Assembly (NCBI GenBank): GCA_019114945.1 | Contig: DXEN01000015.1 | Coordinates: 1-51,000 of the forward strand | Source of the DNA: Candidatus Parabacteroides intestinigallinarum | Lineage (GTDB): Bacteria; Bacteroidota; Bacteroidia; Bacteroidales; Tannerellaceae | Length of the DNA: 51,000 bases | Reading direction: 5' to 3' | Shown here: in pieces, positions 1 to 51,000 of the stretch | How the letters are laid out: each line of letters begins with the position of its first letter | Numbering within the stretch: position 1 is the first letter of the stretch | Program-made: the position numbers and the translations under genes | The notes under the pieces: model-generated | The model's input: the letters and a program-made list of their open reading frames with translations, nothing else | Told to the model about the DNA's origin: nothing | Database searches by the model: none

Positions 1-588
1 GACTATTTGTACCATGGCCAGAACCAATTTATCGGCGTGCATACAGGCGATCATTTGCAAATCCGGACGAAGGAGCGGAACGCTATCGTCACCCGTCTGC
101 GCTCCGAGATCTTCCCGGAGTACATCCTGATCCGCGTCAACGAGTTCGACAAGGTGGCGGTCACCCCGCTGGACGAGTGGATGCGTTATCTGAAGGACGG
201 GGTCATAGCTCCCGACACGACAGCCCCCGGCTTGGGCGAGGCTCGTGAGAAACTGAGATACTATTCCATGACGGACAAGGAGCGTCACGCCTACGACGAG
301 CATTTAAACGCCGTCATGATCCAGAACGACGTGTTGAACACGGCGAAGATGGAAGGTCGGATGGAAGGACTCGTGGAAGGCCGAGCAGAAGGACTTGTGG
401 AAGGCCGAGCGGAAGGCCGAGCAGAAGGTCGAGCAGAAGGTCGAGCGGAAGGTTTGGAGATAGGTCGTGAGGAAGGAGAGAAAAAAGAACGCTTCAAAAA
501 TGCCCGGAATTTCAAGGAGATGGGTGTGCCTCTCGATATTATCGCACGGGCTACCGGCCTTACAATTGAGGAAATCGAGTCTTTGTAA
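1..588 (+). CDS. Rpn family PD-(D/E)XK nuclease/putative transposase, C-terminal part
   Basis: The frame is open from base 1, so the gene begins upstream of the window; 195 residues are visible before the TAA. The visible part contains a Rpn/PDDEXK_2-like middle region (FPEYILIRVNEFDKV, then PLDEWMRYLKDG) and a charged tail built from repeated E-G-R-A/M steps, ending in a helical segment (IIARATGLTIEEIESL). This tail is typical of the family, which in Bacteroidetes is usually annotated as a PD-(D/E)XK nuclease family transposase. The catalytic nuclease core would lie mostly upstream and cannot be checked. These genes are multicopy and fast-evolving. It is convergent with the trp operon, with a hairpin between. 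Family assignment is fairly sure; activity is unknown. Confidence 0.8.
   Translation, partial: DYLYHGQNQFIGVHTGDHLQIRTKERNAIVTRLRSEIFPEYILIRVNEFDKVAVTPLDEWMRYLKDGVIAPDTTAPGLGEAREKLRYYSMTDKERHAYDEHLNAVMIQNDVLNTAKMEGRMEGLVEGRAEGLVEGRAEGRAEGRAEGRAEGLEIGREEGEKKERFKNARNFKEMGVPLDIIARATGLTIEEIESL
347..474 (+). repeat. In-gene 12-bp tandem repeat (GR-x-EG coding)
   Basis: About ten degenerate 12-bp units of the type GAAGGNCGAGCN run in frame inside the Rpn-like gene and encode Glu-Gly-Arg-Ala/Met steps. The unit length is a multiple of three, so copy-number change would lengthen or shorten the tail without a frameshift. Confidence 0.85.
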
Positions 589-666
589 ATGAGATCTAAG
601 AGGTGTTCCCTGAATTGAGCGTTCACAGGCTCGGCTTTGTGGGGCGTACGAATAGCACGGAAAGTA

Positions 667-701
667 AAGGATTGGCATGCGTTTCCCGTATGCCAATCCT
701 T
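667..701. terminator. Bidirectional terminator between rpn-like gene and trpA
   Basis: A perfect 12-bp inverted repeat (AAGGATTGGCAT / ATGCCAATCCTT) with an 11-nt loop lies between the two convergent genes. On the plus strand it is followed by TGTTTTTG and on the minus strand by TTTACTTTCC, so it can end transcription from both sides. Confidence 0.75.
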
Positions 702-718
702 GTTTTTGGGTACACGCT

Positions 719-1492
719 CTATTCCTTTATCGCTTCCAGGAGCTTGTCGATGGCTCGCGTTGGAGTTGGCTCGCTCTTTAGGAGTTGGATGAACTTACTG
801 CCGATGATAGCGCCGGAAGCGTGCGATGCGGCGGCCTCGTAGGTCGCCTTGTTGCTGACACCGAAACCTACCAGATGCGGGTTTCTCAGATTCATGGCGT
901 CGATACGCTGGAAATAGGCCTGCTTTTGCTCGTCGAAACTCTTTTGTGCTCCGGTGGTGGCGGCGCTGGATACCATATAGATAAAGCCGCTGGTGTGCGT
1001 GTCGATGAGGCGGACGCGTTCCTCGGAGGTCTCCGGCGTGATGAGCATGATTATCTTCAGGTCGTATCGCTCGGCGATCGCTTTGTAGTCCGCTATGTAA
1101 TCGGCGTAAGGAAGGTCGGGAATGATCATGCCGTCCACGCCGACCTCCGCACAACTCTCGCAGAAGCGCTCGAAGCCGTACCGCATGATGGGGTTCAGAT
1201 AGCCCATTAGGATAATAGGCATCTTCACCTCTTTCCGGATGTCTTTTAATTGTTGGAACAGCAGGCGCAGGGACATGCCGTTGCGCAAGGCTTGCGTGGC
1301 GGCTTCTTGGATGACGGGGCCGTCCGCCATCGGGTCGGAGAAGGGAATGCCGACCTCTACCATGTCGATACCTTTGGCTTCCAATTCCTTTAGGATGATT
1401 GTCGTGTCGTCCAATCGCGGATAGCCCGCCGTGAAGTAAATCGATAAGATGTTTCCTTTCTTTGTTTGGAATAATGATGTAATACGGTTCAT
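719..1492 (-). CDS. trpA: Tryptophan synthase alpha subunit
   Basis: TrpA cleaves indole-3-glycerol phosphate to indole and glyceraldehyde-3-phosphate and passes indole to TrpB through the alpha2beta2 tunnel. The 257-residue protein has the family signature [15 protein letters not shown] near residues 45-60, which holds the catalytic Glu and Asp, and the phosphate-binding end (GFGVSNKAT, then GAIIGSKFI). Length is normal. It is the last gene of the trp operon, 27 bp after trpF across an AT-rich repeat, and is followed by a hairpin terminator. Distance from trpB, the first gene, is typical of the Bacteroidetes order BEGDCFA. Confidence 0.97.
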
Positions 1493-1494
1493 AC

Positions 1495-1527
1495 TATTTT
1501 AAATTTCAGATTTCAGATTTCAAATTG
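1495..1527. repeat. AT-rich intergenic repeat (ATTTCAGATTTC type)
   Basis: The trpF/trpA junction is filled by reiterated AAATTTCAGATTTCAGATTTC, running into the trpF stop codon. The same vocabulary recurs upstream of the small peptide gene (34996-35157) and between the ATPase B and D genes (47318-47356). Confidence 0.7.
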
Positions 1528-2134
1528 CCCGGATAAACGCCGATAGTTTCTCGATATCTTTCAGGCCCGGCTCGCGCTCGAAACCGCTATTGAGGTCGAT
1601 GCCGGCGAGGCGTGGGTGACGGAAACTCTGGATCGCTTCCTCGTGGCCCGGACGGATACCGCCGCTCAACAGGAACGGTGTCTCGCCCTTATATTCCGCC
1701 AGGACAGACCAATCGAAGGGACGACCCGAACCTCCGTACCCTGCGCAGCGGGTATCGAACAGGAAATAATCCACCCGGCCCTCGTAGGCTTGCGTCCGTT
1801 CCAGGTCCTCCCGCGTGGCGACGGGAAAAGCCTTGATTAAAGAATATCCCCTTTTCTGTAAGGCATAGCAATCGTCCAGCGACTCTTCTCCGTGCAGTTG
1901 CAGGTAGTCCAACCGGCAAGTCCGTGCGGTCGCCATCATTCGCTCCGGGCTGGCGTTGACGAACACGCCGACCCGTTTGGCGTGAATCGCTTCCAGATCC
2001 AGCCGCGCCAACTCGTCGGGCTCTACGTAGCGGGGCGAGCGGGGGTAGAAGATGAAGCCGAGCCACTGGACGCCTAATTGGGCGACCTCTCGGATATTCC
2101 GTTCGTCGCGCATGCCACATACTTTAATAATCAT
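1520..2134 (-). CDS. trpF: Phosphoribosylanthranilate isomerase
   Basis: TrpF performs the Amadori rearrangement of N-(5-phosphoribosyl)anthranilate to CdRP. The start is the ATG at 2134, which overlaps the trpC stop as ATGA; the frame stays open further upstream but that stretch is only antisense-frame noise within trpC. The 204-residue protein opens with the classical IKVCGMRDERNI (general-base Cys in KxCG) and ends with the phosphate-binding LSGGIRP and GIDLNSGFE motifs containing the catalytic Asp. Single-domain (beta/alpha)8 barrel of normal length, separate from TrpC as usual in Bacteroidetes. Confidence 0.96.
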   Translation of the reverse strand: MIIKVCGMRDERNIREVAQLGVQWLGFIFYPRSPRYVEPDELARLDLEAIHAKRVGVFVNASPERMMATARTCRLDYLQLHGEESLDDCYALQKRGYSLIKAFPVATREDLERTQAYEGRVDYFLFDTRCAGYGGSGRPFDWSVLAEYKGETPFLLSGGIRPGHEEAIQSFRHPRLAGIDLNSGFEREPGLKDIEKLSAFIRAI

Positions 2135-2925
2135 GATAGTCCTCCTATAAAGTGGGCCAAGGTGTCGCCCGGGTTCTTTGTTCGCATGAAGGTCTCTCCG
2201 ATCAGGAAGCCTTGGAATCCGGCCTCGCGCAATTGGCGTACGGTATCGGTATGCGCGATTCCGCTCTCGGAGACGAGGAGCGGGCCGAGGCCCCGCAGCC
2301 GGTCGGCGAGGCGGACGGAGTTCTCCACGTCGGTATGGAACGTGCCGAGGTGACGGTTGTTCACGCCCAGCATATCGGTCGACTCGTCCACGTAATCCAA
2401 CTCTTTTTCTGAATGAATCTCCAATAACACTTCCAGGTTCAGGCCGTGGGCGGTGTCCGTCAATACGCGGCACTCCTCGCGGGTGAGGGCCGCGGCTATC
2501 AGGAGAACCGCATCGGCGCCCATCACCTTGGCTTGGAACAGCTGGTAGGTGTCGATGATGAAATCTTTGCGGAGCAAGGGCAGGTTCGCGAGGTGGCGGG
2601 CTTTCCGGAGGTCGCCCAGCGCACCGCCGAAGAACTTCCCGTCGGTCAGGACGGAGCAGGCAGAGGCGCCTCCGGCCTCGTACGCCGGCACGACATCGGC
2701 TACCTCCGCACGAGGGTGCAACCAACCCTTGGAGGGGCTTTTCCGTTTGAACTCGGCGATGATGCCATAGGGCGACGACGCCAGCGCCTCGCGCATGGAG
2801 CGGGTGGGGCGCTCCAGCCGGTCGCCGCCCAAGGAGAGCAACGTCTGGAGACTTACCGCCGCCTTTTGCCGCTCCACCTCCATGCGTTTGTTCGCGATAA
2901 TATCCCGTAAGATGTCTTTTTCCAT
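2131..2925 (-). CDS. trpC: Indole-3-glycerol phosphate synthase
   Basis: TrpC closes the indole ring, converting CdRP to indole-3-glycerol phosphate with loss of CO2 and water. The 264-residue protein has the active-site stretch IIAEFKRKSPSKGWL (catalytic Lys of KRxSPS), LLRKDFIID with the second Lys, and the phosphate-site LLVSESGI. The start ATG at 2925 lies 12 bp after trpD, and the stop overlaps the trpF start by four bases, indicating translational coupling. Normal length, not fused to TrpF. Confidence 0.97.
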   Translation of the reverse strand: MEKDILRDIIANKRMEVERQKAAVSLQTLLSLGGDRLERPTRSMREALASSPYGIIAEFKRKSPSKGWLHPRAEVADVVPAYEAGGASACSVLTDGKFFGGALGDLRKARHLANLPLLRKDFIIDTYQLFQAKVMGADAVLLIAAALTREECRVLTDTAHGLNLEVLLEIHSEKELDYVDESTDMLGVNNRHLGTFHTDVENSVRLADRLRGLGPLLVSESGIAHTDTVRQLREAGFQGFLIGETFMRTKNPGDTLAHFIGGLS

Positions 2926-2937
2926 AGAACTCGTTTT

Positions 2938-3933
2938 TTAATGATTTAAAGATAAAAACTTACGAAACGTGGCCAACGCCCGTTTGCTTTCCAGCGACTC
3001 GCGGGCTTCGGCGATGCATTCCTCTATCTTTTTCTCGGGGCGGATGACTTGGATGGCAAAGGCGGAATTGACAATTACGCAATTCCTTTGGGCTTCGGTG
3101 GCCGTGCCCTCCAGCACGGCGTCGAAGATGCGGGCCGCCTCCTCCGGTGTAGCCCCGCCGTCGAGGTCGGCTTCCTCGCATCGCTTGAAGCCTAACATCT
3201 CGGGCGTGTAGAGTTTCTCTTTCTCCGGCGTAGCTATCTTGAACTCGGCCGTGAGCGATATCTCGTCGTAGCCGTCCAAGCTGTGCACCACGGCGAAGCG
3301 GGTGTCGCTCTCCTGATACGTATAATTATAGAGGCGCAGCAGCGGCAGGTTGTATGCGCCCAGCAACTGGTAGGCGGGCATCGCCGGGTTGACCAGCGGG
3401 CCGAGCATGTTGAAGAAGCTGCGCACGCCCAGGTTCTTCCGGACGGGTGCCACCGCCTTCAGCGCCGGATTGAACAAGGGGGCGTGAAGGTAGGCGATGT
3501 GGCAAGTCTCCATCGACATTCGCAGCTTGTCCGGGTCGTTCGTGAACTTCACGCCGTGCCGCTCCATCACGTTGCTGGCTCCGCTCACCGAGGTGGCGCC
3601 GTAGTTGCCGTGCTTCACCACGTTGTAGCCTGCCCCGGCCACCACGAAGCAGGAGCAGGTGCTGATGTTGAAGGTGTTCTTTCCGTCGCCTCCGGTGCCA
3701 ACGATGTCGATGGGCCGGTATTCGCTCAGGTCTACCGGCATGCGCATCTCCAGCAAGGCGTCCCGGAAGCCGGCCAGCTCCTCCACGGAGATGCTGCGCA
3801 TCAGGAATACGGTGATGAGGCTGGCTATCTGCGCGTCGTTGTAACGGCCTTTCGCGATGTCTTGGAGTATGTTTCTCGCCTCTTCCTTCCCTAAATATTG
3901 ATGTTCGAATAATCGGTATAAAAGTTGTCTCAT
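2938..3933 (-). CDS. trpD: Anthranilate phosphoribosyltransferase
   Basis: TrpD transfers phosphoribose from PRPP to anthranilate. The 331-residue protein carries the PRPP-binding signature GTGGDGKNTFNIST near residue 80, KHGNYGATS and the anthranilate-site RNLGVRSFFNMLGPL. It is a stand-alone enzyme, not fused to the glutamine amidotransferase TrpG as in enterobacteria. The 162-bp gap to trpG is the longest inside the operon and holds a tandem dyad repeat array, so it could alter the ratio of upstream to downstream gene expression (inference). Confidence 0.97.
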   Translation of the reverse strand: MRQLLYRLFEHQYLGKEEARNILQDIAKGRYNDAQIASLITVFLMRSISVEELAGFRDALLEMRMPVDLSEYRPIDIVGTGGDGKNTFNISTCSCFVVAGAGYNVVKHGNYGATSVSGASNVMERHGVKFTNDPDKLRMSMETCHIAYLHAPLFNPALKAVAPVRKNLGVRSFFNMLGPLVNPAMPAYQLLGAYNLPLLRLYNYTYQESDTRFAVVHSLDGYDEISLTAEFKIATPEKEKLYTPEMLGFKRCEEADLDGGATPEEAARIFDAVLEGTATEAQRNCVIVNSAFAIQVIRPEKKIEECIAEARESLESKRALATFRKFLSLNH

Positions 3934-4001
3934 CTTGTTTTTCTATATGTTTGATATGTTTGGATTCATTTTTATCGATAGAGCGATTCTGTTTCTCCCT
4001 A

Positions 4002-4091
4002 TGGAACAAAGTGTGCCATCCCAGTGGAACAAAGTGTTTCATCCGTATGAAACAAACTGTTTCTTCGAGTGAAACAAATTGTTTCATCGGA
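4002..4091. repeat. Tandem 22-23 bp dyad repeats between trpG and trpD
   Basis: Four units begin at 4002, 4025, 4048 and 4070 (periods 23, 23, 22). Each contains GAACA/GAAACA-AA-NTGTTTC-type dyad symmetry; the last two read GAAACAAACTGTTTC and GAAACAAATTGTTTC, and the first is degenerate. A half-unit GATTCTGTTTC precedes the array at about 3986. In RNA each unit can fold as a small hairpin; as DNA each is a possible protein site. Confidence 0.85.
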
Positions 4092-4095
4092 GGGA

Positions 4096-4662
4096 TTATG
4101 TCCTCAGCCAATTCTCGATGATTGTTTTCCCTTGGGGAGTCAGGACGGATTCCGGGTGGAACTGGATACCCCGCACGTCGTAGATGCGATGGCGCAAGCC
4201 CATGATTTGTCCCTCGATGACATCCTCGGCGGTGATTTCCAAGCAGTCCGGGAAATCCTCCCGGGATACGACCCACGAGTGGTAGCGGCCTACCCGTATG
4301 TTTTTCCCAAGCCTGCGGAAGAGCGGGTCGTCGGCGATAATCCGCACGTCGGAGCAGACGCCGTGGTAGACCTCCGTCAGGTTGACCAGCTTCGCACCGA
4401 ACGCCTCGCCGATGGCTTGCTCGCCCAGGCAGACGCCCAGGATGCTTTTCGTGGGGGCGTAGGCGCGGATGAGCGGGAGCAGGATGCCCGCCTCCTCCGG
4501 GATGCCCGGCCCGGGCGAGAGGAGTATCTTGTCGAAACGGGCCACCTCTTCGAGGGAAATCTTGTCGTTGCGGCGGATCTCCACGTCCGCCCCGAACTCC
4601 TTCAGCATATGCGCCAGGTTGTAGGTGAAGGAATCGTAATTGTCCAATAATAAGATATTCAT
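4096..4662 (-). CDS. trpG: Anthranilate synthase component II (glutamine amidotransferase)
   Basis: TrpG supplies ammonia from glutamine to TrpE. The 188-residue class I amidotransferase shows the N-terminal LLLDNYDSFTYN, oxyanion region LLSPGPGIP, nucleophile Cys in GVCLGEQAIGEAFG (the usual GHQ is GEQ here) and the His-Glu dyad in GIQFHPES. Stand-alone length is normal. It sits between trpE and trpD; a role shared with para-aminobenzoate synthase is possible in organisms with one amidotransferase, but the operon position argues for tryptophan. Confidence 0.96.
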   Translation of the reverse strand: MNILLLDNYDSFTYNLAHMLKEFGADVEIRRNDKISLEEVARFDKILLSPGPGIPEEAGILLPLIRAYAPTKSILGVCLGEQAIGEAFGAKLVNLTEVYHGVCSDVRIIADDPLFRRLGKNIRVGRYHSWVVSREDFPDCLEITAEDVIEGQIMGLRHRIYDVRGIQFHPESVLTPQGKTIIENWLRT

Positions 4663-4690
4663 TGAGTCTTCGTGTTTGAATCGTACATGG

Positions 4691-4729
4691 TTAATTGTCC
4701 ATTATCAATTATCAATTGTCAATTGATAA
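4691..4729. repeat. AT-rich CAATTGTCAATTG-type intergenic repeat
   Basis: Overlapping copies of ATTATCAATT and CAATTGTCAATTG fill the trpE-trpG junction and extend into the last codons of trpE. The same motif (AATTGACAATTGAC) recurs near 35070-35095. Such elements are common between Bacteroidetes genes; function is unknown. Confidence 0.65.
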
Positions 4730-6122
4730 GCTTCTCCGCCAGGTCTATCGCCTTCTTCAGCGCGCCCAGCTTGTTGTTCACCTCTTGCAGCTCCCGCTCG
4801 TCGTCGCTCTTGGCCACGATTCCGGCTCCCGCTTGATAGTAGAGCGTGTTGCCCCGGCTCACGAAGGAGCGGATGGTGATGGCCTGGTTCAGATCGCCGT
4901 TCATCCCGATGAAGCCGATGCATCCGCCGTACGCACCCCGGTTGTGCCTCTCCAGGTCGGTGATGAGCTGCATGGCCCTGACTTTCGGCGCGCCGCTCAA
5001 GGTGCCGGCGGGGAAGGTGTCGATGTAGGTCTTTATCGGGTCGCTCTCCGCGTCGATATCGCCGCTCACCCGCGAGACGAGGTGGATGACGTGGCTGTAG
5101 TATTGCGTCTCCTTGTAGAAGTCCACCCGCACGTCGTGAGCGTTGCGGCTCAAGTCGTTGCGGGCGAGGTCCACCAGCATCACGTGCTCGGCGTTCTCTT
5201 TCGGGTCGTTCAGCAACGCTTCGGTACGCCGCTTGTCCTCCTCGATATCGCCGGTGCGGAAGGCGGTTCCCGCAATGGGGTCGATCGAGGCGCGCCCGTC
5301 TTTCACCTTGCAATGCGTCTCGGGCGAAGAGCCGAAGATGCGGAAGCCGCCGAAGTCGAAATAGAACAGGTAGGGCGATGGGTTGATGCTGCGCAACGCC
5401 CGGTAGACCTTGAAGTCGTCTCCCTTGAAGGGTTGCTCGAAACGGCGGCTCAGCACGATTTGGAAGACATCGCCCCGCAGGCAATGCCTGATACCTTGGC
5501 GCGCCATCGCCCGGTACTCCTCGTCGGTGATGGGCGAGGTCTCCGGGCCGGCGGTCTGGAAGTTGTACGAGGCGAAGTTGCGGTTGCGGATGAGCGTCTC
5601 TATCCCTTCCAGCTCGCTCTTCTCGCCGGGCTCCAGCAGCTCAATAAGCGTAAGCTCGTTCTTGAAGTGGTCGAAGACGAGGATGTACTTATATAATATG
5701 TATAGCATATCGGGCGCGTCGTTCTCCTCGTGGTGCGCCTCCATGACCGGCACCGGCTCGAAATAGCGTACCGCGTCGAACGCCGTGTAGCCGAACAGTC
5801 CGCAAGCGTCTTTGTCGTCCCCCTCGATGTGGAAACGGTGGATGAAAGCGTCCATCGCTTTCGCCACGCCGTAGGAGTCGGAGAGGGGCGTTTCCTCCCG
5901 TTTCCCGTTGGGAAAGATAGCGGTACAAGTACCGTTATTGACGCTTACGCTCGCCAAGGGGCGGAGTGCGATGAAGGAGAGGCTGTTCTCGTTCCCGTGA
6001 AAGTCCGAGCTTTCCAGCAAGGCCGACTCCGGGTAGATGTCGCGTACTTTCAGGTAGATGCTGACGGGCGTATGCAGGTCGCCCATCACCTTTTTACTGT
6101 TTGTCTTGAATGCGTAAGTCAT
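4719..6122 (-). CDS. trpE: Anthranilate synthase component I
   Basis: TrpE converts chorismate to anthranilate using ammonia from TrpG, the committed step of the pathway. The 467-residue protein has the N-terminal Trp feedback-site motif SALLESSD (LLES) and the C-terminal chorismate-binding domain with IVLSRRFE, FGSSPETH, PIAGTAFRTGD, LVDLARNDLSR and GTLSGAPKVRAM. Retention of the LLES motif predicts allosteric inhibition by tryptophan in addition to the leader attenuator. The start overlaps the trpB stop (ATGA), so translation is probably coupled. Confidence 0.97.
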   Translation of the reverse strand: MTYAFKTNSKKVMGDLHTPVSIYLKVRDIYPESALLESSDFHGNENSLSFIALRPLASVSVNNGTCTAIFPNGKREETPLSDSYGVAKAMDAFIHRFHIEGDDKDACGLFGYTAFDAVRYFEPVPVMEAHHEENDAPDMLYILYKYILVFDHFKNELTLIELLEPGEKSELEGIETLIRNRNFASYNFQTAGPETSPITDEEYRAMARQGIRHCLRGDVFQIVLSRRFEQPFKGDDFKVYRALRSINPSPYLFYFDFGGFRIFGSSPETHCKVKDGRASIDPIAGTAFRTGDIEEDKRRTEALLNDPKENAEHVMLVDLARNDLSRNAHDVRVDFYKETQYYSHVIHLVSRVSGDIDAESDPIKTYIDTFPAGTLSGAPKVRAMQLITDLERHNRGAYGGCIGFIGMNGDLNQAITIRSFVSRGNTLYYQAGAGIVAKSDDERELQEVNNKLGALKKAIDLAEKLIN

Positions 6123-7312
6123 AAATCGCGGATGTTTAAGTTCTTGATATAAGTGTCCATGTCCTTGTCGCCGCGGCCGGAAACGGTCAGTACGACCACC
6201 GTTCCGGGGGCGAACTCTACTTTTGGCAATGCGCCCAAGGCATGTGCGCTTTCCAACGCCGGGATGATGCCCTCCATGCGGGTCAGCTCGAAAGCGGCGT
6301 TCAGCGCCTCATCGTCGTTGATGGCGAGAACGCGAGCCCGTCCCGTGGCGGAAAGATTGGCGTGAATCGGTCCGATACCCGGATAATCCAGCCCGGCGGA
6401 GATGGAGTAAGGCTCCTCGATTTGCCCGTCTTCATCCTGCATCACCAAGGTGCGTGCGCCGTGTATGATGCCCTCTTTCCCCAATTGAATGGTGGCGGCG
6501 CTCATGCCGGAGAGGATGCCTTTCCCACCGGCCTCCGCGAGGATAATCTTTACCCGCTCGTCGTCCACGTAATGGTAAATCGTGCCGGCGGCGTTGCTCC
6601 CTCCGCCTACGCAGGCGATGAGGTAGTCCGGATAATCGCGGCCTTCTTTTTCCATCAGTTGTTTCTTTATCTCCGCGCTGATGACGGATTGCAGGCGGGC
6701 CACCATGTCCGGATAAGGATGCGGACCGACGGTGGAACCGATGATATAGTGCGTGTCCGACGGATGGCAGCACCAGTCGCGTATCGCCTCGTTGGTGGCG
6801 TCCTTCAAGGTCATGTTGCCGGAGGTCACGGGGACGACGATCGCTCCCAGCATCTCCATCTTCTGTACGTTGGCGTGTTGGCGTTCCACGTCGGTCTTGC
6901 CCATGTACACCACGCATTTCATGTCCATCAGGGCGCATACGGTGGCGGTGGCCACGCCATGCTGACCGGCTCCGGTCTCCGCTATGATGCGGCTCTTGCC
7001 CATACGTCGTGCCAGCAGGATCTGGCCGATCGTGTTATTAATCTTATGCGCCCCGGTATGGTTGAGGTCTTCCCGCTTCAGGTAAATCTTGCAGCCGTAT
7101 TTATCGCTCAATCGTTTCGCCAGATAGAGCGGAGAGGGTCTGCCCACGTAATCGCGCAAGAGCTGGTCGAACTCCCGCTTGAAATCGTCGCTCTCCAATA
7201 TCTTTAGATAATTGTCCCGCAAATCTTGCACGCATTGGTGCAATATCTCCGGGATGTAAGCTCCTCCGAACCTTCCGTAGTAGCCATTCTTGTCAACTTG
7301 ATACGTTTTCAT
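6119..7312 (-). CDS. trpB: Tryptophan synthase beta subunit
   Basis: TrpB is the PLP enzyme that condenses indole with serine to give tryptophan. The 397-residue protein begins with the typical YGRFGGAYIPE, carries the PLP lysine in HTGAHKINN (about residue 90), ETGAGQHGVATATV, and the phosphate-binding CVGGGSNA. It is the TrpB1 type that pairs with TrpA. It is the first structural gene of the operon, about 50 nt downstream of the attenuator hairpin, so it is directly under leader control. Confidence 0.97.
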   Translation of the reverse strand: MKTYQVDKNGYYGRFGGAYIPEILHQCVQDLRDNYLKILESDDFKREFDQLLRDYVGRPSPLYLAKRLSDKYGCKIYLKREDLNHTGAHKINNTIGQILLARRMGKSRIIAETGAGQHGVATATVCALMDMKCVVYMGKTDVERQHANVQKMEMLGAIVVPVTSGNMTLKDATNEAIRDWCCHPSDTHYIIGSTVGPHPYPDMVARLQSVISAEIKKQLMEKEGRDYPDYLIACVGGGSNAAGTIYHYVDDERVKIILAEAGGKGILSGMSAATIQLGKEGIIHGARTLVMQDEDGQIEEPYSISAGLDYPGIGPIHANLSATGRARVLAINDDEALNAAFELTRMEGIIPALESAHALGALPKVEFAPGTVVVLTVSGRGDKDMDTYIKNLNIRDL

Positions 7313-7361
7313 CTTTGTCTTATCGTTGTTTGAATATTGTTCATTTCGCTATTTCGTGCAA

Positions 7362-7405
7362 AAAGAAAAGAGGTCCGCCGCAAGTGCGACAGACCTCTTT
7401 TCTTT
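7362..7405 (-). terminator. Attenuator terminator of the trp leader
   Basis: Read on the minus strand, a 17-bp core stem (GAAAAGAGGTC... / ...GACCTCTTTTC, two U-G wobbles) with a 4-nt loop is extended to 20 bp by A-U pairs, and the transcript then has a run of five U. It lies between the Trp-rich leader peptide and trpB, the position expected of an attenuator. The 7-nt segment at 7458-7464 inside the leader peptide gene is complementary to the loop and start of the 3' arm of this hairpin (7378-7384), a possible antiterminator pairing. Confidence 0.88.
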
Positions 7406-7450
7406 ATCTCGTGTTCCTTTTACTCGTAAATACATATAGGCCTTCGTCCC

Positions 7451-7513
7451 TTACGACCTTGCGGGTTGTACGGAGCGCCACCACCAATATGTATTTACTA
7501 TAAATGTTCTCAT
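7451..7513 (-). CDS. trpL: trp operon leader peptide (20 aa, three consecutive Trp)
   Basis: The ATG at 7513 opens a 20-codon frame ending in TAA at 7451. Residues 10-12 are encoded by TGG TGG TGG (7478-7486), preceded by VNTY. Three adjacent Trp codons in 20, between a consensus promoter and a terminator in front of trpB, are the hallmark of ribosome-mediated attenuation. Just before the Trp codons the sequence at 7487-7498 forms a perfect 12-bp complement with 7426-7437 downstream of the stop codon, a leader hairpin that a stalled ribosome would open. An AATAAGG stretch lies just upstream of the start. No homolog comparison was possible, but the codon run is hard to explain otherwise. Confidence 0.9.
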   Translation of the reverse strand: MRTFIVNTYWWWRSVQPARS

Positions 7514-7539
7514 TGCCTTATTTGCTATCTTAACGACGG

Positions 7540-7570
7540 CAAATATAGAGATTGTTTGGCAAATAGCAAA
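7540..7570 (-). promoter_or_regulatory. trp operon promoter, Bacteroidetes consensus
   Basis: On the minus strand TTTG (7570-7567) is followed after exactly 19 nt by TATATTTG (7547-7540), a perfect match to the Bacteroidetes sigma-70 consensus TTTG-N19-21-TAnnTTTG. The predicted start is near 7534, about 20 nt before the leader peptide ATG. Confidence 0.85.
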
Positions 7571-7705
7571 CGAAAACGGATTTTTTTTATAAAAAAGCGC
7601 TGCGCTTTTCCGTTGAGAGGAGTAAATACATGTGTCGTATTCGTGATGGATGGCGGATATTTCTTCTTCCCGCATGGGAATCGTGGAAGGTTTTGGATAA
7701 AATAC

Positions 7706-7713
7706 TACTTTTG
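7706..7713 (+). promoter_or_regulatory. Possible -7 box of the NikR-like gene
   Basis: TACTTTTG matches TAnnTTTG, 25 nt upstream of the ATG at 7739. No clear TTTG is found at the -33 position, so this is a partial promoter match. It is divergent from the trp promoter. Confidence 0.45.
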
Positions 7714-7738
7714 TCTCGGAATTATAAAAAAGGAAGCT

Positions 7739-8140
7739 ATGTCGTTGAAACGCTTTGGGGTCTCGCTGGAGGACAACTTGTTGGAATCCTTGGATCAATA
7801 TGTATTGGAGAATGGTTTCGCCAACCGCTCGCAGGCTATCCGTTTCTTGATAGAGAAAAACGTGGCCGAGCGCAAGTGGCAATGCAACCATATCGTGGCG
7901 GGTACGATTATTATTATGTATGATCAAAAAAAGAAGGAGATTACCGCCCGCGTCGCGGATATCCAGCAAGATTATCAGGATGTGATTCTCTCGTCTTCCC
8001 AATATTATATCAATCGAAACTTTTGCTTGCACATCGCTACCGTGATGGGTACGGCTCATCGGCTGACCGAATTGGCCGATAAACTGACCGCGATCAAAGG
8101 AATCAAGCATGGGAAATTGGTAATGAGCCGGGCGGATTAG
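7739..8140 (+). CDS. NikR-like ribbon-helix-helix regulator without canonical nickel ligands
   Basis: The start is the ATG at 7739 behind AAAAAGGAAGC; the frame is open upstream but the extra residues do not resemble the family. The 133-residue protein has the N-terminal ribbon-helix-helix (LKRFGVSLEDNLLESLDQYV, then FANRSQAIRFLIEKN) and a C-terminal ACT-like domain as in NikR (HIVAGTIIIMYD, INRNFCLHIATVMG, GIKHGKL). Aligned by eye to E. coli NikR, the ligand positions His76, His87 and His89 are Gln, Gln and Tyr here; only the Cys95 equivalent remains. A nickel response of the classical kind is therefore doubtful. It lies 93 bp before a TonB-dependent receptor in the same direction, suggesting local control of that receptor. 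Confidence 0.85.
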   Translation: MSLKRFGVSLEDNLLESLDQYVLENGFANRSQAIRFLIEKNVAERKWQCNHIVAGTIIIMYDQKKKEITARVADIQQDYQDVILSSSQYYINRNFCLHIATVMGTAHRLTELADKLTAIKGIKHGKLVMSRAD

Positions 8141-8160
8141 TTTTTTTTGCCTATATGGTA

Positions 8161-8182
8161 ACACGTTTTCAGGAGAACGTGT
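8161..8182 (+). promoter_or_regulatory. Imperfect dyad upstream of the TonB receptor (candidate operator)
   Basis: ACACGTT and AACGTGT form a 7-bp inverted repeat with an 8-nt spacer in the gap between the NikR-like gene and the receptor. It could be an operator of the adjacent regulator or a weak hairpin. It does not match the E. coli NikR half-sites (GTATGA/TCATAC). Confidence 0.4.
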
Positions 8183-8233
8183 CAAGCTAACGTCGTATAG
8201 TGGTAAAATAAAGTAATGACAATATAATAAGGT

Positions 8234-10108
8234 ATGAGAAAAAGACTTTTAGTGGTTGCCGGATTGTGCGCGAGTTTGATGACTTTCGCCACGGAACCGG
8301 AAGAGGCCGATAGCCTCGTCAATTTGCAAGGTGTGGTGGTTTCGGCCAATAAGATCTACGTGAACCGGAACAGCGTCCCGCTTTCCATCTCGGTCATTGA
8401 TCGGGCGGAGATCGAGGCGAGTAGTGAGTCGGCGTTGCTTCCCGTGCTTTCGGAGCGTGTGCCGGGCTTGTTCGTGACCGAGAAGGGAATCACCGGGTTT
8501 GGCGTGTCGGAAGGCGCGGCGGGAACGATTAATATCCGCGGTGTCGGACAAAGTAATAAAGTATTGGTGTTGTTTGACGGGCAACCGCAATGGGCCGGTT
8601 TGTTCGGCCACTCGTTGCCGGATACGTACGTAGCGTCGGACGTGGAGAAGGTGGAGGTAATCCGCGGACCGGGTTCTTTGCTGTATGGCTCGAACGCGAT
8701 GGGTGGCGTGATTAATATTATCACCCGGCAACATAACCAGCCGGGAAGGCGTACGCAGGCACGCGTCATGTACGGTTCCTACAATACGCAGAAGTATATG
8801 ATCAATAATGGATACAACGTCGGGAAGTTCAGCAGTTACATATCCTTGAACCACGACCGGACCGATGGGCACCGACTGGATTCGAAGTTCCACATCACGA
8901 ATGGTTTCGTGAAGTTGGGGTACGAGTTGAACGACCATTACAAGATGATGGGCGATGTCAGTCTGGCGAAGTTCAAGAACCAGAATCCCGGAGAGATTAC
9001 CGCTCCGCTTATCGACAACATCATGAATATCTTCCGCGGGACCGCCTCGTTCGCCGTGGAGAACAATTACGGGAAGGTCAGCGGCGCCTTGCGGGCTTTT
9101 TATAACTGGGGCCACCATAAGATTGACGATGGTTATAGCCCCGGGGAATCGCCGAATCCTTATCTGTTCTATTCCGACGACCACAACGCCGGCTTGCTCT
9201 TCTACCAATCCTTCCGTCTGTTGCCGGGCAATAGCTTCACGGTCGGGTTCGATTATAAGAACTGGGGCGGACACGCTTGGAACGACAGCATCAACGGCAA
9301 TCGGGCGGAATTGGTCGATAAGTCGGTCAACGAGATTGCCGGGTATGTGATTATGCAGCAGGATTTGTTCGATTTGCTGAGCCTAAACGCCGGTGTACGT
9401 TATGAGCATAATAGCGTCTTTGGAGGCGAGTGGATTCCGCAAGCGGGTTTCACCGTGCGCCCGTTCGAGGGGAATGTCATCAAAGGCTCGCTCTCCAAAG
9501 GATTCCGAAGCCCGAACATCCGCGAGATGTATATGTTCCCGCCGCAGAATCCCGATTTGCGGCCGGAGAGCATGATGAGCTACGAGGTGTCGGTCGGGCA
9601 GGACTTCCTGGATGGTGATTTGACCGCCGAACTGACCGCTTTCTTCATCGACGGCAAGGACTTGATTCAGACGACACGGGTGGATGGCCGTCCGCTGAAC
9701 GTGAACACGGGTACGTTCACGAACAAGGGCATCGAGTTCGCTACCCGGTATCAGATTCTTCGGAACCTGAGCTTGGATATGAATTATAGCTACTTGCATA
9801 CGAGCCGTCCGTTGCTCGCGGCGCCCAAACATAAATTCTTCGCCGGTGTGTCGTACGCTCCGGGACGTTTCACTTTCGATGTGAACGTACAATCCATCTT
9901 CGACCTTTATACCAATATCGATGGTGATGGGGCGAAGGAGGATTACACCGTGCTGAACGCGAAGGCGGCCTATCGTTTCGGGACGCGGGAGAAGGGCTTG
10001 AGCCTTTTCGTGAAAGGCGAGAACCTGACGGCTACGCGCTATTCCATCAACGAGGGATTCCCGATGCCGAAAGCGGTGTTTATGGGTGGAATCGACGTGA
10101 CTTTCTGA
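8234..10108 (+). CDS. TonB-dependent outer membrane receptor
   Basis: The 624-residue protein has a signal peptide (MRKRLLVVAGLCASLMTFA), a TonB-box-like LQGVVVSA near residue 30, a plug domain (about 45-165; INIRGVGQSNKVLVLFDG, VEVIRGPGSLLYGSNAMGGVINIIT) and a 22-strand type barrel ending in the aromatic C-terminus VFMGGIDVTF. It lacks the N-terminal carboxypeptidase-like domain of SusC proteins and has no SusD partner, so it resembles BtuB/CirA-type metal-chelate or cofactor receptors. Substrate cannot be read from sequence. The upstream NikR-like regulator suggests a metal or metal complex. Start ATG follows ATAATAAGGT. Confidence 0.92.
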   Translation: MRKRLLVVAGLCASLMTFATEPEEADSLVNLQGVVVSANKIYVNRNSVPLSISVIDRAEIEASSESALLPVLSERVPGLFVTEKGITGFGVSEGAAGTINIRGVGQSNKVLVLFDGQPQWAGLFGHSLPDTYVASDVEKVEVIRGPGSLLYGSNAMGGVINIITRQHNQPGRRTQARVMYGSYNTQKYMINNGYNVGKFSSYISLNHDRTDGHRLDSKFHITNGFVKLGYELNDHYKMMGDVSLAKFKNQNPGEITAPLIDNIMNIFRGTASFAVENNYGKVSGALRAFYNWGHHKIDDGYSPGESPNPYLFYSDDHNAGLLFYQSFRLLPGNSFTVGFDYKNWGGHAWNDSINGNRAELVDKSVNEIAGYVIMQQDLFDLLSLNAGVRYEHNSVFGGEWIPQAGFTVRPFEGNVIKGSLSKGFRSPNIREMYMFPPQNPDLRPESMMSYEVSVGQDFLDGDLTAELTAFFIDGKDLIQTTRVDGRPLNVNTGTFTNKGIEFATRYQILRNLSLDMNYSYLHTSRPLLAAPKHKFFAGVSYAPGRFTFDVNVQSIFDLYTNIDGDGAKEDYTVLNAKAAYRFGTREKGLSLFVKGENLTATRYSINEGFPMPKAVFMGGIDVTF

Positions 10109-10186
10109 TTCGTGCGCGATACGGCTGTCCTTTTCTCGGTTGTTTGAGAGATTTTATCTACTTTTGCTCAAACTAAATGAACAAAG

Positions 10187-10729
10187 ATGATATACAACGA
10201 AAGAGAAATAAGGCAAGAGCTGATAGAGCAGGCCGCACGACGTATGATGACCGCGGCGCGTACGGCGCCGAAAGGGAAGGGCATCGACATTATCGAGATA
10301 GCGATGGCGACGGGCGAGGATATAACATGTTTGTCCGATGAGATGATCCGCGTCGCGGAGGAGACCGGCTTTAAGTTCTTCTTGCGCGATGCCGATAATA
10401 TCCGGCGAGCCGGTGCCGTGGTGCTTATCGGGACGCGCCAGCAAACACAAGGTTTGAATTGCGGGTATTGTGGTTTCGCTACGTGCGCCGCCAAGCCGGC
10501 GGAGGTGCCTTGCGCCATCAACTCGGTGGACCTGGGCATCGCCATTGGCTCCGCTTGCGCCACCGCGGCCGATGAGCGGGTGGATACGCGGGTGATGTTT
10601 AGCGCGGGCTTGGCCGCGCGACGGTTAGGATTGTTGGGAGCGTGCGGATGCGTGATGGCGATTCCCGTTAGCGTCGACTCGAAGAATCCGTTCTTCGACC
10701 GCAAACCGAAAGAGGAACCTAAAAAATAG
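10187..10729 (+). CDS. DUF2148 ferredoxin-like domain protein
   Basis: This 180-residue protein matches the DUF2148 family: an N-terminal helical segment (ELIEQAARRMMTAARTAPKGKG), and a central Cys cluster in GLNCGYCGFATC with a further Cys in EVPCAINSVDLGIAIG, followed by a Gly/Ala-rich end. The Cys pattern suggests an Fe-S cluster, though the role of the family is not established. A TACTTTTG -7-like box lies at 10159-10166, about 20 nt upstream. The next gene starts 7 bp after its stop, so the two are almost certainly cotranscribed. Confidence 0.88.
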   Translation: MIYNEREIRQELIEQAARRMMTAARTAPKGKGIDIIEIAMATGEDITCLSDEMIRVAEETGFKFFLRDADNIRRAGAVVLIGTRQQTQGLNCGYCGFATCAAKPAEVPCAINSVDLGIAIGSACATAADERVDTRVMFSAGLAARRLGLLGACGCVMAIPVSVDSKNPFFDRKPKEEPKK

Positions 10730-10736
10730 CCGTGTT

Positions 10737-11705
10737 ATGGGAGAATCTGCGTTGAAATTCGCGAATAAGTTGGAGCTACGATACGTATTCAACGATAAGA
10801 GCAATTATATGGATGCCATGATACGGCATCGTTGCGAGAAAGAGGTGCTGGCCTTGTTGCGCACGTTGGCCGATATGCTCGACGTGCGGATGACGATTTA
10901 CAACGAGCCGTTCGACCGCGAGGGAGGCTTTCGCGAGCGGTTGGCTATCGCCGGCGAGAATAGCCATGCCATCTCGATCGTGATTAGCTTGGCGATGCGT
11001 GTGCTCGCCCGTCCTTCGTTAATCGTGGGCGGACGGCCCGTGTTCGAGCGGAGTCCGCGGGACGAGGAGGATTTGCAGCGCGAGCTTGCCGCGCTTCGTC
11101 GCGATTTGCGGCTGAAGGCACCGGGAGCCACGCCTTCCCTTCGGTTGTTTGAGCTGTTAGAGATGTCGCCCCGTTTCCTGCGGATGAAGTCCAACTTCTA
11201 CGAGGCGTTGCGAGGGTATCCGAAAGTATCGAAGGTCGTGCTGCGGGAATTGAACGAGCGCGATCGTCCCCGCTCCGGCGCTTTGGAGGTGAAGCGCGAG
11301 CGCTTCGATTATTACATCCTGCGTAGTGGCGACTTGCCAACGGTCAAGGACGGGAAGGCGACGATCGAGATTATCTCGCCGGTGCTCAAGGATAGCAAAT
11401 ATCGTTGGAAAGGCATTTACAATAAAGGCGGGGAAATTATCGATTTCTATATGCAGGACGAGGAGTTCAAGGCGCAGATGTTCGACGAGAAAATCAGCTT
11501 CGCCAGCGGGATGTGCATCGATTGCGTGCTGGAGATCGCCCGCCGCCTCTCGGAGCTGGGCGAGGTGGTGAACGTGAGTTACACCGTCACGACCGTGATA
11601 CGTACGCGTTTCGATAAGATGGAGATTGTCACGCCCCAAGGCAAGCGTCACTTGCGCAAGCTGGAGGCGGAGAAGAAACAACTTACGCTGGATTTCTTCT
11701 CTTGA
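10737..11705 (+). CDS. Unrecognised 322-aa protein, partner of DUF2148 gene
   Basis: I do not recognise this family. The protein is soluble, without signal peptide or membrane segment, rich in Arg and Glu, with a likely helical N-terminal half (RHRCEKEVLALLRTLADMLDVRM, DEEDLQRELAALRRDLRLK) and a C-terminal half with beta-type segments (RFDYYILRSGD, ATIEIISPVLKDSKYRWKGIYN, EIIDFYMQDEEFK) and ASGMCIDCVLEIAR. It is 7 bp downstream of the DUF2148 gene and convergent with the antiporter gene, 5 bp away. Operon position suggests a shared process with the Fe-S-like protein, but nothing more can be claimed. Confidence 0.8.
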   Translation: MGESALKFANKLELRYVFNDKSNYMDAMIRHRCEKEVLALLRTLADMLDVRMTIYNEPFDREGGFRERLAIAGENSHAISIVISLAMRVLARPSLIVGGRPVFERSPRDEEDLQRELAALRRDLRLKAPGATPSLRLFELLEMSPRFLRMKSNFYEALRGYPKVSKVVLRELNERDRPRSGALEVKRERFDYYILRSGDLPTVKDGKATIEIISPVLKDSKYRWKGIYNKGGEIIDFYMQDEEFKAQMFDEKISFASGMCIDCVLEIARRLSELGEVVNVSYTVTTVIRTRFDKMEIVTPQGKRHLRKLEAEKKQLTLDFFS

Positions 11706-11710
11706 CGCCT

Positions 11711-13039
11711 TTACCTCGCGTACTTTTTGGGATAGCCGGTCAGGATGGCGAGCGCGGTGCCCAGGCCGAGTAAGTATGGATAATACAGGTAACCCATGAT
11801 GGCGATGGGGGAGACGTGCCCCAGACCGGCGGCCATCAGCATTTGCGCTCCGTAGGGAATCACGCCTTGCACGAAGCAGGAGAAGATGTCGAGGATGCTG
11901 GCGCTGCGCCGCGGGTCGACGTGGAACTTGTCGGCGATGTCCTTGGCGATGGGGCCCGCCATGATGAGGGCGATCGTGTTGTTGGCGGTGCATAGATTCG
12001 CAAAGCTGACCAAGGCGGCGATACTGCCTTCGGCGCCTCTCGCGGTGTGGATACGTGCTGTCAGCCGTTGGATAATCCACTCGATGCCGCCGTTGTAGCG
12101 AATCATCTCCAGCATACCTCCCGCCAGCAGGGTGACGATAATCAGCTCGCCCATGCCCGTGATACCGGCGCCCATGGCGGCGTTCCAGCCCCAAAAGTCG
12201 AAGCTGCCGCTCCAAATGCCTACCGCGCCCGACAACAAGGTTCCGACGACCAGCACGAGCATGACGTTCATCCCGCAGACGGCGGTTATCAATACGACCA
12301 AATAGGGGATTACCTTGCCCCAGGCGATAGGCTCCGGCGTGTACGCGCTCTCTACGCCGCTGCCTACGATGACGTAAAGCACCGTCGTGAGGATCGCGAT
12401 AGGAAGGGCGACGCGGATGTTTACCTTGAACTTGTCCGTCATTTGGCAGCCTTGCGTGCGGGTCGCCACGATGGTGGTGTCGGAGATGAATGAAAGGTTG
12501 TCGCCAAACATCGCGCCGCTCACCACCACGCCCAGCATCAACGCGTCCGGCATGCCTGTTTGCTCGGCGATTCCGACCGCCACGGGAGCGAGCGCCACGA
12601 TGGTTCCTACCGATGTTCCCACGGATATCGAGATGAAGCAGGCGGCCAGGAAGATGCCCGCCGCCAGTAAATCGCTCGGCAGGATGGCCATCGCCAGGTG
12701 GACGGTCGCGTCGACGGCGCCCATCGCTTTCGCTGTCTCCGCGAAGGCGCCGGCCAGGATGAAGATGAGAACCATCAGCATGATGTTGCTGTTCGCCGCT
12801 CCCCGGCAGAATTGTTCCACCCGGTTGTTGAGCGGCCCGCCTTTCGAGAGGGCCACCGCCACGATCGACGAGACGACGAACGCCACCGTGATGGGCATCT
12901 TATAGAAGTCGCCGGCTATCAACGACACCACTAAATAGACTACCAAAAAGACCGCCAGGGGCGTCAGCGCCCAGGCGTTCGGCGTATGCTCGACGGGATG
13001 TTTTCTCGTTTCCTTGTTTATTCTCTTTTGTTGTCTCAT
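11711..13039 (-). CDS. NhaC-type Na+/H+ antiporter family protein
   Basis: This 442-residue integral membrane protein has about 11-12 hydrophobic segments and the NhaC-family hallmark regions SISVGTSVGTIVALAPVAVGIA and SGAMFGDNLSFISDTTIVATRTQG, the latter containing the conserved GDN-SFISDT motif. Members exchange Na+ for H+ or carry organic anions together with ions; the substrate is not decided here. It follows mfd on the same strand after 280 bp occupied by a 41-bp tandem array, so its transcription may pass through, or begin within, these repeats. Confidence 0.88.
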   Translation of the reverse strand: MRQQKRINKETRKHPVEHTPNAWALTPLAVFLVVYLVVSLIAGDFYKMPITVAFVVSSIVAVALSKGGPLNNRVEQFCRGAANSNIMLMVLIFILAGAFAETAKAMGAVDATVHLAMAILPSDLLAAGIFLAACFISISVGTSVGTIVALAPVAVGIAEQTGMPDALMLGVVVSGAMFGDNLSFISDTTIVATRTQGCQMTDKFKVNIRVALPIAILTTVLYVIVGSGVESAYTPEPIAWGKVIPYLVVLITAVCGMNVMLVLVVGTLLSGAVGIWSGSFDFWGWNAAMGAGITGMGELIIVTLLAGGMLEMIRYNGGIEWIIQRLTARIHTARGAEGSIAALVSFANLCTANNTIALIMAGPIAKDIADKFHVDPRRSASILDIFSCFVQGVIPYGAQMLMAAGLGHVSPIAIMGYLYYPYLLGLGTALAILTGYPKKYAR

Positions 13040-13058
13040 ATCCTTTAAGTTTATATCG

Positions 13059-13322
13059 CCGGAAAAAAGTTTTCTACGTTCTCCGGGCGCTCGGGCAAGC
13101 CGGAAAAAAGTTTTCTACGCTCTCCGGACGCTCGGGTAATCCGGAAAAAAGTTTTCTACGTTCTCCGGGCGCTCGGGCAGCCCGGAAAAAAGTTTTCTAC
13201 GCTCTCCGGGCGCTCGGTCAAGCCGGAAAAAAGTTTTCTACGCTCTCCGGACGCTCGGGCGAGCCGGAAAAAAGTTTTCTACGCTCTCCGAGCGCTCGGT
13301 GGGCCTGGAAAAAAGTTTTCTA
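13059..13322. repeat. 41-bp tandem repeat array between mfd and nhaC
   Basis: Six full units start at 13059, 13100, 13141, 13182, 13223 and 13264, exactly 41 bp apart, plus a partial unit at 13305 whose TTTTCTAC end supplies the mfd stop codon. Each unit has two symmetric parts: GAAAAAAGTTTTC and a CCGGRCGCTCGG/CCGAGCGCTCGG block; in the sixth unit the second block is a perfect palindrome. There are no unique spacers, so this is not CRISPR. Confidence 0.95.
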
Positions 13323-16300
13323 CCGTTTCGCCGTGCTGGTTGGCTCGTCCGCGATCTCGGCGACGCGAAGGCAGGCGGTCTCCACGTTGGGCACGTCCTT
13401 GACGAGGACGCTGCGCTTGCCTTTCATCTCGCGCAATTGGCACGCGCGCGGATGACGCTGCACGAAGCCTAACAGCTTGTCGAACGCCTCGCTTCGGTAG
13501 TAGGGGCTCTTGTCGTCGCTGACGAGGTAGAGCGCCATCTGTCCTTTCTTCAATACGACTTTCTCTAATCCCAACCGCTTGGCCATGCGGCGGAGCCTTA
13601 CGACGCGGATTAGCTCCATGCCCTCGTCGGGGATTTTGCCGAAGCGGTCCTCCAGGCGGGCGGTGAAGGCCTGTATGTCGCGCTCCTCCGTCATGCTGTC
13701 CAGCTCGCGGTAGAGGGAGACGCGTTCCGAGTCGTTGGGGATGTAGGTGGGCGGGAACATCAATTCCAGGTCGCTCTCGATGTAGGTCTCGCGCACGAAC
13801 TCGCTCCCTGTCGCCCGTTGGCCGTCCGCGTTCTCCGGGGCGTACAGGTTGGCGAATTCCTCGGCCTTCAGCTCGCCCACGGCCTCTTCCAATATTTTTT
13901 GGTACGCCTCGTAGCCCAAGTCGGCGATAAAGCCGCTCTGCTCGGCGCCCAGTAGGTTGCCGGCGCCCCGGATGTCCAGGTCCTGCATCGCGATGTGGAT
14001 GCCGCTGCCCAACTCGGCGAAGTTCTCGATGGCTTGCAGGCGCCGGCGCGCCTCTTGCGTGAGCGACGAGAGCGGGGGCGAGAGCAGGTAGCAGAACGCC
14101 TTTCGGTTGCTGCGCCCCACGCGGCCCCGCAGCTGGTGCAGGTCGCTCAGGCCGAACTGCTGGGCGTTGTTGATGATGATGGTATTGGCGTTCGGCACGT
14201 CGATGCCGTTCTCCACGATGCTGGTAGACAGCAATACGTCGTACTCGTAGTTCGCGAAGTCGAGGATGATTTTCTCCAGTTGCTCCGGCTCCATCTGCCC
14301 GTGGCCCACGGCGACGCGCGCGTCGGGCACCTCGCGGCGTATCAGCGCTTCCATCTCGCCGATATTCTGGATGCGGTTGTGGATGAAGAACACCTGCCCG
14401 TTGCGGCTCATCTCGAAATTGATGGCCTCGCGGATAATATCCGGGTTGAAGCGCTCCACCTCGGTCTGCACCGGATAGCGGTTGGGCGGCGGCGTGGAGA
14501 TGTTGGACAGGTCGCGCGCCCCCATGAGCGAGAATTGCAGGGTACGGGGAATCGGCGTGGCGGTCATGGTGAGCGTGTCGATGTTTACCTTGAGCTGCCG
14601 TAGCTTCTCCTTGACGGAGACGCCGAATTTCTGCTCCTCGTCGATGATGAGCAGGCCGAGGTCCTTAAAGTGCACGTCCTTCCCCACGATGCGGTGCGTG
14701 CCGATCAGGATGTCGATCTCGCCCGCTTTCAGCGCGTTCAATACGCCTTTGGTCTGGGCGCTTGTGCGTGCCCGGCTGATATAGTCGATTTTGCATGGGA
14801 AATCCTTCAATCGCTCGCTAAACGTCTGGTAGTGCTGGAACGCCAATACGGTGGTAGGGACGAGCACGGCCACCTGCTTGTTGTCCGACACGGCCTTGAA
14901 GGCGGCGCGTATCGCCACCTCCGTCTTCCCGAAGCCCACGTCGCCGCAGATGAGGCGGTCCATCGGGCGGTCGCTTTCCATATCCTCCTTCACCTCGGCG
15001 GTCGCCCGCGTCTGGTCGGGCGTATCCTCGTAAATGAAGCTGGCCTCCAGCTCGTGTTGCAGGAAGCTATCCGGGCTGAAAGCGAATCCTTTCTCTTTCT
15101 TGCGCTGGGAGTAGAGGCGGATTAGGTCGCGGGCGATATCCTTCATCTTCGCCTTGGTGCGCTCCTTCATCTTCTCCCACGCGCCGGTGCCTAATTTGCT
15201 CAGCTTGGGCGGCTCGCCGCTTTCCTTGCCTTTGTATTTGGAGAGTTTGTGGAGGGAGTGGATGCTGACGAACAAGATGTCGTTGTTCTGGTAAATCAGC
15301 TTGATAGCCTCCTGTATCTTCCCGTTCACCTCGGTGCGCACCAAGCCGCCGAACTGCCCGACGCCGTGGTCGATATGTACGATGTAGTCGCCCGGCTCGA
15401 ATTGGTTCAGCTCCTTGAGGGAAAGCGCGAGCTTGCCGCTCCGGGCCTTGTCGCTCCGGAGGCTGAACTTATGGAAACGGTCGAATAGCTGGTGGTCGGT
15501 GAAGAGGCAGATTTGTAAGGTATCGTCGGCGAAGCCCTCGTGGATCGTACGGTCGACCGGCGTGAAAGCGATGGGCTCGCCGCGGTCCTCGAAAATCATG
15601 CGGATGCGCTCGGCCTGCTTCTCCTGGTCGCTTAATATATAGAGGGTATAACCTTTGTCGAGGAAAGAGCGGAACGACTCGCTCACCAAATCGAAATTCT
15701 TATGGAAAATGGGTTGGGGCCGCGTCGCGAACGTAAGGGTCGCGTTCGCCGTCTTGGGGGCGTGCGCTCCGATATGCAGCCGCCGGAATTCCGTCACCTC
15801 CCGCAGGAAGGTATCCGCCGGGATGAGTTTCTTCCGCATCTGCTCGATGTCGGCGAACGATTCCTCGTCGCCTACTACCGGCTCGTCGTTCCATACTCCG
15901 CCGACGCGCTCCTTGCACCAGGCGAGGTCTTTCGCCACCACGAGCGTGTCCGCCGGCACGGCGCTCAGCAGCGACCCGCCCGTCTTCGTGTTTTTGCTCA
16001 TCTCCGGGACGATATAGATGCTCTCCATCTTCTCCTTGCTGAGCTGCGTCTCCACGTCGAAAGAGCGGATGGTCTCCACCTCGTTGCCGAAAAAGTCGAT
16101 GCGATAGGGAAACTCGTAGGAGTAGGAGAACACGTCGAGGATACTTCCGCGAAGGGCGTATTGCCCCGGCTCGTACACGTAGTCCACTTGCTCGAAGCCG
16201 TATTGCTCCAGCACGTCGGCCACGAACATATTGTCTACTTTCTCGCCTACGCTTAGCTTGAGCGTATTATCTTTCAATACGTCGCTCGCCACGATCCGCT

Positions 16301-16691
16301 CGGCCAGCGCGTCGGGATAGCTGACGATTACGAACGCGTCGCCTGCGTCTTGCAGCTTGCTGAGCACTTCCGTGCGGGCGATCTCGTTCGCCGGGTCGAT
16401 GTGTCCGTATTTGATAGCTCTCCGATAGGCGGAAGGGAAGAAATAAATCCCGTCGGCGCCCGTGAGTTGCCTTATGTCGTGATAGAAATAGCCGGCTTCC
16501 TCCAAGTCATTCAATACGCATACGTACCGTCCCTTTCTTCGTGCGAAGAGCGAGGCGATCGCCAAGGCCGCCCCCGAGCCGTTCAAACCTTTCAGGAATA
16601 TATCGTGCGACGTTTTATCGCCTAAGAGGGCATCTATCGCCGCCATTTGGGGATGGGCGGCATATATTTCCACTAATTTTTGTATTTCCAA
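13320..16691 (-). CDS. mfd: Transcription-repair coupling factor
   Basis: Mfd releases RNA polymerase stalled at DNA lesions and recruits UvrA. The 1123-residue protein shows the UvrB-like N-terminal module, the RNA polymerase-interacting domain around residues 415-500 (LNQFEPGDYIVHIDHGVGQFGGL), the translocase with Walker A GDVGFGKTEVAIRAAF, the DEEQ box IIDEEQKFGV, TATPIPRTL, QLRGRVGR, and the C-terminal TRCF domain. Length is normal for the family. The stop codon lies inside the last unit of the 41-bp repeat array, so the array may have expanded right up to the coding end. Confidence 0.97.
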   Translation of the reverse strand: MEIQKLVEIYAAHPQMAAIDALLGDKTSHDIFLKGLNGSGAALAIASLFARRKGRYVCVLNDLEEAGYFYHDIRQLTGADGIYFFPSAYRRAIKYGHIDPANEIARTEVLSKLQDAGDAFVIVSYPDALAERIVASDVLKDNTLKLSVGEKVDNMFVADVLEQYGFEQVDYVYEPGQYALRGSILDVFSYSYEFPYRIDFFGNEVETIRSFDVETQLSKEKMESIYIVPEMSKNTKTGGSLLSAVPADTLVVAKDLAWCKERVGGVWNDEPVVGDEESFADIEQMRKKLIPADTFLREVTEFRRLHIGAHAPKTANATLTFATRPQPIFHKNFDLVSESFRSFLDKGYTLYILSDQEKQAERIRMIFEDRGEPIAFTPVDRTIHEGFADDTLQICLFTDHQLFDRFHKFSLRSDKARSGKLALSLKELNQFEPGDYIVHIDHGVGQFGGLVRTEVNGKIQEAIKLIYQNNDILFVSIHSLHKLSKYKGKESGEPPKLSKLGTGAWEKMKERTKAKMKDIARDLIRLYSQRKKEKGFAFSPDSFLQHELEASFIYEDTPDQTRATAEVKEDMESDRPMDRLICGDVGFGKTEVAIRAAFKAVSDNKQVAVLVPTTVLAFQHYQTFSERLKDFPCKIDYISRARTSAQTKGVLNALKAGEIDILIGTHRIVGKDVHFKDLGLLIIDEEQKFGVSVKEKLRQLKVNIDTLTMTATPIPRTLQFSLMGARDLSNISTPPPNRYPVQTEVERFNPDIIREAINFEMSRNGQVFFIHNRIQNIGEMEALIRREVPDARVAVGHGQMEPEQLEKIILDFANYEYDVLLSTSIVENGIDVPNANTIIINNAQQFGLSDLHQLRGRVGRSNRKAFCYLLSPPLSSLTQEARRRLQAIENFAELGSGIHIAMQDLDIRGAGNLLGAEQSGFIADLGYEAYQKILEEAVGELKAEEFANLYAPENADGQRATGSEFVRETYIESDLELMFPPTYIPNDSERVSLYRELDSMTEERDIQAFTARLEDRFGKIPDEGMELIRVVRLRRMAKRLGLEKVVLKKGQMALYLVSDDKSPYYRSEAFDKLLGFVQRHPRACQLREMKGKRSVLVKDVPNVETACLRVAEIADEPTSTAKR

Positions 16692-16752
16692 AACTCTCGT
16701 CTTATGTGATGCGCGAAATTAATACATACGAATCATTCTGACCGTTTCCTTG

Positions 16753-16830
16753 CGGAAGAAAATATAATTTCTTTCGAAAGAAAATAGGATTTCCTTCGGG
16801 AGAAAGTAAAATTCTCCCCGAGGGAAAGAA
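16753..16830. repeat. Tandem 22-23 bp dyad array upstream of mfd
   Basis: Four units begin near 16753, 16775, 16798 and 16820. Each is dyad-symmetric although the sequence changes: GGAAGAAA...TTTCTTTC, CGAAAGAAA...TTTCCTTCG and GGGAGAA...TTCTCCC; the fourth is a half-unit. It lies in the gap between the divergent mfd and outer-membrane receptor genes (16692-17006). The rest of this gap holds only the inverted repeat at 16937. Confidence 0.75.
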
Positions 16831-16936
16831 CGAGGTCCGTCTTGCTTCCATTATTTAAGGAAACAGGCTTTTTCCCCGCGAAAATGAAAGGAAACAGAGG
16901 GTTTTCTTTAGTGTTTTTTTGGATTTTGGCGATAAA

Positions 16937-16963
16937 CCTTTTGACGTCGTGGCAGTCAAAAGG
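16937..16963 (+). promoter_or_regulatory. Perfect 9-bp inverted repeat upstream of the outer-membrane receptor
   Basis: CCTTTTGAC and GTCAAAAGG are separated by 9 nt, about 70 bp before the likely start of the barrel protein. It could be a regulator binding site or a 5'-UTR hairpin; there is no U-tract directly after it. Confidence 0.55.
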
Positions 16964-17006
16964 CCAGAAAAAAATCATGAAAAGCTGAATGAAGACTTTG
17001 GAGAAA

Positions 17007-19514
17007 ATGAAAAAGAGGAAAATAAGTGTTCTATTGGCCGGCGCGTTGTTGTGCGCTACGTCGGGAATAGGAGCGGTGAATGTAGATGGAGCGGTTGACG
17101 GAGGTATAAAAGGAATCGTGATGGATGGCGAGTTGGGCGGTCCGTTAGGATTCGTGACGGTGCAGGTGAAAGCGAAAGGGTCGGACAAGATTATACAAGG
17201 CTCGATAACCGGCGACAATGGCGGGTACGTCATCAACGGGTTGAAGAAGGGCAACTATGTAGTCACTTTCTCGTACGTCGGTTATAAGGAGGTGTCGAAG
17301 AATATCTCTATCACGAGGAATAATCAGGTATTGAATTTAGGGGAACTGACGTTGGTGGAAGACGCCAACCGGCTGGGCGAGGTGGAGGTCGTGGCTAAAA
17401 AGCCGCAAATGCGCTTCGAGATCGACCGCAAGGTGTTCGACGCGACGCAGGACATCTCGTCCGAGGGCGGCTCGGCGAGCGATTTGCTGTCCAACATCCC
17501 CTCGGTGGAGGTGGACAACGAGGGAGAGGTTTCCTTGCGCGGCAATTCCAGCGTGACGATCTGGATCAACGGAAAAGCCTCCGGCTTGACTTCCGACAAC
17601 CAGGCCGACATCCTGGAGATGATGCCGGCGGAGGATATCAAGCAGGTGGAAGTGATAACGAACCCTTCCGCCAAGTATAGCCCCGAGGGGACGGCGGGTA
17701 TCATCAATATCGTCTTGAAAGACGACCGGAAGCCCGGCTATTACGGCAGCGTGAAGGTGGGAGCCGATACGGACGGCGGCTACCGGGCGAGTGGCAACAT
17801 CAATTACAGCAGTAGCAAGGTGGACGCTTACGCGAATATCAATTATCGGAAGCGGGCGTTCACGGGCGGAGGAATCACGAGCCGCCAGAATACGTCGGAT
17901 AATAGTTTCCTGAACCAGACGAGCGAGTCGGACGGAAGTCATAACAACTGGTTCGGACGTTTCGGCGCCACGTGGCACATCACGAGAAAGGACGATCTGG
18001 GCGTGAACCTGACCGGTATGCTGGGTGGTGGCGACAACGGCAATGACATCCATTATATATCCACGGACGGCCAGCGGAACACGATTTACACGAGCGACCG
18101 CTCGACGAACAACGATTCGGACATGAAGATGTACAATATCGAGCTGAATTACGTCCATAAATTCTCCGACCGTAGCAATATCGATATCACGCTCAGCAAT
18201 AATCAATGGAAGAACGACGGATTGAGCGTTTACCAAGAGCGTTATATCTACGCGGATGGGCGTCCGGATTCCACAAGCTACCAAACGCAGGATAACAACA
18301 TGAATGATAAGAGCTGGGAAGTGCAAGTGGATTATACGAACACGCTCTCCGAGTTCGCTAAGATCGAGGCGGGATACAAGGGCGTGTTCCAGCGCAACGG
18401 TAGCCCCGTCGATACCTACGAGGGGGCGACGGCCGAGACCATCACGCAGAACCGGAAGCTTTACAACAACTTCAAGTACAATCAAGACGTGCACGCCCTC
18501 TATTTCACCTATGGCGGCAAGTGGGGCAACCTGAGCTACCAGGCCGGTTTGCGCGGCGAGTATTGGACGGTGGAGACGCTCTCCAAGAATTACGACCAGG
18601 AGTTCAACGGCGCTCCCGCCGAGGCGTTCAGCAAGGATTTCTTCAAGCTCTTCCCGAGCGCGTTCCTATCGTACGCCCTGCCGAAGAACAACGAGATCCA
18701 GGTGAACTACACGCGCCGCCTGCGCCGTCCATGGGGCGGGCAGCTGAACTCGTTCCGCAACACTTCCGACTCGCGGAACATTTCCTTCGGTAATCCGGAG
18801 CTGACTCCGGAGTACTCACACTCTTTCGAATTGAACTACATCAAGCTCTGGGAGTCGGGGCACACGTTGTCGCTGTCGGGTTATTATCGCTCGACGGACG
18901 ACGTGATTCAGCGCATCCGTTTCTTGAATACGGCGGAGAACGTGATGTATACGACGAGCGAGAACGTGGCGCGCTCGCAGGCGAGCGGTATGGAAATCGT
19001 GGGCAAGAACAGCCTCTTCGGCTTCCTGGACCTGACCACGACGGTCAACCTCTATTACTCCAAGCTGGATGGTTTCTCCTACCTGCCGGAAGGCGCCGAG
19101 ACGCCCGTCACCGGCGAGACCGACGAGAGCTTCAACTGGAACGCCCGCATGATCGCTAACTTCAGCCTGCCGTGGGGCATCTCGTTGCAAGCCACCGGCA
19201 GCTACAACTCCAAGCGCTTGATGGCGCAGGGCTATCGCGAGCCGAACTACGCGCTCGATATGGGCTTGCGGAAGTCGTTCCTGAACGATAAGCTGACGCT
19301 GAGCATCAACGCCCGCGACTTGCTGGACTCGCGCCGCTTCCGCACCGTGACCTCCGGCGACGGTTTCTGGCAGGACTCGGAGAACTGGCGCGGCGGACGG
19401 CGCGTCGGCTTCACCTTGACGTACAACTTCGGCAACATGGGCAAGCGCAAGCCGCAGGCGCCCAACCGCCCCATGGGCGGGGAGGACGGCCCCGGTATGT
19501 TCGAGATGGATTGA
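17007..19514 (+). CDS. TonB-dependent receptor/outer membrane beta-barrel family protein
   Basis: Two in-frame ATGs exist (16989 and 17007); I chose 17007 because GGAGAAA stands directly before it and the protein then starts with a clean signal peptide (MKKRKISVLLAGALLCATSG). About 835 residues: a carboxypeptidase-regulatory-like domain (about 30-110, GIKGIVMDGELGGPLGFVTVQV, GNYVVTFSYVGYKEV), a plug (PSVEVDNEGEVSLRGNSSVTIWING, EGTAGIINIVLK) and a large barrel of the OMP_b-brl_3 type. The tail is Pro/Gly-rich (KRKPQAPNRPMGGEDGPGMFEMD), unlike the usual terminal Phe. Such proteins are numerous in Bacteroidetes; substrate unknown and there is no SusD gene next to it. Confidence 0.88.
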   Translation: MKKRKISVLLAGALLCATSGIGAVNVDGAVDGGIKGIVMDGELGGPLGFVTVQVKAKGSDKIIQGSITGDNGGYVINGLKKGNYVVTFSYVGYKEVSKNISITRNNQVLNLGELTLVEDANRLGEVEVVAKKPQMRFEIDRKVFDATQDISSEGGSASDLLSNIPSVEVDNEGEVSLRGNSSVTIWINGKASGLTSDNQADILEMMPAEDIKQVEVITNPSAKYSPEGTAGIINIVLKDDRKPGYYGSVKVGADTDGGYRASGNINYSSSKVDAYANINYRKRAFTGGGITSRQNTSDNSFLNQTSESDGSHNNWFGRFGATWHITRKDDLGVNLTGMLGGGDNGNDIHYISTDGQRNTIYTSDRSTNNDSDMKMYNIELNYVHKFSDRSNIDITLSNNQWKNDGLSVYQERYIYADGRPDSTSYQTQDNNMNDKSWEVQVDYTNTLSEFAKIEAGYKGVFQRNGSPVDTYEGATAETITQNRKLYNNFKYNQDVHALYFTYGGKWGNLSYQAGLRGEYWTVETLSKNYDQEFNGAPAEAFSKDFFKLFPSAFLSYALPKNNEIQVNYTRRLRRPWGGQLNSFRNTSDSRNISFGNPELTPEYSHSFELNYIKLWESGHTLSLSGYYRSTDDVIQRIRFLNTAENVMYTTSENVARSQASGMEIVGKNSLFGFLDLTTTVNLYYSKLDGFSYLPEGAETPVTGETDESFNWNARMIANFSLPWGISLQATGSYNSKRLMAQGYREPNYALDMGLRKSFLNDKLTLSINARDLLDSRRFRTVTSGDGFWQDSENWRGGRRVGFTLTYNFGNMGKRKPQAPNRPMGGEDGPGMFEMD

Positions 19515-19573
19515 GGCCTCGTTTGAGATATAATTTGTAGATTCGCGGCGTTTAATTCGAAAATGCGGAATTT

Positions 19574-20629
19574 ATGAACTGTTATTTCAAATCGCTCGCG
19601 TTCGCGGGCATGCTTTGGGCTACCGGCTCGCTCCACGCGCAAGAGCCGGTAAGGCCTTACGACCAATGGGAGGCGACCCAGTTCGTCGCCGTGACCGTGC
19701 GCCAGCCGGAGGATTACGTGAGGTTGGACAACAACTGGGAAATCCTGTATAACTTGCGAACCCCGCGTACGTTGGACGAGCTACGCACGGCGGGCGTGGA
19801 GTGCTCGGATAGCCAGTGGATGCTGCTAAGGGTGGCCGGCCTTATCCAGCGTACGCCGGACAAGAAGTGGAAGACAACCATGCCCATCCTTGATAAGGAG
19901 CAGACCGCCTCGCTGCGCGACTTGAGCGAGGAGATTGCCCGATCCATCTACGGGAAGACGAAGGCGGACTTCGCCTCGCTCGCGGAGGCCATCGACGAGA
20001 TGGGCTTCGCCGGCAATAAGCTCTCGCTCGTCTTCTCCTATCTGTTGGACGGCAGGATGTGGACCAAGTTGACGCTCTTCGAGGACATCGATAACAATTT
20101 GGGCTGGAGCGGCTGCTACTGGGCGCTGTACGAGCCGCGGGAAGGCTCGAAGTTCGGCACGAATGGCTTCGGCGAGCAGGATTTGATATTGACGTACATC
20201 CACTCCGACATCGCTCCCGCCAACGAGCTGATGGATCGTTGCGCCGAGGAGCTCGCCCGCTCCGGCAAGGTGACGGACGCCCGGCTTATCGCCCGGCTGA
20301 AGCCCTACGGGATGGTGGACGGCGACGGCAACCCGCTGTTCCCCGTTATCAAGCAGGCGGACGACCGCTTCCATCAACTTACCGATAAATTCGTGGATGC
20401 CATCAGCTCGGAATTGAAGGCTAACTGCGGCTCCTTGAAGACACGCTATGGAATCGACAAGGAAAACGTAGCGATGGTGGTGCTCTACCACGAGGTCATG
20501 TGGGATTTGATGGACCTGCTGATTCAGGACCGCGTAATCGCCGTCCCCGCCATCCTCAACGACGCGACGGCGAATCAAGGTCGCTTGAACGAGGTCCTTT
20601 TCTTCGTGAAAGGCGGGTTGATGCAGTGA
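19574..20629 (+). CDS. Exported protein of unknown function with a possible winged-helix-like region
   Basis: The 351-residue protein has a signal peptide (MNCYFKSLAFAGMLWATGSLHA, cleavage near AQEP) and no further membrane segment, so it should be periplasmic or surface-exposed. I do not recognise the family. Residues 50-110 (WEILYNLRTPRTLDELRTAG, SDSQWMLLRVAGLIQRTPDKKW) look like a helix-turn-helix plus wing pattern, unusual for an exported protein; the rest is helical with conserved-looking Trp and Tyr. It follows the barrel gene after 59 bp in the same direction and may be cotranscribed with it. Confidence 0.78.
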   Translation: MNCYFKSLAFAGMLWATGSLHAQEPVRPYDQWEATQFVAVTVRQPEDYVRLDNNWEILYNLRTPRTLDELRTAGVECSDSQWMLLRVAGLIQRTPDKKWKTTMPILDKEQTASLRDLSEEIARSIYGKTKADFASLAEAIDEMGFAGNKLSLVFSYLLDGRMWTKLTLFEDIDNNLGWSGCYWALYEPREGSKFGTNGFGEQDLILTYIHSDIAPANELMDRCAEELARSGKVTDARLIARLKPYGMVDGDGNPLFPVIKQADDRFHQLTDKFVDAISSELKANCGSLKTRYGIDKENVAMVVLYHEVMWDLMDLLIQDRVIAVPAILNDATANQGRLNEVLFFVKGGLMQ

Positions 20630-20645
20630 TAGACGTATAACGAGA

Positions 20646-20683
20646 GGAGGGGGCGTGCCATTCCATAAGGACACGCCCCCTCC
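20646..20683. terminator. Bidirectional terminator
   Basis: GGAGGGGGCGTG and CACGCCCCCTCC form a 12-bp GC-rich stem with a 14-nt loop between the convergent exported-protein and TPM-domain genes. No long U-tract follows on either strand. Confidence 0.7.
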
Positions 20684-20688
20684 GCCGT

Positions 20689-21657
20689 TTAGAACCGGCT
20701 CATCGAGCCTCCGCCGCCGGAGCTTCCGCCGCCCCACGAGCCGCCACCGCCTCCGCCGCTGAATCCTCCGAAGCCGCCTCCGCCCATGATGATGGGACCT
20801 CCGCCGCCCGGATGGATACGGTCGATGGTGTGGTAGCGTTTATCGGTGTAGCCGCAATTCCGGCAGCGATACACCTCCTCCGCCAGCCCCTCGGAGAAGC
20901 GGGTGGCCTCGCGCACGACGCTACGCCCCATGTACTTGAACGTTTTCTTCCCGCATCGGGGGCATCGCCTCGGACGGTATTTCAGGTAGGCCACGCCGGC
21001 TACGAGCCCGAGCGATCCGATGGCGAAGGCGGCGAACAGCCACATCGACGGGTCGCCGCCACGGTCGCCGGGGACGCCCGTCATGCGGGCCCGCTCGTAA
21101 TCGCTGGCCAGCAGGTAGCGCGTCACGGCCGTCACGCCCTTCAGCATTCCGGCGCTGTAGTCGCCCTCGCGCATGTCCGGTATCATATAGCGCTGCTGCA
21201 GGCGGTAGCAAATGGCGTCGGGCAGTACGCCCTCGATGCCGTAGCCCGTCTCGAACACCACGGAGCGCCGCGAGGGCTCCGTCACCAACTGTATCAAGAG
21301 GCCGTTGTCCGCCCCTTTCTGCCCCAATCCCCAATGGTTGAACAGCTCGGTCGCAAATACGCGCGGGTCCGCCTCGCCGATGCTCTCCACGGCCACCACG
21401 GCCACCTCGATGCCCAAGCTATCCTCCAGCACGTTCAGCAGTTGGTTGACGCGGGCCTTCGCCTCCGGGGCGAGGATGCCGTCCGGGTCGCTCACGTGGT
21501 CGAGGCGGTTGGCGAGCCTCGTGTTCGGCACGCTCTCCACCGTATAATCCCGCGCCGCGAGGGCAGAAGGGAGCAGGCAGAGCCAAAGCAGGCAGAGGCC
21601 GACGAGCCGTCGCGCCGCTCCGTGCCGGGATTGGATATGTCCGTAGGTATCGCTCAT
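20689..21657 (-). CDS. TPM domain-containing membrane protein
   Basis: The 322-residue protein has a signal segment (VGLCLLWLCLLPSALAA), a TPM (YgcG-type) domain from about 50 to 190 (HVSDPDGILAPEAKARVNQLLNVLEDSLGIEVAVVAV, FETGYGIEGVLPD), a transmembrane helix near 215 (MWLFAAFAIGSLGLVAGVAYL), a cytoplasmic zinc-ribbon-like part with CPRCGKK and CRNCGY, and a Gly/Ser-rich tail. It pairs with lemA, 11 bp upstream, an arrangement common in many bacteria. Proposed roles in envelope stress or membrane quality control are not proven. Confidence 0.9.
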   Translation of the reverse strand: MSDTYGHIQSRHGAARRLVGLCLLWLCLLPSALAARDYTVESVPNTRLANRLDHVSDPDGILAPEAKARVNQLLNVLEDSLGIEVAVVAVESIGEADPRVFATELFNHWGLGQKGADNGLLIQLVTEPSRRSVVFETGYGIEGVLPDAICYRLQQRYMIPDMREGDYSAGMLKGVTAVTRYLLASDYERARMTGVPGDRGGDPSMWLFAAFAIGSLGLVAGVAYLKYRPRRCPRCGKKTFKYMGRSVVREATRFSEGLAEEVYRCRNCGYTDKRYHTIDRIHPGGGGPIIMGGGGFGGFSGGGGGGSWGGGSSGGGGSMSRF

Positions 21658-21668
21658 CGCTCGCGGGT

Positions 21669-22256
21669 TCAGAATTCGACCGTAGGTGCCTTCTCCGCGC
21701 CCGCCTCGGCGGCGAAATAGGCTTTCGCCTCGAAGCCGAACACGTCGGAAAGGATGTTGTTCGGGAATTTACGGATGTACACGTTGTACGACCGCGCTAC
21801 CTCGTTGAAACGCTTCCGTTCCGTGGCGATGCGGTTCTCCGTCCCCTCCAGCTGCGCCTGTAGCTCTTGGAAATTCTGGTTCGCCTTCAAGTCCGGATAA
21901 CGCTCCAGCACGACCATCAGGCGCGACAACGCGCTGCTCAGCTCGCCTTGGGCGGATTGAAACGCTTGGAGCGACTCCGCGGTCAGGTTCGACGGGTCGA
22001 TACGGGTCTGCGTGGCCTCGGCGCGGGCTTGCACCACGCCCTCCAAGGTCTCCCGCTCGTGCGAGGCATAACCTTTCACGGTGTTCACCAAATTCGGTAT
22101 CAAGTCCATACGGCGCTGGTACTGGTTCTCCACCTGGCTCCACGCGGCGCTCACTTCCTCGCCACGCGTCACCATATTGTTGTAAACGCCTTGCATCCAA
22201 AAGAACAACACCGCCACGACGGCGATGATAATCCACACTGTCTTGTTCTTAAACAT
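21669..22256 (-). CDS. LemA family protein
   Basis: The start is taken at 22256 (MFKNKTVWIIIAVVAVLFFW) behind AGAAAGAAG; an in-frame start 39 bp earlier is possible but less convincing. The 195-residue protein has one N-terminal membrane helix and the long helical LemA domain with the signature YNNMVTRGEEVSAAWSQVENQYQRRMDLIPNLVNTV and a coiled-coil-rich middle, ending with YNVYIRKFPNNILSDVFGF. It is first in a two-gene unit with the TPM protein. Function is not established beyond a membrane-anchored scaffold with an extracytoplasmic helical bundle. Confidence 0.93.
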   Translation of the reverse strand: MFKNKTVWIIIAVVAVLFFWMQGVYNNMVTRGEEVSAAWSQVENQYQRRMDLIPNLVNTVKGYASHERETLEGVVQARAEATQTRIDPSNLTAESLQAFQSAQGELSSALSRLMVVLERYPDLKANQNFQELQAQLEGTENRIATERKRFNEVARSYNVYIRKFPNNILSDVFGFEAKAYFAAEAGAEKAPTVEF

Positions 22257-22329
22257 ACTTCTTTCTGATTTAAATGATTCTACAAAACGGGGCAAAGCTA
22301 CGAAAAAAAGTCATTACTCCGCGTGGCGC

Positions 22330-22392
22330 GGCGAAAAACCATCGCCGGAGGCCTCCGACGATTATTCGAAGGGGAGGGATTCGCCGGAATCC
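22330..22392. repeat. Three successive short dyads upstream of lemA/rlpA-like genes
   Basis: GGCGA/TCGCC (22330-22346), CCTCC/GGAGG (22352-22377) and GGATTC/GAATCC (22377-22392) follow one another in the 200-bp divergent gap. Centres are about 26 and 20 bp apart, so this is a less regular relative of the 22-bp arrays, if related at all. Confidence 0.35.
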
Positions 22393-22456
22393 GTGGCGGA
22401 AATCCGATGATATCTAACGAATTTATCATATATTCGCGAGGAAAGGAGCCGAGAGG

Positions 22457-22960
22457 ATGTATAGAACCGTTTATTCAAAAAGCAACATGATGGCCGCGCG
22501 CCTGCTGGGCGCGCTCCTCTTCTGCCTGTGCCTCGGGACGGCCGGCGAGGCGTGGGGGCAGGAGGAGGGTTTGGCGTCGTACTACCACGACAGGTTTCAC
22601 GGCCGTGTCACATCAAGCGGCCGCGTGCACGACAACGACGAGCTGGTGGCCGCCCATCGCACCTACCCGTTCGGCACGTTCTTGCGGGTCACCAACCTGG
22701 ACAATATGCGGAGCGTGATTGTCTGCGTGACGGACCGCGGGCCTTACCACGGGCGACGGATTATCGACGTATCGGAGAGCGCCGCGGATTCGCTCGGATT
22801 CATCGAGCGAGGCGTCGCGCGGGTGCGCCTTGAGGTAGTGCCCGGGCCGCTCGACCTTCGCTACCTCGATTTAATCTATCCACGGATTCCCTTTCTGGAT
22901 ACCGACGAGGTCCGCGTAGAGCCTCCTTACCGGCTACGCTTCTCGCCGTCGGACCGCTAA
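22457..22960 (+). CDS. RlpA-like double-psi beta-barrel protein
   Basis: The 167-residue protein carries an N-terminal signal peptide (hydrophobic MAARLLGALLFCLCLGTAGEAWG; ATGs at 22487 and 22490 would give a shorter, better-shaped signal) and a DPBB domain like the septal lytic transglycosylase RlpA: GLASYYHDRFHGRVTSSG, AHRTYPFGTFLRVTNL, VCVTDRGPYHGRRIIDVSESAADSLGF. The Asp of the TDRGP motif, needed for activity in RlpA, is present. There is no SPOR domain, so septal targeting through denuded glycan is not evident. Stand-alone gene before ldhA. Confidence 0.88.
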   Translation: MYRTVYSKSNMMAARLLGALLFCLCLGTAGEAWGQEEGLASYYHDRFHGRVTSSGRVHDNDELVAAHRTYPFGTFLRVTNLDNMRSVIVCVTDRGPYHGRRIIDVSESAADSLGFIERGVARVRLEVVPGPLDLRYLDLIYPRIPFLDTDEVRVEPPYRLRFSPSDR

Positions 22961-23030
22961 GATGGACGTGCCCGGAACAATCGGGCGCGCGATTTGGTTA
23001 TATATAAGGAATACATAAACAACGTTGATT

Positions 23031-24029
23031 ATGGCTTACAAGATCGCTTTTTTCGACGCCAAACCCTACGATATCGCCTCGTTCGACAAGATGAACGAGC
23101 GGTTTGGCTTTGATATCCGTTATTACAAGGGACGTTTGAATGTCAACAACATCATCCTGACGAAGGACGTGGACGCCGTCTGTATCTTCGTGAACGATAC
23201 GGCGGACAAGGCCGTGATAGACGCCTTGGCGGCGAACGGCGTCAAGTTGCTGGCCTTGCGCTGCGCGGGATTCAACAACGTGGACTTGCGGGCCGCCAAG
23301 GGACGGCTGAGCGTCGTGCGCGTACCGGCGTACTCGCCCTACGCCGTGGCGGAATATACGTTGGCGTTGATGCTCTCGCTGAACCGAAAGATACACAGGG
23401 CGTATTGGCGTACGCGCGACGGCAATTTCTCGCTGCACGGCTTGATGGGCTTCGATATGCACGGCAAGACGGCCGGCATCGTCGGCACGGGCAAGATTGC
23501 CCGGATTCTCATCCATATCCTGCGGGGCCTGGGCATGCGGGTGCTGGCGAACGACCTCTATCCCGACGAGAATTACGCCCGCGAGGAGGGCTTCACGTAC
23601 GTCCCGCTGGACGAGCTTTACAGGGAGGCGGACATCATCTCGCTGCATTGCCCGTTGACCGACCAGACCCGCTACTTGATTAACGAGGATTCCATCGCCA
23701 AGATGAAGGACGGCGTGGTGATCATCAATACGGGCCGCGGGCAGCTGATTCATACGAACGCGCTAATCGAGGGATTGAAGAACAAGAAGGTGGCCGCCGC
23801 CGGCCTGGACGTGTACGAGGAGGAGGGCGGCTATTTCTACGAGGATAAGTCGGACAAGATTATCGACGACGACGTGTTGGCGCGCTTGCTCTCGTTCAAC
23901 AACGTGATTGTCACGTCTCACCAGGCCTTCTTCACGCGGGAGGCGTTGCGCAACATCGCTGAGACGACGCTGCAAAACGTGCTCGACTTCGAGGAAGGTC
24001 GTCCGTTGCTCAACGAGGTGACCCTCTAA
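23031..24029 (+). CDS. ldhA: D-lactate dehydrogenase
   Basis: A fermentative NADH-dependent D-2-hydroxyacid dehydrogenase reducing pyruvate to D-lactate. The 332-residue protein follows E. coli LdhA closely: NAD site GIVGTGKIARILIHILRGLGM, NTGRGQLIHT with the substrate Arg, the catalytic Glu in YEEEGGYFYEDKSDK, and the His in VIVTSHQAFFTREAL. The YEEEGGYFYEDKS insertion is characteristic of D-LDH rather than other hydroxyacid dehydrogenases. The start ATG at 23031 follows a weak ribosome site; an upstream in-frame TTG is less likely. The patatin gene follows after 12 bp. Confidence 0.93.
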   Translation: MAYKIAFFDAKPYDIASFDKMNERFGFDIRYYKGRLNVNNIILTKDVDAVCIFVNDTADKAVIDALAANGVKLLALRCAGFNNVDLRAAKGRLSVVRVPAYSPYAVAEYTLALMLSLNRKIHRAYWRTRDGNFSLHGLMGFDMHGKTAGIVGTGKIARILIHILRGLGMRVLANDLYPDENYAREEGFTYVPLDELYREADIISLHCPLTDQTRYLINEDSIAKMKDGVVIINTGRGQLIHTNALIEGLKNKKVAAAGLDVYEEEGGYFYEDKSDKIIDDDVLARLLSFNNVIVTSHQAFFTREALRNIAETTLQNVLDFEEGRPLLNEVTL

Positions 24030-24041
24030 AGGCGCGCGGCT

Positions 24042-24887
24042 ATGACAATCGACAATCGAACCGGCTTGGTGCTGGAGGGAGGCGGGATGCGCGCCGTGTT
24101 CACGGTGGGCGTGCTGGATTATTGTATGGATAACCAGATTTGGTTTCCTTACACGATCGGCGTCTCGGCGGGGGCGAGCAACGGCATCTCGTACGCCTCC
24201 CGCCAGCGCGGGCGCTCGCTGTACAGCCATATCGACTTGATGCGGGAATACAATTACATCGGCCTCCGGCATTTCCTGCGGGGGCGGGGTTATATTGACT
24301 TGGATTTCCTCTTCTATGTGTATCCGGACCGTTATTATCCGTTCGATTACGACACGTATTTCCACTCGAAGGACCGTTTCGTGATGGTGACGAGTAATTG
24401 TCTGACGGGCGAGGCCGAGTATTTCGAGGAGAAGCGCGACAAGCGGCGGTTGCTCGACATCTGCAAGGCCTCTTGCTCGCTGCCGGTGTTATGCCCCGTC
24501 TCGTACGTGGATGGCGTCCCGATGGTGGACGGAGGCGTCTGCGACGCGATCCCCGTGCGGCATGCCATCGCCGACGGCTTCGAGCGGAACGTGATTGTCC
24601 TGACGCGCGAGAAAGGCTACCGCAAACCGGAGAAGGACTTTTATTTACCCGGCTTCATCTATCGCCGTTACCCGGCGATACAGGAACGACTTCGCCTCCG
24701 CTACCGCCATTATAATGAGACGCTGGATTTTGTCGACCGCTTGGAGCGCGAGGGCAAGGCGCTGGTCATCCGTCCGCGCGGACCGCTGCAGGTGGGGCGT
24801 ACATGCGACGACGCCCGCGAGCTGAAAGCCCTCTACGAGGAAGGCTACGCTCGCGGGCGTGAGCTTACGCGATGGTTCTCTCGTTAA
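24042..24887 (+). CDS. Patatin-like phospholipase family protein
   Basis: The 281-residue protein has the patatin catalytic set: oxyanion loop LEGGGMRAVF near residue 11, nucleophile Ser in GVSAGAS (GxSxG) near residue 45, and the catalytic Asp in VDGGVCDAIP. The C-terminal part resembles the DUF6363 region found in YjjU-type bacterial patatins. It is predicted to hydrolyse acyl ester bonds of lipids in the cytoplasm; substrate unknown. It follows ldhA by 12 bp, and is convergent with thiC, 7 bp away. Confidence 0.92.
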   Translation: MTIDNRTGLVLEGGGMRAVFTVGVLDYCMDNQIWFPYTIGVSAGASNGISYASRQRGRSLYSHIDLMREYNYIGLRHFLRGRGYIDLDFLFYVYPDRYYPFDYDTYFHSKDRFVMVTSNCLTGEAEYFEEKRDKRRLLDICKASCSLPVLCPVSYVDGVPMVDGGVCDAIPVRHAIADGFERNVIVLTREKGYRKPEKDFYLPGFIYRRYPAIQERLRLRYRHYNETLDFVDRLEREGKALVIRPRGPLQVGRTCDDARELKALYEEGYARGRELTRWFSR

Positions 24888-24894
24888 ACGGTCG

Positions 24895-27264
<2,370 letters not shown>

Positions 27265-27281
<17 letters not shown>

Positions 27282-27867
27282 AGGCCATTCGTTTATATTG
27301 TCGGATAATAGATTCGGCGGTATCGAGGGAAGGCGCGCTTCCCCATAGGGCGCCCAATACGGCGACCCCGCCGAATGGAAGGTCGCTCAGTTGCCGGATA
27401 CGTTCGGGGTCGATTCCGCCCAAGGCGATTACTTTCCCGTCGATTATGTTGCGCGCGGCCCGCAATTCCTCCAAGGAGAAACCGCTTCCGTAGCCTTCCT
27501 TGGATATGCTGGGGAAGATCGGGCTGAGGAACAAATAGTCGCACGACGGCTTGTAGGTCTCGACCTCCGCCAGGCTGTGGCACGAGCGACTGACGGTGCC
27601 TGCGAAGGCGGCGGGCGCCTCCGGGTTCCTCCGGTTCAGATGGATGCCGCCCAAGCCCCTTTCCGCCGCGATGTCCAGCCAATCGTGGAGCGCGACGCGT
27701 GGATAATACGCCGCCGGGATCGCGTCCAGGAGGCGTTCCAGCTCCTCGCGGCGGCTTCCCGGCTTGCGGATATGCAGGCGGGTCATTCCCGCCTCGAACA
27801 AGCGGGTCAGCAAGGCGGCCTCGTCCGGGAAGAACGAGGGCGTAGTGATGACAATCAGCTTATTCAT
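27265..27867 (-). CDS. Thiamine phosphate synthase-like/TenI-like protein
   Basis: The 200-residue protein has the ThiE/TenI (beta/alpha)8 fold (LHIRKPGSRREEL, LHDWLDIAAERGLGGIHLNRRN, DYLFLSPIFPSISKEGYG, VIALGGIDPERI) but lacks the HLGxxDMP and GPxxxTxTK motifs of a working ThiE. In Bacillus the TenI relative is a thiazole tautomerase, and paralogs of this type often accompany ThiE in Bacteroidetes thiamine operons. A tautomerase or salvage role is inferred. It overlaps thiD by 8 bp and thiE by 17 bp. Confidence 0.85.
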
Positions 27868-28708
27868 ACCCGAGGATGATTTTATGGAGGGGTGAGGGAT
27901 GGAACAGGTGATTGACCGGTCCGTGCCCGTGTCCGACCTCGATTCCAGCCCCGTTCGCGATCGCTTTGTTCACGTAGGTCTTGCCCAGGCGCACGGCGAA
28001 CTCGAAAGAAATGGAGAGCGCCAGGTACGCCGCGATGGCGGACGAGAGCGTGCACCCCGTGCCGTGCGTGTTGCGGGTCTCTACCCGGGGGTCGACCAGG
28101 CGCATCGGCTTCTCCTCCTCGATAAAGAGCCAATCCGTCGCCTCGGTCCCGGCGAGATGCCCGCCCTTCACCAAGACGGAGCGGCAGCCCAGTTCCCGCA
28201 GGACGCGCGCCGCGGCGGTTATGTCCTCCTCGTTCTGGATTTTCACGCCGGAGAGTTCTTCCGCCTCGGGGATGTTCGGCGTGAGCAAGGTCGTCATCGG
28301 GAACAGGCGCTCGGTGATGGTCCGGATGGCATCCTCTTTCAGCAGTTTGCTTCCGCTCGTGGAAATCATGATGGGATCCAGCACGATGGGGATGTCCGGG
28401 TATCGGGCGAGCGTGTCGGCCACGACGCGCGCCGCCTCGGCGGAATAAAGCATCCCGATCTTGATCGCGTCCACGGTGAAATCCTCCAGCACGGCCTCGA
28501 TTTGGTCGCGCAACACGTCGGGACTGACGGGCTGGATGCTTCGTACGCCCTGTGTGTTCTGGGCGGTGATGGCGGTTATCGCCGAGGTCGCGAAGACTCC
28601 CAGCGCGGAGAAAGTTTTGATATCGGCTTGTATCCCGGCGCCTCCGCCACTGTCGGAGCCGGCGATTGTCAAAGCTACCGGATAACGGTACGTCTCGTTC
28701 TTATTCAT
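27860..28708 (-). CDS. thiD: Hydroxymethylpyrimidine/phosphomethylpyrimidine kinase
   Basis: ThiD phosphorylates HMP and HMP-P to HMP-PP. The 282-residue ribokinase-fold protein opens with [26 protein letters not shown], has [27 protein letters not shown], and the catalytic [15 protein letters not shown] motif with the general-base Asp region near residue 215. It is the first gene behind the TPP riboswitch, so it is the direct target of the switch. A pyridoxal-kinase side activity is possible in the family. Confidence 0.95.
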
Positions 28709-28721
28709 GCGGCATTTGTTT

Positions 28722-28812
28722 TTCTTACGGCGGCATTACCCGCGTCAAGTGTTGAGGGTATGTTCTCAGCCCATTATACGAGATAATAGTAAGGCACCCC
28801 TTCGATGTCGCG
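28722..28812 (-). ncRNA. TPP riboswitch (THI element)
   Basis: Read on the minus strand, the 5' UTR of thiD contains the conserved blocks in order: GAAGGGGTGCC, then a variable stem, GGGCTGAGA, ACCCTCAACACTTGA, and GGGTAATGCCG. The CTGAGA block with GGGGTGCC and TAATGCC is diagnostic of thiamine-pyrophosphate riboswitches. The element ends about 15 nt before the ATG at 28708, so it probably acts on translation initiation or as a short-range terminator. A TAATTTTG -7-like box (28827-28820) sits just upstream. Confidence 0.95.
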
Positions 28813-28932
28813 AAGATAACAAAATTATATATAATAAAAAGGTAAGGAGCCGGGGATTCTGCCATCGAAATATTCTCGCGCGCCGGGAGGCAAAAAAAGC
28901 GGGCGAAGAATCGTCGGGTTGGAAAAAATCCC

Positions 28933-28940
28933 TATATTTG
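28933..28940 (+). promoter_or_regulatory. -7 box of the xyl operon promoter
   Basis: TATATTTG is an exact TAnnTTTG match, 116 nt before xylB; the -33 TTTG is not evident. The resulting 5' UTR would be about 110 nt. The remainder of the 348-bp gap between thiD and xylB holds the TPP riboswitch on the other strand and nothing else I could identify. Confidence 0.5.
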
Positions 28941-29056
28941 CGCTAACCTGATTCTGGTATCATGAGAACGCGAAACGAAAATCAAGCCTCCTTCTTTTCG
29001 ATACGATCAGCGATATTCGAGATTTCGTAAACAAGATTAATAAAGCGACAATAACT

Positions 29057-30550
29057 ATGTGTTTATTAGGATGTGATATAGGAAGCTCCTCCATCAAGGT
29101 ATCCGTGGTGGACGAGGAGACCGGGCTGACCATCGGCTCGGATTTCTACCCGAAGGAGGAGGCGCCTATCAAGGCCTCGCGCCCGGGATGGGCGGAGCAG
29201 GACCCGGAGAGTTGGTGGACGTACACGAAGGACGCCATCCGCGGCGCCTTGCGCGCGGCGGACGTGCGGGGCGACGCCGTGAAGGCCATCGGCATCTCGT
29301 ACCAGATGCACGGCTTGGTGATGGTGGACAAGAACCGCGAGACGCTGCGCCCGGCGATTATCTGGTGCGACAGCCGGGCGGTCCCTTACGGCGACCGCGC
29401 CTTTAAGGACCTGGGCGAGAAGCGTTGCCTTTCCCACCTGCTGAACTCGCCCGGCAATTTCACCGCCGCGAAGCTGGCGTGGGTCAAGGAGTACGAGCCG
29501 GCCGTCTACGAGCGGATTTACAAGATTATGTTGCCCGGCGATTACGTGGCGATGCGCCTGACGGGCGATATCGTGACCACGGTCTCCGGCCTCTCCGAGG
29601 GGATTTTCTGGGATTTCCAGCGGAACGCCCTCTCGAAGGAGCTGATGGCGTATTTCGGGTTCGACGAGGGATTGATACCCGACATCCGGCCCACCTTCGG
29701 CGCGCAGGGCGAGGTGACCGCCTCGGTCGCCGCCGAGTTAGGCTTGCGGAAGGGGACACCCGTCACCTACCGCGCGGGCGACCAGCCCAACAACGCCCTC
29801 TCGCTGAACGTGCTGAACCCCGGCGAGATTGCCGCCACGGGCGGCACGTCGGGCGTCGTCTACGGCGTGAACGGGAAGGTGAGCTACGACACGCTCTCGC
29901 GGGTGAATACCTTCGCCCACGTCAACCATACCGCCGGGCGGCCCCGCCTGGGCGTCTTGCTCTGCATCAACGGCGTGGGCATCCTCAATTCGTGGATTAA
30001 GCGCAACGTGGCTCCGGAGGGAATCGATTACGGGGCGCTGAACGACCTGGCGGCGACGGTGCCCATCGGCTCCGGGGGGCTCTCCATCCTGCCGTTCGGC
30101 AACGGGGCGGAGCGCATGTTGCGCAACCGCCAGGTGGATTGCTCGATTCACGGGCTGAACTTCAACATCCACAACAAGGCGCACCTGGCCCGGGCGGCGC
30201 AGGAGGGCATCGTGTTCGCCTTCAAATACGGGATGGACATCATGAACGGGATGGGTATCGATATCGACGTGATTCGCGCGGGCCACGCCAACCTGTTCCT
30301 GAGCCCGCTCTTCCGCGAGGCGCTGGCGGGCGTGACGGGCGCCGTCATCGAGCTGTACGACACGAACGGCGCCGTGGGTGCCGCCAAGGGCGCGGGCATC
30401 GGCGCCGGTATCTACCGCGACGCCGCGGAGGCTTTCGCTTCCTTGCGGAAAATCGACGTGATCGAGCCGGACGGATTGAAGGCCGACGCTTATTGCGGCG
30501 CGTACGAGGTCTGGAAGGAACGCCTGGAGCGCTTCGTCGCGGGGGAATAA
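29057..30550 (+). CDS. xylB: Xylulokinase
   Basis: XylB phosphorylates D-xylulose to xylulose-5-phosphate with ATP. The 497-residue FGGY-family protein begins with the phosphate-binding LLGCDIGSSSIKVSVVDE, has ISYQMHGLVMVD (xylulokinase-type MHG motif), IIWCDSR, the catalytic Asp in RAGDQPNNALSLN and GGTSGVVYG. The first gene of a xylB-xylA-xylE operon. Together they take up xylose, isomerise it and feed the pentose phosphate pathway. Normal length, no truncation. Confidence 0.95.
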   Translation: MCLLGCDIGSSSIKVSVVDEETGLTIGSDFYPKEEAPIKASRPGWAEQDPESWWTYTKDAIRGALRAADVRGDAVKAIGISYQMHGLVMVDKNRETLRPAIIWCDSRAVPYGDRAFKDLGEKRCLSHLLNSPGNFTAAKLAWVKEYEPAVYERIYKIMLPGDYVAMRLTGDIVTTVSGLSEGIFWDFQRNALSKELMAYFGFDEGLIPDIRPTFGAQGEVTASVAAELGLRKGTPVTYRAGDQPNNALSLNVLNPGEIAATGGTSGVVYGVNGKVSYDTLSRVNTFAHVNHTAGRPRLGVLLCINGVGILNSWIKRNVAPEGIDYGALNDLAATVPIGSGGLSILPFGNGAERMLRNRQVDCSIHGLNFNIHNKAHLARAAQEGIVFAFKYGMDIMNGMGIDIDVIRAGHANLFLSPLFREALAGVTGAVIELYDTNGAVGAAKGAGIGAGIYRDAAEAFASLRKIDVIEPDGLKADAYCGAYEVWKERLERFVAGE

Positions 30551-30643
30551 GTAAGTGCCATAAATTCCTATTTATAGTATAAACTAAATATGATTAGGTA
30601 CTTCATAAAACAACATTTTCAAACTAATTAATACGATACGATT

Positions 30644-31972
30644 ATGAGTTATTTTAAAGGTGAGAGAGAATTTTTCCCGGGGATCGGCGAGATCCCGTTC
30701 GAGGGACGCGAGTCGAAGAACCCGCTGGCGTTTCATTATTACGACGAGAACAAGGTGGTGATGGGCAAGACCCTGAAGGAGCACCTGCGTTTCGCGATGG
30801 CTTACTGGCACACGCTGTGCGCCGAGGGCGCCGACCAGTTCGGCGGCGGCACGAAGACGTTCCCCTGGAACGAGAGCGCCGACCCCATCTCGCGGGCGAA
30901 GTACAAGATGGACGCCGCCTTCGAGTTCATGACGAAGTGCAAGATTCCGTATTACTGCTTCCACGACGTCGACGTGGTGGACGAGGGACCCTCGCTGGCC
31001 GAGTTCGAGCGCCGCTTGGGCATCATGGTGGAGCACGCCAAGGAGCACCAGGCCGCCACGGGCAAGAAGCTGCTGTGGAGCACCGCCAACGTGTTCGGCC
31101 ATAAACGCTACATGAACGGCGCCGCCACGAACCCCTATTTCCCGACGGTGGCTTGCGCCGCTACGCAAATCAAGAACGCCATCGACGCCTGCATCGCCCT
31201 GGGCGGCGAGAACTACGTGTTTTGGGGCGGACGCGAGGGCTACATGAGCCTCCTGAACACCGACATGAAGCGCGAGAAGGAGCACCTGGCCATGCTGCTG
31301 ACGATGGCGCGCGACTATGCCCGCGCCAACGGCTTCAAGGGCACCTTCCTGGTGGAGCCGAAGCCCATGGAGCCGACGAAGCACCAATACGACGTGGACG
31401 CCGAGACCGTCATCGGCTTCTTGCGCCACTACGGGCTGGATAAGGATTTCGCCCTCAATATCGAGGTGAACCACGCCACGCTGGCCGGACACACGTTCGA
31501 CCACGAGCTGCAAGCCGCCGCCGACGCGGGCATGTTCGGCAGCATCGACGCCAACCGCGGCGACTACCAGAACGGCTGGGATACCGACCAGTTCCCCGTC
31601 GACGTCTACGAGCTGACGCAGGCTTGGCTCGTCATCCTGCAAGCCGGCGGCTTCAAGACGGGCGGTACGAACTTCGACGCCAAGACGCGCCGCAACTCCA
31701 CCGACCTCGACGATATCTTCATCGCCCACATCAGCGGCATGGACGTCTTCGCCCGCGCCTTGATGTGCGCCGCCGATATGCTGGAGCATTCCGATTATAA
31801 GAAGATGCGCGCCGAGCGCTACGCCACGTTCGACACGGGCGAGGGCAAGGACTTCGAGGAGGGACGGCTGACGCTGGAGGACCTGCGCCGCATCGCCCTG
31901 CGCGACGGCGAGCCGCGCCAGATAAGCGGCAAGCAGGAGCTGTACGAGACCCTCGTCAATATGTACATCTAA
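30644..31972 (+). CDS. xylA: Xylose isomerase
   Basis: XylA interconverts D-xylose and D-xylulose using two divalent metals. The 442-residue protein is a class II isomerase: [10 protein letters not shown], active-site His in [28 protein letters not shown], metal ligands in [15 protein letters not shown] and GSIDANRGD. It lies 93 bp after xylB; the gap contains an AT-rich near-palindrome. Length and motifs are normal; antisense frames across the xyl genes are GC-bias artefacts. Confidence 0.97.
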
Positions 31973-31987
31973 CGCGCCGCCACCGCC

Positions 31988-33535
31988 ATGAAGAACAACA
32001 ACAACTTTTACATACTCGGGGTGACGCTCGTGGCTACGCTCGGAGGGCTGCTGTTCGGTTACGATACGGCCGTCATCTCCGGCGCCGTGGAGTCGCTCCG
32101 CGTCTTCTTCATCGAGCCGCTGGGCCTCCCGCCGGGGCAGGCCAGCGCGCTGGAGGGCTTCGTGGTCAGCAGCGCCCTCATCGGGTGCATCCTGGGCGCG
32201 TCGTTCGCCGGGTGGATTAGCCAGCGCTACGGGCGGAAGCCCACGCTGGTGCTGGCCGCCATCCTCTTCCTGCTCTCCGCCATCGGCTCCGCCTGGCCGG
32301 AGCTGGGCGCGGGGCTGCCGGGCAGCGGCGACCATACGTTCATGTACCATTTCGTGGCCTACCGCGTGCTGGGCGGCGTGGGCGTCGGGCTGGCGTCGAT
32401 GGTGTCGCCCATGTACATCGCCGAGATGGCGCCCGCCGACCGCCGGGGCAACCTCGTGGCGTGGAACCAGTTCGCCATCATCTTCGGCATGCTGGTGGTC
32501 TATTTCGTCAACTATTCCATCGCCTTGCAGGGCGACGCCGCCTGGCTGCACGCCACCGGCTGGCGCTGGATGTTCGCCTCGGGCATCATCCCCGCCTCGC
32601 TGTTCCTCTTCCTGCTGCTGTTCGTGCCGGAGACGCCCCGCTACCTCGTCATGCGAGGGCGCGAGGGGCGTGCCCAAGGTATCCTGGAGCGCATGATGCC
32701 GACGGAGGCCGCCGGGCGCGAGCTGGCCGACATCCGGGCGAGCTTCCGCGTGAAGGCGCCCTCCATGCGGCCCTACTTCCAGTTCATGGGCACGTGGCTG
32801 CTGCTCTTCCTGGCGGGCTACGGGCTGCTGGCGGCGCTGGGCTTCACGAGCGCGCTCGAGGTGGCGCTGCTCGTCAGCTTCTGCGTGGCGTTGCTGTTCC
32901 CCATCCGGTCGTTCGGCGCGCGCATCATCCTCGTGGGCATCCTGCTCTCGGCGTTCCAGCAGTTCGTGGGCATCAACGTGGTGCTCTACTACGCGCCTGA
33001 GATTTTCAAGACGATGGGCGCCGCCACCGACGCCGCCTTGCTGCAGCAAATCGTGGTGGGGGCGGTGAACCTCTCGTTCACCACGCTCGCCATCTTCACG
33101 GTCGATAAGTTCGGGCGCCGCCCGTTGATGATTATCGGCGCGCTCGTCATGGCGGTGTCGATGCTCGCGCTCGGCTCCACGTTCTACTTCCGCGCCGTGG
33201 GCATCGGCTCGCTCGTCTGCATGCTGGTCTACACGGCAGGTTTCGCCATGTCGTGGGGGCCGGTGTGCTGGGTGCTGCTGGCGGAGATTTTCCCCAACAG
33301 CGTCCGCTCCACGGTGATGAGCATCGCCGTGGCGTCGCAGTGGATCGCCAACTTCCTCGTCTCGTGGAGTTTCCCGATGCTCGACAAGAGCGCGTTCCTC
33401 ACCGAGTGTTTCAACCACGGCATGGCCTACTGGCTCTACGGCCTGATGGGTCTCCTGGCGGCGTGGTTCATCTGGCGGATGATTCCGGAGACAAAAGGCA
33501 AGACCCTGGAGGAGATGGAGCGCTATTGGAAATAA
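31988..33535 (+). CDS. xylE: MFS sugar porter, D-xylose:H+ symporter type
   Basis: The 515-residue protein has 12 predicted membrane helices and the sugar-porter signatures: GGLLFGYDTAVISGA in TM1, the R-x-G-R-K/R loop (SQRYGRKPT, DKFGRRPL), PETPRYLV after TM6 and PETKGKTLEEME at the end. QQFVGINVVLYYAPEIFK matches the sugar-binding TM7 of XylE. The context makes D-xylose the likely substrate, with proton symport. The start is 15 bp after xylA. An insertion around residues 95-110 (ELGAGLPGSGDHTF) adds some length relative to E. coli XylE. Confidence 0.92.
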   Translation: MKNNNNFYILGVTLVATLGGLLFGYDTAVISGAVESLRVFFIEPLGLPPGQASALEGFVVSSALIGCILGASFAGWISQRYGRKPTLVLAAILFLLSAIGSAWPELGAGLPGSGDHTFMYHFVAYRVLGGVGVGLASMVSPMYIAEMAPADRRGNLVAWNQFAIIFGMLVVYFVNYSIALQGDAAWLHATGWRWMFASGIIPASLFLFLLLFVPETPRYLVMRGREGRAQGILERMMPTEAAGRELADIRASFRVKAPSMRPYFQFMGTWLLLFLAGYGLLAALGFTSALEVALLVSFCVALLFPIRSFGARIILVGILLSAFQQFVGINVVLYYAPEIFKTMGAATDAALLQQIVVGAVNLSFTTLAIFTVDKFGRRPLMIIGALVMAVSMLALGSTFYFRAVGIGSLVCMLVYTAGFAMSWGPVCWVLLAEIFPNSVRSTVMSIAVASQWIANFLVSWSFPMLDKSAFLTECFNHGMAYWLYGLMGLLAAWFIWRMIPETKGKTLEEMERYWK

Positions 33536-33545
33536 CCTTGGCATT

Positions 33546-33577
33546 GGCGTGCCCCCTCTGTGGTAAAATGGCACGCC
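33546..33577. terminator. Hairpin after the xyl operon
   Basis: GGCGTGCC and GGCACGCC form an 8-bp stem with a 16-nt loop just 10 nt after the xylE stop; a third GGCACGC follows at 33591. It may end xyl transcription although no U-tract follows. Confidence 0.5.
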
Positions 33578-33647
33578 ACCTTGGTAGTATGGCACGCGGA
33601 TGACGCGGACGGGCGCGGATGAACGCGGATTTGTTTTTTAGAACGCG

Positions 33648-33744
33648 GACGACGCGGAGAACGCAGATTTGCGCAGACTTTTTTATTTTCTATTTGTCAA
33701 GATGAAAAATAAAATCTGCGTTCGTCCGCGTGCTCCGCGTCGTC
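33648..33744. repeat. Long inverted repeat of ACGCGG/ACGCAGATTT type
   Basis: The arm at 33648-33670 (GACGACGCGGAG + AACGCAGATTT) is matched by AAATCTGCGTT (33712-33722) and CTCCGCGTCGTC (33733-33744), with a 10-nt insertion in the second arm. Further ACGCGGA copies flank it (33601-33645). It resembles the reiterated ACGCGGATT intergenic repeats of many genomes and would form a strong RNA hairpin. It fills much of the 595-bp gap between xylE and the DUF6261-like gene. Confidence 0.75.
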
Positions 33745-33892
33745 TGCGTGCTTTTTTCCGCATCGTCCGCGTGTTTTTTCTTTTCATGGGGCTTTTTCAT
33801 GGTATATAGCGAAAAAAATCCTTTCTCCGCTTGTCGCGTGCGGGAAAAGTTATATCTTTACCCCCATGCGTCGCGGGCGTGCGGAGGCGTTT

Positions 33893-34093
33893 TTCCCGAT
33901 TTGGGAAAACTTCCCGCGGATCGCGTGGCCGTTTCCCGGTTTGGGAAAGCTTCCCGCGAGGCGCGTGGCCGTTTCCCGATTTGGGAAAGCTTCCCGCGAG
34001 GCGCGTGGCCGTTTCCCGATTTGGGAAAGCTTCCCGCGAGGCGCGTGGCCGTTTCCCGGCGTGGGAAAACTCCCCGCGGGGCGCGGGGCATCG
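33893..34093. repeat. 40-bp tandem repeat array upstream of the DUF6261-like gene
   Basis: Units start at 33901, 33941, 33981, 34021 and 34061, exactly 40 bp apart; the first and last are degenerate. The core GGGAAAGCTTCCC gives GGGAA/TTCCC dyad symmetry and is followed by a GC-rich GCGCGTGGCCGTTTCCC half, so TTTCCC also pairs with GGGAAA. The array ends about 40 bp before the next start codon, so it lies in the promoter or 5' UTR. No unique spacers. Confidence 0.93.
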
Positions 34094-34130
34094 GCGGGGC
34101 ATCATTTATAAACCTTAAAAAAGGAAGATT

Positions 34131-34985
34131 ATGAAAGAGATTGTATTCGATTTTTCGCGGCACGCGGCCAAGAACGCGCAACACGTGGAGTTCATGCGGA
34201 GCGTGCTGGAGGTGGTGACCGAGGAGGTGGCCATGGCGCAGGGATTCGCCGCGCAGCGGGACGCGTTCGCCGCGGCGGTGGACGACGAGGTGGCTCGCTT
34301 CCAGCCGGAGAAGGCGTTCCTGGATACGCCGGAGATAACCGCCGCGGACGCTCTGCGCGACAATACGTTTTTGTTCCAGAAATCCCTATCGAAGGCCTAC
34401 GCCGACTATTGCCCGGACGCGGAGCTGCGGAAGTCGGGGCAGACGGCGTTCTTCCTCTTCAACGAGCGGGACGACGCCTACCGGCAGGATTATCTTTCCG
34501 AGACGGCTACGCTGGCCGACCTCGCCGGGAAGATGCGCGAGGAGCCTTACGCCGCCGCGCTGGCCGCCATCGGGCTGGAGGGCGCCGCCGATGAGCTGGA
34601 AGCGGCCAACGAGGCTTTCCGCGAGGTGTATTACAAGCGGGCTACGGTAGATCGCCAGCGTGTGTTCTCCGTGGGGATGAAGGAGCTGCGCGGGCGGGCG
34701 GACGACGCGTTCGACGCGCTGGCGAAGGCCATCAACGCGCTCTACCTGGTGAACGAGATGACGACGAAGGACGAGGGAAAACGCACGGCGCTGGCGGCGC
34801 TCATCGACGACGTGAATACCTACGTGGTGCGTCTGCGGAAGACGATGGGCGGCACGGCTTCCTCGTCGGGCACCGAGGGCGAGGAGGGAGGCTCCACGCC
34901 GACCGACCCGACCAATCCCGACCCCTCCGAGCCCGGCGGCGAGGAACCGGGTGGCGAGGAGACCGATTCGCCGGGGAACATTTAA
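34131..34985 (+). CDS. DUF6261-like Bacteroidetes protein with Pro/Glu-rich tail
   Basis: The 284-residue cytoplasmic-looking protein (no signal or membrane segment) is nearly all helical with Ala, Glu and Asp abundance (e.g. ADELEAANEAFREVYYKRATVDRQR) and ends with a low-complexity tail rich in Gly, Pro, Thr and Glu. It resembles the DUF6261 group of Bacteroidetes hypothetical proteins, often multicopy; function unknown. A good AAAAAAGGAAGATT ribosome site precedes the ATG. It is directly downstream of the 40-bp repeat array and upstream of the two small double-glycine peptides, but cotranscription with them is uncertain. Confidence 0.75.
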   Translation: MKEIVFDFSRHAAKNAQHVEFMRSVLEVVTEEVAMAQGFAAQRDAFAAAVDDEVARFQPEKAFLDTPEITAADALRDNTFLFQKSLSKAYADYCPDAELRKSGQTAFFLFNERDDAYRQDYLSETATLADLAGKMREEPYAAALAAIGLEGAADELEAANEAFREVYYKRATVDRQRVFSVGMKELRGRADDAFDALAKAINALYLVNEMTTKDEGKRTALAALIDDVNTYVVRLRKTMGGTASSSGTEGEEGGSTPTDPTNPDPSEPGGEEPGGEETDSPGNI

Positions 34986-34995
34986 AACGATTTAT

Positions 34996-35157
34996 GATTT
35001 ATGATTTCAAATTTAAAATTTCAAATTTCTTTCTCCTCTTGAGAGGGGGCAGGGGGTGTGTTAGTAATTGACAATTGACGATTGACAATTCAATTTGAAA
35101 TCTTAAATTTGAAATCTGAAATCAGAAATCTTAAATTTGAAATTTTAAATTTGAAAT
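34996..35157. repeat. AT-rich reiterated TTTGAAAT / AATTGACAATTG block
   Basis: The 175-bp gap before the first small peptide gene is mostly reiterated AAATTTGAAAT and AATTGACAATTGAC. Several copies create TAAATTTG, which matches the -7 element; the copy at 35132-35139 has TTTG 20 nt upstream (35108-35111), a full Bacteroidetes promoter match about 22 nt before the ATG at 35161. So the repeat may act as the promoter. Confidence 0.65.
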
Positions 35158-35160
35158 GAT

Positions 35161-35355
35161 ATGACACTACAAGAATTTATCGAGAAAATCAAGGCGGACG
35201 CGGCGCTTCGCGCGAAAGTGCATGCCGCGATTATGGAGAAAGTAATCCTGCCGATGGCTACGGCCGAGGGCGTGGAGCTCACGGACGAGGATTTGGAGGC
35301 TGTCTCCGGCGGTTCCATTAGCAAACCTTCGACCGACATCTGCAGTGTTAAATGA
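35161..35355 (+). CDS. Nif11-like double-glycine precursor peptide A
   Basis: The 64-residue peptide has a leader with the Nif11 pattern: LQEFIEKIKADAALRAKV, then MATAEGVELTDEDLEAVSGG. The GG motif at residues 50-51 is the typical cleavage site of peptidase-containing ABC exporters. The remaining core is only 13 residues: SISKPSTDICSVK, with one Cys. Leader and core architecture suggest a secreted RiPP, bacteriocin or signal peptide. No maturase or exporter gene is in the window, so processing would depend on distant genes. A paralog follows 147 bp downstream. Confidence 0.75.
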   Translation: MTLQEFIEKIKADAALRAKVHAAIMEKVILPMATAEGVELTDEDLEAVSGGSISKPSTDICSVK

Positions 35356-35441
35356 AGACGGGCGCGGCGCTTTGCGCGAAAGTACGCGCGACGTCCGCCG
35401 CGTCCTTTAAAAAGAGGGCGTGCCGGAAACAGGGGATGTGA
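35352..35441 (+). pseudogene. Remnant of a third Nif11-like leader gene
   Basis: Starting at the ATG at 35352, which overlaps the stop of peptide A, 12 codons (KTGAALCAKVRA) are closely related at DNA level to the KxDAALRAKV stretch of both neighbours (GCGGCGCTT, GCGCGAAAGT), after which similarity ends and the frame closes at 35441. It looks like a leftover of duplication or of recombination between the two genes. Translation of this 29-codon frame is not excluded. Confidence 0.55.
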
Positions 35442-35502
35442 TTCACCTGCTTCGGCAGGTCTTCCTTTCAATCTGGGTTTTGGACTTTTACATTTTAATC
35501 GT

Positions 35503-35700
35503 ATGACATTGCCGGAATTTATTGAGAAGACAAAGACAGACGCGGCGCTTCGCGCGAAAGTGCGTGCCGCGATCATGGAGAAAGTAATCCTGCCGATGGC
35601 CGCGGCCGAGGGCGTGGAGCTCACGGACGAGGAGTTGCGGGATGTCAGTGGCGGATTGGTCTCTTACCAGAAGATTCCCGAATGGACGGATCCGTATTAA
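35503..35700 (+). CDS. Nif11-like double-glycine precursor peptide B
   Basis: The 65-residue paralog of peptide A shares almost the whole leader (LPEFIEKTKTDAALRAKV, IMEKVILPMAAAEGVELTDEEL, then RDVSGG) including long stretches of identical DNA. The predicted core after Gly-Gly is LVSYQKIPEWTDPY, 14 residues, unrelated to the core of A. Conserved leader with divergent core is the expected pattern of exported double-glycine peptides. No Cys, so disulfide or thioether chemistry is excluded for this core. The cysQ gene follows 37 bp downstream. Confidence 0.75.
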   Translation: MTLPEFIEKTKTDAALRAKVRAAIMEKVILPMAAAEGVELTDEELRDVSGGLVSYQKIPEWTDPY

Positions 35701-35737
35701 ATCGGGATATTTTAATTTTGAACGTTTATATAAAAAG

Positions 35738-36544
35738 GTGAGCTACGAGAATTTCTTATACATCGCGATTCGCGCGGCGCTCGACGCCGGCAAGCGGATT
35801 ATGGACATCTACGACGACCCCGCCTCCGACTTCGGCATCGAGCGGAAGGCGGACAACTCGCCGCTGACGAAAGCCGACAAGGCGGCGCACAGCCTGATAG
35901 CCGCCGCCCTCTCGGCGACGCCCTTCCCCACGCTGAGCGAGGAAGGCCGCGATATTCCCTATGCCGAGCGCTCCGCCTGGGAGACACTCTGGATTGTCGA
36001 CCCGCTGGACGGCACGAAGGAGTTCATCAAGCGCAACGGCGAGTTTACGGTGAATATCGCCCTGGTGGACAAGGGCGTGCCCGTGTTGGGCGTGATATAC
36101 GTGCCGGTGCGGAAGGAGTTGTACTTCGCCGCCCAGTCGGTAGGCGCTTACAAGCTGGCAGGCGTGGAGTACGACCCGCAGCCCTCGATGGACGAGATGC
36201 GCCGGCGGGCGATGCGGTTGCCATTGGCGTCGGGGCATCAGGGCATCGTGGTGGTGGCGTCGCGCTCGCACCAGACGGAGGAGACGACCGCCTTTATCGA
36301 GGGTCTGCGGAAGCAGGGGAAGCCCGTCACGCTTATCAGCAGCGGCAGCAGCCTGAAGATTTGCCTCGTGGCGGAGGGCTCGGCGGATATTTACCCGCGC
36401 TTCGCCCCGACGATGGAGTGGGACACCGCCGCGGGTCACGCTATCGCCCGCGCCGCCGGGTGCGACATCTATCACGTGGACCAGAAGACGCCGCTACGCT
36501 ACAACAAGGAGGATTTGCATAATCCGTGGTTCGTGGCGCGGTAA
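35738..36544 (+). CDS. cysQ: 3'(2'),5'-bisphosphate nucleotidase
   Basis: CysQ removes the 3'-phosphate of PAP, recycling the by-product of sulfate assimilation and sulfotransfer. The protein has the inositol-monophosphatase fold with metal motifs LSEEGRDI, WIVDPLDGTKEFIKRNGEFTVNIALV (DPLDGT) and WDTAAGHAIARAAGC (WDxAAxH). I chose the GTG at 35738 (268 residues) because the conserved start YENFLYIAIRAALDAGKRI follows at once; the frame is open upstream into the peptide B region. A TAATTTTG -7-like box lies at 35713-35720. No sulfate-assimilation neighbours. Confidence 0.92.
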   Translation: MSYENFLYIAIRAALDAGKRIMDIYDDPASDFGIERKADNSPLTKADKAAHSLIAAALSATPFPTLSEEGRDIPYAERSAWETLWIVDPLDGTKEFIKRNGEFTVNIALVDKGVPVLGVIYVPVRKELYFAAQSVGAYKLAGVEYDPQPSMDEMRRRAMRLPLASGHQGIVVVASRSHQTEETTAFIEGLRKQGKPVTLISSGSSLKICLVAEGSADIYPRFAPTMEWDTAAGHAIARAAGCDIYHVDQKTPLRYNKEDLHNPWFVAR

Positions 36545-36554
36545 GCGGGTTCTC

Positions 36555-37256
36555 TTACTTGCGGAGGAGGTTCGGGAGCAGGTACGTGACCTTGGCGGAA
36601 ATCACCTGGTTGGACGACTTCGGGAACGGGTCGCCCTTCCGGCTGTTGAAGATATCGCCCAGCGCGTAGTAATAGCGCCCCTCCACGAGGAAGGAGCCGA
36701 TGCCCGTGCGGATTTCCAGTCCCGGTCCTCCGCACAAACCCCAGTCGAACCGTTTCTGTACGCCCAGCGAGTGCTGCTCGTCAGGGCGGTTCGGGTTCGG
36801 GTTCTCGCCGTTCAGGTTCGAGTCGGTGCTCTCGCTCAGCATATAGCCGATTTTCGGTCCGAGGTTGAAGATGAAGCGCACCCGTTTATTCCCGAAATAG
36901 ATATGCGTCAGGAAGGGCAGCTCGATGTAGTTGATTGTCCGCTTGTAGGTGTATTGCGGGGCGCTTTCGAACTTCTCCTGCCATCCGTTCTGCGTGTAGT
37001 TGACCTCGGCTTGCAGCCCGAGGTTTCGCTCGGTAATCCAGCGCGCCGTCACGCCGCCGTTGAATCCCATCTTCATCTGTGTCGGCACGCGGGGCGAGAA
37101 ACTTACGCTGGAGAGGCTCACGCCAAACGACGGGCCGAGCGTCAGTTCCTGCCGGAACGTCTTTTTCTGCGCCTGGCAGAGAGTCGCCCCCGCCAAGGCG
37201 GCGATCAGGAATATCGCGCGGACGCTGTTTCTTATCTTTCCCATACCGTTCGTCAT
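36555..37256 (-). CDS. PorT-like outer membrane beta-barrel protein
   Basis: The 233-residue protein has a signal peptide (IFLIAALAGATLCQAQ) and an eight-stranded barrel pattern of the PorT/OMP_b-brl_2 kind, with alternating strands (LGPSFGVSLSSVSF, FNGGVTARWI, NLGLQAEVNYTQNGW, YIELPFLTHIYF, RFIFNLGPKIGYML, FLVEGRYYYALGD). In T9SS organisms PorT is linked to secretion, but this fold is widespread and the specific role is not shown. Its ATG overlaps the stop of the LysM gene (ATGA), so the two form a unit. Confidence 0.85.
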   Translation of the reverse strand: MTNGMGKIRNSVRAIFLIAALAGATLCQAQKKTFRQELTLGPSFGVSLSSVSFSPRVPTQMKMGFNGGVTARWITERNLGLQAEVNYTQNGWQEKFESAPQYTYKRTINYIELPFLTHIYFGNKRVRFIFNLGPKIGYMLSESTDSNLNGENPNPNRPDEQHSLGVQKRFDWGLCGGPGLEIRTGIGSFLVEGRYYYALGDIFNSRKGDPFPKSSNQVISAKVTYLLPNLLRK

Positions 37257-39070
37257 CTTACCTCCGCGCGCGTCACCGTGAAATCGTTCTTGTAGTGCAC
37301 GATGAACAGATTCGTGTTAATGAAACCTCCCCAATTGTTCACCCGGTGGAAGTCGAACCCGGTTTGGATGCTCTTGTAGTGGATCTTGTCGAGATTCTCC
37401 TCGAAATTGGCGCCGTACGCCTTGATCGCGCCGAGGAAGAACATGCCTGTGTCGAATCCGAGAATGCCGTATTTGGGGAACGTGTTGATGAGCGTCTTGC
37501 TGTACCAATGCTTGTACGCCGCGTAGAAACCGTGCACCTCCGGCGAGAGGTTGTCGGCGTAGAAGTTACTATATATATAGGTATCGAGGGCGTAGAAATC
37601 CTCTAAGCAATCGCGGGCGTAGGTCTGCCACTCCGGATAGCCGAAGAGGTTGATTAGGTAAGGCACCGTGTCCGTCTCCGTCTTCAACTCGGAGAGCATC
37701 CGGAGCGGCGTCTTGATTTTGTTGACCGCCTCCAACGAGGCCGAGGTGGGCATCACGACGTTGCGCTTGTCGCGCGTCATGACCGCCTCGATATCTTGCG
37801 CGAAGGTCTCGCCGTTGTAATCGATTTCCCGGAACGGGATGTTCCGTTGCTGCATCTCGGCCTTGAACGCCTTGATGAAATCCGGCTTCTCCTCGTTGTC
37901 CTTCACGCGCACCAAGATGATGTTGTGCTCGGCGAACAGGTCGCATCCGGCCTGCGCCGCCTTGGAATAGAGGTAGGAGTGCGGCGTGTTCACCTGGAAT
38001 ACCAGCGCGTTCGACAGCACGTCGTCGTTTTTCGAGGTGAAGGGGATGACGTATTTGATGCCGTGCTTCTGGGTGAAGTCGGCTATCATCCCGATTTGGT
38101 CGTTCTGCACGGCGCCGATAATCAGGTTGGCGTCCGTCAAGGCTTGCTCTCGCAGGATATCTTTCAGCTTCCGCGTGCCGGTTCCGGTGTCGTAGACGGA
38201 CAGCTCGATATTGGTCCCCATCGTGCGCATACTATCCACGGCGAGCAGCAATCCCTCGTAATACTCCACGAAGCGGGCGGTGGCGGCGGTGCGTGTCGTG
38301 TCGTGCGCCATGAACGGCAGCAGCAACGCCACTTGGATGCGGCGCACGTGCTGGATGTCCTTTGGCGCGGAGAGGAGCGCGTTCACCTCGTGTTCCTCCG
38401 GTTGGCGGACCGCCTCGCGCACGATGGTCTCCTCGCTGGTGACGGGGATTTGGATGACCATCCCGGCCTTTATCCCGTTTTTCAGTTCCGGGTTCAGGCG
38501 TATCAGCTCCACGGTGGAAATGTTGAACTTCCGGCAGATACGGTACATCGTCTCCCGCTTTTGCACCGTGTATTCCATTCGCTTTTGTACGGTCTGTGTC
38601 TCCTTGCCGGGTAAATTCTCTATCCGCGTCGGCGGGATGCGGATGGTCTTCCCGATGGTGAAGGTGGAAGTGGAGAGGCCCGGATTCGCCGCCACGATGT
38701 CCCTGGCAGGCACGTCGTACTTGATAGACAGCGAGTACAGCGTCTCGCGGGGTTGTATCGTGTGATACATATAATTGTCTATCTTGCCGGAGGGCGTGAT
38801 GGCGCTTTCCTTCTGCGGGACGCGCAAGGTGGCCCCCGCCTTGATACCATCCTCGCTTCCGGGGTTGAGGCGATAGATATCCTCCACGCTTACGCCGTAC
38901 ATGGTGGCGATGGCGTAGACGGTCTGCCCGCGCTCGATCGTATGATAAAATATATCATCTCTTTGCTCGTTAGGAGAAAAGACTATTTGTTGTTCGTTCG
39001 TTTGGGAATAGACGGTCGCGCCCGATAGGCAGAAAAAAAGTGCCAGCGCGTATATACAGATCTTGTTCAT
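37253..39070 (-). CDS. Exported LysM x3 plus periplasmic-binding-fold protein
   Basis: The 605-residue protein has a signal peptide (MNKICIYALALFFCLSGATVYS), three LysM repeats (about 42-85, YHTIERGQTVYAIATMYGV; 100-147, YHTIQPRETLYSLSIKYDV; 166-210, YTVQKRETMYRICRKFNI) and a C-terminal type I periplasmic-binding domain (about 245-595; VALLLPFMAH, YYEGLLLAVDSMR, LIIGAVQNDQIGMIADFTQK). This combination, peptidoglycan anchor plus LivJ/LpoA-like fold, is common in Bacteroidetes and resembles lipoprotein activators of wall synthesis. A regulatory rather than transport role is inferred. A TATCTTTG -7-like box is at 39103-39096. Confidence 0.9.
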   Translation of the reverse strand: MNKICIYALALFFCLSGATVYSQTNEQQIVFSPNEQRDDIFYHTIERGQTVYAIATMYGVSVEDIYRLNPGSEDGIKAGATLRVPQKESAITPSGKIDNYMYHTIQPRETLYSLSIKYDVPARDIVAANPGLSTSTFTIGKTIRIPPTRIENLPGKETQTVQKRMEYTVQKRETMYRICRKFNISTVELIRLNPELKNGIKAGMVIQIPVTSEETIVREAVRQPEEHEVNALLSAPKDIQHVRRIQVALLLPFMAHDTTRTAATARFVEYYEGLLLAVDSMRTMGTNIELSVYDTGTGTRKLKDILREQALTDANLIIGAVQNDQIGMIADFTQKHGIKYVIPFTSKNDDVLSNALVFQVNTPHSYLYSKAAQAGCDLFAEHNIILVRVKDNEEKPDFIKAFKAEMQQRNIPFREIDYNGETFAQDIEAVMTRDKRNVVMPTSASLEAVNKIKTPLRMLSELKTETDTVPYLINLFGYPEWQTYARDCLEDFYALDTYIYSNFYADNLSPEVHGFYAAYKHWYSKTLINTFPKYGILGFDTGMFFLGAIKAYGANFEENLDKIHYKSIQTGFDFHRVNNWGGFINTNLFIVHYKNDFTVTRAEVR

Positions 39071-39153
39071 TTGTAGTGTTCGGAATAATTTGCGGCAAAG
39101 ATAGTATATGTCCGTATATTTCCCTAATTTTGGAACGGTTTTAGGAATAATAT

Positions 39154-40497
39154 ATGCTAAAGAAAGATTGGAGAAAGGCCGTTATCTGGCTTGTTTTTAT
39201 GTTCTTCGCCTCGCTCTCGTACGCGCAGTACGTGGTGACGGGCGGCGCCGGCAGCCCGTTGCGGGCGGAGCAGACGACGGGCGACTCGGCGGAACGGATA
39301 GAGGTTTATTTGGTCTATGGGATGGAGAACGTGTCGATAAGCTACACGTCCTCGTCCTCCTCGTCGCATCAATGGTACCGTTACCGCACGAAGCGCTTGG
39401 AGGCGGAGGCGGTGCCCTGCGTCCAGAGCGGGACGACCTCCACGATCCGCGACGTGGAGGCCGGTTGCGGCTATTTCGTGGAGGAAGGTGCCGTGTCGCG
39501 CTATGTCTGGATTATCGATTACAGCCGCTATCTGCCGTCCATCTCGGGCCTGGGCATCTCCGACACGAGCGACCCGTGTAGCGGGTTGGTCCTGACGGGC
39601 GCGGGCACGCTGGAGCCCATCTATTATTACTGGCCCAATACGGGCACCCGCCGCGAGCTGCCCCGCCAGTTCGACGTGACCTACCAGACGCTTACCTATA
39701 ATTCGGAAGAAATGACGTACGAGCCGGGCGAGGAGACCGCCGTGATCGAGGGTGACCTGTTCGGCACGTCCATCCCGGCGCCCTTGTGCGATACGGAGAT
39801 TCGCGTGAGCGGCGACGCTTTCGCCCGGCATTTCGGGCACGAGGGCACTTGGATTATCGACCAATACCAGGCGGCCGCCGTGGACGCGCATATCGACACG
39901 CTCTTGATCGAGCAGGAGGCGCCCAATATGAACACGTCGAAAACGGGCTATTGCGCCCCGGCTACGGTGCAATTCTACGCGGTGGCGAATGTGCCGACCG
40001 CCGCCCTTTTCAACTGGGTCATCTATCCGGAGGGCGAGGAGGACAATCCGGTGGTTCGCTTCTCGGGCGAGGAGATCGATTATACGTTCAACCAAGCGGG
40101 CGCGTTTATCGTGAAGCTGGAGGTGAGCGACCAGACCACGACTTGCCGGGTGGAGGACGAGGTGCGAATCGAGATATCCGAGTCGTACCTGATGATTCCG
40201 AACGCTTTCTCGCCCGGTACGACTCCGGGCGTGAACGACGAGTTCCGGGTGGCGTATAAGTCGTTGGTGAGTTTCAAGGCGTGGATCTTCAACCGCTGGG
40301 GCACGCAAATCTATCATTGGACCGATCCCGCCCAGGGTTGGGACGGCAAGAAAGGCGGCAAATACGTGCAGCCCGGTGTATATTTTTACGTGATAGAGGC
40401 CGAGGGCTCCGATGGCATCAAGTATAAGCGGCAGGGCGATATCAATATCCTTCGGCCGAAAACCATTCAGGAAGAGTATGAGAATGTCCAGGAATAA
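39154..40497 (+). CDS. Exported protein with gliding-motility-associated C-terminal (CHU_C) domain
   Basis: The 447-residue protein has a signal peptide (AVIWLVFMFFASLSYAQ), a novel-looking N-terminal part, a PKD-like region (about 265-345, APATVQFYAVANVPTAALFNW, AFIVKLEVSDQT), and a C-terminal CHU_C domain (IPNAFSPGTTPGVNDEFRV, IFNRWGTQIYHW, WDGKKGGKYVQPGVYFYVIE). CHU_C domains are typical of type IX secretion substrates or adhesins in Bacteroidetes. Surface location is therefore likely. A TAATTTTG box at 39125-39132 may be the promoter. The next gene overlaps its end. Confidence 0.88.
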   Translation: MLKKDWRKAVIWLVFMFFASLSYAQYVVTGGAGSPLRAEQTTGDSAERIEVYLVYGMENVSISYTSSSSSSHQWYRYRTKRLEAEAVPCVQSGTTSTIRDVEAGCGYFVEEGAVSRYVWIIDYSRYLPSISGLGISDTSDPCSGLVLTGAGTLEPIYYYWPNTGTRRELPRQFDVTYQTLTYNSEEMTYEPGEETAVIEGDLFGTSIPAPLCDTEIRVSGDAFARHFGHEGTWIIDQYQAAAVDAHIDTLLIEQEAPNMNTSKTGYCAPATVQFYAVANVPTAALFNWVIYPEGEEDNPVVRFSGEEIDYTFNQAGAFIVKLEVSDQTTTCRVEDEVRIEISESYLMIPNAFSPGTTPGVNDEFRVAYKSLVSFKAWIFNRWGTQIYHWTDPAQGWDGKKGGKYVQPGVYFYVIEAEGSDGIKYKRQGDINILRPKTIQEEYENVQE

Positions 40498-41455
40498 TCT
40501 GATTAGTTTTCTATGCGGAGGCATCGTTTGCCTGACGGCGTGCATCTCGTTGGGCTCGGACGACGCGGGGAAGGTGCGCGAGGACCGGCCGGTCGTCTCC
40601 TCGATGACGGTATCGCCCGAGGTGCCGTCGGCGGTTCCCTTTTGCGGGAAACTGATCGACATCACCCGTTATAATATGCGGGAGGCGTACGACCGCGAGT
40701 TGAGCAGCTTCACTTATTTCCACTCGACTACCTTATTGTTGTTCAAGCGGGCGAACCGTTATTTCCCGATTATCGAGCCGATATTGAAGGAGAACGGCAT
40801 CCCGGACGATTTCAAGTATCTGGCGGTGATCGAGAGTAGCCTGAATCCGCGCGCCACCTCATCGGCCCGGGCGGTCGGGCTGTGGCAATTCATGCAAACG
40901 ACGGCGCGGGAATATGGGTTGACGATTACGCCCACGGTGGACGAGCGTTGCCATGTGGAGAAATCCACGCGGGCGGCTTGCCGCTATTTGAGGACCGCTT
41001 ACGAGAAATATGGCGATTGGGCGGCGGTGGCCGCCTCTTATAATGGCGGGATGGGACGTATCTCCGGCGAGTTGCGCAAGCAGGACGAGGAAAGCCTCTT
41101 CGACTTGTGGCTGGTGGAGGAGACGACCCGCTACGTGTACCGCGTCATGGCGATCAAGCAGATTTTCGAGCATCCCGCCAAGTATGGTTTTATCATCCGG
41201 GCCCGCGACTTGTACAAGCCGATTCCGACCAAGGATGTGAAAGTGAGCCGGGACATCCCGGACTTGGCGGCGTTCGCCAAGGAGCAGGGCATCACGTATG
41301 CCGACTTGAGGCGTTTCAATCCCTGGCTTCGGGACCGTAAGTTGCTGACCGGCGGCAAGACGTATATCCTCGCCATTCCCTTGGCGAGCGACCTGTATTA
41401 TAAGACGCCCAACACGCGGGTGCACGATCCGGCCTGGGTCGTCTCGGAGAATTGA
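40484..41455 (+). CDS. MltD-like lytic transglycosylase lipoprotein
   Basis: The ATG at 40484 is preferred (AGGAAGAG 7 nt upstream; a second ATG at 40478 is too near to it); 323 residues. A lipobox (LTAC) near residue 20 predicts an outer-membrane or inner-membrane lipoprotein. The GH23 domain holds the catalytic Glu in YLAVIESSLNPRATSSARAVGLWQFM and AAVAASYNGGMGRIS. The C-terminal part (LAAFAKEQGITYADLRRFNPWLRDRKLLTGGKTYILAIP) resembles a LysM. It cleaves glycan strands of peptidoglycan to 1,6-anhydro ends. The start overlaps the CHU_C protein end by 14 bp, so the two are cotranscribed. Confidence 0.92.
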   Translation: MSRNNLISFLCGGIVCLTACISLGSDDAGKVREDRPVVSSMTVSPEVPSAVPFCGKLIDITRYNMREAYDRELSSFTYFHSTTLLLFKRANRYFPIIEPILKENGIPDDFKYLAVIESSLNPRATSSARAVGLWQFMQTTAREYGLTITPTVDERCHVEKSTRAACRYLRTAYEKYGDWAAVAASYNGGMGRISGELRKQDEESLFDLWLVEETTRYVYRVMAIKQIFEHPAKYGFIIRARDLYKPIPTKDVKVSRDIPDLAAFAKEQGITYADLRRFNPWLRDRKLLTGGKTYILAIPLASDLYYKTPNTRVHDPAWVVSEN

Positions 41456-41510
41456 TGGAGGGGAAAGCCTCACCGGACTTTTCGGGAAAAAGGGCGCGGC
41501 CTTTCTTGCT

Positions 41511-41813
41511 CTAAATGAATACTGGAGAGAACTCTATCCGAAGGGCACGGGCAATCCGGAGGAAACTTGACAGCTGGATGTCCGTTTCGCCTTTCTCGAC
41601 ACGGGAGATATAACTTCTTGCCGTTCCCACTTTTTCGGCGAGTTCGTTCTGCGTCATCTTTAATTCCTTTCGCCTGTCGCGGAGTATTACTCCATAATAG
41701 TAAGCACAAGCCTTCTCGTCAAATTCGCGACGGCTTTCGGTGCCCGGCGCACCGTATTTCTCGGTTAGTATGGTTTCCGAGTCTATCAGTTTGCTTTCGT
41801 CAATCTTCTTCAT
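41511..41813 (-). CDS. XRE-family HTH protein (HigA-like antitoxin, orphan)
   Basis: The 100-residue protein has a flexible N-terminus and a C-terminal helix-turn-helix (ILRDRRKELKMTQNELAEKVGTARSYISRVEKGETDIQLSSFLRIARAL) as in HigA-type antitoxins of HigBA modules. Usually a HigB toxin gene lies immediately upstream; here the upstream neighbour on the same strand is a GNAT gene 31 bp away and no HigB-like frame is seen. It may be a solitary regulator or the remains of a module. Confidence 0.85.
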   Translation of the reverse strand: MKKIDESKLIDSETILTEKYGAPGTESRREFDEKACAYYYGVILRDRRKELKMTQNELAEKVGTARSYISRVEKGETDIQLSSFLRIARALRIEFSPVFI

Positions 41814-41844
41814 AATTCAAATCTTCTAATATTTTTTCGGCAAA

Positions 41845-42348
41845 TCAATTATCCACCCTCATCTCCATGATATAATCGTTCATGTAATAGCCGTTGCCGA
41901 TCGGATAATCGCGGGTGTCTTTCTTGCGCAGTCCCATGTGCTCGTAGAAGCCGACGGCCGGGTTCTGCCGGTTGACGTAAAGCTCCACCGTGAAAGGGCC
42001 GGGATGGATCCGCCGCAGGTATTCGACGCCTTGCTCGATGATAAAGCGCCCGATGCCCGTGCCGTGCGCCTCCGGCACCGAGTAAATCTTCTGGAAATTG
42101 TACGTGTCCTCGCCCGTCTTCTCCACCGATAAATAACCGGCGGGCGTGTTGTCGGCCGATATGATGAAGAACTGGTGGTGCCATTCTTCCATCTGCTTCC
42201 GGATATTCTCCGGGGCGTACATCATGTCGAACATATAATCCAGCTGCTCTTTCGAGAGGATTGTTTCGTATGTGTTCTCCCACACGCGCGACGCGAGCTC
42301 GTGGATAAGGAAACGGTCGTCGACCGTAGCTTTTCTGATCGTAAACAT
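41845..42348 (-). CDS. GNAT family N-acetyltransferase
   Basis: The ATG at 42348 gives 167 residues (MFTIRKATVDDRFLIHELA); a longer frame upstream only reads through the repeat array. The GNAT fold is clear: FFIISADNTPAGYLSVEK, then KIYSVPEAHGTGIGRFIIEQGVEYL (acetyl-CoA-binding V/I-x-x-x-x-R/H-G-x-G-I/A loop), and FTVELYVNRQNPAVGFYEHMGLRK. Substrate is unknown; similar proteins acetylate small amines or toxins, and a GNAT beside a HigA-like HTH can also form a toxin-antitoxin pair (GNAT-HTH type), though that family usually has a different HTH. Confidence 0.9.
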   Translation of the reverse strand: MFTIRKATVDDRFLIHELASRVWENTYETILSKEQLDYMFDMMYAPENIRKQMEEWHHQFFIISADNTPAGYLSVEKTGEDTYNFQKIYSVPEAHGTGIGRFIIEQGVEYLRRIHPGPFTVELYVNRQNPAVGFYEHMGLRKKDTRDYPIGNGYYMNDYIMEMRVDN

Positions 42349-42413
42349 ATTATTTGAATTTTGTGTACGCGAAAGTACGAATTTTTCGGTCGGCGAAAGG
42401 CCCGGATTCGGTC

Positions 42414-42500
42414 CGAAGGAAAATTTATTTTCTCTCGGAAGGAATTTAATTTTCTCTCGGAGGAAAATTTGATTTCCCTCGGAGGAAATTCTCATCGCTT
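42414..42500. repeat. Tandem 22-bp dyad array upstream of the GNAT gene
   Basis: Four units start at 42414, 42436, 42458 and 42480, exactly 22 bp apart, each CGGARGGAAAATTT-like followed by a TTTCTCT or TTTCCCT half. Dyads: GAAAATTTATTTTC and GGAAAATTTGATTTCC. The array lies in the 401-bp gap between the GNAT gene and the V-ATPase operon; the remainder of the gap holds the ATPase promoter region. Confidence 0.85.
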
Positions 42501-42650
42501 TCTTCGGGCCGGTTCATCGGTCTCATAGGAAGGAATGGCGAAAGGGGAGGCGCGTTTTGCCCGGATTCGGGCCATCGTTTTTCGGGGAGAATGGGGGATG
42601 AAATAAAAAAATATCGCCTCGCGGAAGTTTTTTAATAATATTTACAGCCA

Positions 42651-42684
42651 TTTGTGTGCTAATCCATAATAATTAATAACTTTG
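42651..42684 (+). promoter_or_regulatory. Likely promoter of the V/A-ATPase operon
   Basis: TTTG (42651-42654) and TAACTTTG (42677-42684) are separated by 22 nt, slightly longer than the usual 19-21. The predicted start is near 42691, giving a leader of about 60 nt before subunit E. Confidence 0.55.
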
Positions 42685-42749
42685 TGAGCGTTTACTACTG
42701 AGAAACACGATTCAGGCTGGAAAACACAATTATAAAATATAAATAGGCA

Positions 42750-43340
42750 ATGGATACAAAGATTCAGGAACTGACGGACAAGATCTACCAGGAAGGGGTA
42801 GAGAGGGGGAACGAGGAAGCCGGGCGTATTATCGCCGAGGCGAACGAACGGAAGGATACCATGATAAAGGAGGCGGAAGCGGAAGCGAAACGCATCGTGG
42901 CCGCCGCGGAGAAACAGGCCGCCGAGCTAAAGAAGAACACGGAGGCCGAATTGAGGTTGTTCGCCGCTCAATCGGTCGAGGCGTTGAAGAGCGAGATCAC
43001 GAACCTGATTACGGGAGAGATAGCGCGCTCGAACGTGAAAGCCGCCACGAGCGATCCCGCGTATATGCGGAAAGTGATATTGGAGTTGGTGAAGAGCTGG
43101 CCCAAGAATGAGTTCCTGACGATCCAGACCTCCGATGCCGACGGGCTCGGCGAGTATTTCAAGGCGAACGTGAAAGACCTGTTGAACAAGGGGTATAAGA
43201 TCGAGAAGGTAAGCGGCAAGCAAGCCGCGTTCTCCATCATCCCGGCGGATGGCTCGTATAAAGTCACTTTCGGCGAGGAGGAATTTATCGAGTTTTTCAA
43301 GGAGTTCCTGCGCCCTCAGTTGGTAGAAATGCTGTTCTGA
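42750..43340 (+). CDS. atpE: V/A-type ATP synthase subunit E
   Basis: Subunit E forms part of the peripheral stalk that ties the catalytic head to the membrane stator. The 196-residue protein has a long N-terminal charged helix rich in Glu, Ala and Lys (about 1-90, EEAGRIIAEANERKDTMIKEAEAEAKRIVAAAEKQAAEL), a coiled coil as expected, and a globular C-terminal domain (GYKIEKVSGKQAAFSII, EEEFIEFFKEFLRPQLVEMLF). First gene of the ATPase operon, 1 bp before the DUF2764 gene. Confidence 0.9.
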   Translation: MDTKIQELTDKIYQEGVERGNEEAGRIIAEANERKDTMIKEAEAEAKRIVAAAEKQAAELKKNTEAELRLFAAQSVEALKSEITNLITGEIARSNVKAATSDPAYMRKVILELVKSWPKNEFLTIQTSDADGLGEYFKANVKDLLNKGYKIEKVSGKQAAFSIIPADGSYKVTFGEEEFIEFFKEFLRPQLVEMLF

Positions 43341-43341
43341 T

Positions 43342-44220
43342 ATGAGCAAGTATTATTACTTAATAGCAGGGCTTCCCAATATAGCGTTGGACGATAGCAA
43401 GCTGGCCTATTCGGTGGGTGATTTCCGCGAGGAGGTGGAGTCGATGCTGTCCGCTGGCGACAAGAAGCTGGTCGACTTGTTTTATCTGAAATACGATAAC
43501 GCGAACGCCGTGGCTTTTGTCGAGGGATCGGAGAAGGAGCCGGATCCGCGGGGACGAGTGACGCGCGAGGAGCTCGATGCGTTGTACAGGGCACTGCGGA
43601 ACGAGGAGAAGATTCCCAAGAACGCCCATATCCCGCCTTATCTCGTGGAGTTCTTCCAGGCTTATCTCGCGGAGGAGATGAGAGACGACAAGAGCGAGCG
43701 GCCCTATATATCGTGGGAGGATCGCCTGTCCGCGCTTTATTACGAATATGCCATGAGATGCAAGAACGCGTTCGTCGCCGGGTGGTTCGAGTTGAACCTG
43801 AATATAAATAATGTGCTCACGGCGATCACGTGCCGCGCCTATGGCCTTGATAAGGCCGATTATATCGTGGGGCGCAACGAGGTGGCCGAGTGTGTACGCG
43901 CGTCGAACGCCCGCGATTTCGGCTTGGGCGATTCGCTGGAGTATCTTCCCGAGTTGCAACGCCTGTCCGAGGAGACCGATCTCATCGCGCGGGAGAAGCG
44001 GATCGACCTCTTGAAATGGCGGTGGCTCGATGACAACACTTTCTTTAAGACATTCGATATTGAGAGCGTTTTCGCTTATTTGCTGAAGCTGGAGATGATC
44101 GAGCGCTGGGTGGGCCTGGATAAGGCGAAGGGCGAGCGGACGTTCCGCGAGCTGGTAGGCGCCATGAAGAAAGGTAGTGAGAACACGTTGGAGGAATTTA
44201 AAAGAAACAATATAAAATAA
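43342..44220 (+). CDS. DUF2764 protein of V/A-ATPase operon (likely subunit C equivalent)
   Basis: The 292-residue protein (MSKYYYLIAGLPNIALDDSKLAY) matches the DUF2764 family found only in Bacteroidetes/Spirochaete-type V/A-ATPase operons, always after subunit E. The helical protein with Trp/Tyr patches (YISWEDRLSALYYEYAMRCKNAFVAGWFELNLNINNVLTAITCR) resembles subunit C in the placement and all-helix nature. The gene order E-DUF2764-A-B-D-I-K lacks annotated C and F, so a role as the C (central stalk cap) subunit is a reasonable inference but not shown. Confidence 0.88.
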   Translation: MSKYYYLIAGLPNIALDDSKLAYSVGDFREEVESMLSAGDKKLVDLFYLKYDNANAVAFVEGSEKEPDPRGRVTREELDALYRALRNEEKIPKNAHIPPYLVEFFQAYLAEEMRDDKSERPYISWEDRLSALYYEYAMRCKNAFVAGWFELNLNINNVLTAITCRAYGLDKADYIVGRNEVAECVRASNARDFGLGDSLEYLPELQRLSEETDLIAREKRIDLLKWRWLDDNTFFKTFDIESVFAYLLKLEMIERWVGLDKAKGERTFRELVGAMKKGSENTLEEFKRNNIK

Positions 44221-44222
44221 TT

Positions 44223-45980
44223 ATGGCTACGAAAGGAATTGTAAAAGGAATCGTATCCAACTTGGTAACCGTCGAGGTGGATGGCCCGGTTTCTCAGAAT
44301 GAGATCTGTTACATTTCCGTCGGAGGTGTCAAGCTGATGTCGGAGGTGATCAAGGTTATAGGTAAGAACGCCTTTGTGCAAGTGTTCGAGAGCACGCGCG
44401 GCATGCGTGTGGGCGATGAGGCCGAGTTTCAGGGACACATGTTGGAGGTGACGCTGGGCCCGGGCATGCTCTCGCGCGATTACGACGGCTTGCAGAACGA
44501 CCTGGACAAGATGGAGGGCGTGTTCCTCCGTCGGGGGCAATATACGTTCGCGTTGGATAACGACAAGAAATGGAGCTTCAAGCCCATCGCGAAAGCGGGC
44601 GATACGGTGGGCGCCGGCGATTGGATCGGCGAGGTCGACGAGAACAACCAACCGCACAAAATCATGGTGCCCTTTGCTTTCAAGGGCTCGTACACCGTGA
44701 AATCCGTGGCGGAGGCGGGCTCGTACACCATCAACGATACGATGGCCGTGCTGACCGACGAGAACGGGGCGGACGTGAAGGTGACGATGGTTCAGAAATG
44801 GCCGGTGAAGAAGGCGATTACCTGCTATAAGGAGAAACCGCGCCCCTATAAGTTGCTGGAGACAGGCGTGCGTACGATCGATACGGTGAACCCGATCGTC
44901 GAGGGGGGAACGGGATTTATCCCCGGCCCGTTCGGTACGGGCAAGACGGTGCTTCAGCACGCGATATCAAAGCAGGCGGAGGCGGACATCGTGGTTATCG
45001 CCGCTTGTGGCGAGCGTGCGAACGAGGTGGTGGAGATTTTCACCGAGTTCCCCGAGCTGGTCGACCCGCATACGGGGCGTAAGTTGATGGAGCGCACGAT
45101 CATTATCGCCAATACCTCGAACATGCCCGTGGCCGCCCGCGAGGCGTCCGTCTATACGGCGATGACCATCGCGGAGTATTATCGCGGCATGGGCCTGAAG
45201 GTGTTGCTGATGGCCGACTCCACTTCCCGCTGGGCGCAGGCCTTGCGCGAGATGTCGAACCGCTTGGAGGAGTTGCCGGGGCCGGACGCGTTCCCGATGG
45301 ACTTGTCGGCGATTGTGGCGAACTTCTACGCCCGTGCGGGTTTCGTGCATCTGAACAACGGCGCCACGGGTTCTGTGACGTTTATCGGCACGGTGTCGCC
45401 GGCCGGTGGTAACTTGAAGGAGCCGGTGACCGAGAACACGAAGAAGGTGGCCCGTTGCTTCTACGCCTTGGAGCAGGAGCGTGCCGACCGGAAGCGCTAT
45501 CCGGCGGTGAACCCGATCGATAGTTACTCGAAATATCTGGAGTATCCCGAGTTCCAGGAATACATCGCCAAGCATATCTCGCCGGACTGGATCGGCAAGG
45601 TGAACGAGATCAAGACGCGTATGTTGCGCGGAAAGGAGATCTCGGAGCAAATCAATATCCTGGGCGACGATGGCGTGCCCGTGGATTATCACGTGACGTT
45701 CTGGAAATCGGAGCTGATCGACTTCGTGATCTTGCAGCAAGACGCGTTCGACCCGATCGATGCCGTGACGCCGCTCGCGCGCCAGGAGTTCATGCTGAAC
45801 AAGGTCGTGGACGTGTGCCGCTCGGAGTTTAAGTTCGACAATTTCCTGGACGTGATGGACTATTTCAAGAAGATGATCAACATCTTCAAGCAGATGAACT
45901 ACTCCGAGTACGAGAGCGACCAGTTCAAGAAGTTCAACGTGGACTTGGAAAACCTTTTAGCGGAGCGAATCGATAAATAA
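44223..45980 (+). CDS. atpA: V/A-type ATP synthase subunit A (catalytic)
   Basis: The catalytic subunit hydrolyses or synthesises ATP. The 585-residue protein has the P-loop GPFGTGKTVLQHAI near residue 240, the Walker B region (VLLMADSTSRWAQALREMSNRLEELPGPDAFPMDL), the non-homologous region typical of V-type A subunits (about 110-190) and GCGERANEVVEIFTEFPEL with the catalytic Glu/Arg (ACGERANEV). The start is 2 bp after the DUF2764 gene. Length is normal for the family. Confidence 0.97.
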   Translation: MATKGIVKGIVSNLVTVEVDGPVSQNEICYISVGGVKLMSEVIKVIGKNAFVQVFESTRGMRVGDEAEFQGHMLEVTLGPGMLSRDYDGLQNDLDKMEGVFLRRGQYTFALDNDKKWSFKPIAKAGDTVGAGDWIGEVDENNQPHKIMVPFAFKGSYTVKSVAEAGSYTINDTMAVLTDENGADVKVTMVQKWPVKKAITCYKEKPRPYKLLETGVRTIDTVNPIVEGGTGFIPGPFGTGKTVLQHAISKQAEADIVVIAACGERANEVVEIFTEFPELVDPHTGRKLMERTIIIANTSNMPVAAREASVYTAMTIAEYYRGMGLKVLLMADSTSRWAQALREMSNRLEELPGPDAFPMDLSAIVANFYARAGFVHLNNGATGSVTFIGTVSPAGGNLKEPVTENTKKVARCFYALEQERADRKRYPAVNPIDSYSKYLEYPEFQEYIAKHISPDWIGKVNEIKTRMLRGKEISEQINILGDDGVPVDYHVTFWKSELIDFVILQQDAFDPIDAVTPLARQEFMLNKVVDVCRSEFKFDNFLDVMDYFKKMINIFKQMNYSEYESDQFKKFNVDLENLLAERIDK

Positions 45981-45987
45981 TAGTATT

Positions 45988-47307
45988 ATGGCAACAAAAG
46001 CATTTCAGAAAATATATACGAAGATTACCCAGATCACGAAAGCCACTTGCTCGCTGAAAGCGACGGGGGTCGGGTATGACGAGCTGGCCTCCGTGGATGG
46101 AAAGCTGGCGCAGGTAGTGAAAATCATCGGCGATGAGGTGACGTTGCAGGTATTCTCCGGTACGGAGGGAATCCGGACGAACGCCGAGGTGGTATTCATG
46201 GGCAAGGCTCCCTCGTTGAAGGTGAGCGACCAGTTGGCGGGGCGTTTCTTCAACGCCTATGGCGAGCCGATCGACGGTGGCCCCGTGCCCGAAGGGCGCG
46301 AGGTGGAGATCGGAGGCCCGTCGGTGAACCCCGTGCGCCGCAAGCAGCCCTCGGAGCTGATCGCCACGGGTATCGCGGGCATCGACTTGAACAATACCTT
46401 GGTGACGGGGCAGAAAATCCCCTTCTTCGCCGACCCCGACCAGCCGTTCAACCAGGTGATGGCGATGGTGGCCCTGCGGGCCCAGTCGGACAAGATTATC
46501 CTGGGCGGCATGGGTATGACGAACGACGACTATTTGTTCTTCAAGAACACCTTTAGCGAGGCCGGCGCGTTGGATCGCATCGTCAGCTTCATCAATACTA
46601 CGGAGGATCCGTCCGTGGAGCGCATCCTGATACCGGACATGGCGCTCACCGCCGCCGAGTATTTCGCCGTGGAGAAGAACGAGAAGGTCTTGGTGTTGCT
46701 TACGGACATGACCAACTACGCCGACGCCCTGGCCATCGTGTCGAATCGTATGGATCAGATCCCCTCGAAGGATTCCATGCCTGGCTCGTTGTACTCGGAC
46801 TTGGCGAAGATTTACGAGAAAGCCGTGCAGTTCCCGGCCGGAGGCTCTATCACGATTATCGCCGTGACAACGCTATCGGGCGGCGACATCACGCACGCCG
46901 TGCCCGACAACACGGGCTACATTACCGAGGGGCAGTTGTACCTGCGCCGCGATAGCGACGTGGGAAAGGTCATCGTCGATCCGTTCCGGAGCTTGTCGCG
47001 CTTGAAACAACTCGTGACCGGCAAGAAGACGCGCGAGGATCATCCGCAGGTGATGAACGCCGCCGTCCGCCTGTACGCCGATGCCGCCAACGCGAAGACG
47101 AAGATGGAGAACGGCTTCGACCTGACGGATTACGACAACCGTACGCTGGCGTTCGCCAAGGATTATTCCTCGAAGTTGCTGGCTATCGACGTCAACTTGG
47201 ATACGACCGAGATGCTCGACGTGGCGTGGGATCTTTTCGCCCGCTATTTCAGCCCGGCGGAGGTGAACATTAAGCAGGCGTTAGTGGATAAGTATTGGAA
47301 AAAATGA
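45988..47307 (+). CDS. atpB: V/A-type ATP synthase subunit B
   Basis: Subunit B forms the non-catalytic nucleotide-site partner of A in the hexameric head. The 439-residue protein has the B-type signatures (GRFFNAYGEPIDGGP, PSELIATGIAGIDLNNTLVTGQKIPFFADP) and no canonical P-loop, as usual. The conserved YTDMTNYADAL-type stretch is present as LLTDMTNYADALAIVS. It begins 7 bp after subunit A. The gap to subunit D holds an AT-rich repeat. Confidence 0.96.
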   Translation: MATKAFQKIYTKITQITKATCSLKATGVGYDELASVDGKLAQVVKIIGDEVTLQVFSGTEGIRTNAEVVFMGKAPSLKVSDQLAGRFFNAYGEPIDGGPVPEGREVEIGGPSVNPVRRKQPSELIATGIAGIDLNNTLVTGQKIPFFADPDQPFNQVMAMVALRAQSDKIILGGMGMTNDDYLFFKNTFSEAGALDRIVSFINTTEDPSVERILIPDMALTAAEYFAVEKNEKVLVLLTDMTNYADALAIVSNRMDQIPSKDSMPGSLYSDLAKIYEKAVQFPAGGSITIIAVTTLSGGDITHAVPDNTGYITEGQLYLRRDSDVGKVIVDPFRSLSRLKQLVTGKKTREDHPQVMNAAVRLYADAANAKTKMENGFDLTDYDNRTLAFAKDYSSKLLAIDVNLDTTEMLDVAWDLFARYFSPAEVNIKQALVDKYWKK

Positions 47308-47317
47308 GCGACGAGAT

Positions 47318-47356
47318 ATGAATTTAAAATTTCAGATTTAAAATTTTAAATTTAAA
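47318..47356. repeat. AT-rich TTTAAAATTTCAG-type repeat between atpB and atpD
   Basis: Reiterated AATTTAAAATTTCAGATTT occupies the 52-bp junction inside the operon. It is the same element type as at 1495-1527 and 34996-35157. Confidence 0.7.
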
Positions 47357-47359
47357 GAG

Positions 47360-47983
47360 ATGGCGATAAAGTTTCAATATAATAAGACCTCGCTCCAGCA
47401 ATTGGAGAAGCAGCTGAGGATACGCGAGCGTTCCTTGCCGACGATTAAGAGCAAGGAGAGCGCGTTGCGTATCGAGGTGAAGCGCACCAAGGACGAGGCG
47501 CGGCAATTGGAACTTCAGCTGGAACAGGAGATACAGGGCTACGATCGCATGATGGCCCTGTGGAACGAGTTCGATCCGGCCTTGATCACGGTGAGGGACG
47601 TGACCCTCTCGACAAGGAAGATAGCCGGCGTGGTCGTTCCTGTCCTCGACGAGATCAAGTTCGAGATCGGGCATTATAGCCTCTTCAACGCGCCCGCTTG
47701 GTACACAGACGGCATCGAGCTGCTGAAGAAGCTGGCCCGTATTGGCATAGAGGCGGAGTTCTCGGGGATGAAGCTGGAGTTATTGGAGCACGCCCGGAAG
47801 AAGACCACGCAAAAGGTGAACCTTTTCGAGAAGGTGCAGATTCCGGGATACAAGGATGCGATCCGTAAGGTGAAACGGTTTATGGAAGACGAGGAGAGCC
47901 TTTCTAAATCGTCCCAGAAGATCATGAGAGCCAATCAGGAGAAGCGTAAGGCGAAACAAGAGATAGAGGAGGCCGCGGTATGA
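47360..47983 (+). CDS. atpD: V/A-type ATP synthase subunit D
   Basis: Subunit D is the central rotor shaft. The 207-residue protein shows the typical long N- and C-terminal helices (LQQLEKQLRIRERSLPTIKSKESALRIEVKR; SKSSQKIMRANQEKRKAKQEIEEAAV) with a short middle domain, forming an antiparallel coiled coil. No subunit F gene follows, although D usually pairs with F. It overlaps the subunit I start by four bases (ATGA). Confidence 0.93.
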   Translation: MAIKFQYNKTSLQQLEKQLRIRERSLPTIKSKESALRIEVKRTKDEARQLELQLEQEIQGYDRMMALWNEFDPALITVRDVTLSTRKIAGVVVPVLDEIKFEIGHYSLFNAPAWYTDGIELLKKLARIGIEAEFSGMKLELLEHARKKTTQKVNLFEKVQIPGYKDAIRKVKRFMEDEESLSKSSQKIMRANQEKRKAKQEIEEAAV

Positions 47984-49800
47984 TAGTAAAGATGAGTAAA
48001 TATGCCTTTCTGGTCTACCACAAGGAATACGACCGGTTTTTGGATACGTTGTGCGACTTGGGTGTCGTCCATATCCAGGAGATCAATTCCATCGCTGACA
48101 ACGAGAGGCTGCAAGGCCTTTTGGCTGAGCGTAAGCGGGTGAGCGCGCTGACGCGTTGCCTGAAGGGATTACAGGCTGGCGATAAAGGGGCGTTGTTGGC
48201 TCCCGCGCGTCATCTCTCGAAAGAGGAGGGCTTGGCGCTGGTGGGGGAGATCGAGGCCTTGCGGGAAAAAAGGGCCCGCCTGGAACTCGCCCGACAATCC
48301 GTCGAGAAGGATATCGCCTACTTGGAACTGTGGGGCGATTTCAGCTACCGGGATATCGACCGCTTGCGCGAGGCGGGCTACGAGGTCAATTTCTTCACCT
48401 GCCCGACCGCTCGCTACGAGCCGGAATGGGGCACGCTCTATAACGCTTTCTTGGTAAACAACTTCCAGTCCGTCACCTATTTCGTGACCGTCACGAAGAA
48501 AGGAACGGCTATCGATATCGACGCCGAGCGGCCCAAGATGCCGGCCCGCGACTTGGCGGAGTCGCGCGTGGAGTTGGAGCGGTGCGAGCGTGAGATCCGG
48601 GAGGTGGACGAGGAGTCGCGGCGGCGTGCTTCGGCGGATTACAATACCTTGCTCCGGTTTGACAAGGACTTGCAGGACGAGTTCAACCGCTTGAACGCCG
48701 TTGCGCAGACCGACCGCAAAGCCGACGATAAGCTGATGCTCCTGGAAGGCTGGATCCCGACGGAGGACGCTCCCGCGCTGGAGCGGGCGTTGGAGGGAAA
48801 GGATTATTTCTTCATGCGCCAGGAGATCGAGGAGGGCGACAACGTCCCCATCAAGTTGCGCAACAACGCTTTTAGCCGTCTGTATGAGCCCATCACGAAG
48901 ATGTTCTCGTTGCCCAACTACACGGAGCTCGACCCGACCCCCTTGTTCGCCCCTTTCTTCATGCTCTTCTTCGGGCTTTGCTTTGGCGATGGCGGATATG
49001 GATTGTTGGTCGTTCTGGCGTGCGCGCTGATGAAACGGAAGGTCGACGCGGAGTATCGCCCGTATTTGTCGTTGTTCCAGTACCTGGGCTTGGCGGCGAT
49101 CATCGTGGGCACGTGCACGGGCTCGTTCTTCGGCATCGCGCTGGTGGATGTGCCGGCTTTCGCCGCGGTGAAGGATTATTTCGTGTCCAGCGACAACCTG
49201 ATGACCTTCTCCATCGTGATTGGCTTGGTGCAGATTATCTTCGGTAAATGCGTGGCCGCCTACAAGACGAAGCTGCAAAAAGGCTTTAAATACAGCGTGG
49301 CGCCTTTCGCCTGGGTGTTTGTCATCGTGGCGCTGGTGGTGGCGCTGGGCTTGCCCGCCTTGAATATGCGGCTTCCGGAGAGTGTCACGACGGTTTGCTT
49401 CGGCATCGCGGCGGTCGGCTTGGTGGTCGCTTACCTTTACAACTCGCCGGGCAAGAATGTATTCCTGAATTTCGGCACGGGGTTGTGGAACACCTATAAC
49501 ATGGCTTCCGGCCTGCTGGGCGACACGCTCTCGTACATCCGCCTGTTTGCCATCGGATTGACCGGCTCCATCCTGGGAGGCGTGTTCAACACGTTGGCCA
49601 TCAGCATGACCGAGGGCATGAATATCGTGTTGCGATTGATTTGCATGGCGATAATCCTATTGCTCGGCCACGCGATCAACTTCGGGCTTTGTACCATCAG
49701 CTCGCTGGTGCACCCGTTGCGTCTGATTTTCGTGGAGTATTATAAGAACGCGGAGTTCGAGGGTGGCGGCAAGGCTTATACCCCGTTCAAGAAAGCGTGA
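47980..49800 (+). CDS. atpI: V/A-type ATP synthase subunit I
   Basis: Subunit I (the bacterial a-subunit equivalent) provides the stator half-channels for ions. The 606-residue protein has a large cytoplasmic N-terminal half with coiled-coil segments (about 1-310) and a C-terminal membrane domain with seven or eight helices (from PTPLFAPFFMLFFGLCFGDGGYGLLVVLA on). The conserved Arg-containing helix near the end is present (SYIRLFAIGLTGSILGGVFNTLA), the RL-FA Arg being the essential stator arginine. Confidence 0.95.
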   Translation: MIVKMSKYAFLVYHKEYDRFLDTLCDLGVVHIQEINSIADNERLQGLLAERKRVSALTRCLKGLQAGDKGALLAPARHLSKEEGLALVGEIEALREKRARLELARQSVEKDIAYLELWGDFSYRDIDRLREAGYEVNFFTCPTARYEPEWGTLYNAFLVNNFQSVTYFVTVTKKGTAIDIDAERPKMPARDLAESRVELERCEREIREVDEESRRRASADYNTLLRFDKDLQDEFNRLNAVAQTDRKADDKLMLLEGWIPTEDAPALERALEGKDYFFMRQEIEEGDNVPIKLRNNAFSRLYEPITKMFSLPNYTELDPTPLFAPFFMLFFGLCFGDGGYGLLVVLACALMKRKVDAEYRPYLSLFQYLGLAAIIVGTCTGSFFGIALVDVPAFAAVKDYFVSSDNLMTFSIVIGLVQIIFGKCVAAYKTKLQKGFKYSVAPFAWVFVIVALVVALGLPALNMRLPESVTTVCFGIAAVGLVVAYLYNSPGKNVFLNFGTGLWNTYNMASGLLGDTLSYIRLFAIGLTGSILGGVFNTLAISMTEGMNIVLRLICMAIILLLGHAINFGLCTISSLVHPLRLIFVEYYKNAEFEGGGKAYTPFKKA

Positions 49801-49844
49801 TGGAAAAAGATTTCTGAGAGAATAAAAAAACAATTAAAGAATAA

Positions 49845-50321
<477 letters not shown>

Positions 50322-50363
50322 CGCTCCCGGTCGTGTAATCACGTTTATGGCATAGCGAGATAG

Positions 50364-50400
50364 AGAAGGCGTGTCGGATGCTTATTCCGGCGCGCCTTCT
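50364..50400 (+). terminator. Terminator of the V/A-ATPase operon
   Basis: AGAAGGCGTGTCGG and CCGGCGCGCCTTCT form a 14-bp stem with two U-G wobbles and a 9-nt loop, 42 nt after the subunit K stop codon. No long U-tract follows, so it may act in both directions. Confidence 0.75.
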
Positions 50401-50418
50401 TACGCTATAATTATGTGA

Positions 50419-50506
50419 ACCTATGTGAAAGGCGTGGAGAACATAGGTGCGTTGGCCAAGACACATACGTGCGTGGACGATTTAACATACGTGCGTTTAT
50501 GAATGA
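50419..50506. repeat. 22-bp tandem units beside the tracrRNA gene
   Basis: ACATAGGTGCGT (50441), ACATACGTGCGT (50463) and ACATACGTGCGT (50485) recur at exactly 22-bp steps, with a looser unit beginning near 50419. The core is a purine/pyrimidine-symmetric pseudo-palindrome around ACGT. The array lies between the ATPase terminator and the tracrRNA terminator. Confidence 0.75.
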
Positions 50507-50588
50507 AAAAAGCCACCGTTAAAGGACGATGGCTTAGGACCTCATGTTTTCACAACGGAATACTCCTTATTGTGATTTGCTTCATTTT
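50506..50588 (-). ncRNA. Candidate type II-C tracrRNA
   Basis: Read on the minus strand the segment begins with GAAGCAAATCACAATAAGG, the expected anti-repeat against Bacteroidetes II-C repeats that start with TTGTGATTTGC, then a nexus-like hairpin with CACAA/TTGTG and GGA/TCC (through TATTCCGTTGTGAAAACATG) and ends in a terminator: GCCATCGT / ACGGTGGC, loop 6 nt, followed by six T. This order of anti-repeat, nexus and terminator, beside cas9, is diagnostic. It is divergent from cas9 with a shared 100-bp control region. No CRISPR array is in the window. Confidence 0.87.
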
Positions 50589-50592
50589 ACCG

Positions 50593-50623
50593 CAAATATA
50601 TAAATTTTTTATAGATTCTCAAT
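50593..50623 (-). promoter_or_regulatory. Promoter of the tracrRNA gene
   Basis: On the minus strand ATTG (50623-50620), then after 19 nt TATATTTG (50600-50593), close to the Bacteroidetes consensus. The start point would be near 50586, just before the anti-repeat. Confidence 0.75.
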
Positions 50624-50653
50624 GGAAAAGCGGTGGGAATAAAAGTATTTTTA

Positions 50654-50661
50654 TATATTTG
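50654..50661 (+). promoter_or_regulatory. -7 box of the cas9 promoter
   Basis: TATATTTG is an exact TAnnTTTG match 23 nt before the cas9 ATG. The TTTG at -33 is not evident. The tracrRNA and cas9 promoters are back to back. Confidence 0.55.
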
Positions 50662-50684
50662 GTTTTTTAAGAATATCATTTGCC

Positions 50685-51000
50685 ATGAAAATAGTATTAG
50701 GACTAGATTTAGGTACAAATAGCGTAGGATGGGCTATCGTTAATCAAGATGAAAAAGGAAATTTAGTAGGTATCCATCAAATAGGTAGTCGTATCATTCC
50801 TATGGATGCGGCGGTTTTAGGTGATTTTGATAAAGGCAATTCGATATCGCAAACCGCTAACCGGACAAAAAGCCGTAGCGTCCGTCGGTTGTATGAACGG
50901 GGTAAACTGCGTCGTGAGAGATTGCATCGGGTATTGGCTTTGTTAAACTTTTTGCCGTTACATTATTCCAGACAATTAGACCGTTACGGTAAATTCATTG
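50685..51000 (+). CDS. cas9: Cas9 (type II-C), N-terminal fragment, truncated by window end
   Basis: The frame from the ATG at 50685 runs to the window end, 105 codons plus one base. It shows the RuvC-I motif IVLGLDLGTNSVGWAIV with the catalytic Asp at residue 8, and the Arg-rich bridge helix (about residues 60-85, RTKSRSVRRLYERGKLRRERLHRVL), then LALLNFLPLHYS. The residues GSRIIPMDAAVLGDFDKGNSIS between them fit Bacteroidetes II-C proteins. Base composition is AT-richer than the ATPase genes, suggesting a separate history. Downstream cas1, cas2 and the array, expected beyond the window, cannot be seen. Confidence 0.93.
   Translation, partial: MKIVLGLDLGTNSVGWAIVNQDEKGNLVGIHQIGSRIIPMDAAVLGDFDKGNSISQTANRTKSRSVRRLYERGKLRRERLHRVLALLNFLPLHYSRQLDRYGKFI

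Follow-up and report, generated by a model that had tools for sequence, protein, structure and literature searches.

Two short double-glycine precursor peptides with Nif11-like leaders in a gut Parabacteroides genome and a candidate exporter encoded elsewhere in it

The Nif11-derived peptides, designated N11P and covered by the model TIGR03798, are paired in the available text of Haft et al. (2010) with an exporter described by the models TIGR03794/03796/03797 (PMC2887384). LahT is described as a protease that cuts Nif11 leaders in a manner dependent on leader positions -4, -7 and -12 (PMC6363468, available text). In the gut Bacteroidales, the accessible parts of one study present the bacteroidetocins as a characterized family of double-glycine peptides (PMC6671954), and a survey of modified peptides in the same order describes further Bacteroidales clusters in which C39 exporters accompany Gly-Gly precursors (PMC10352776), with the term Nif11 absent from its main text. 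In the open PubMed Central papers found, covered mostly at the level of titles and the openings of abstracts, no description of the peptide pair dealt with here was seen. To our knowledge, few other peptides secreted by gut Bacteroidales are characterized.

The pair is encoded in a stretch of 51,000 nucleotides from Candidatus Parabacteroides intestinigallinarum, referred to below as the window, which corresponds to contig C88 of a genome of 2.98 Mb in 95 contigs (G000). We regard it as probable that the two genes specify short secreted peptides, likely unmodified, for which a Nif11/NHLM system acts in trans as the exporter. The identity of the precursors, the constraint on their leaders, the open state of the exporter genes and the linkage of leader and exporter in one relative were all computed here; the features are listed in Table 1.

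Leaders, cores and a leader remnant

Membership of TIGR03798 is set by the leader model and not by the core. Against this model (cut-off 32.3) peptide 1 scores 36.8 bits, over the threshold, and peptide 2 scores 30.5, slightly under it; the Pfam Nif11 model (cut-off 23.8) gives the same picture, with 24.8 and 22.7 bits, respectively. The possibility that the two are chance open reading frames is strongly ruled out by these profile matches together with the leader constraint described below. The leaders are identical at 43 of 51 residues and at 131 of 153 nucleotides, and 8 of the 15 codons that differ (out of 51) change the amino acid. Each leader ends in Gly-Gly, the point at which similarity between the peptides stops. 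The cores, of 13 residues in peptide 1 and 14 in peptide 2, resemble each other no more than shuffled sequences do, since 586 of 1000 protein shuffles and 861 of 1000 DNA shuffles align as well. Core 1 has four Ser, one Cys and no Gly, and core 2 has a single Ser and neither Cys nor Gly.

Table 1. Features of the peptide locus (window coordinates) and of the exporter locus (coordinates of contig C26, 8,823 bp)
Feature	Position	Strand	Description
AT-rich 14-bp tandem repeat, possible promoter	35092..35157	+	upstream of peptide 1; TAnnTTTG at 35104, 35132, 35146
Precursor peptide 1	35161..35355	+	64 aa; Nif11-like leader (residues 1-51) ending VSGG, then core SISKPSTDICSVK
Third-leader remnant	35350..35383	+	matches nt 26-59 of leader 1 at 30 of 34 positions
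Pair of strong predicted RNA hairpins	35360..35464	+	inter-peptide spacer; z -3.4, 0/200 shuffles fold as well
Terminator-like stem	35445-35460	+	alternative fold within the hairpin stretch of the inter-peptide spacer
Precursor peptide 2	35503..35700	+	65 aa; Nif11-like leader (residues 1-51) ending VSGG, then core LVSYQKIPEWTDPY
AraC-type regulator	C26 5-901		open
HlyD-type	C26 about 1050-1913		open; 120.4 bits, under the HlyD-model cut-off of 156.2
C39/ABC1	C26 1901-4045		open; NHLM_micro_ABC1 932 bits, over the cut-off of 853.3
ABC2	C26 4060-6219		open; 702 bits, under the cut-off of 709.4
Periplasmic adaptor	C26 6229-7092		open
OEP/TolC-like gene	C26 7117-8598		open

The amino acids of the leader seem to have been kept over a long time. 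Two further leaders of this type are found in one relative, an uncultured Parabacteroides sp. (G008, see below), where TIGR03798 gives 30.2 and 24.6 bits, both below the cut-off of 32.3, and positions -4, -7 and -12 are Val, Leu and Leu in all four leaders. Ratios of dN to dS could be computed for four of the six leader pairs, the two G008 leaders yielding none with leader 2. The ratio is 0.26 within the window and 0.08 within G008; between the genomes, the two G008 leaders give 0.09 and 0.04 with leader 1, values that are rough as synonymous sites are near or past saturation (dN 0.14-0.16). In an AlphaFold2 model of peptide 1 based on four sequences (mean pLDDT 73, pTM 0.44), residues 3-36 form a helix and a short helix at 42-46 precedes the Gly-Gly, and residues 54-64 have a pLDDT below 50.

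Part of a third leader lies between the two genes. When aligned to leader 2, the spacer scores 45, which is reached by none of 500 dinucleotide shuffles and none of 564 other tiles of the window. The remnant starts inside the final codon of peptide 1 and includes the stop codon of this gene, an overlap that the sequence-only reading discussed below does not mention. Core 1 may therefore be truncated, and its current end was probably set by a rearrangement. A rival reading is that of a decaying locus, once a larger array, in which the third copy was lost by rearrangement and the cores are broken ends without function. The stop codon held by the remnant, the cores of 13-14 residues compared with 21-24 in G008, and the separation of the peptide locus from the exporter are in keeping with decay. 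Both leaders are nevertheless of full length with the ratio of 0.26 between them, their Gly-Gly and their contacts at -4, -7 and -12 are intact, and the frames of the C26 exporter genes are open; on balance, we think decay unlikely.

A sequence-only reading of this DNA had recognized the two double-glycine precursors with Nif11-like leaders, the near identity of these leaders beside unrelated cores, and the leader remnant, all of which are borne out by the profile matches and shuffle tests above. It had also invoked diversifying (positive) selection on the cores, which goes beyond the evidence, as this covers leader constraint and core dissimilarity only.

The surrounding DNA

The spacer between the peptide genes is predicted to be strongly structured. 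Terminator-like sites number 2 compared with 1.5 expected from shuffles, and so provide no evidence taken alone. A known RNA element was rejected for this region, as Rfam returns no match at gathering score across 34900-35800. A dispersed repeat was likewise rejected as the identity of the spacer, since the only other matches to it, in the window and the five loci compared, are the two leaders.

Upstream of peptide 1, the motif TAnnTTTG, which we take to be a promoter consensus, occurs within a repeat with further copies in the window, and these sites are thus not counted as promoter evidence. The AT-rich intergenic repeat at 34986-35160 is found again at 1503-1527 and 47321-47355 of the window, and another part of this stretch has a repeat match at a further locus of the same genome (L017).

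The genes that adjoin the peptide pair encode a DUF6261 protein and a member of the inositol-phosphatase family. A tandem array at 33892-34089, with a 40-bp unit in 4.9 copies and 91% matches, lies directly upstream of the DUF6261 gene. This gene is close to the peptides both in the window (34131-34985) and in G008 (L019 11583-12482), in a relative orientation that differs. Genes for DUF6261 proteins may be widespread among these bacteria, so that their presence near the peptides in both genomes may be a coincidence. The downstream gene, which is presumably CysQ-like, is matched in 37 of 38 genomes of the genus. Among its places in relatives, loci were obtained for 29 of the 36 outside the own genome; 27 of these 29 have an upstream open reading frame of more than 90 residues, some of them probably shadow frames, and the upstream neighbors vary, with some common to relatives.

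The exporter, its relatives and the question of modification

Of the C39 peptidase matches in the genome, a single one is strong (119.5 bits), located on contig C26, and a weak one below cut-off (11.8 bits) lies on C6; there is none on the window's own contig. The sequence-only reading had placed the export machinery away from the peptides and asked for a C39-type ABC exporter elsewhere in the genome, and the NHLM-type C39 exporter on C26 agrees with both. The NHLM exporter family is represented by TIGR03794/03796/03797. The ABC2 and HlyD-type proteins score under the cut-offs of their models; for each of the two, no other NCBIfam model scores better, and the order of the genes is that expected for an NHLM exporter. 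Peptides and exporter thus reside on separate contigs (C88 and C26). The tetranucleotide composition of C26 correlates with that of the window at r 0.918 (tiles of the window: minimum 0.901, mean 0.939), a resemblance that argues against mis-binning.

A search of genome contigs with the leader found one relative in which the two components are linked, CALUZV010000028.1 of the uncultured Parabacteroides sp. isolate BRZ_ER__bin5 (G008). It encodes two peptides that share this leader and have different cores, of 21 and 24 residues, 15 bp apart, and the pair lies 136 bp upstream, on the same strand, of orthologous HlyD, ABC1, ABC2 and adaptor genes. The ABC1 proteins of the two genomes share 87% identity. 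In G008, an in-frame TGA occurs in the HlyD-type gene (L019 about 9271-9273) at a position where the own protein has tryptophan. It stems from a mutation, in which case the G008 exporter may be impaired, or from an error of assembly. The G+C content is 57% in the window and 45% in the 20-kb stretch of G008.

The occurrence of unequal pairs in both genomes, so closely spaced in G008, invites the view that the peptides are the two parts of a class IIb-like bacteriocin that act together, a sub-case of export in trans. A GxxxG-like motif is given as a feature of such two-peptide bacteriocins in the available text of PMC13289728, but inspection of the window cores shows no GxxxG, AxxxA or SxxxS in either. 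Lengths of 13-14 residues are moreover very short, and the adjacent DUF6261 and inositol-phosphatase-family genes offer no evident immunity genes. We consider a two-component bacteriocin very unlikely.

The C39 domain on C26 closely resembles that of LahT. It shares 91 of 134 residues with LahT150 (6mpz; E 1e-58), and Gln21, Cys27, His101 and Asp117 are conserved. In C39 alignments, LahT150 (92/131) is nearer to it than 14 of the 15 other exporters compared; the sole exception is the exporter of G008 (126/135), and the next after LahT150 reaches 82/131. This likeness, the conserved catalytic residues and the contacts kept in the leaders make it likely that the C26 exporter cuts after the Gly-Gly.

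Export in trans, the reading that we favor, would then proceed as follows. The 51-residue leader would act as a mostly helical export tag, and the C39 domain of the NHLM-type ABC exporter would recognize the short helix that precedes the double glycine via Val-4, Leu-7 and Leu-12. Cleavage after Gly-Gly by this domain would release the cores of 13 and 14 residues, probably unmodified, and two ABC proteins, HlyD-type adaptors and a TolC-like channel would carry them outside. There they might serve as a signal or as a narrow antibacterial. Counting against this reading are the lack of linkage between peptides and exporter, the possible truncation of core 1, cores shorter than those of G008 and the rarity of the leader. 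Further points against it are the absence of the leader from three of five exporter genomes, the TGA in the HlyD gene of G008 and the scores of ABC2 and HlyD under their cut-offs.

The cores could alternatively be those of true RiPP precursors, modified before export by an enzyme encoded elsewhere. Nif11 leaders often accompany LanM-like or cyclodehydratase enzymes, which are sometimes unlinked, according to the accessible text of PMC2887384, and the Ser, Thr, Trp, Lys and Asp/Glu residues of the cores are modifiable in principle. A search of the own genome for two enzyme models, the LanM dehydratase domain (PF13575) and YcaO (PF02624), gave no match to either; in 14 control genomes the LanM model exceeded its cut-off in none and YcaO in five, so the LanM negative comes without a strong positive control. 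The genes scanned beside the exporters of G000 and G008 likewise include no modifying enzyme, and Cys, present once in core 1, is missing from core 2. These results speak against modification, which we judge to be highly improbable, and they leave the RiPP status that had been among the suggestions for this locus unsupported within the two enzyme families searched.

The leader is rare. Strong matches to the leader model are confined to G000 and G008 among 38 genomes of the genus, where 12 of the 14 matching genomes reached just E 0.16-0.93, and to the own genome among 393 genomes of the order. Conservation in relatives is therefore partial: the leader recurs in G008, but in just one of the 37 other genus genomes. 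A search of 98 genomes gave nine at E <= 0.1, seven of them other than G000 and G008. The weak matches in G033, G086 and G094 were rejected, with a Nif11-like frame in three of five loci and no Gly-Gly; G023, G042, G043 and G050 are not among these loci. No leader match was found in plasmids (tblastn, E <= 0.1), and none of 163 stretches in viral contigs that fit the leader pattern was confirmed. A mobile origin of the peptides was rejected on the grounds that the leader is absent from the plasmids and viral contigs searched.

The exporter is also restricted in its distribution. When the best eight candidates per genome are scored, ABC1 exceeds its cut-off in five of 123 family genomes, of which the 38 genus genomes are taken as a subset, and all five belong to one genus. 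With the best two candidates per genome, it does so in four of 393 genomes of the order, one of which is the own, a fifth falling below cut-off, and the own ABC1 as query finds eight of 395 class genomes including its own at E <= 1e-180, the other seven being 41-44% identical. In plasmids, 2,442 records match ABC1, all at less than 60% identity and at up to 43.9% among the matches listed.

The Nif11-like leader of peptides 1 and 2 is missing from G027, G030 and G034, three of the five exporter genomes in the family. These three encode other Gly-Gly peptides, which are Cys-rich and mostly on contigs away from the exporter, with one in G027 about 3.5 kb before it. At E < 1e-5 such peptides are found in exactly these three of the 38 genus genomes, eight of the 11 matching genomes being at E 0.028 or worse only. 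A C39-VKOR fusion, Pfam-tested in both cases, adjoins the NHLM exporter in G027 (L026 7786-9219) and G030 (L028 7956-9389), and G034 has a protein with the same start beside its exporter. The fusions and dispersed Cys-rich peptides of G027 and G030 possibly represent a disulfide-forming export system. Contig C7 of G027 (L077 1495-1927) also encodes a neighboring pair of Gly-Gly peptides whose cores show a zinc-finger-like CxxC...HxxxxH pattern, matched weakly at E 0.44 and 0.81.

With the two queries, every one of the five exporter genomes in the genus has some Gly-Gly peptide, and none of the 33 others has one at E < 1e-5. G027, G030 and G034 are close relatives (ABC1 of G027 and G030 is 95% identical) and the source of one query, so the five co-occurrences are not independent. 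It is tentatively possible, if on the doubtful side, that gut Bacteroidales have a short-peptide signaling or competition system with a single NHLM exporter for unlinked peptides of 13-24 residues, all unmodified. In it, the Nif11 leader would be purely an export tag, retained as cores are swapped; related species of the genus would rely on this type of exporter for peptides rich in disulfides, with VKOR-linked oxidation.

Comparison with described systems

The precursor pair, its candidate exporter in trans and the LahT-like protease domain make a direct test of cleavage and core activity feasible. They also illustrate that mining of exporter neighborhoods alone can miss such peptides.

Within the genus, the Gly-Gly peptides with Cys-rich cores in G027, G030 and G034 resemble the window pair in having an NHLM exporter in the genome and in lying mostly away from it. 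They differ in these cores, in their leaders of 20-25 residues and in the C39-VKOR fusion beside the exporter. The bacteroidetocins, in the accessible parts of PMC6671954, have leaders of 15-16 residues and at least two Cys, compared with a leader of 51 residues and one and zero Cys in the window. Their mature peptides are of 42 residues (in the two studied), and a thiol oxidoreductase gene mostly accompanies them; neither feature is seen in the window system.

Much nearer is LahA1-9/LahT of Lachnospiraceae C6A11 which, in the available text of PMC6363468, shares with the present system Nif11-type leaders, diverse cores, the catalytic residues and the leader contacts. That system belongs to another phylum and has nine precursors in one cluster, whereas here there are two, unlinked to the exporter.

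The closest counterpart is the N11P system, which has in common with the window the leader family, the Gly-Gly site, hypervariable cores, paralogous copies and the three-gene exporter family, and whose precursors may also sit apart from the other machinery (PMC2887384, available text). With such leaders and exporters already described there, the earlier suggestion of an undescribed small-peptide system was overstated. In comparison with N11P as presented in these parts of the paper, the window cores are of 13-14 residues and are not rich in Cys, Gly or Ser, LanM and YcaO matches are missing, and the host is a gut member of the Bacteroidales. The peptide pair is a real case of the Nif11-leader/NHLM-exporter kind outlined in 2010 (PMC2887384, available text), one that occurs rarely across the Bacteroidales samples searched and has unusually short cores.
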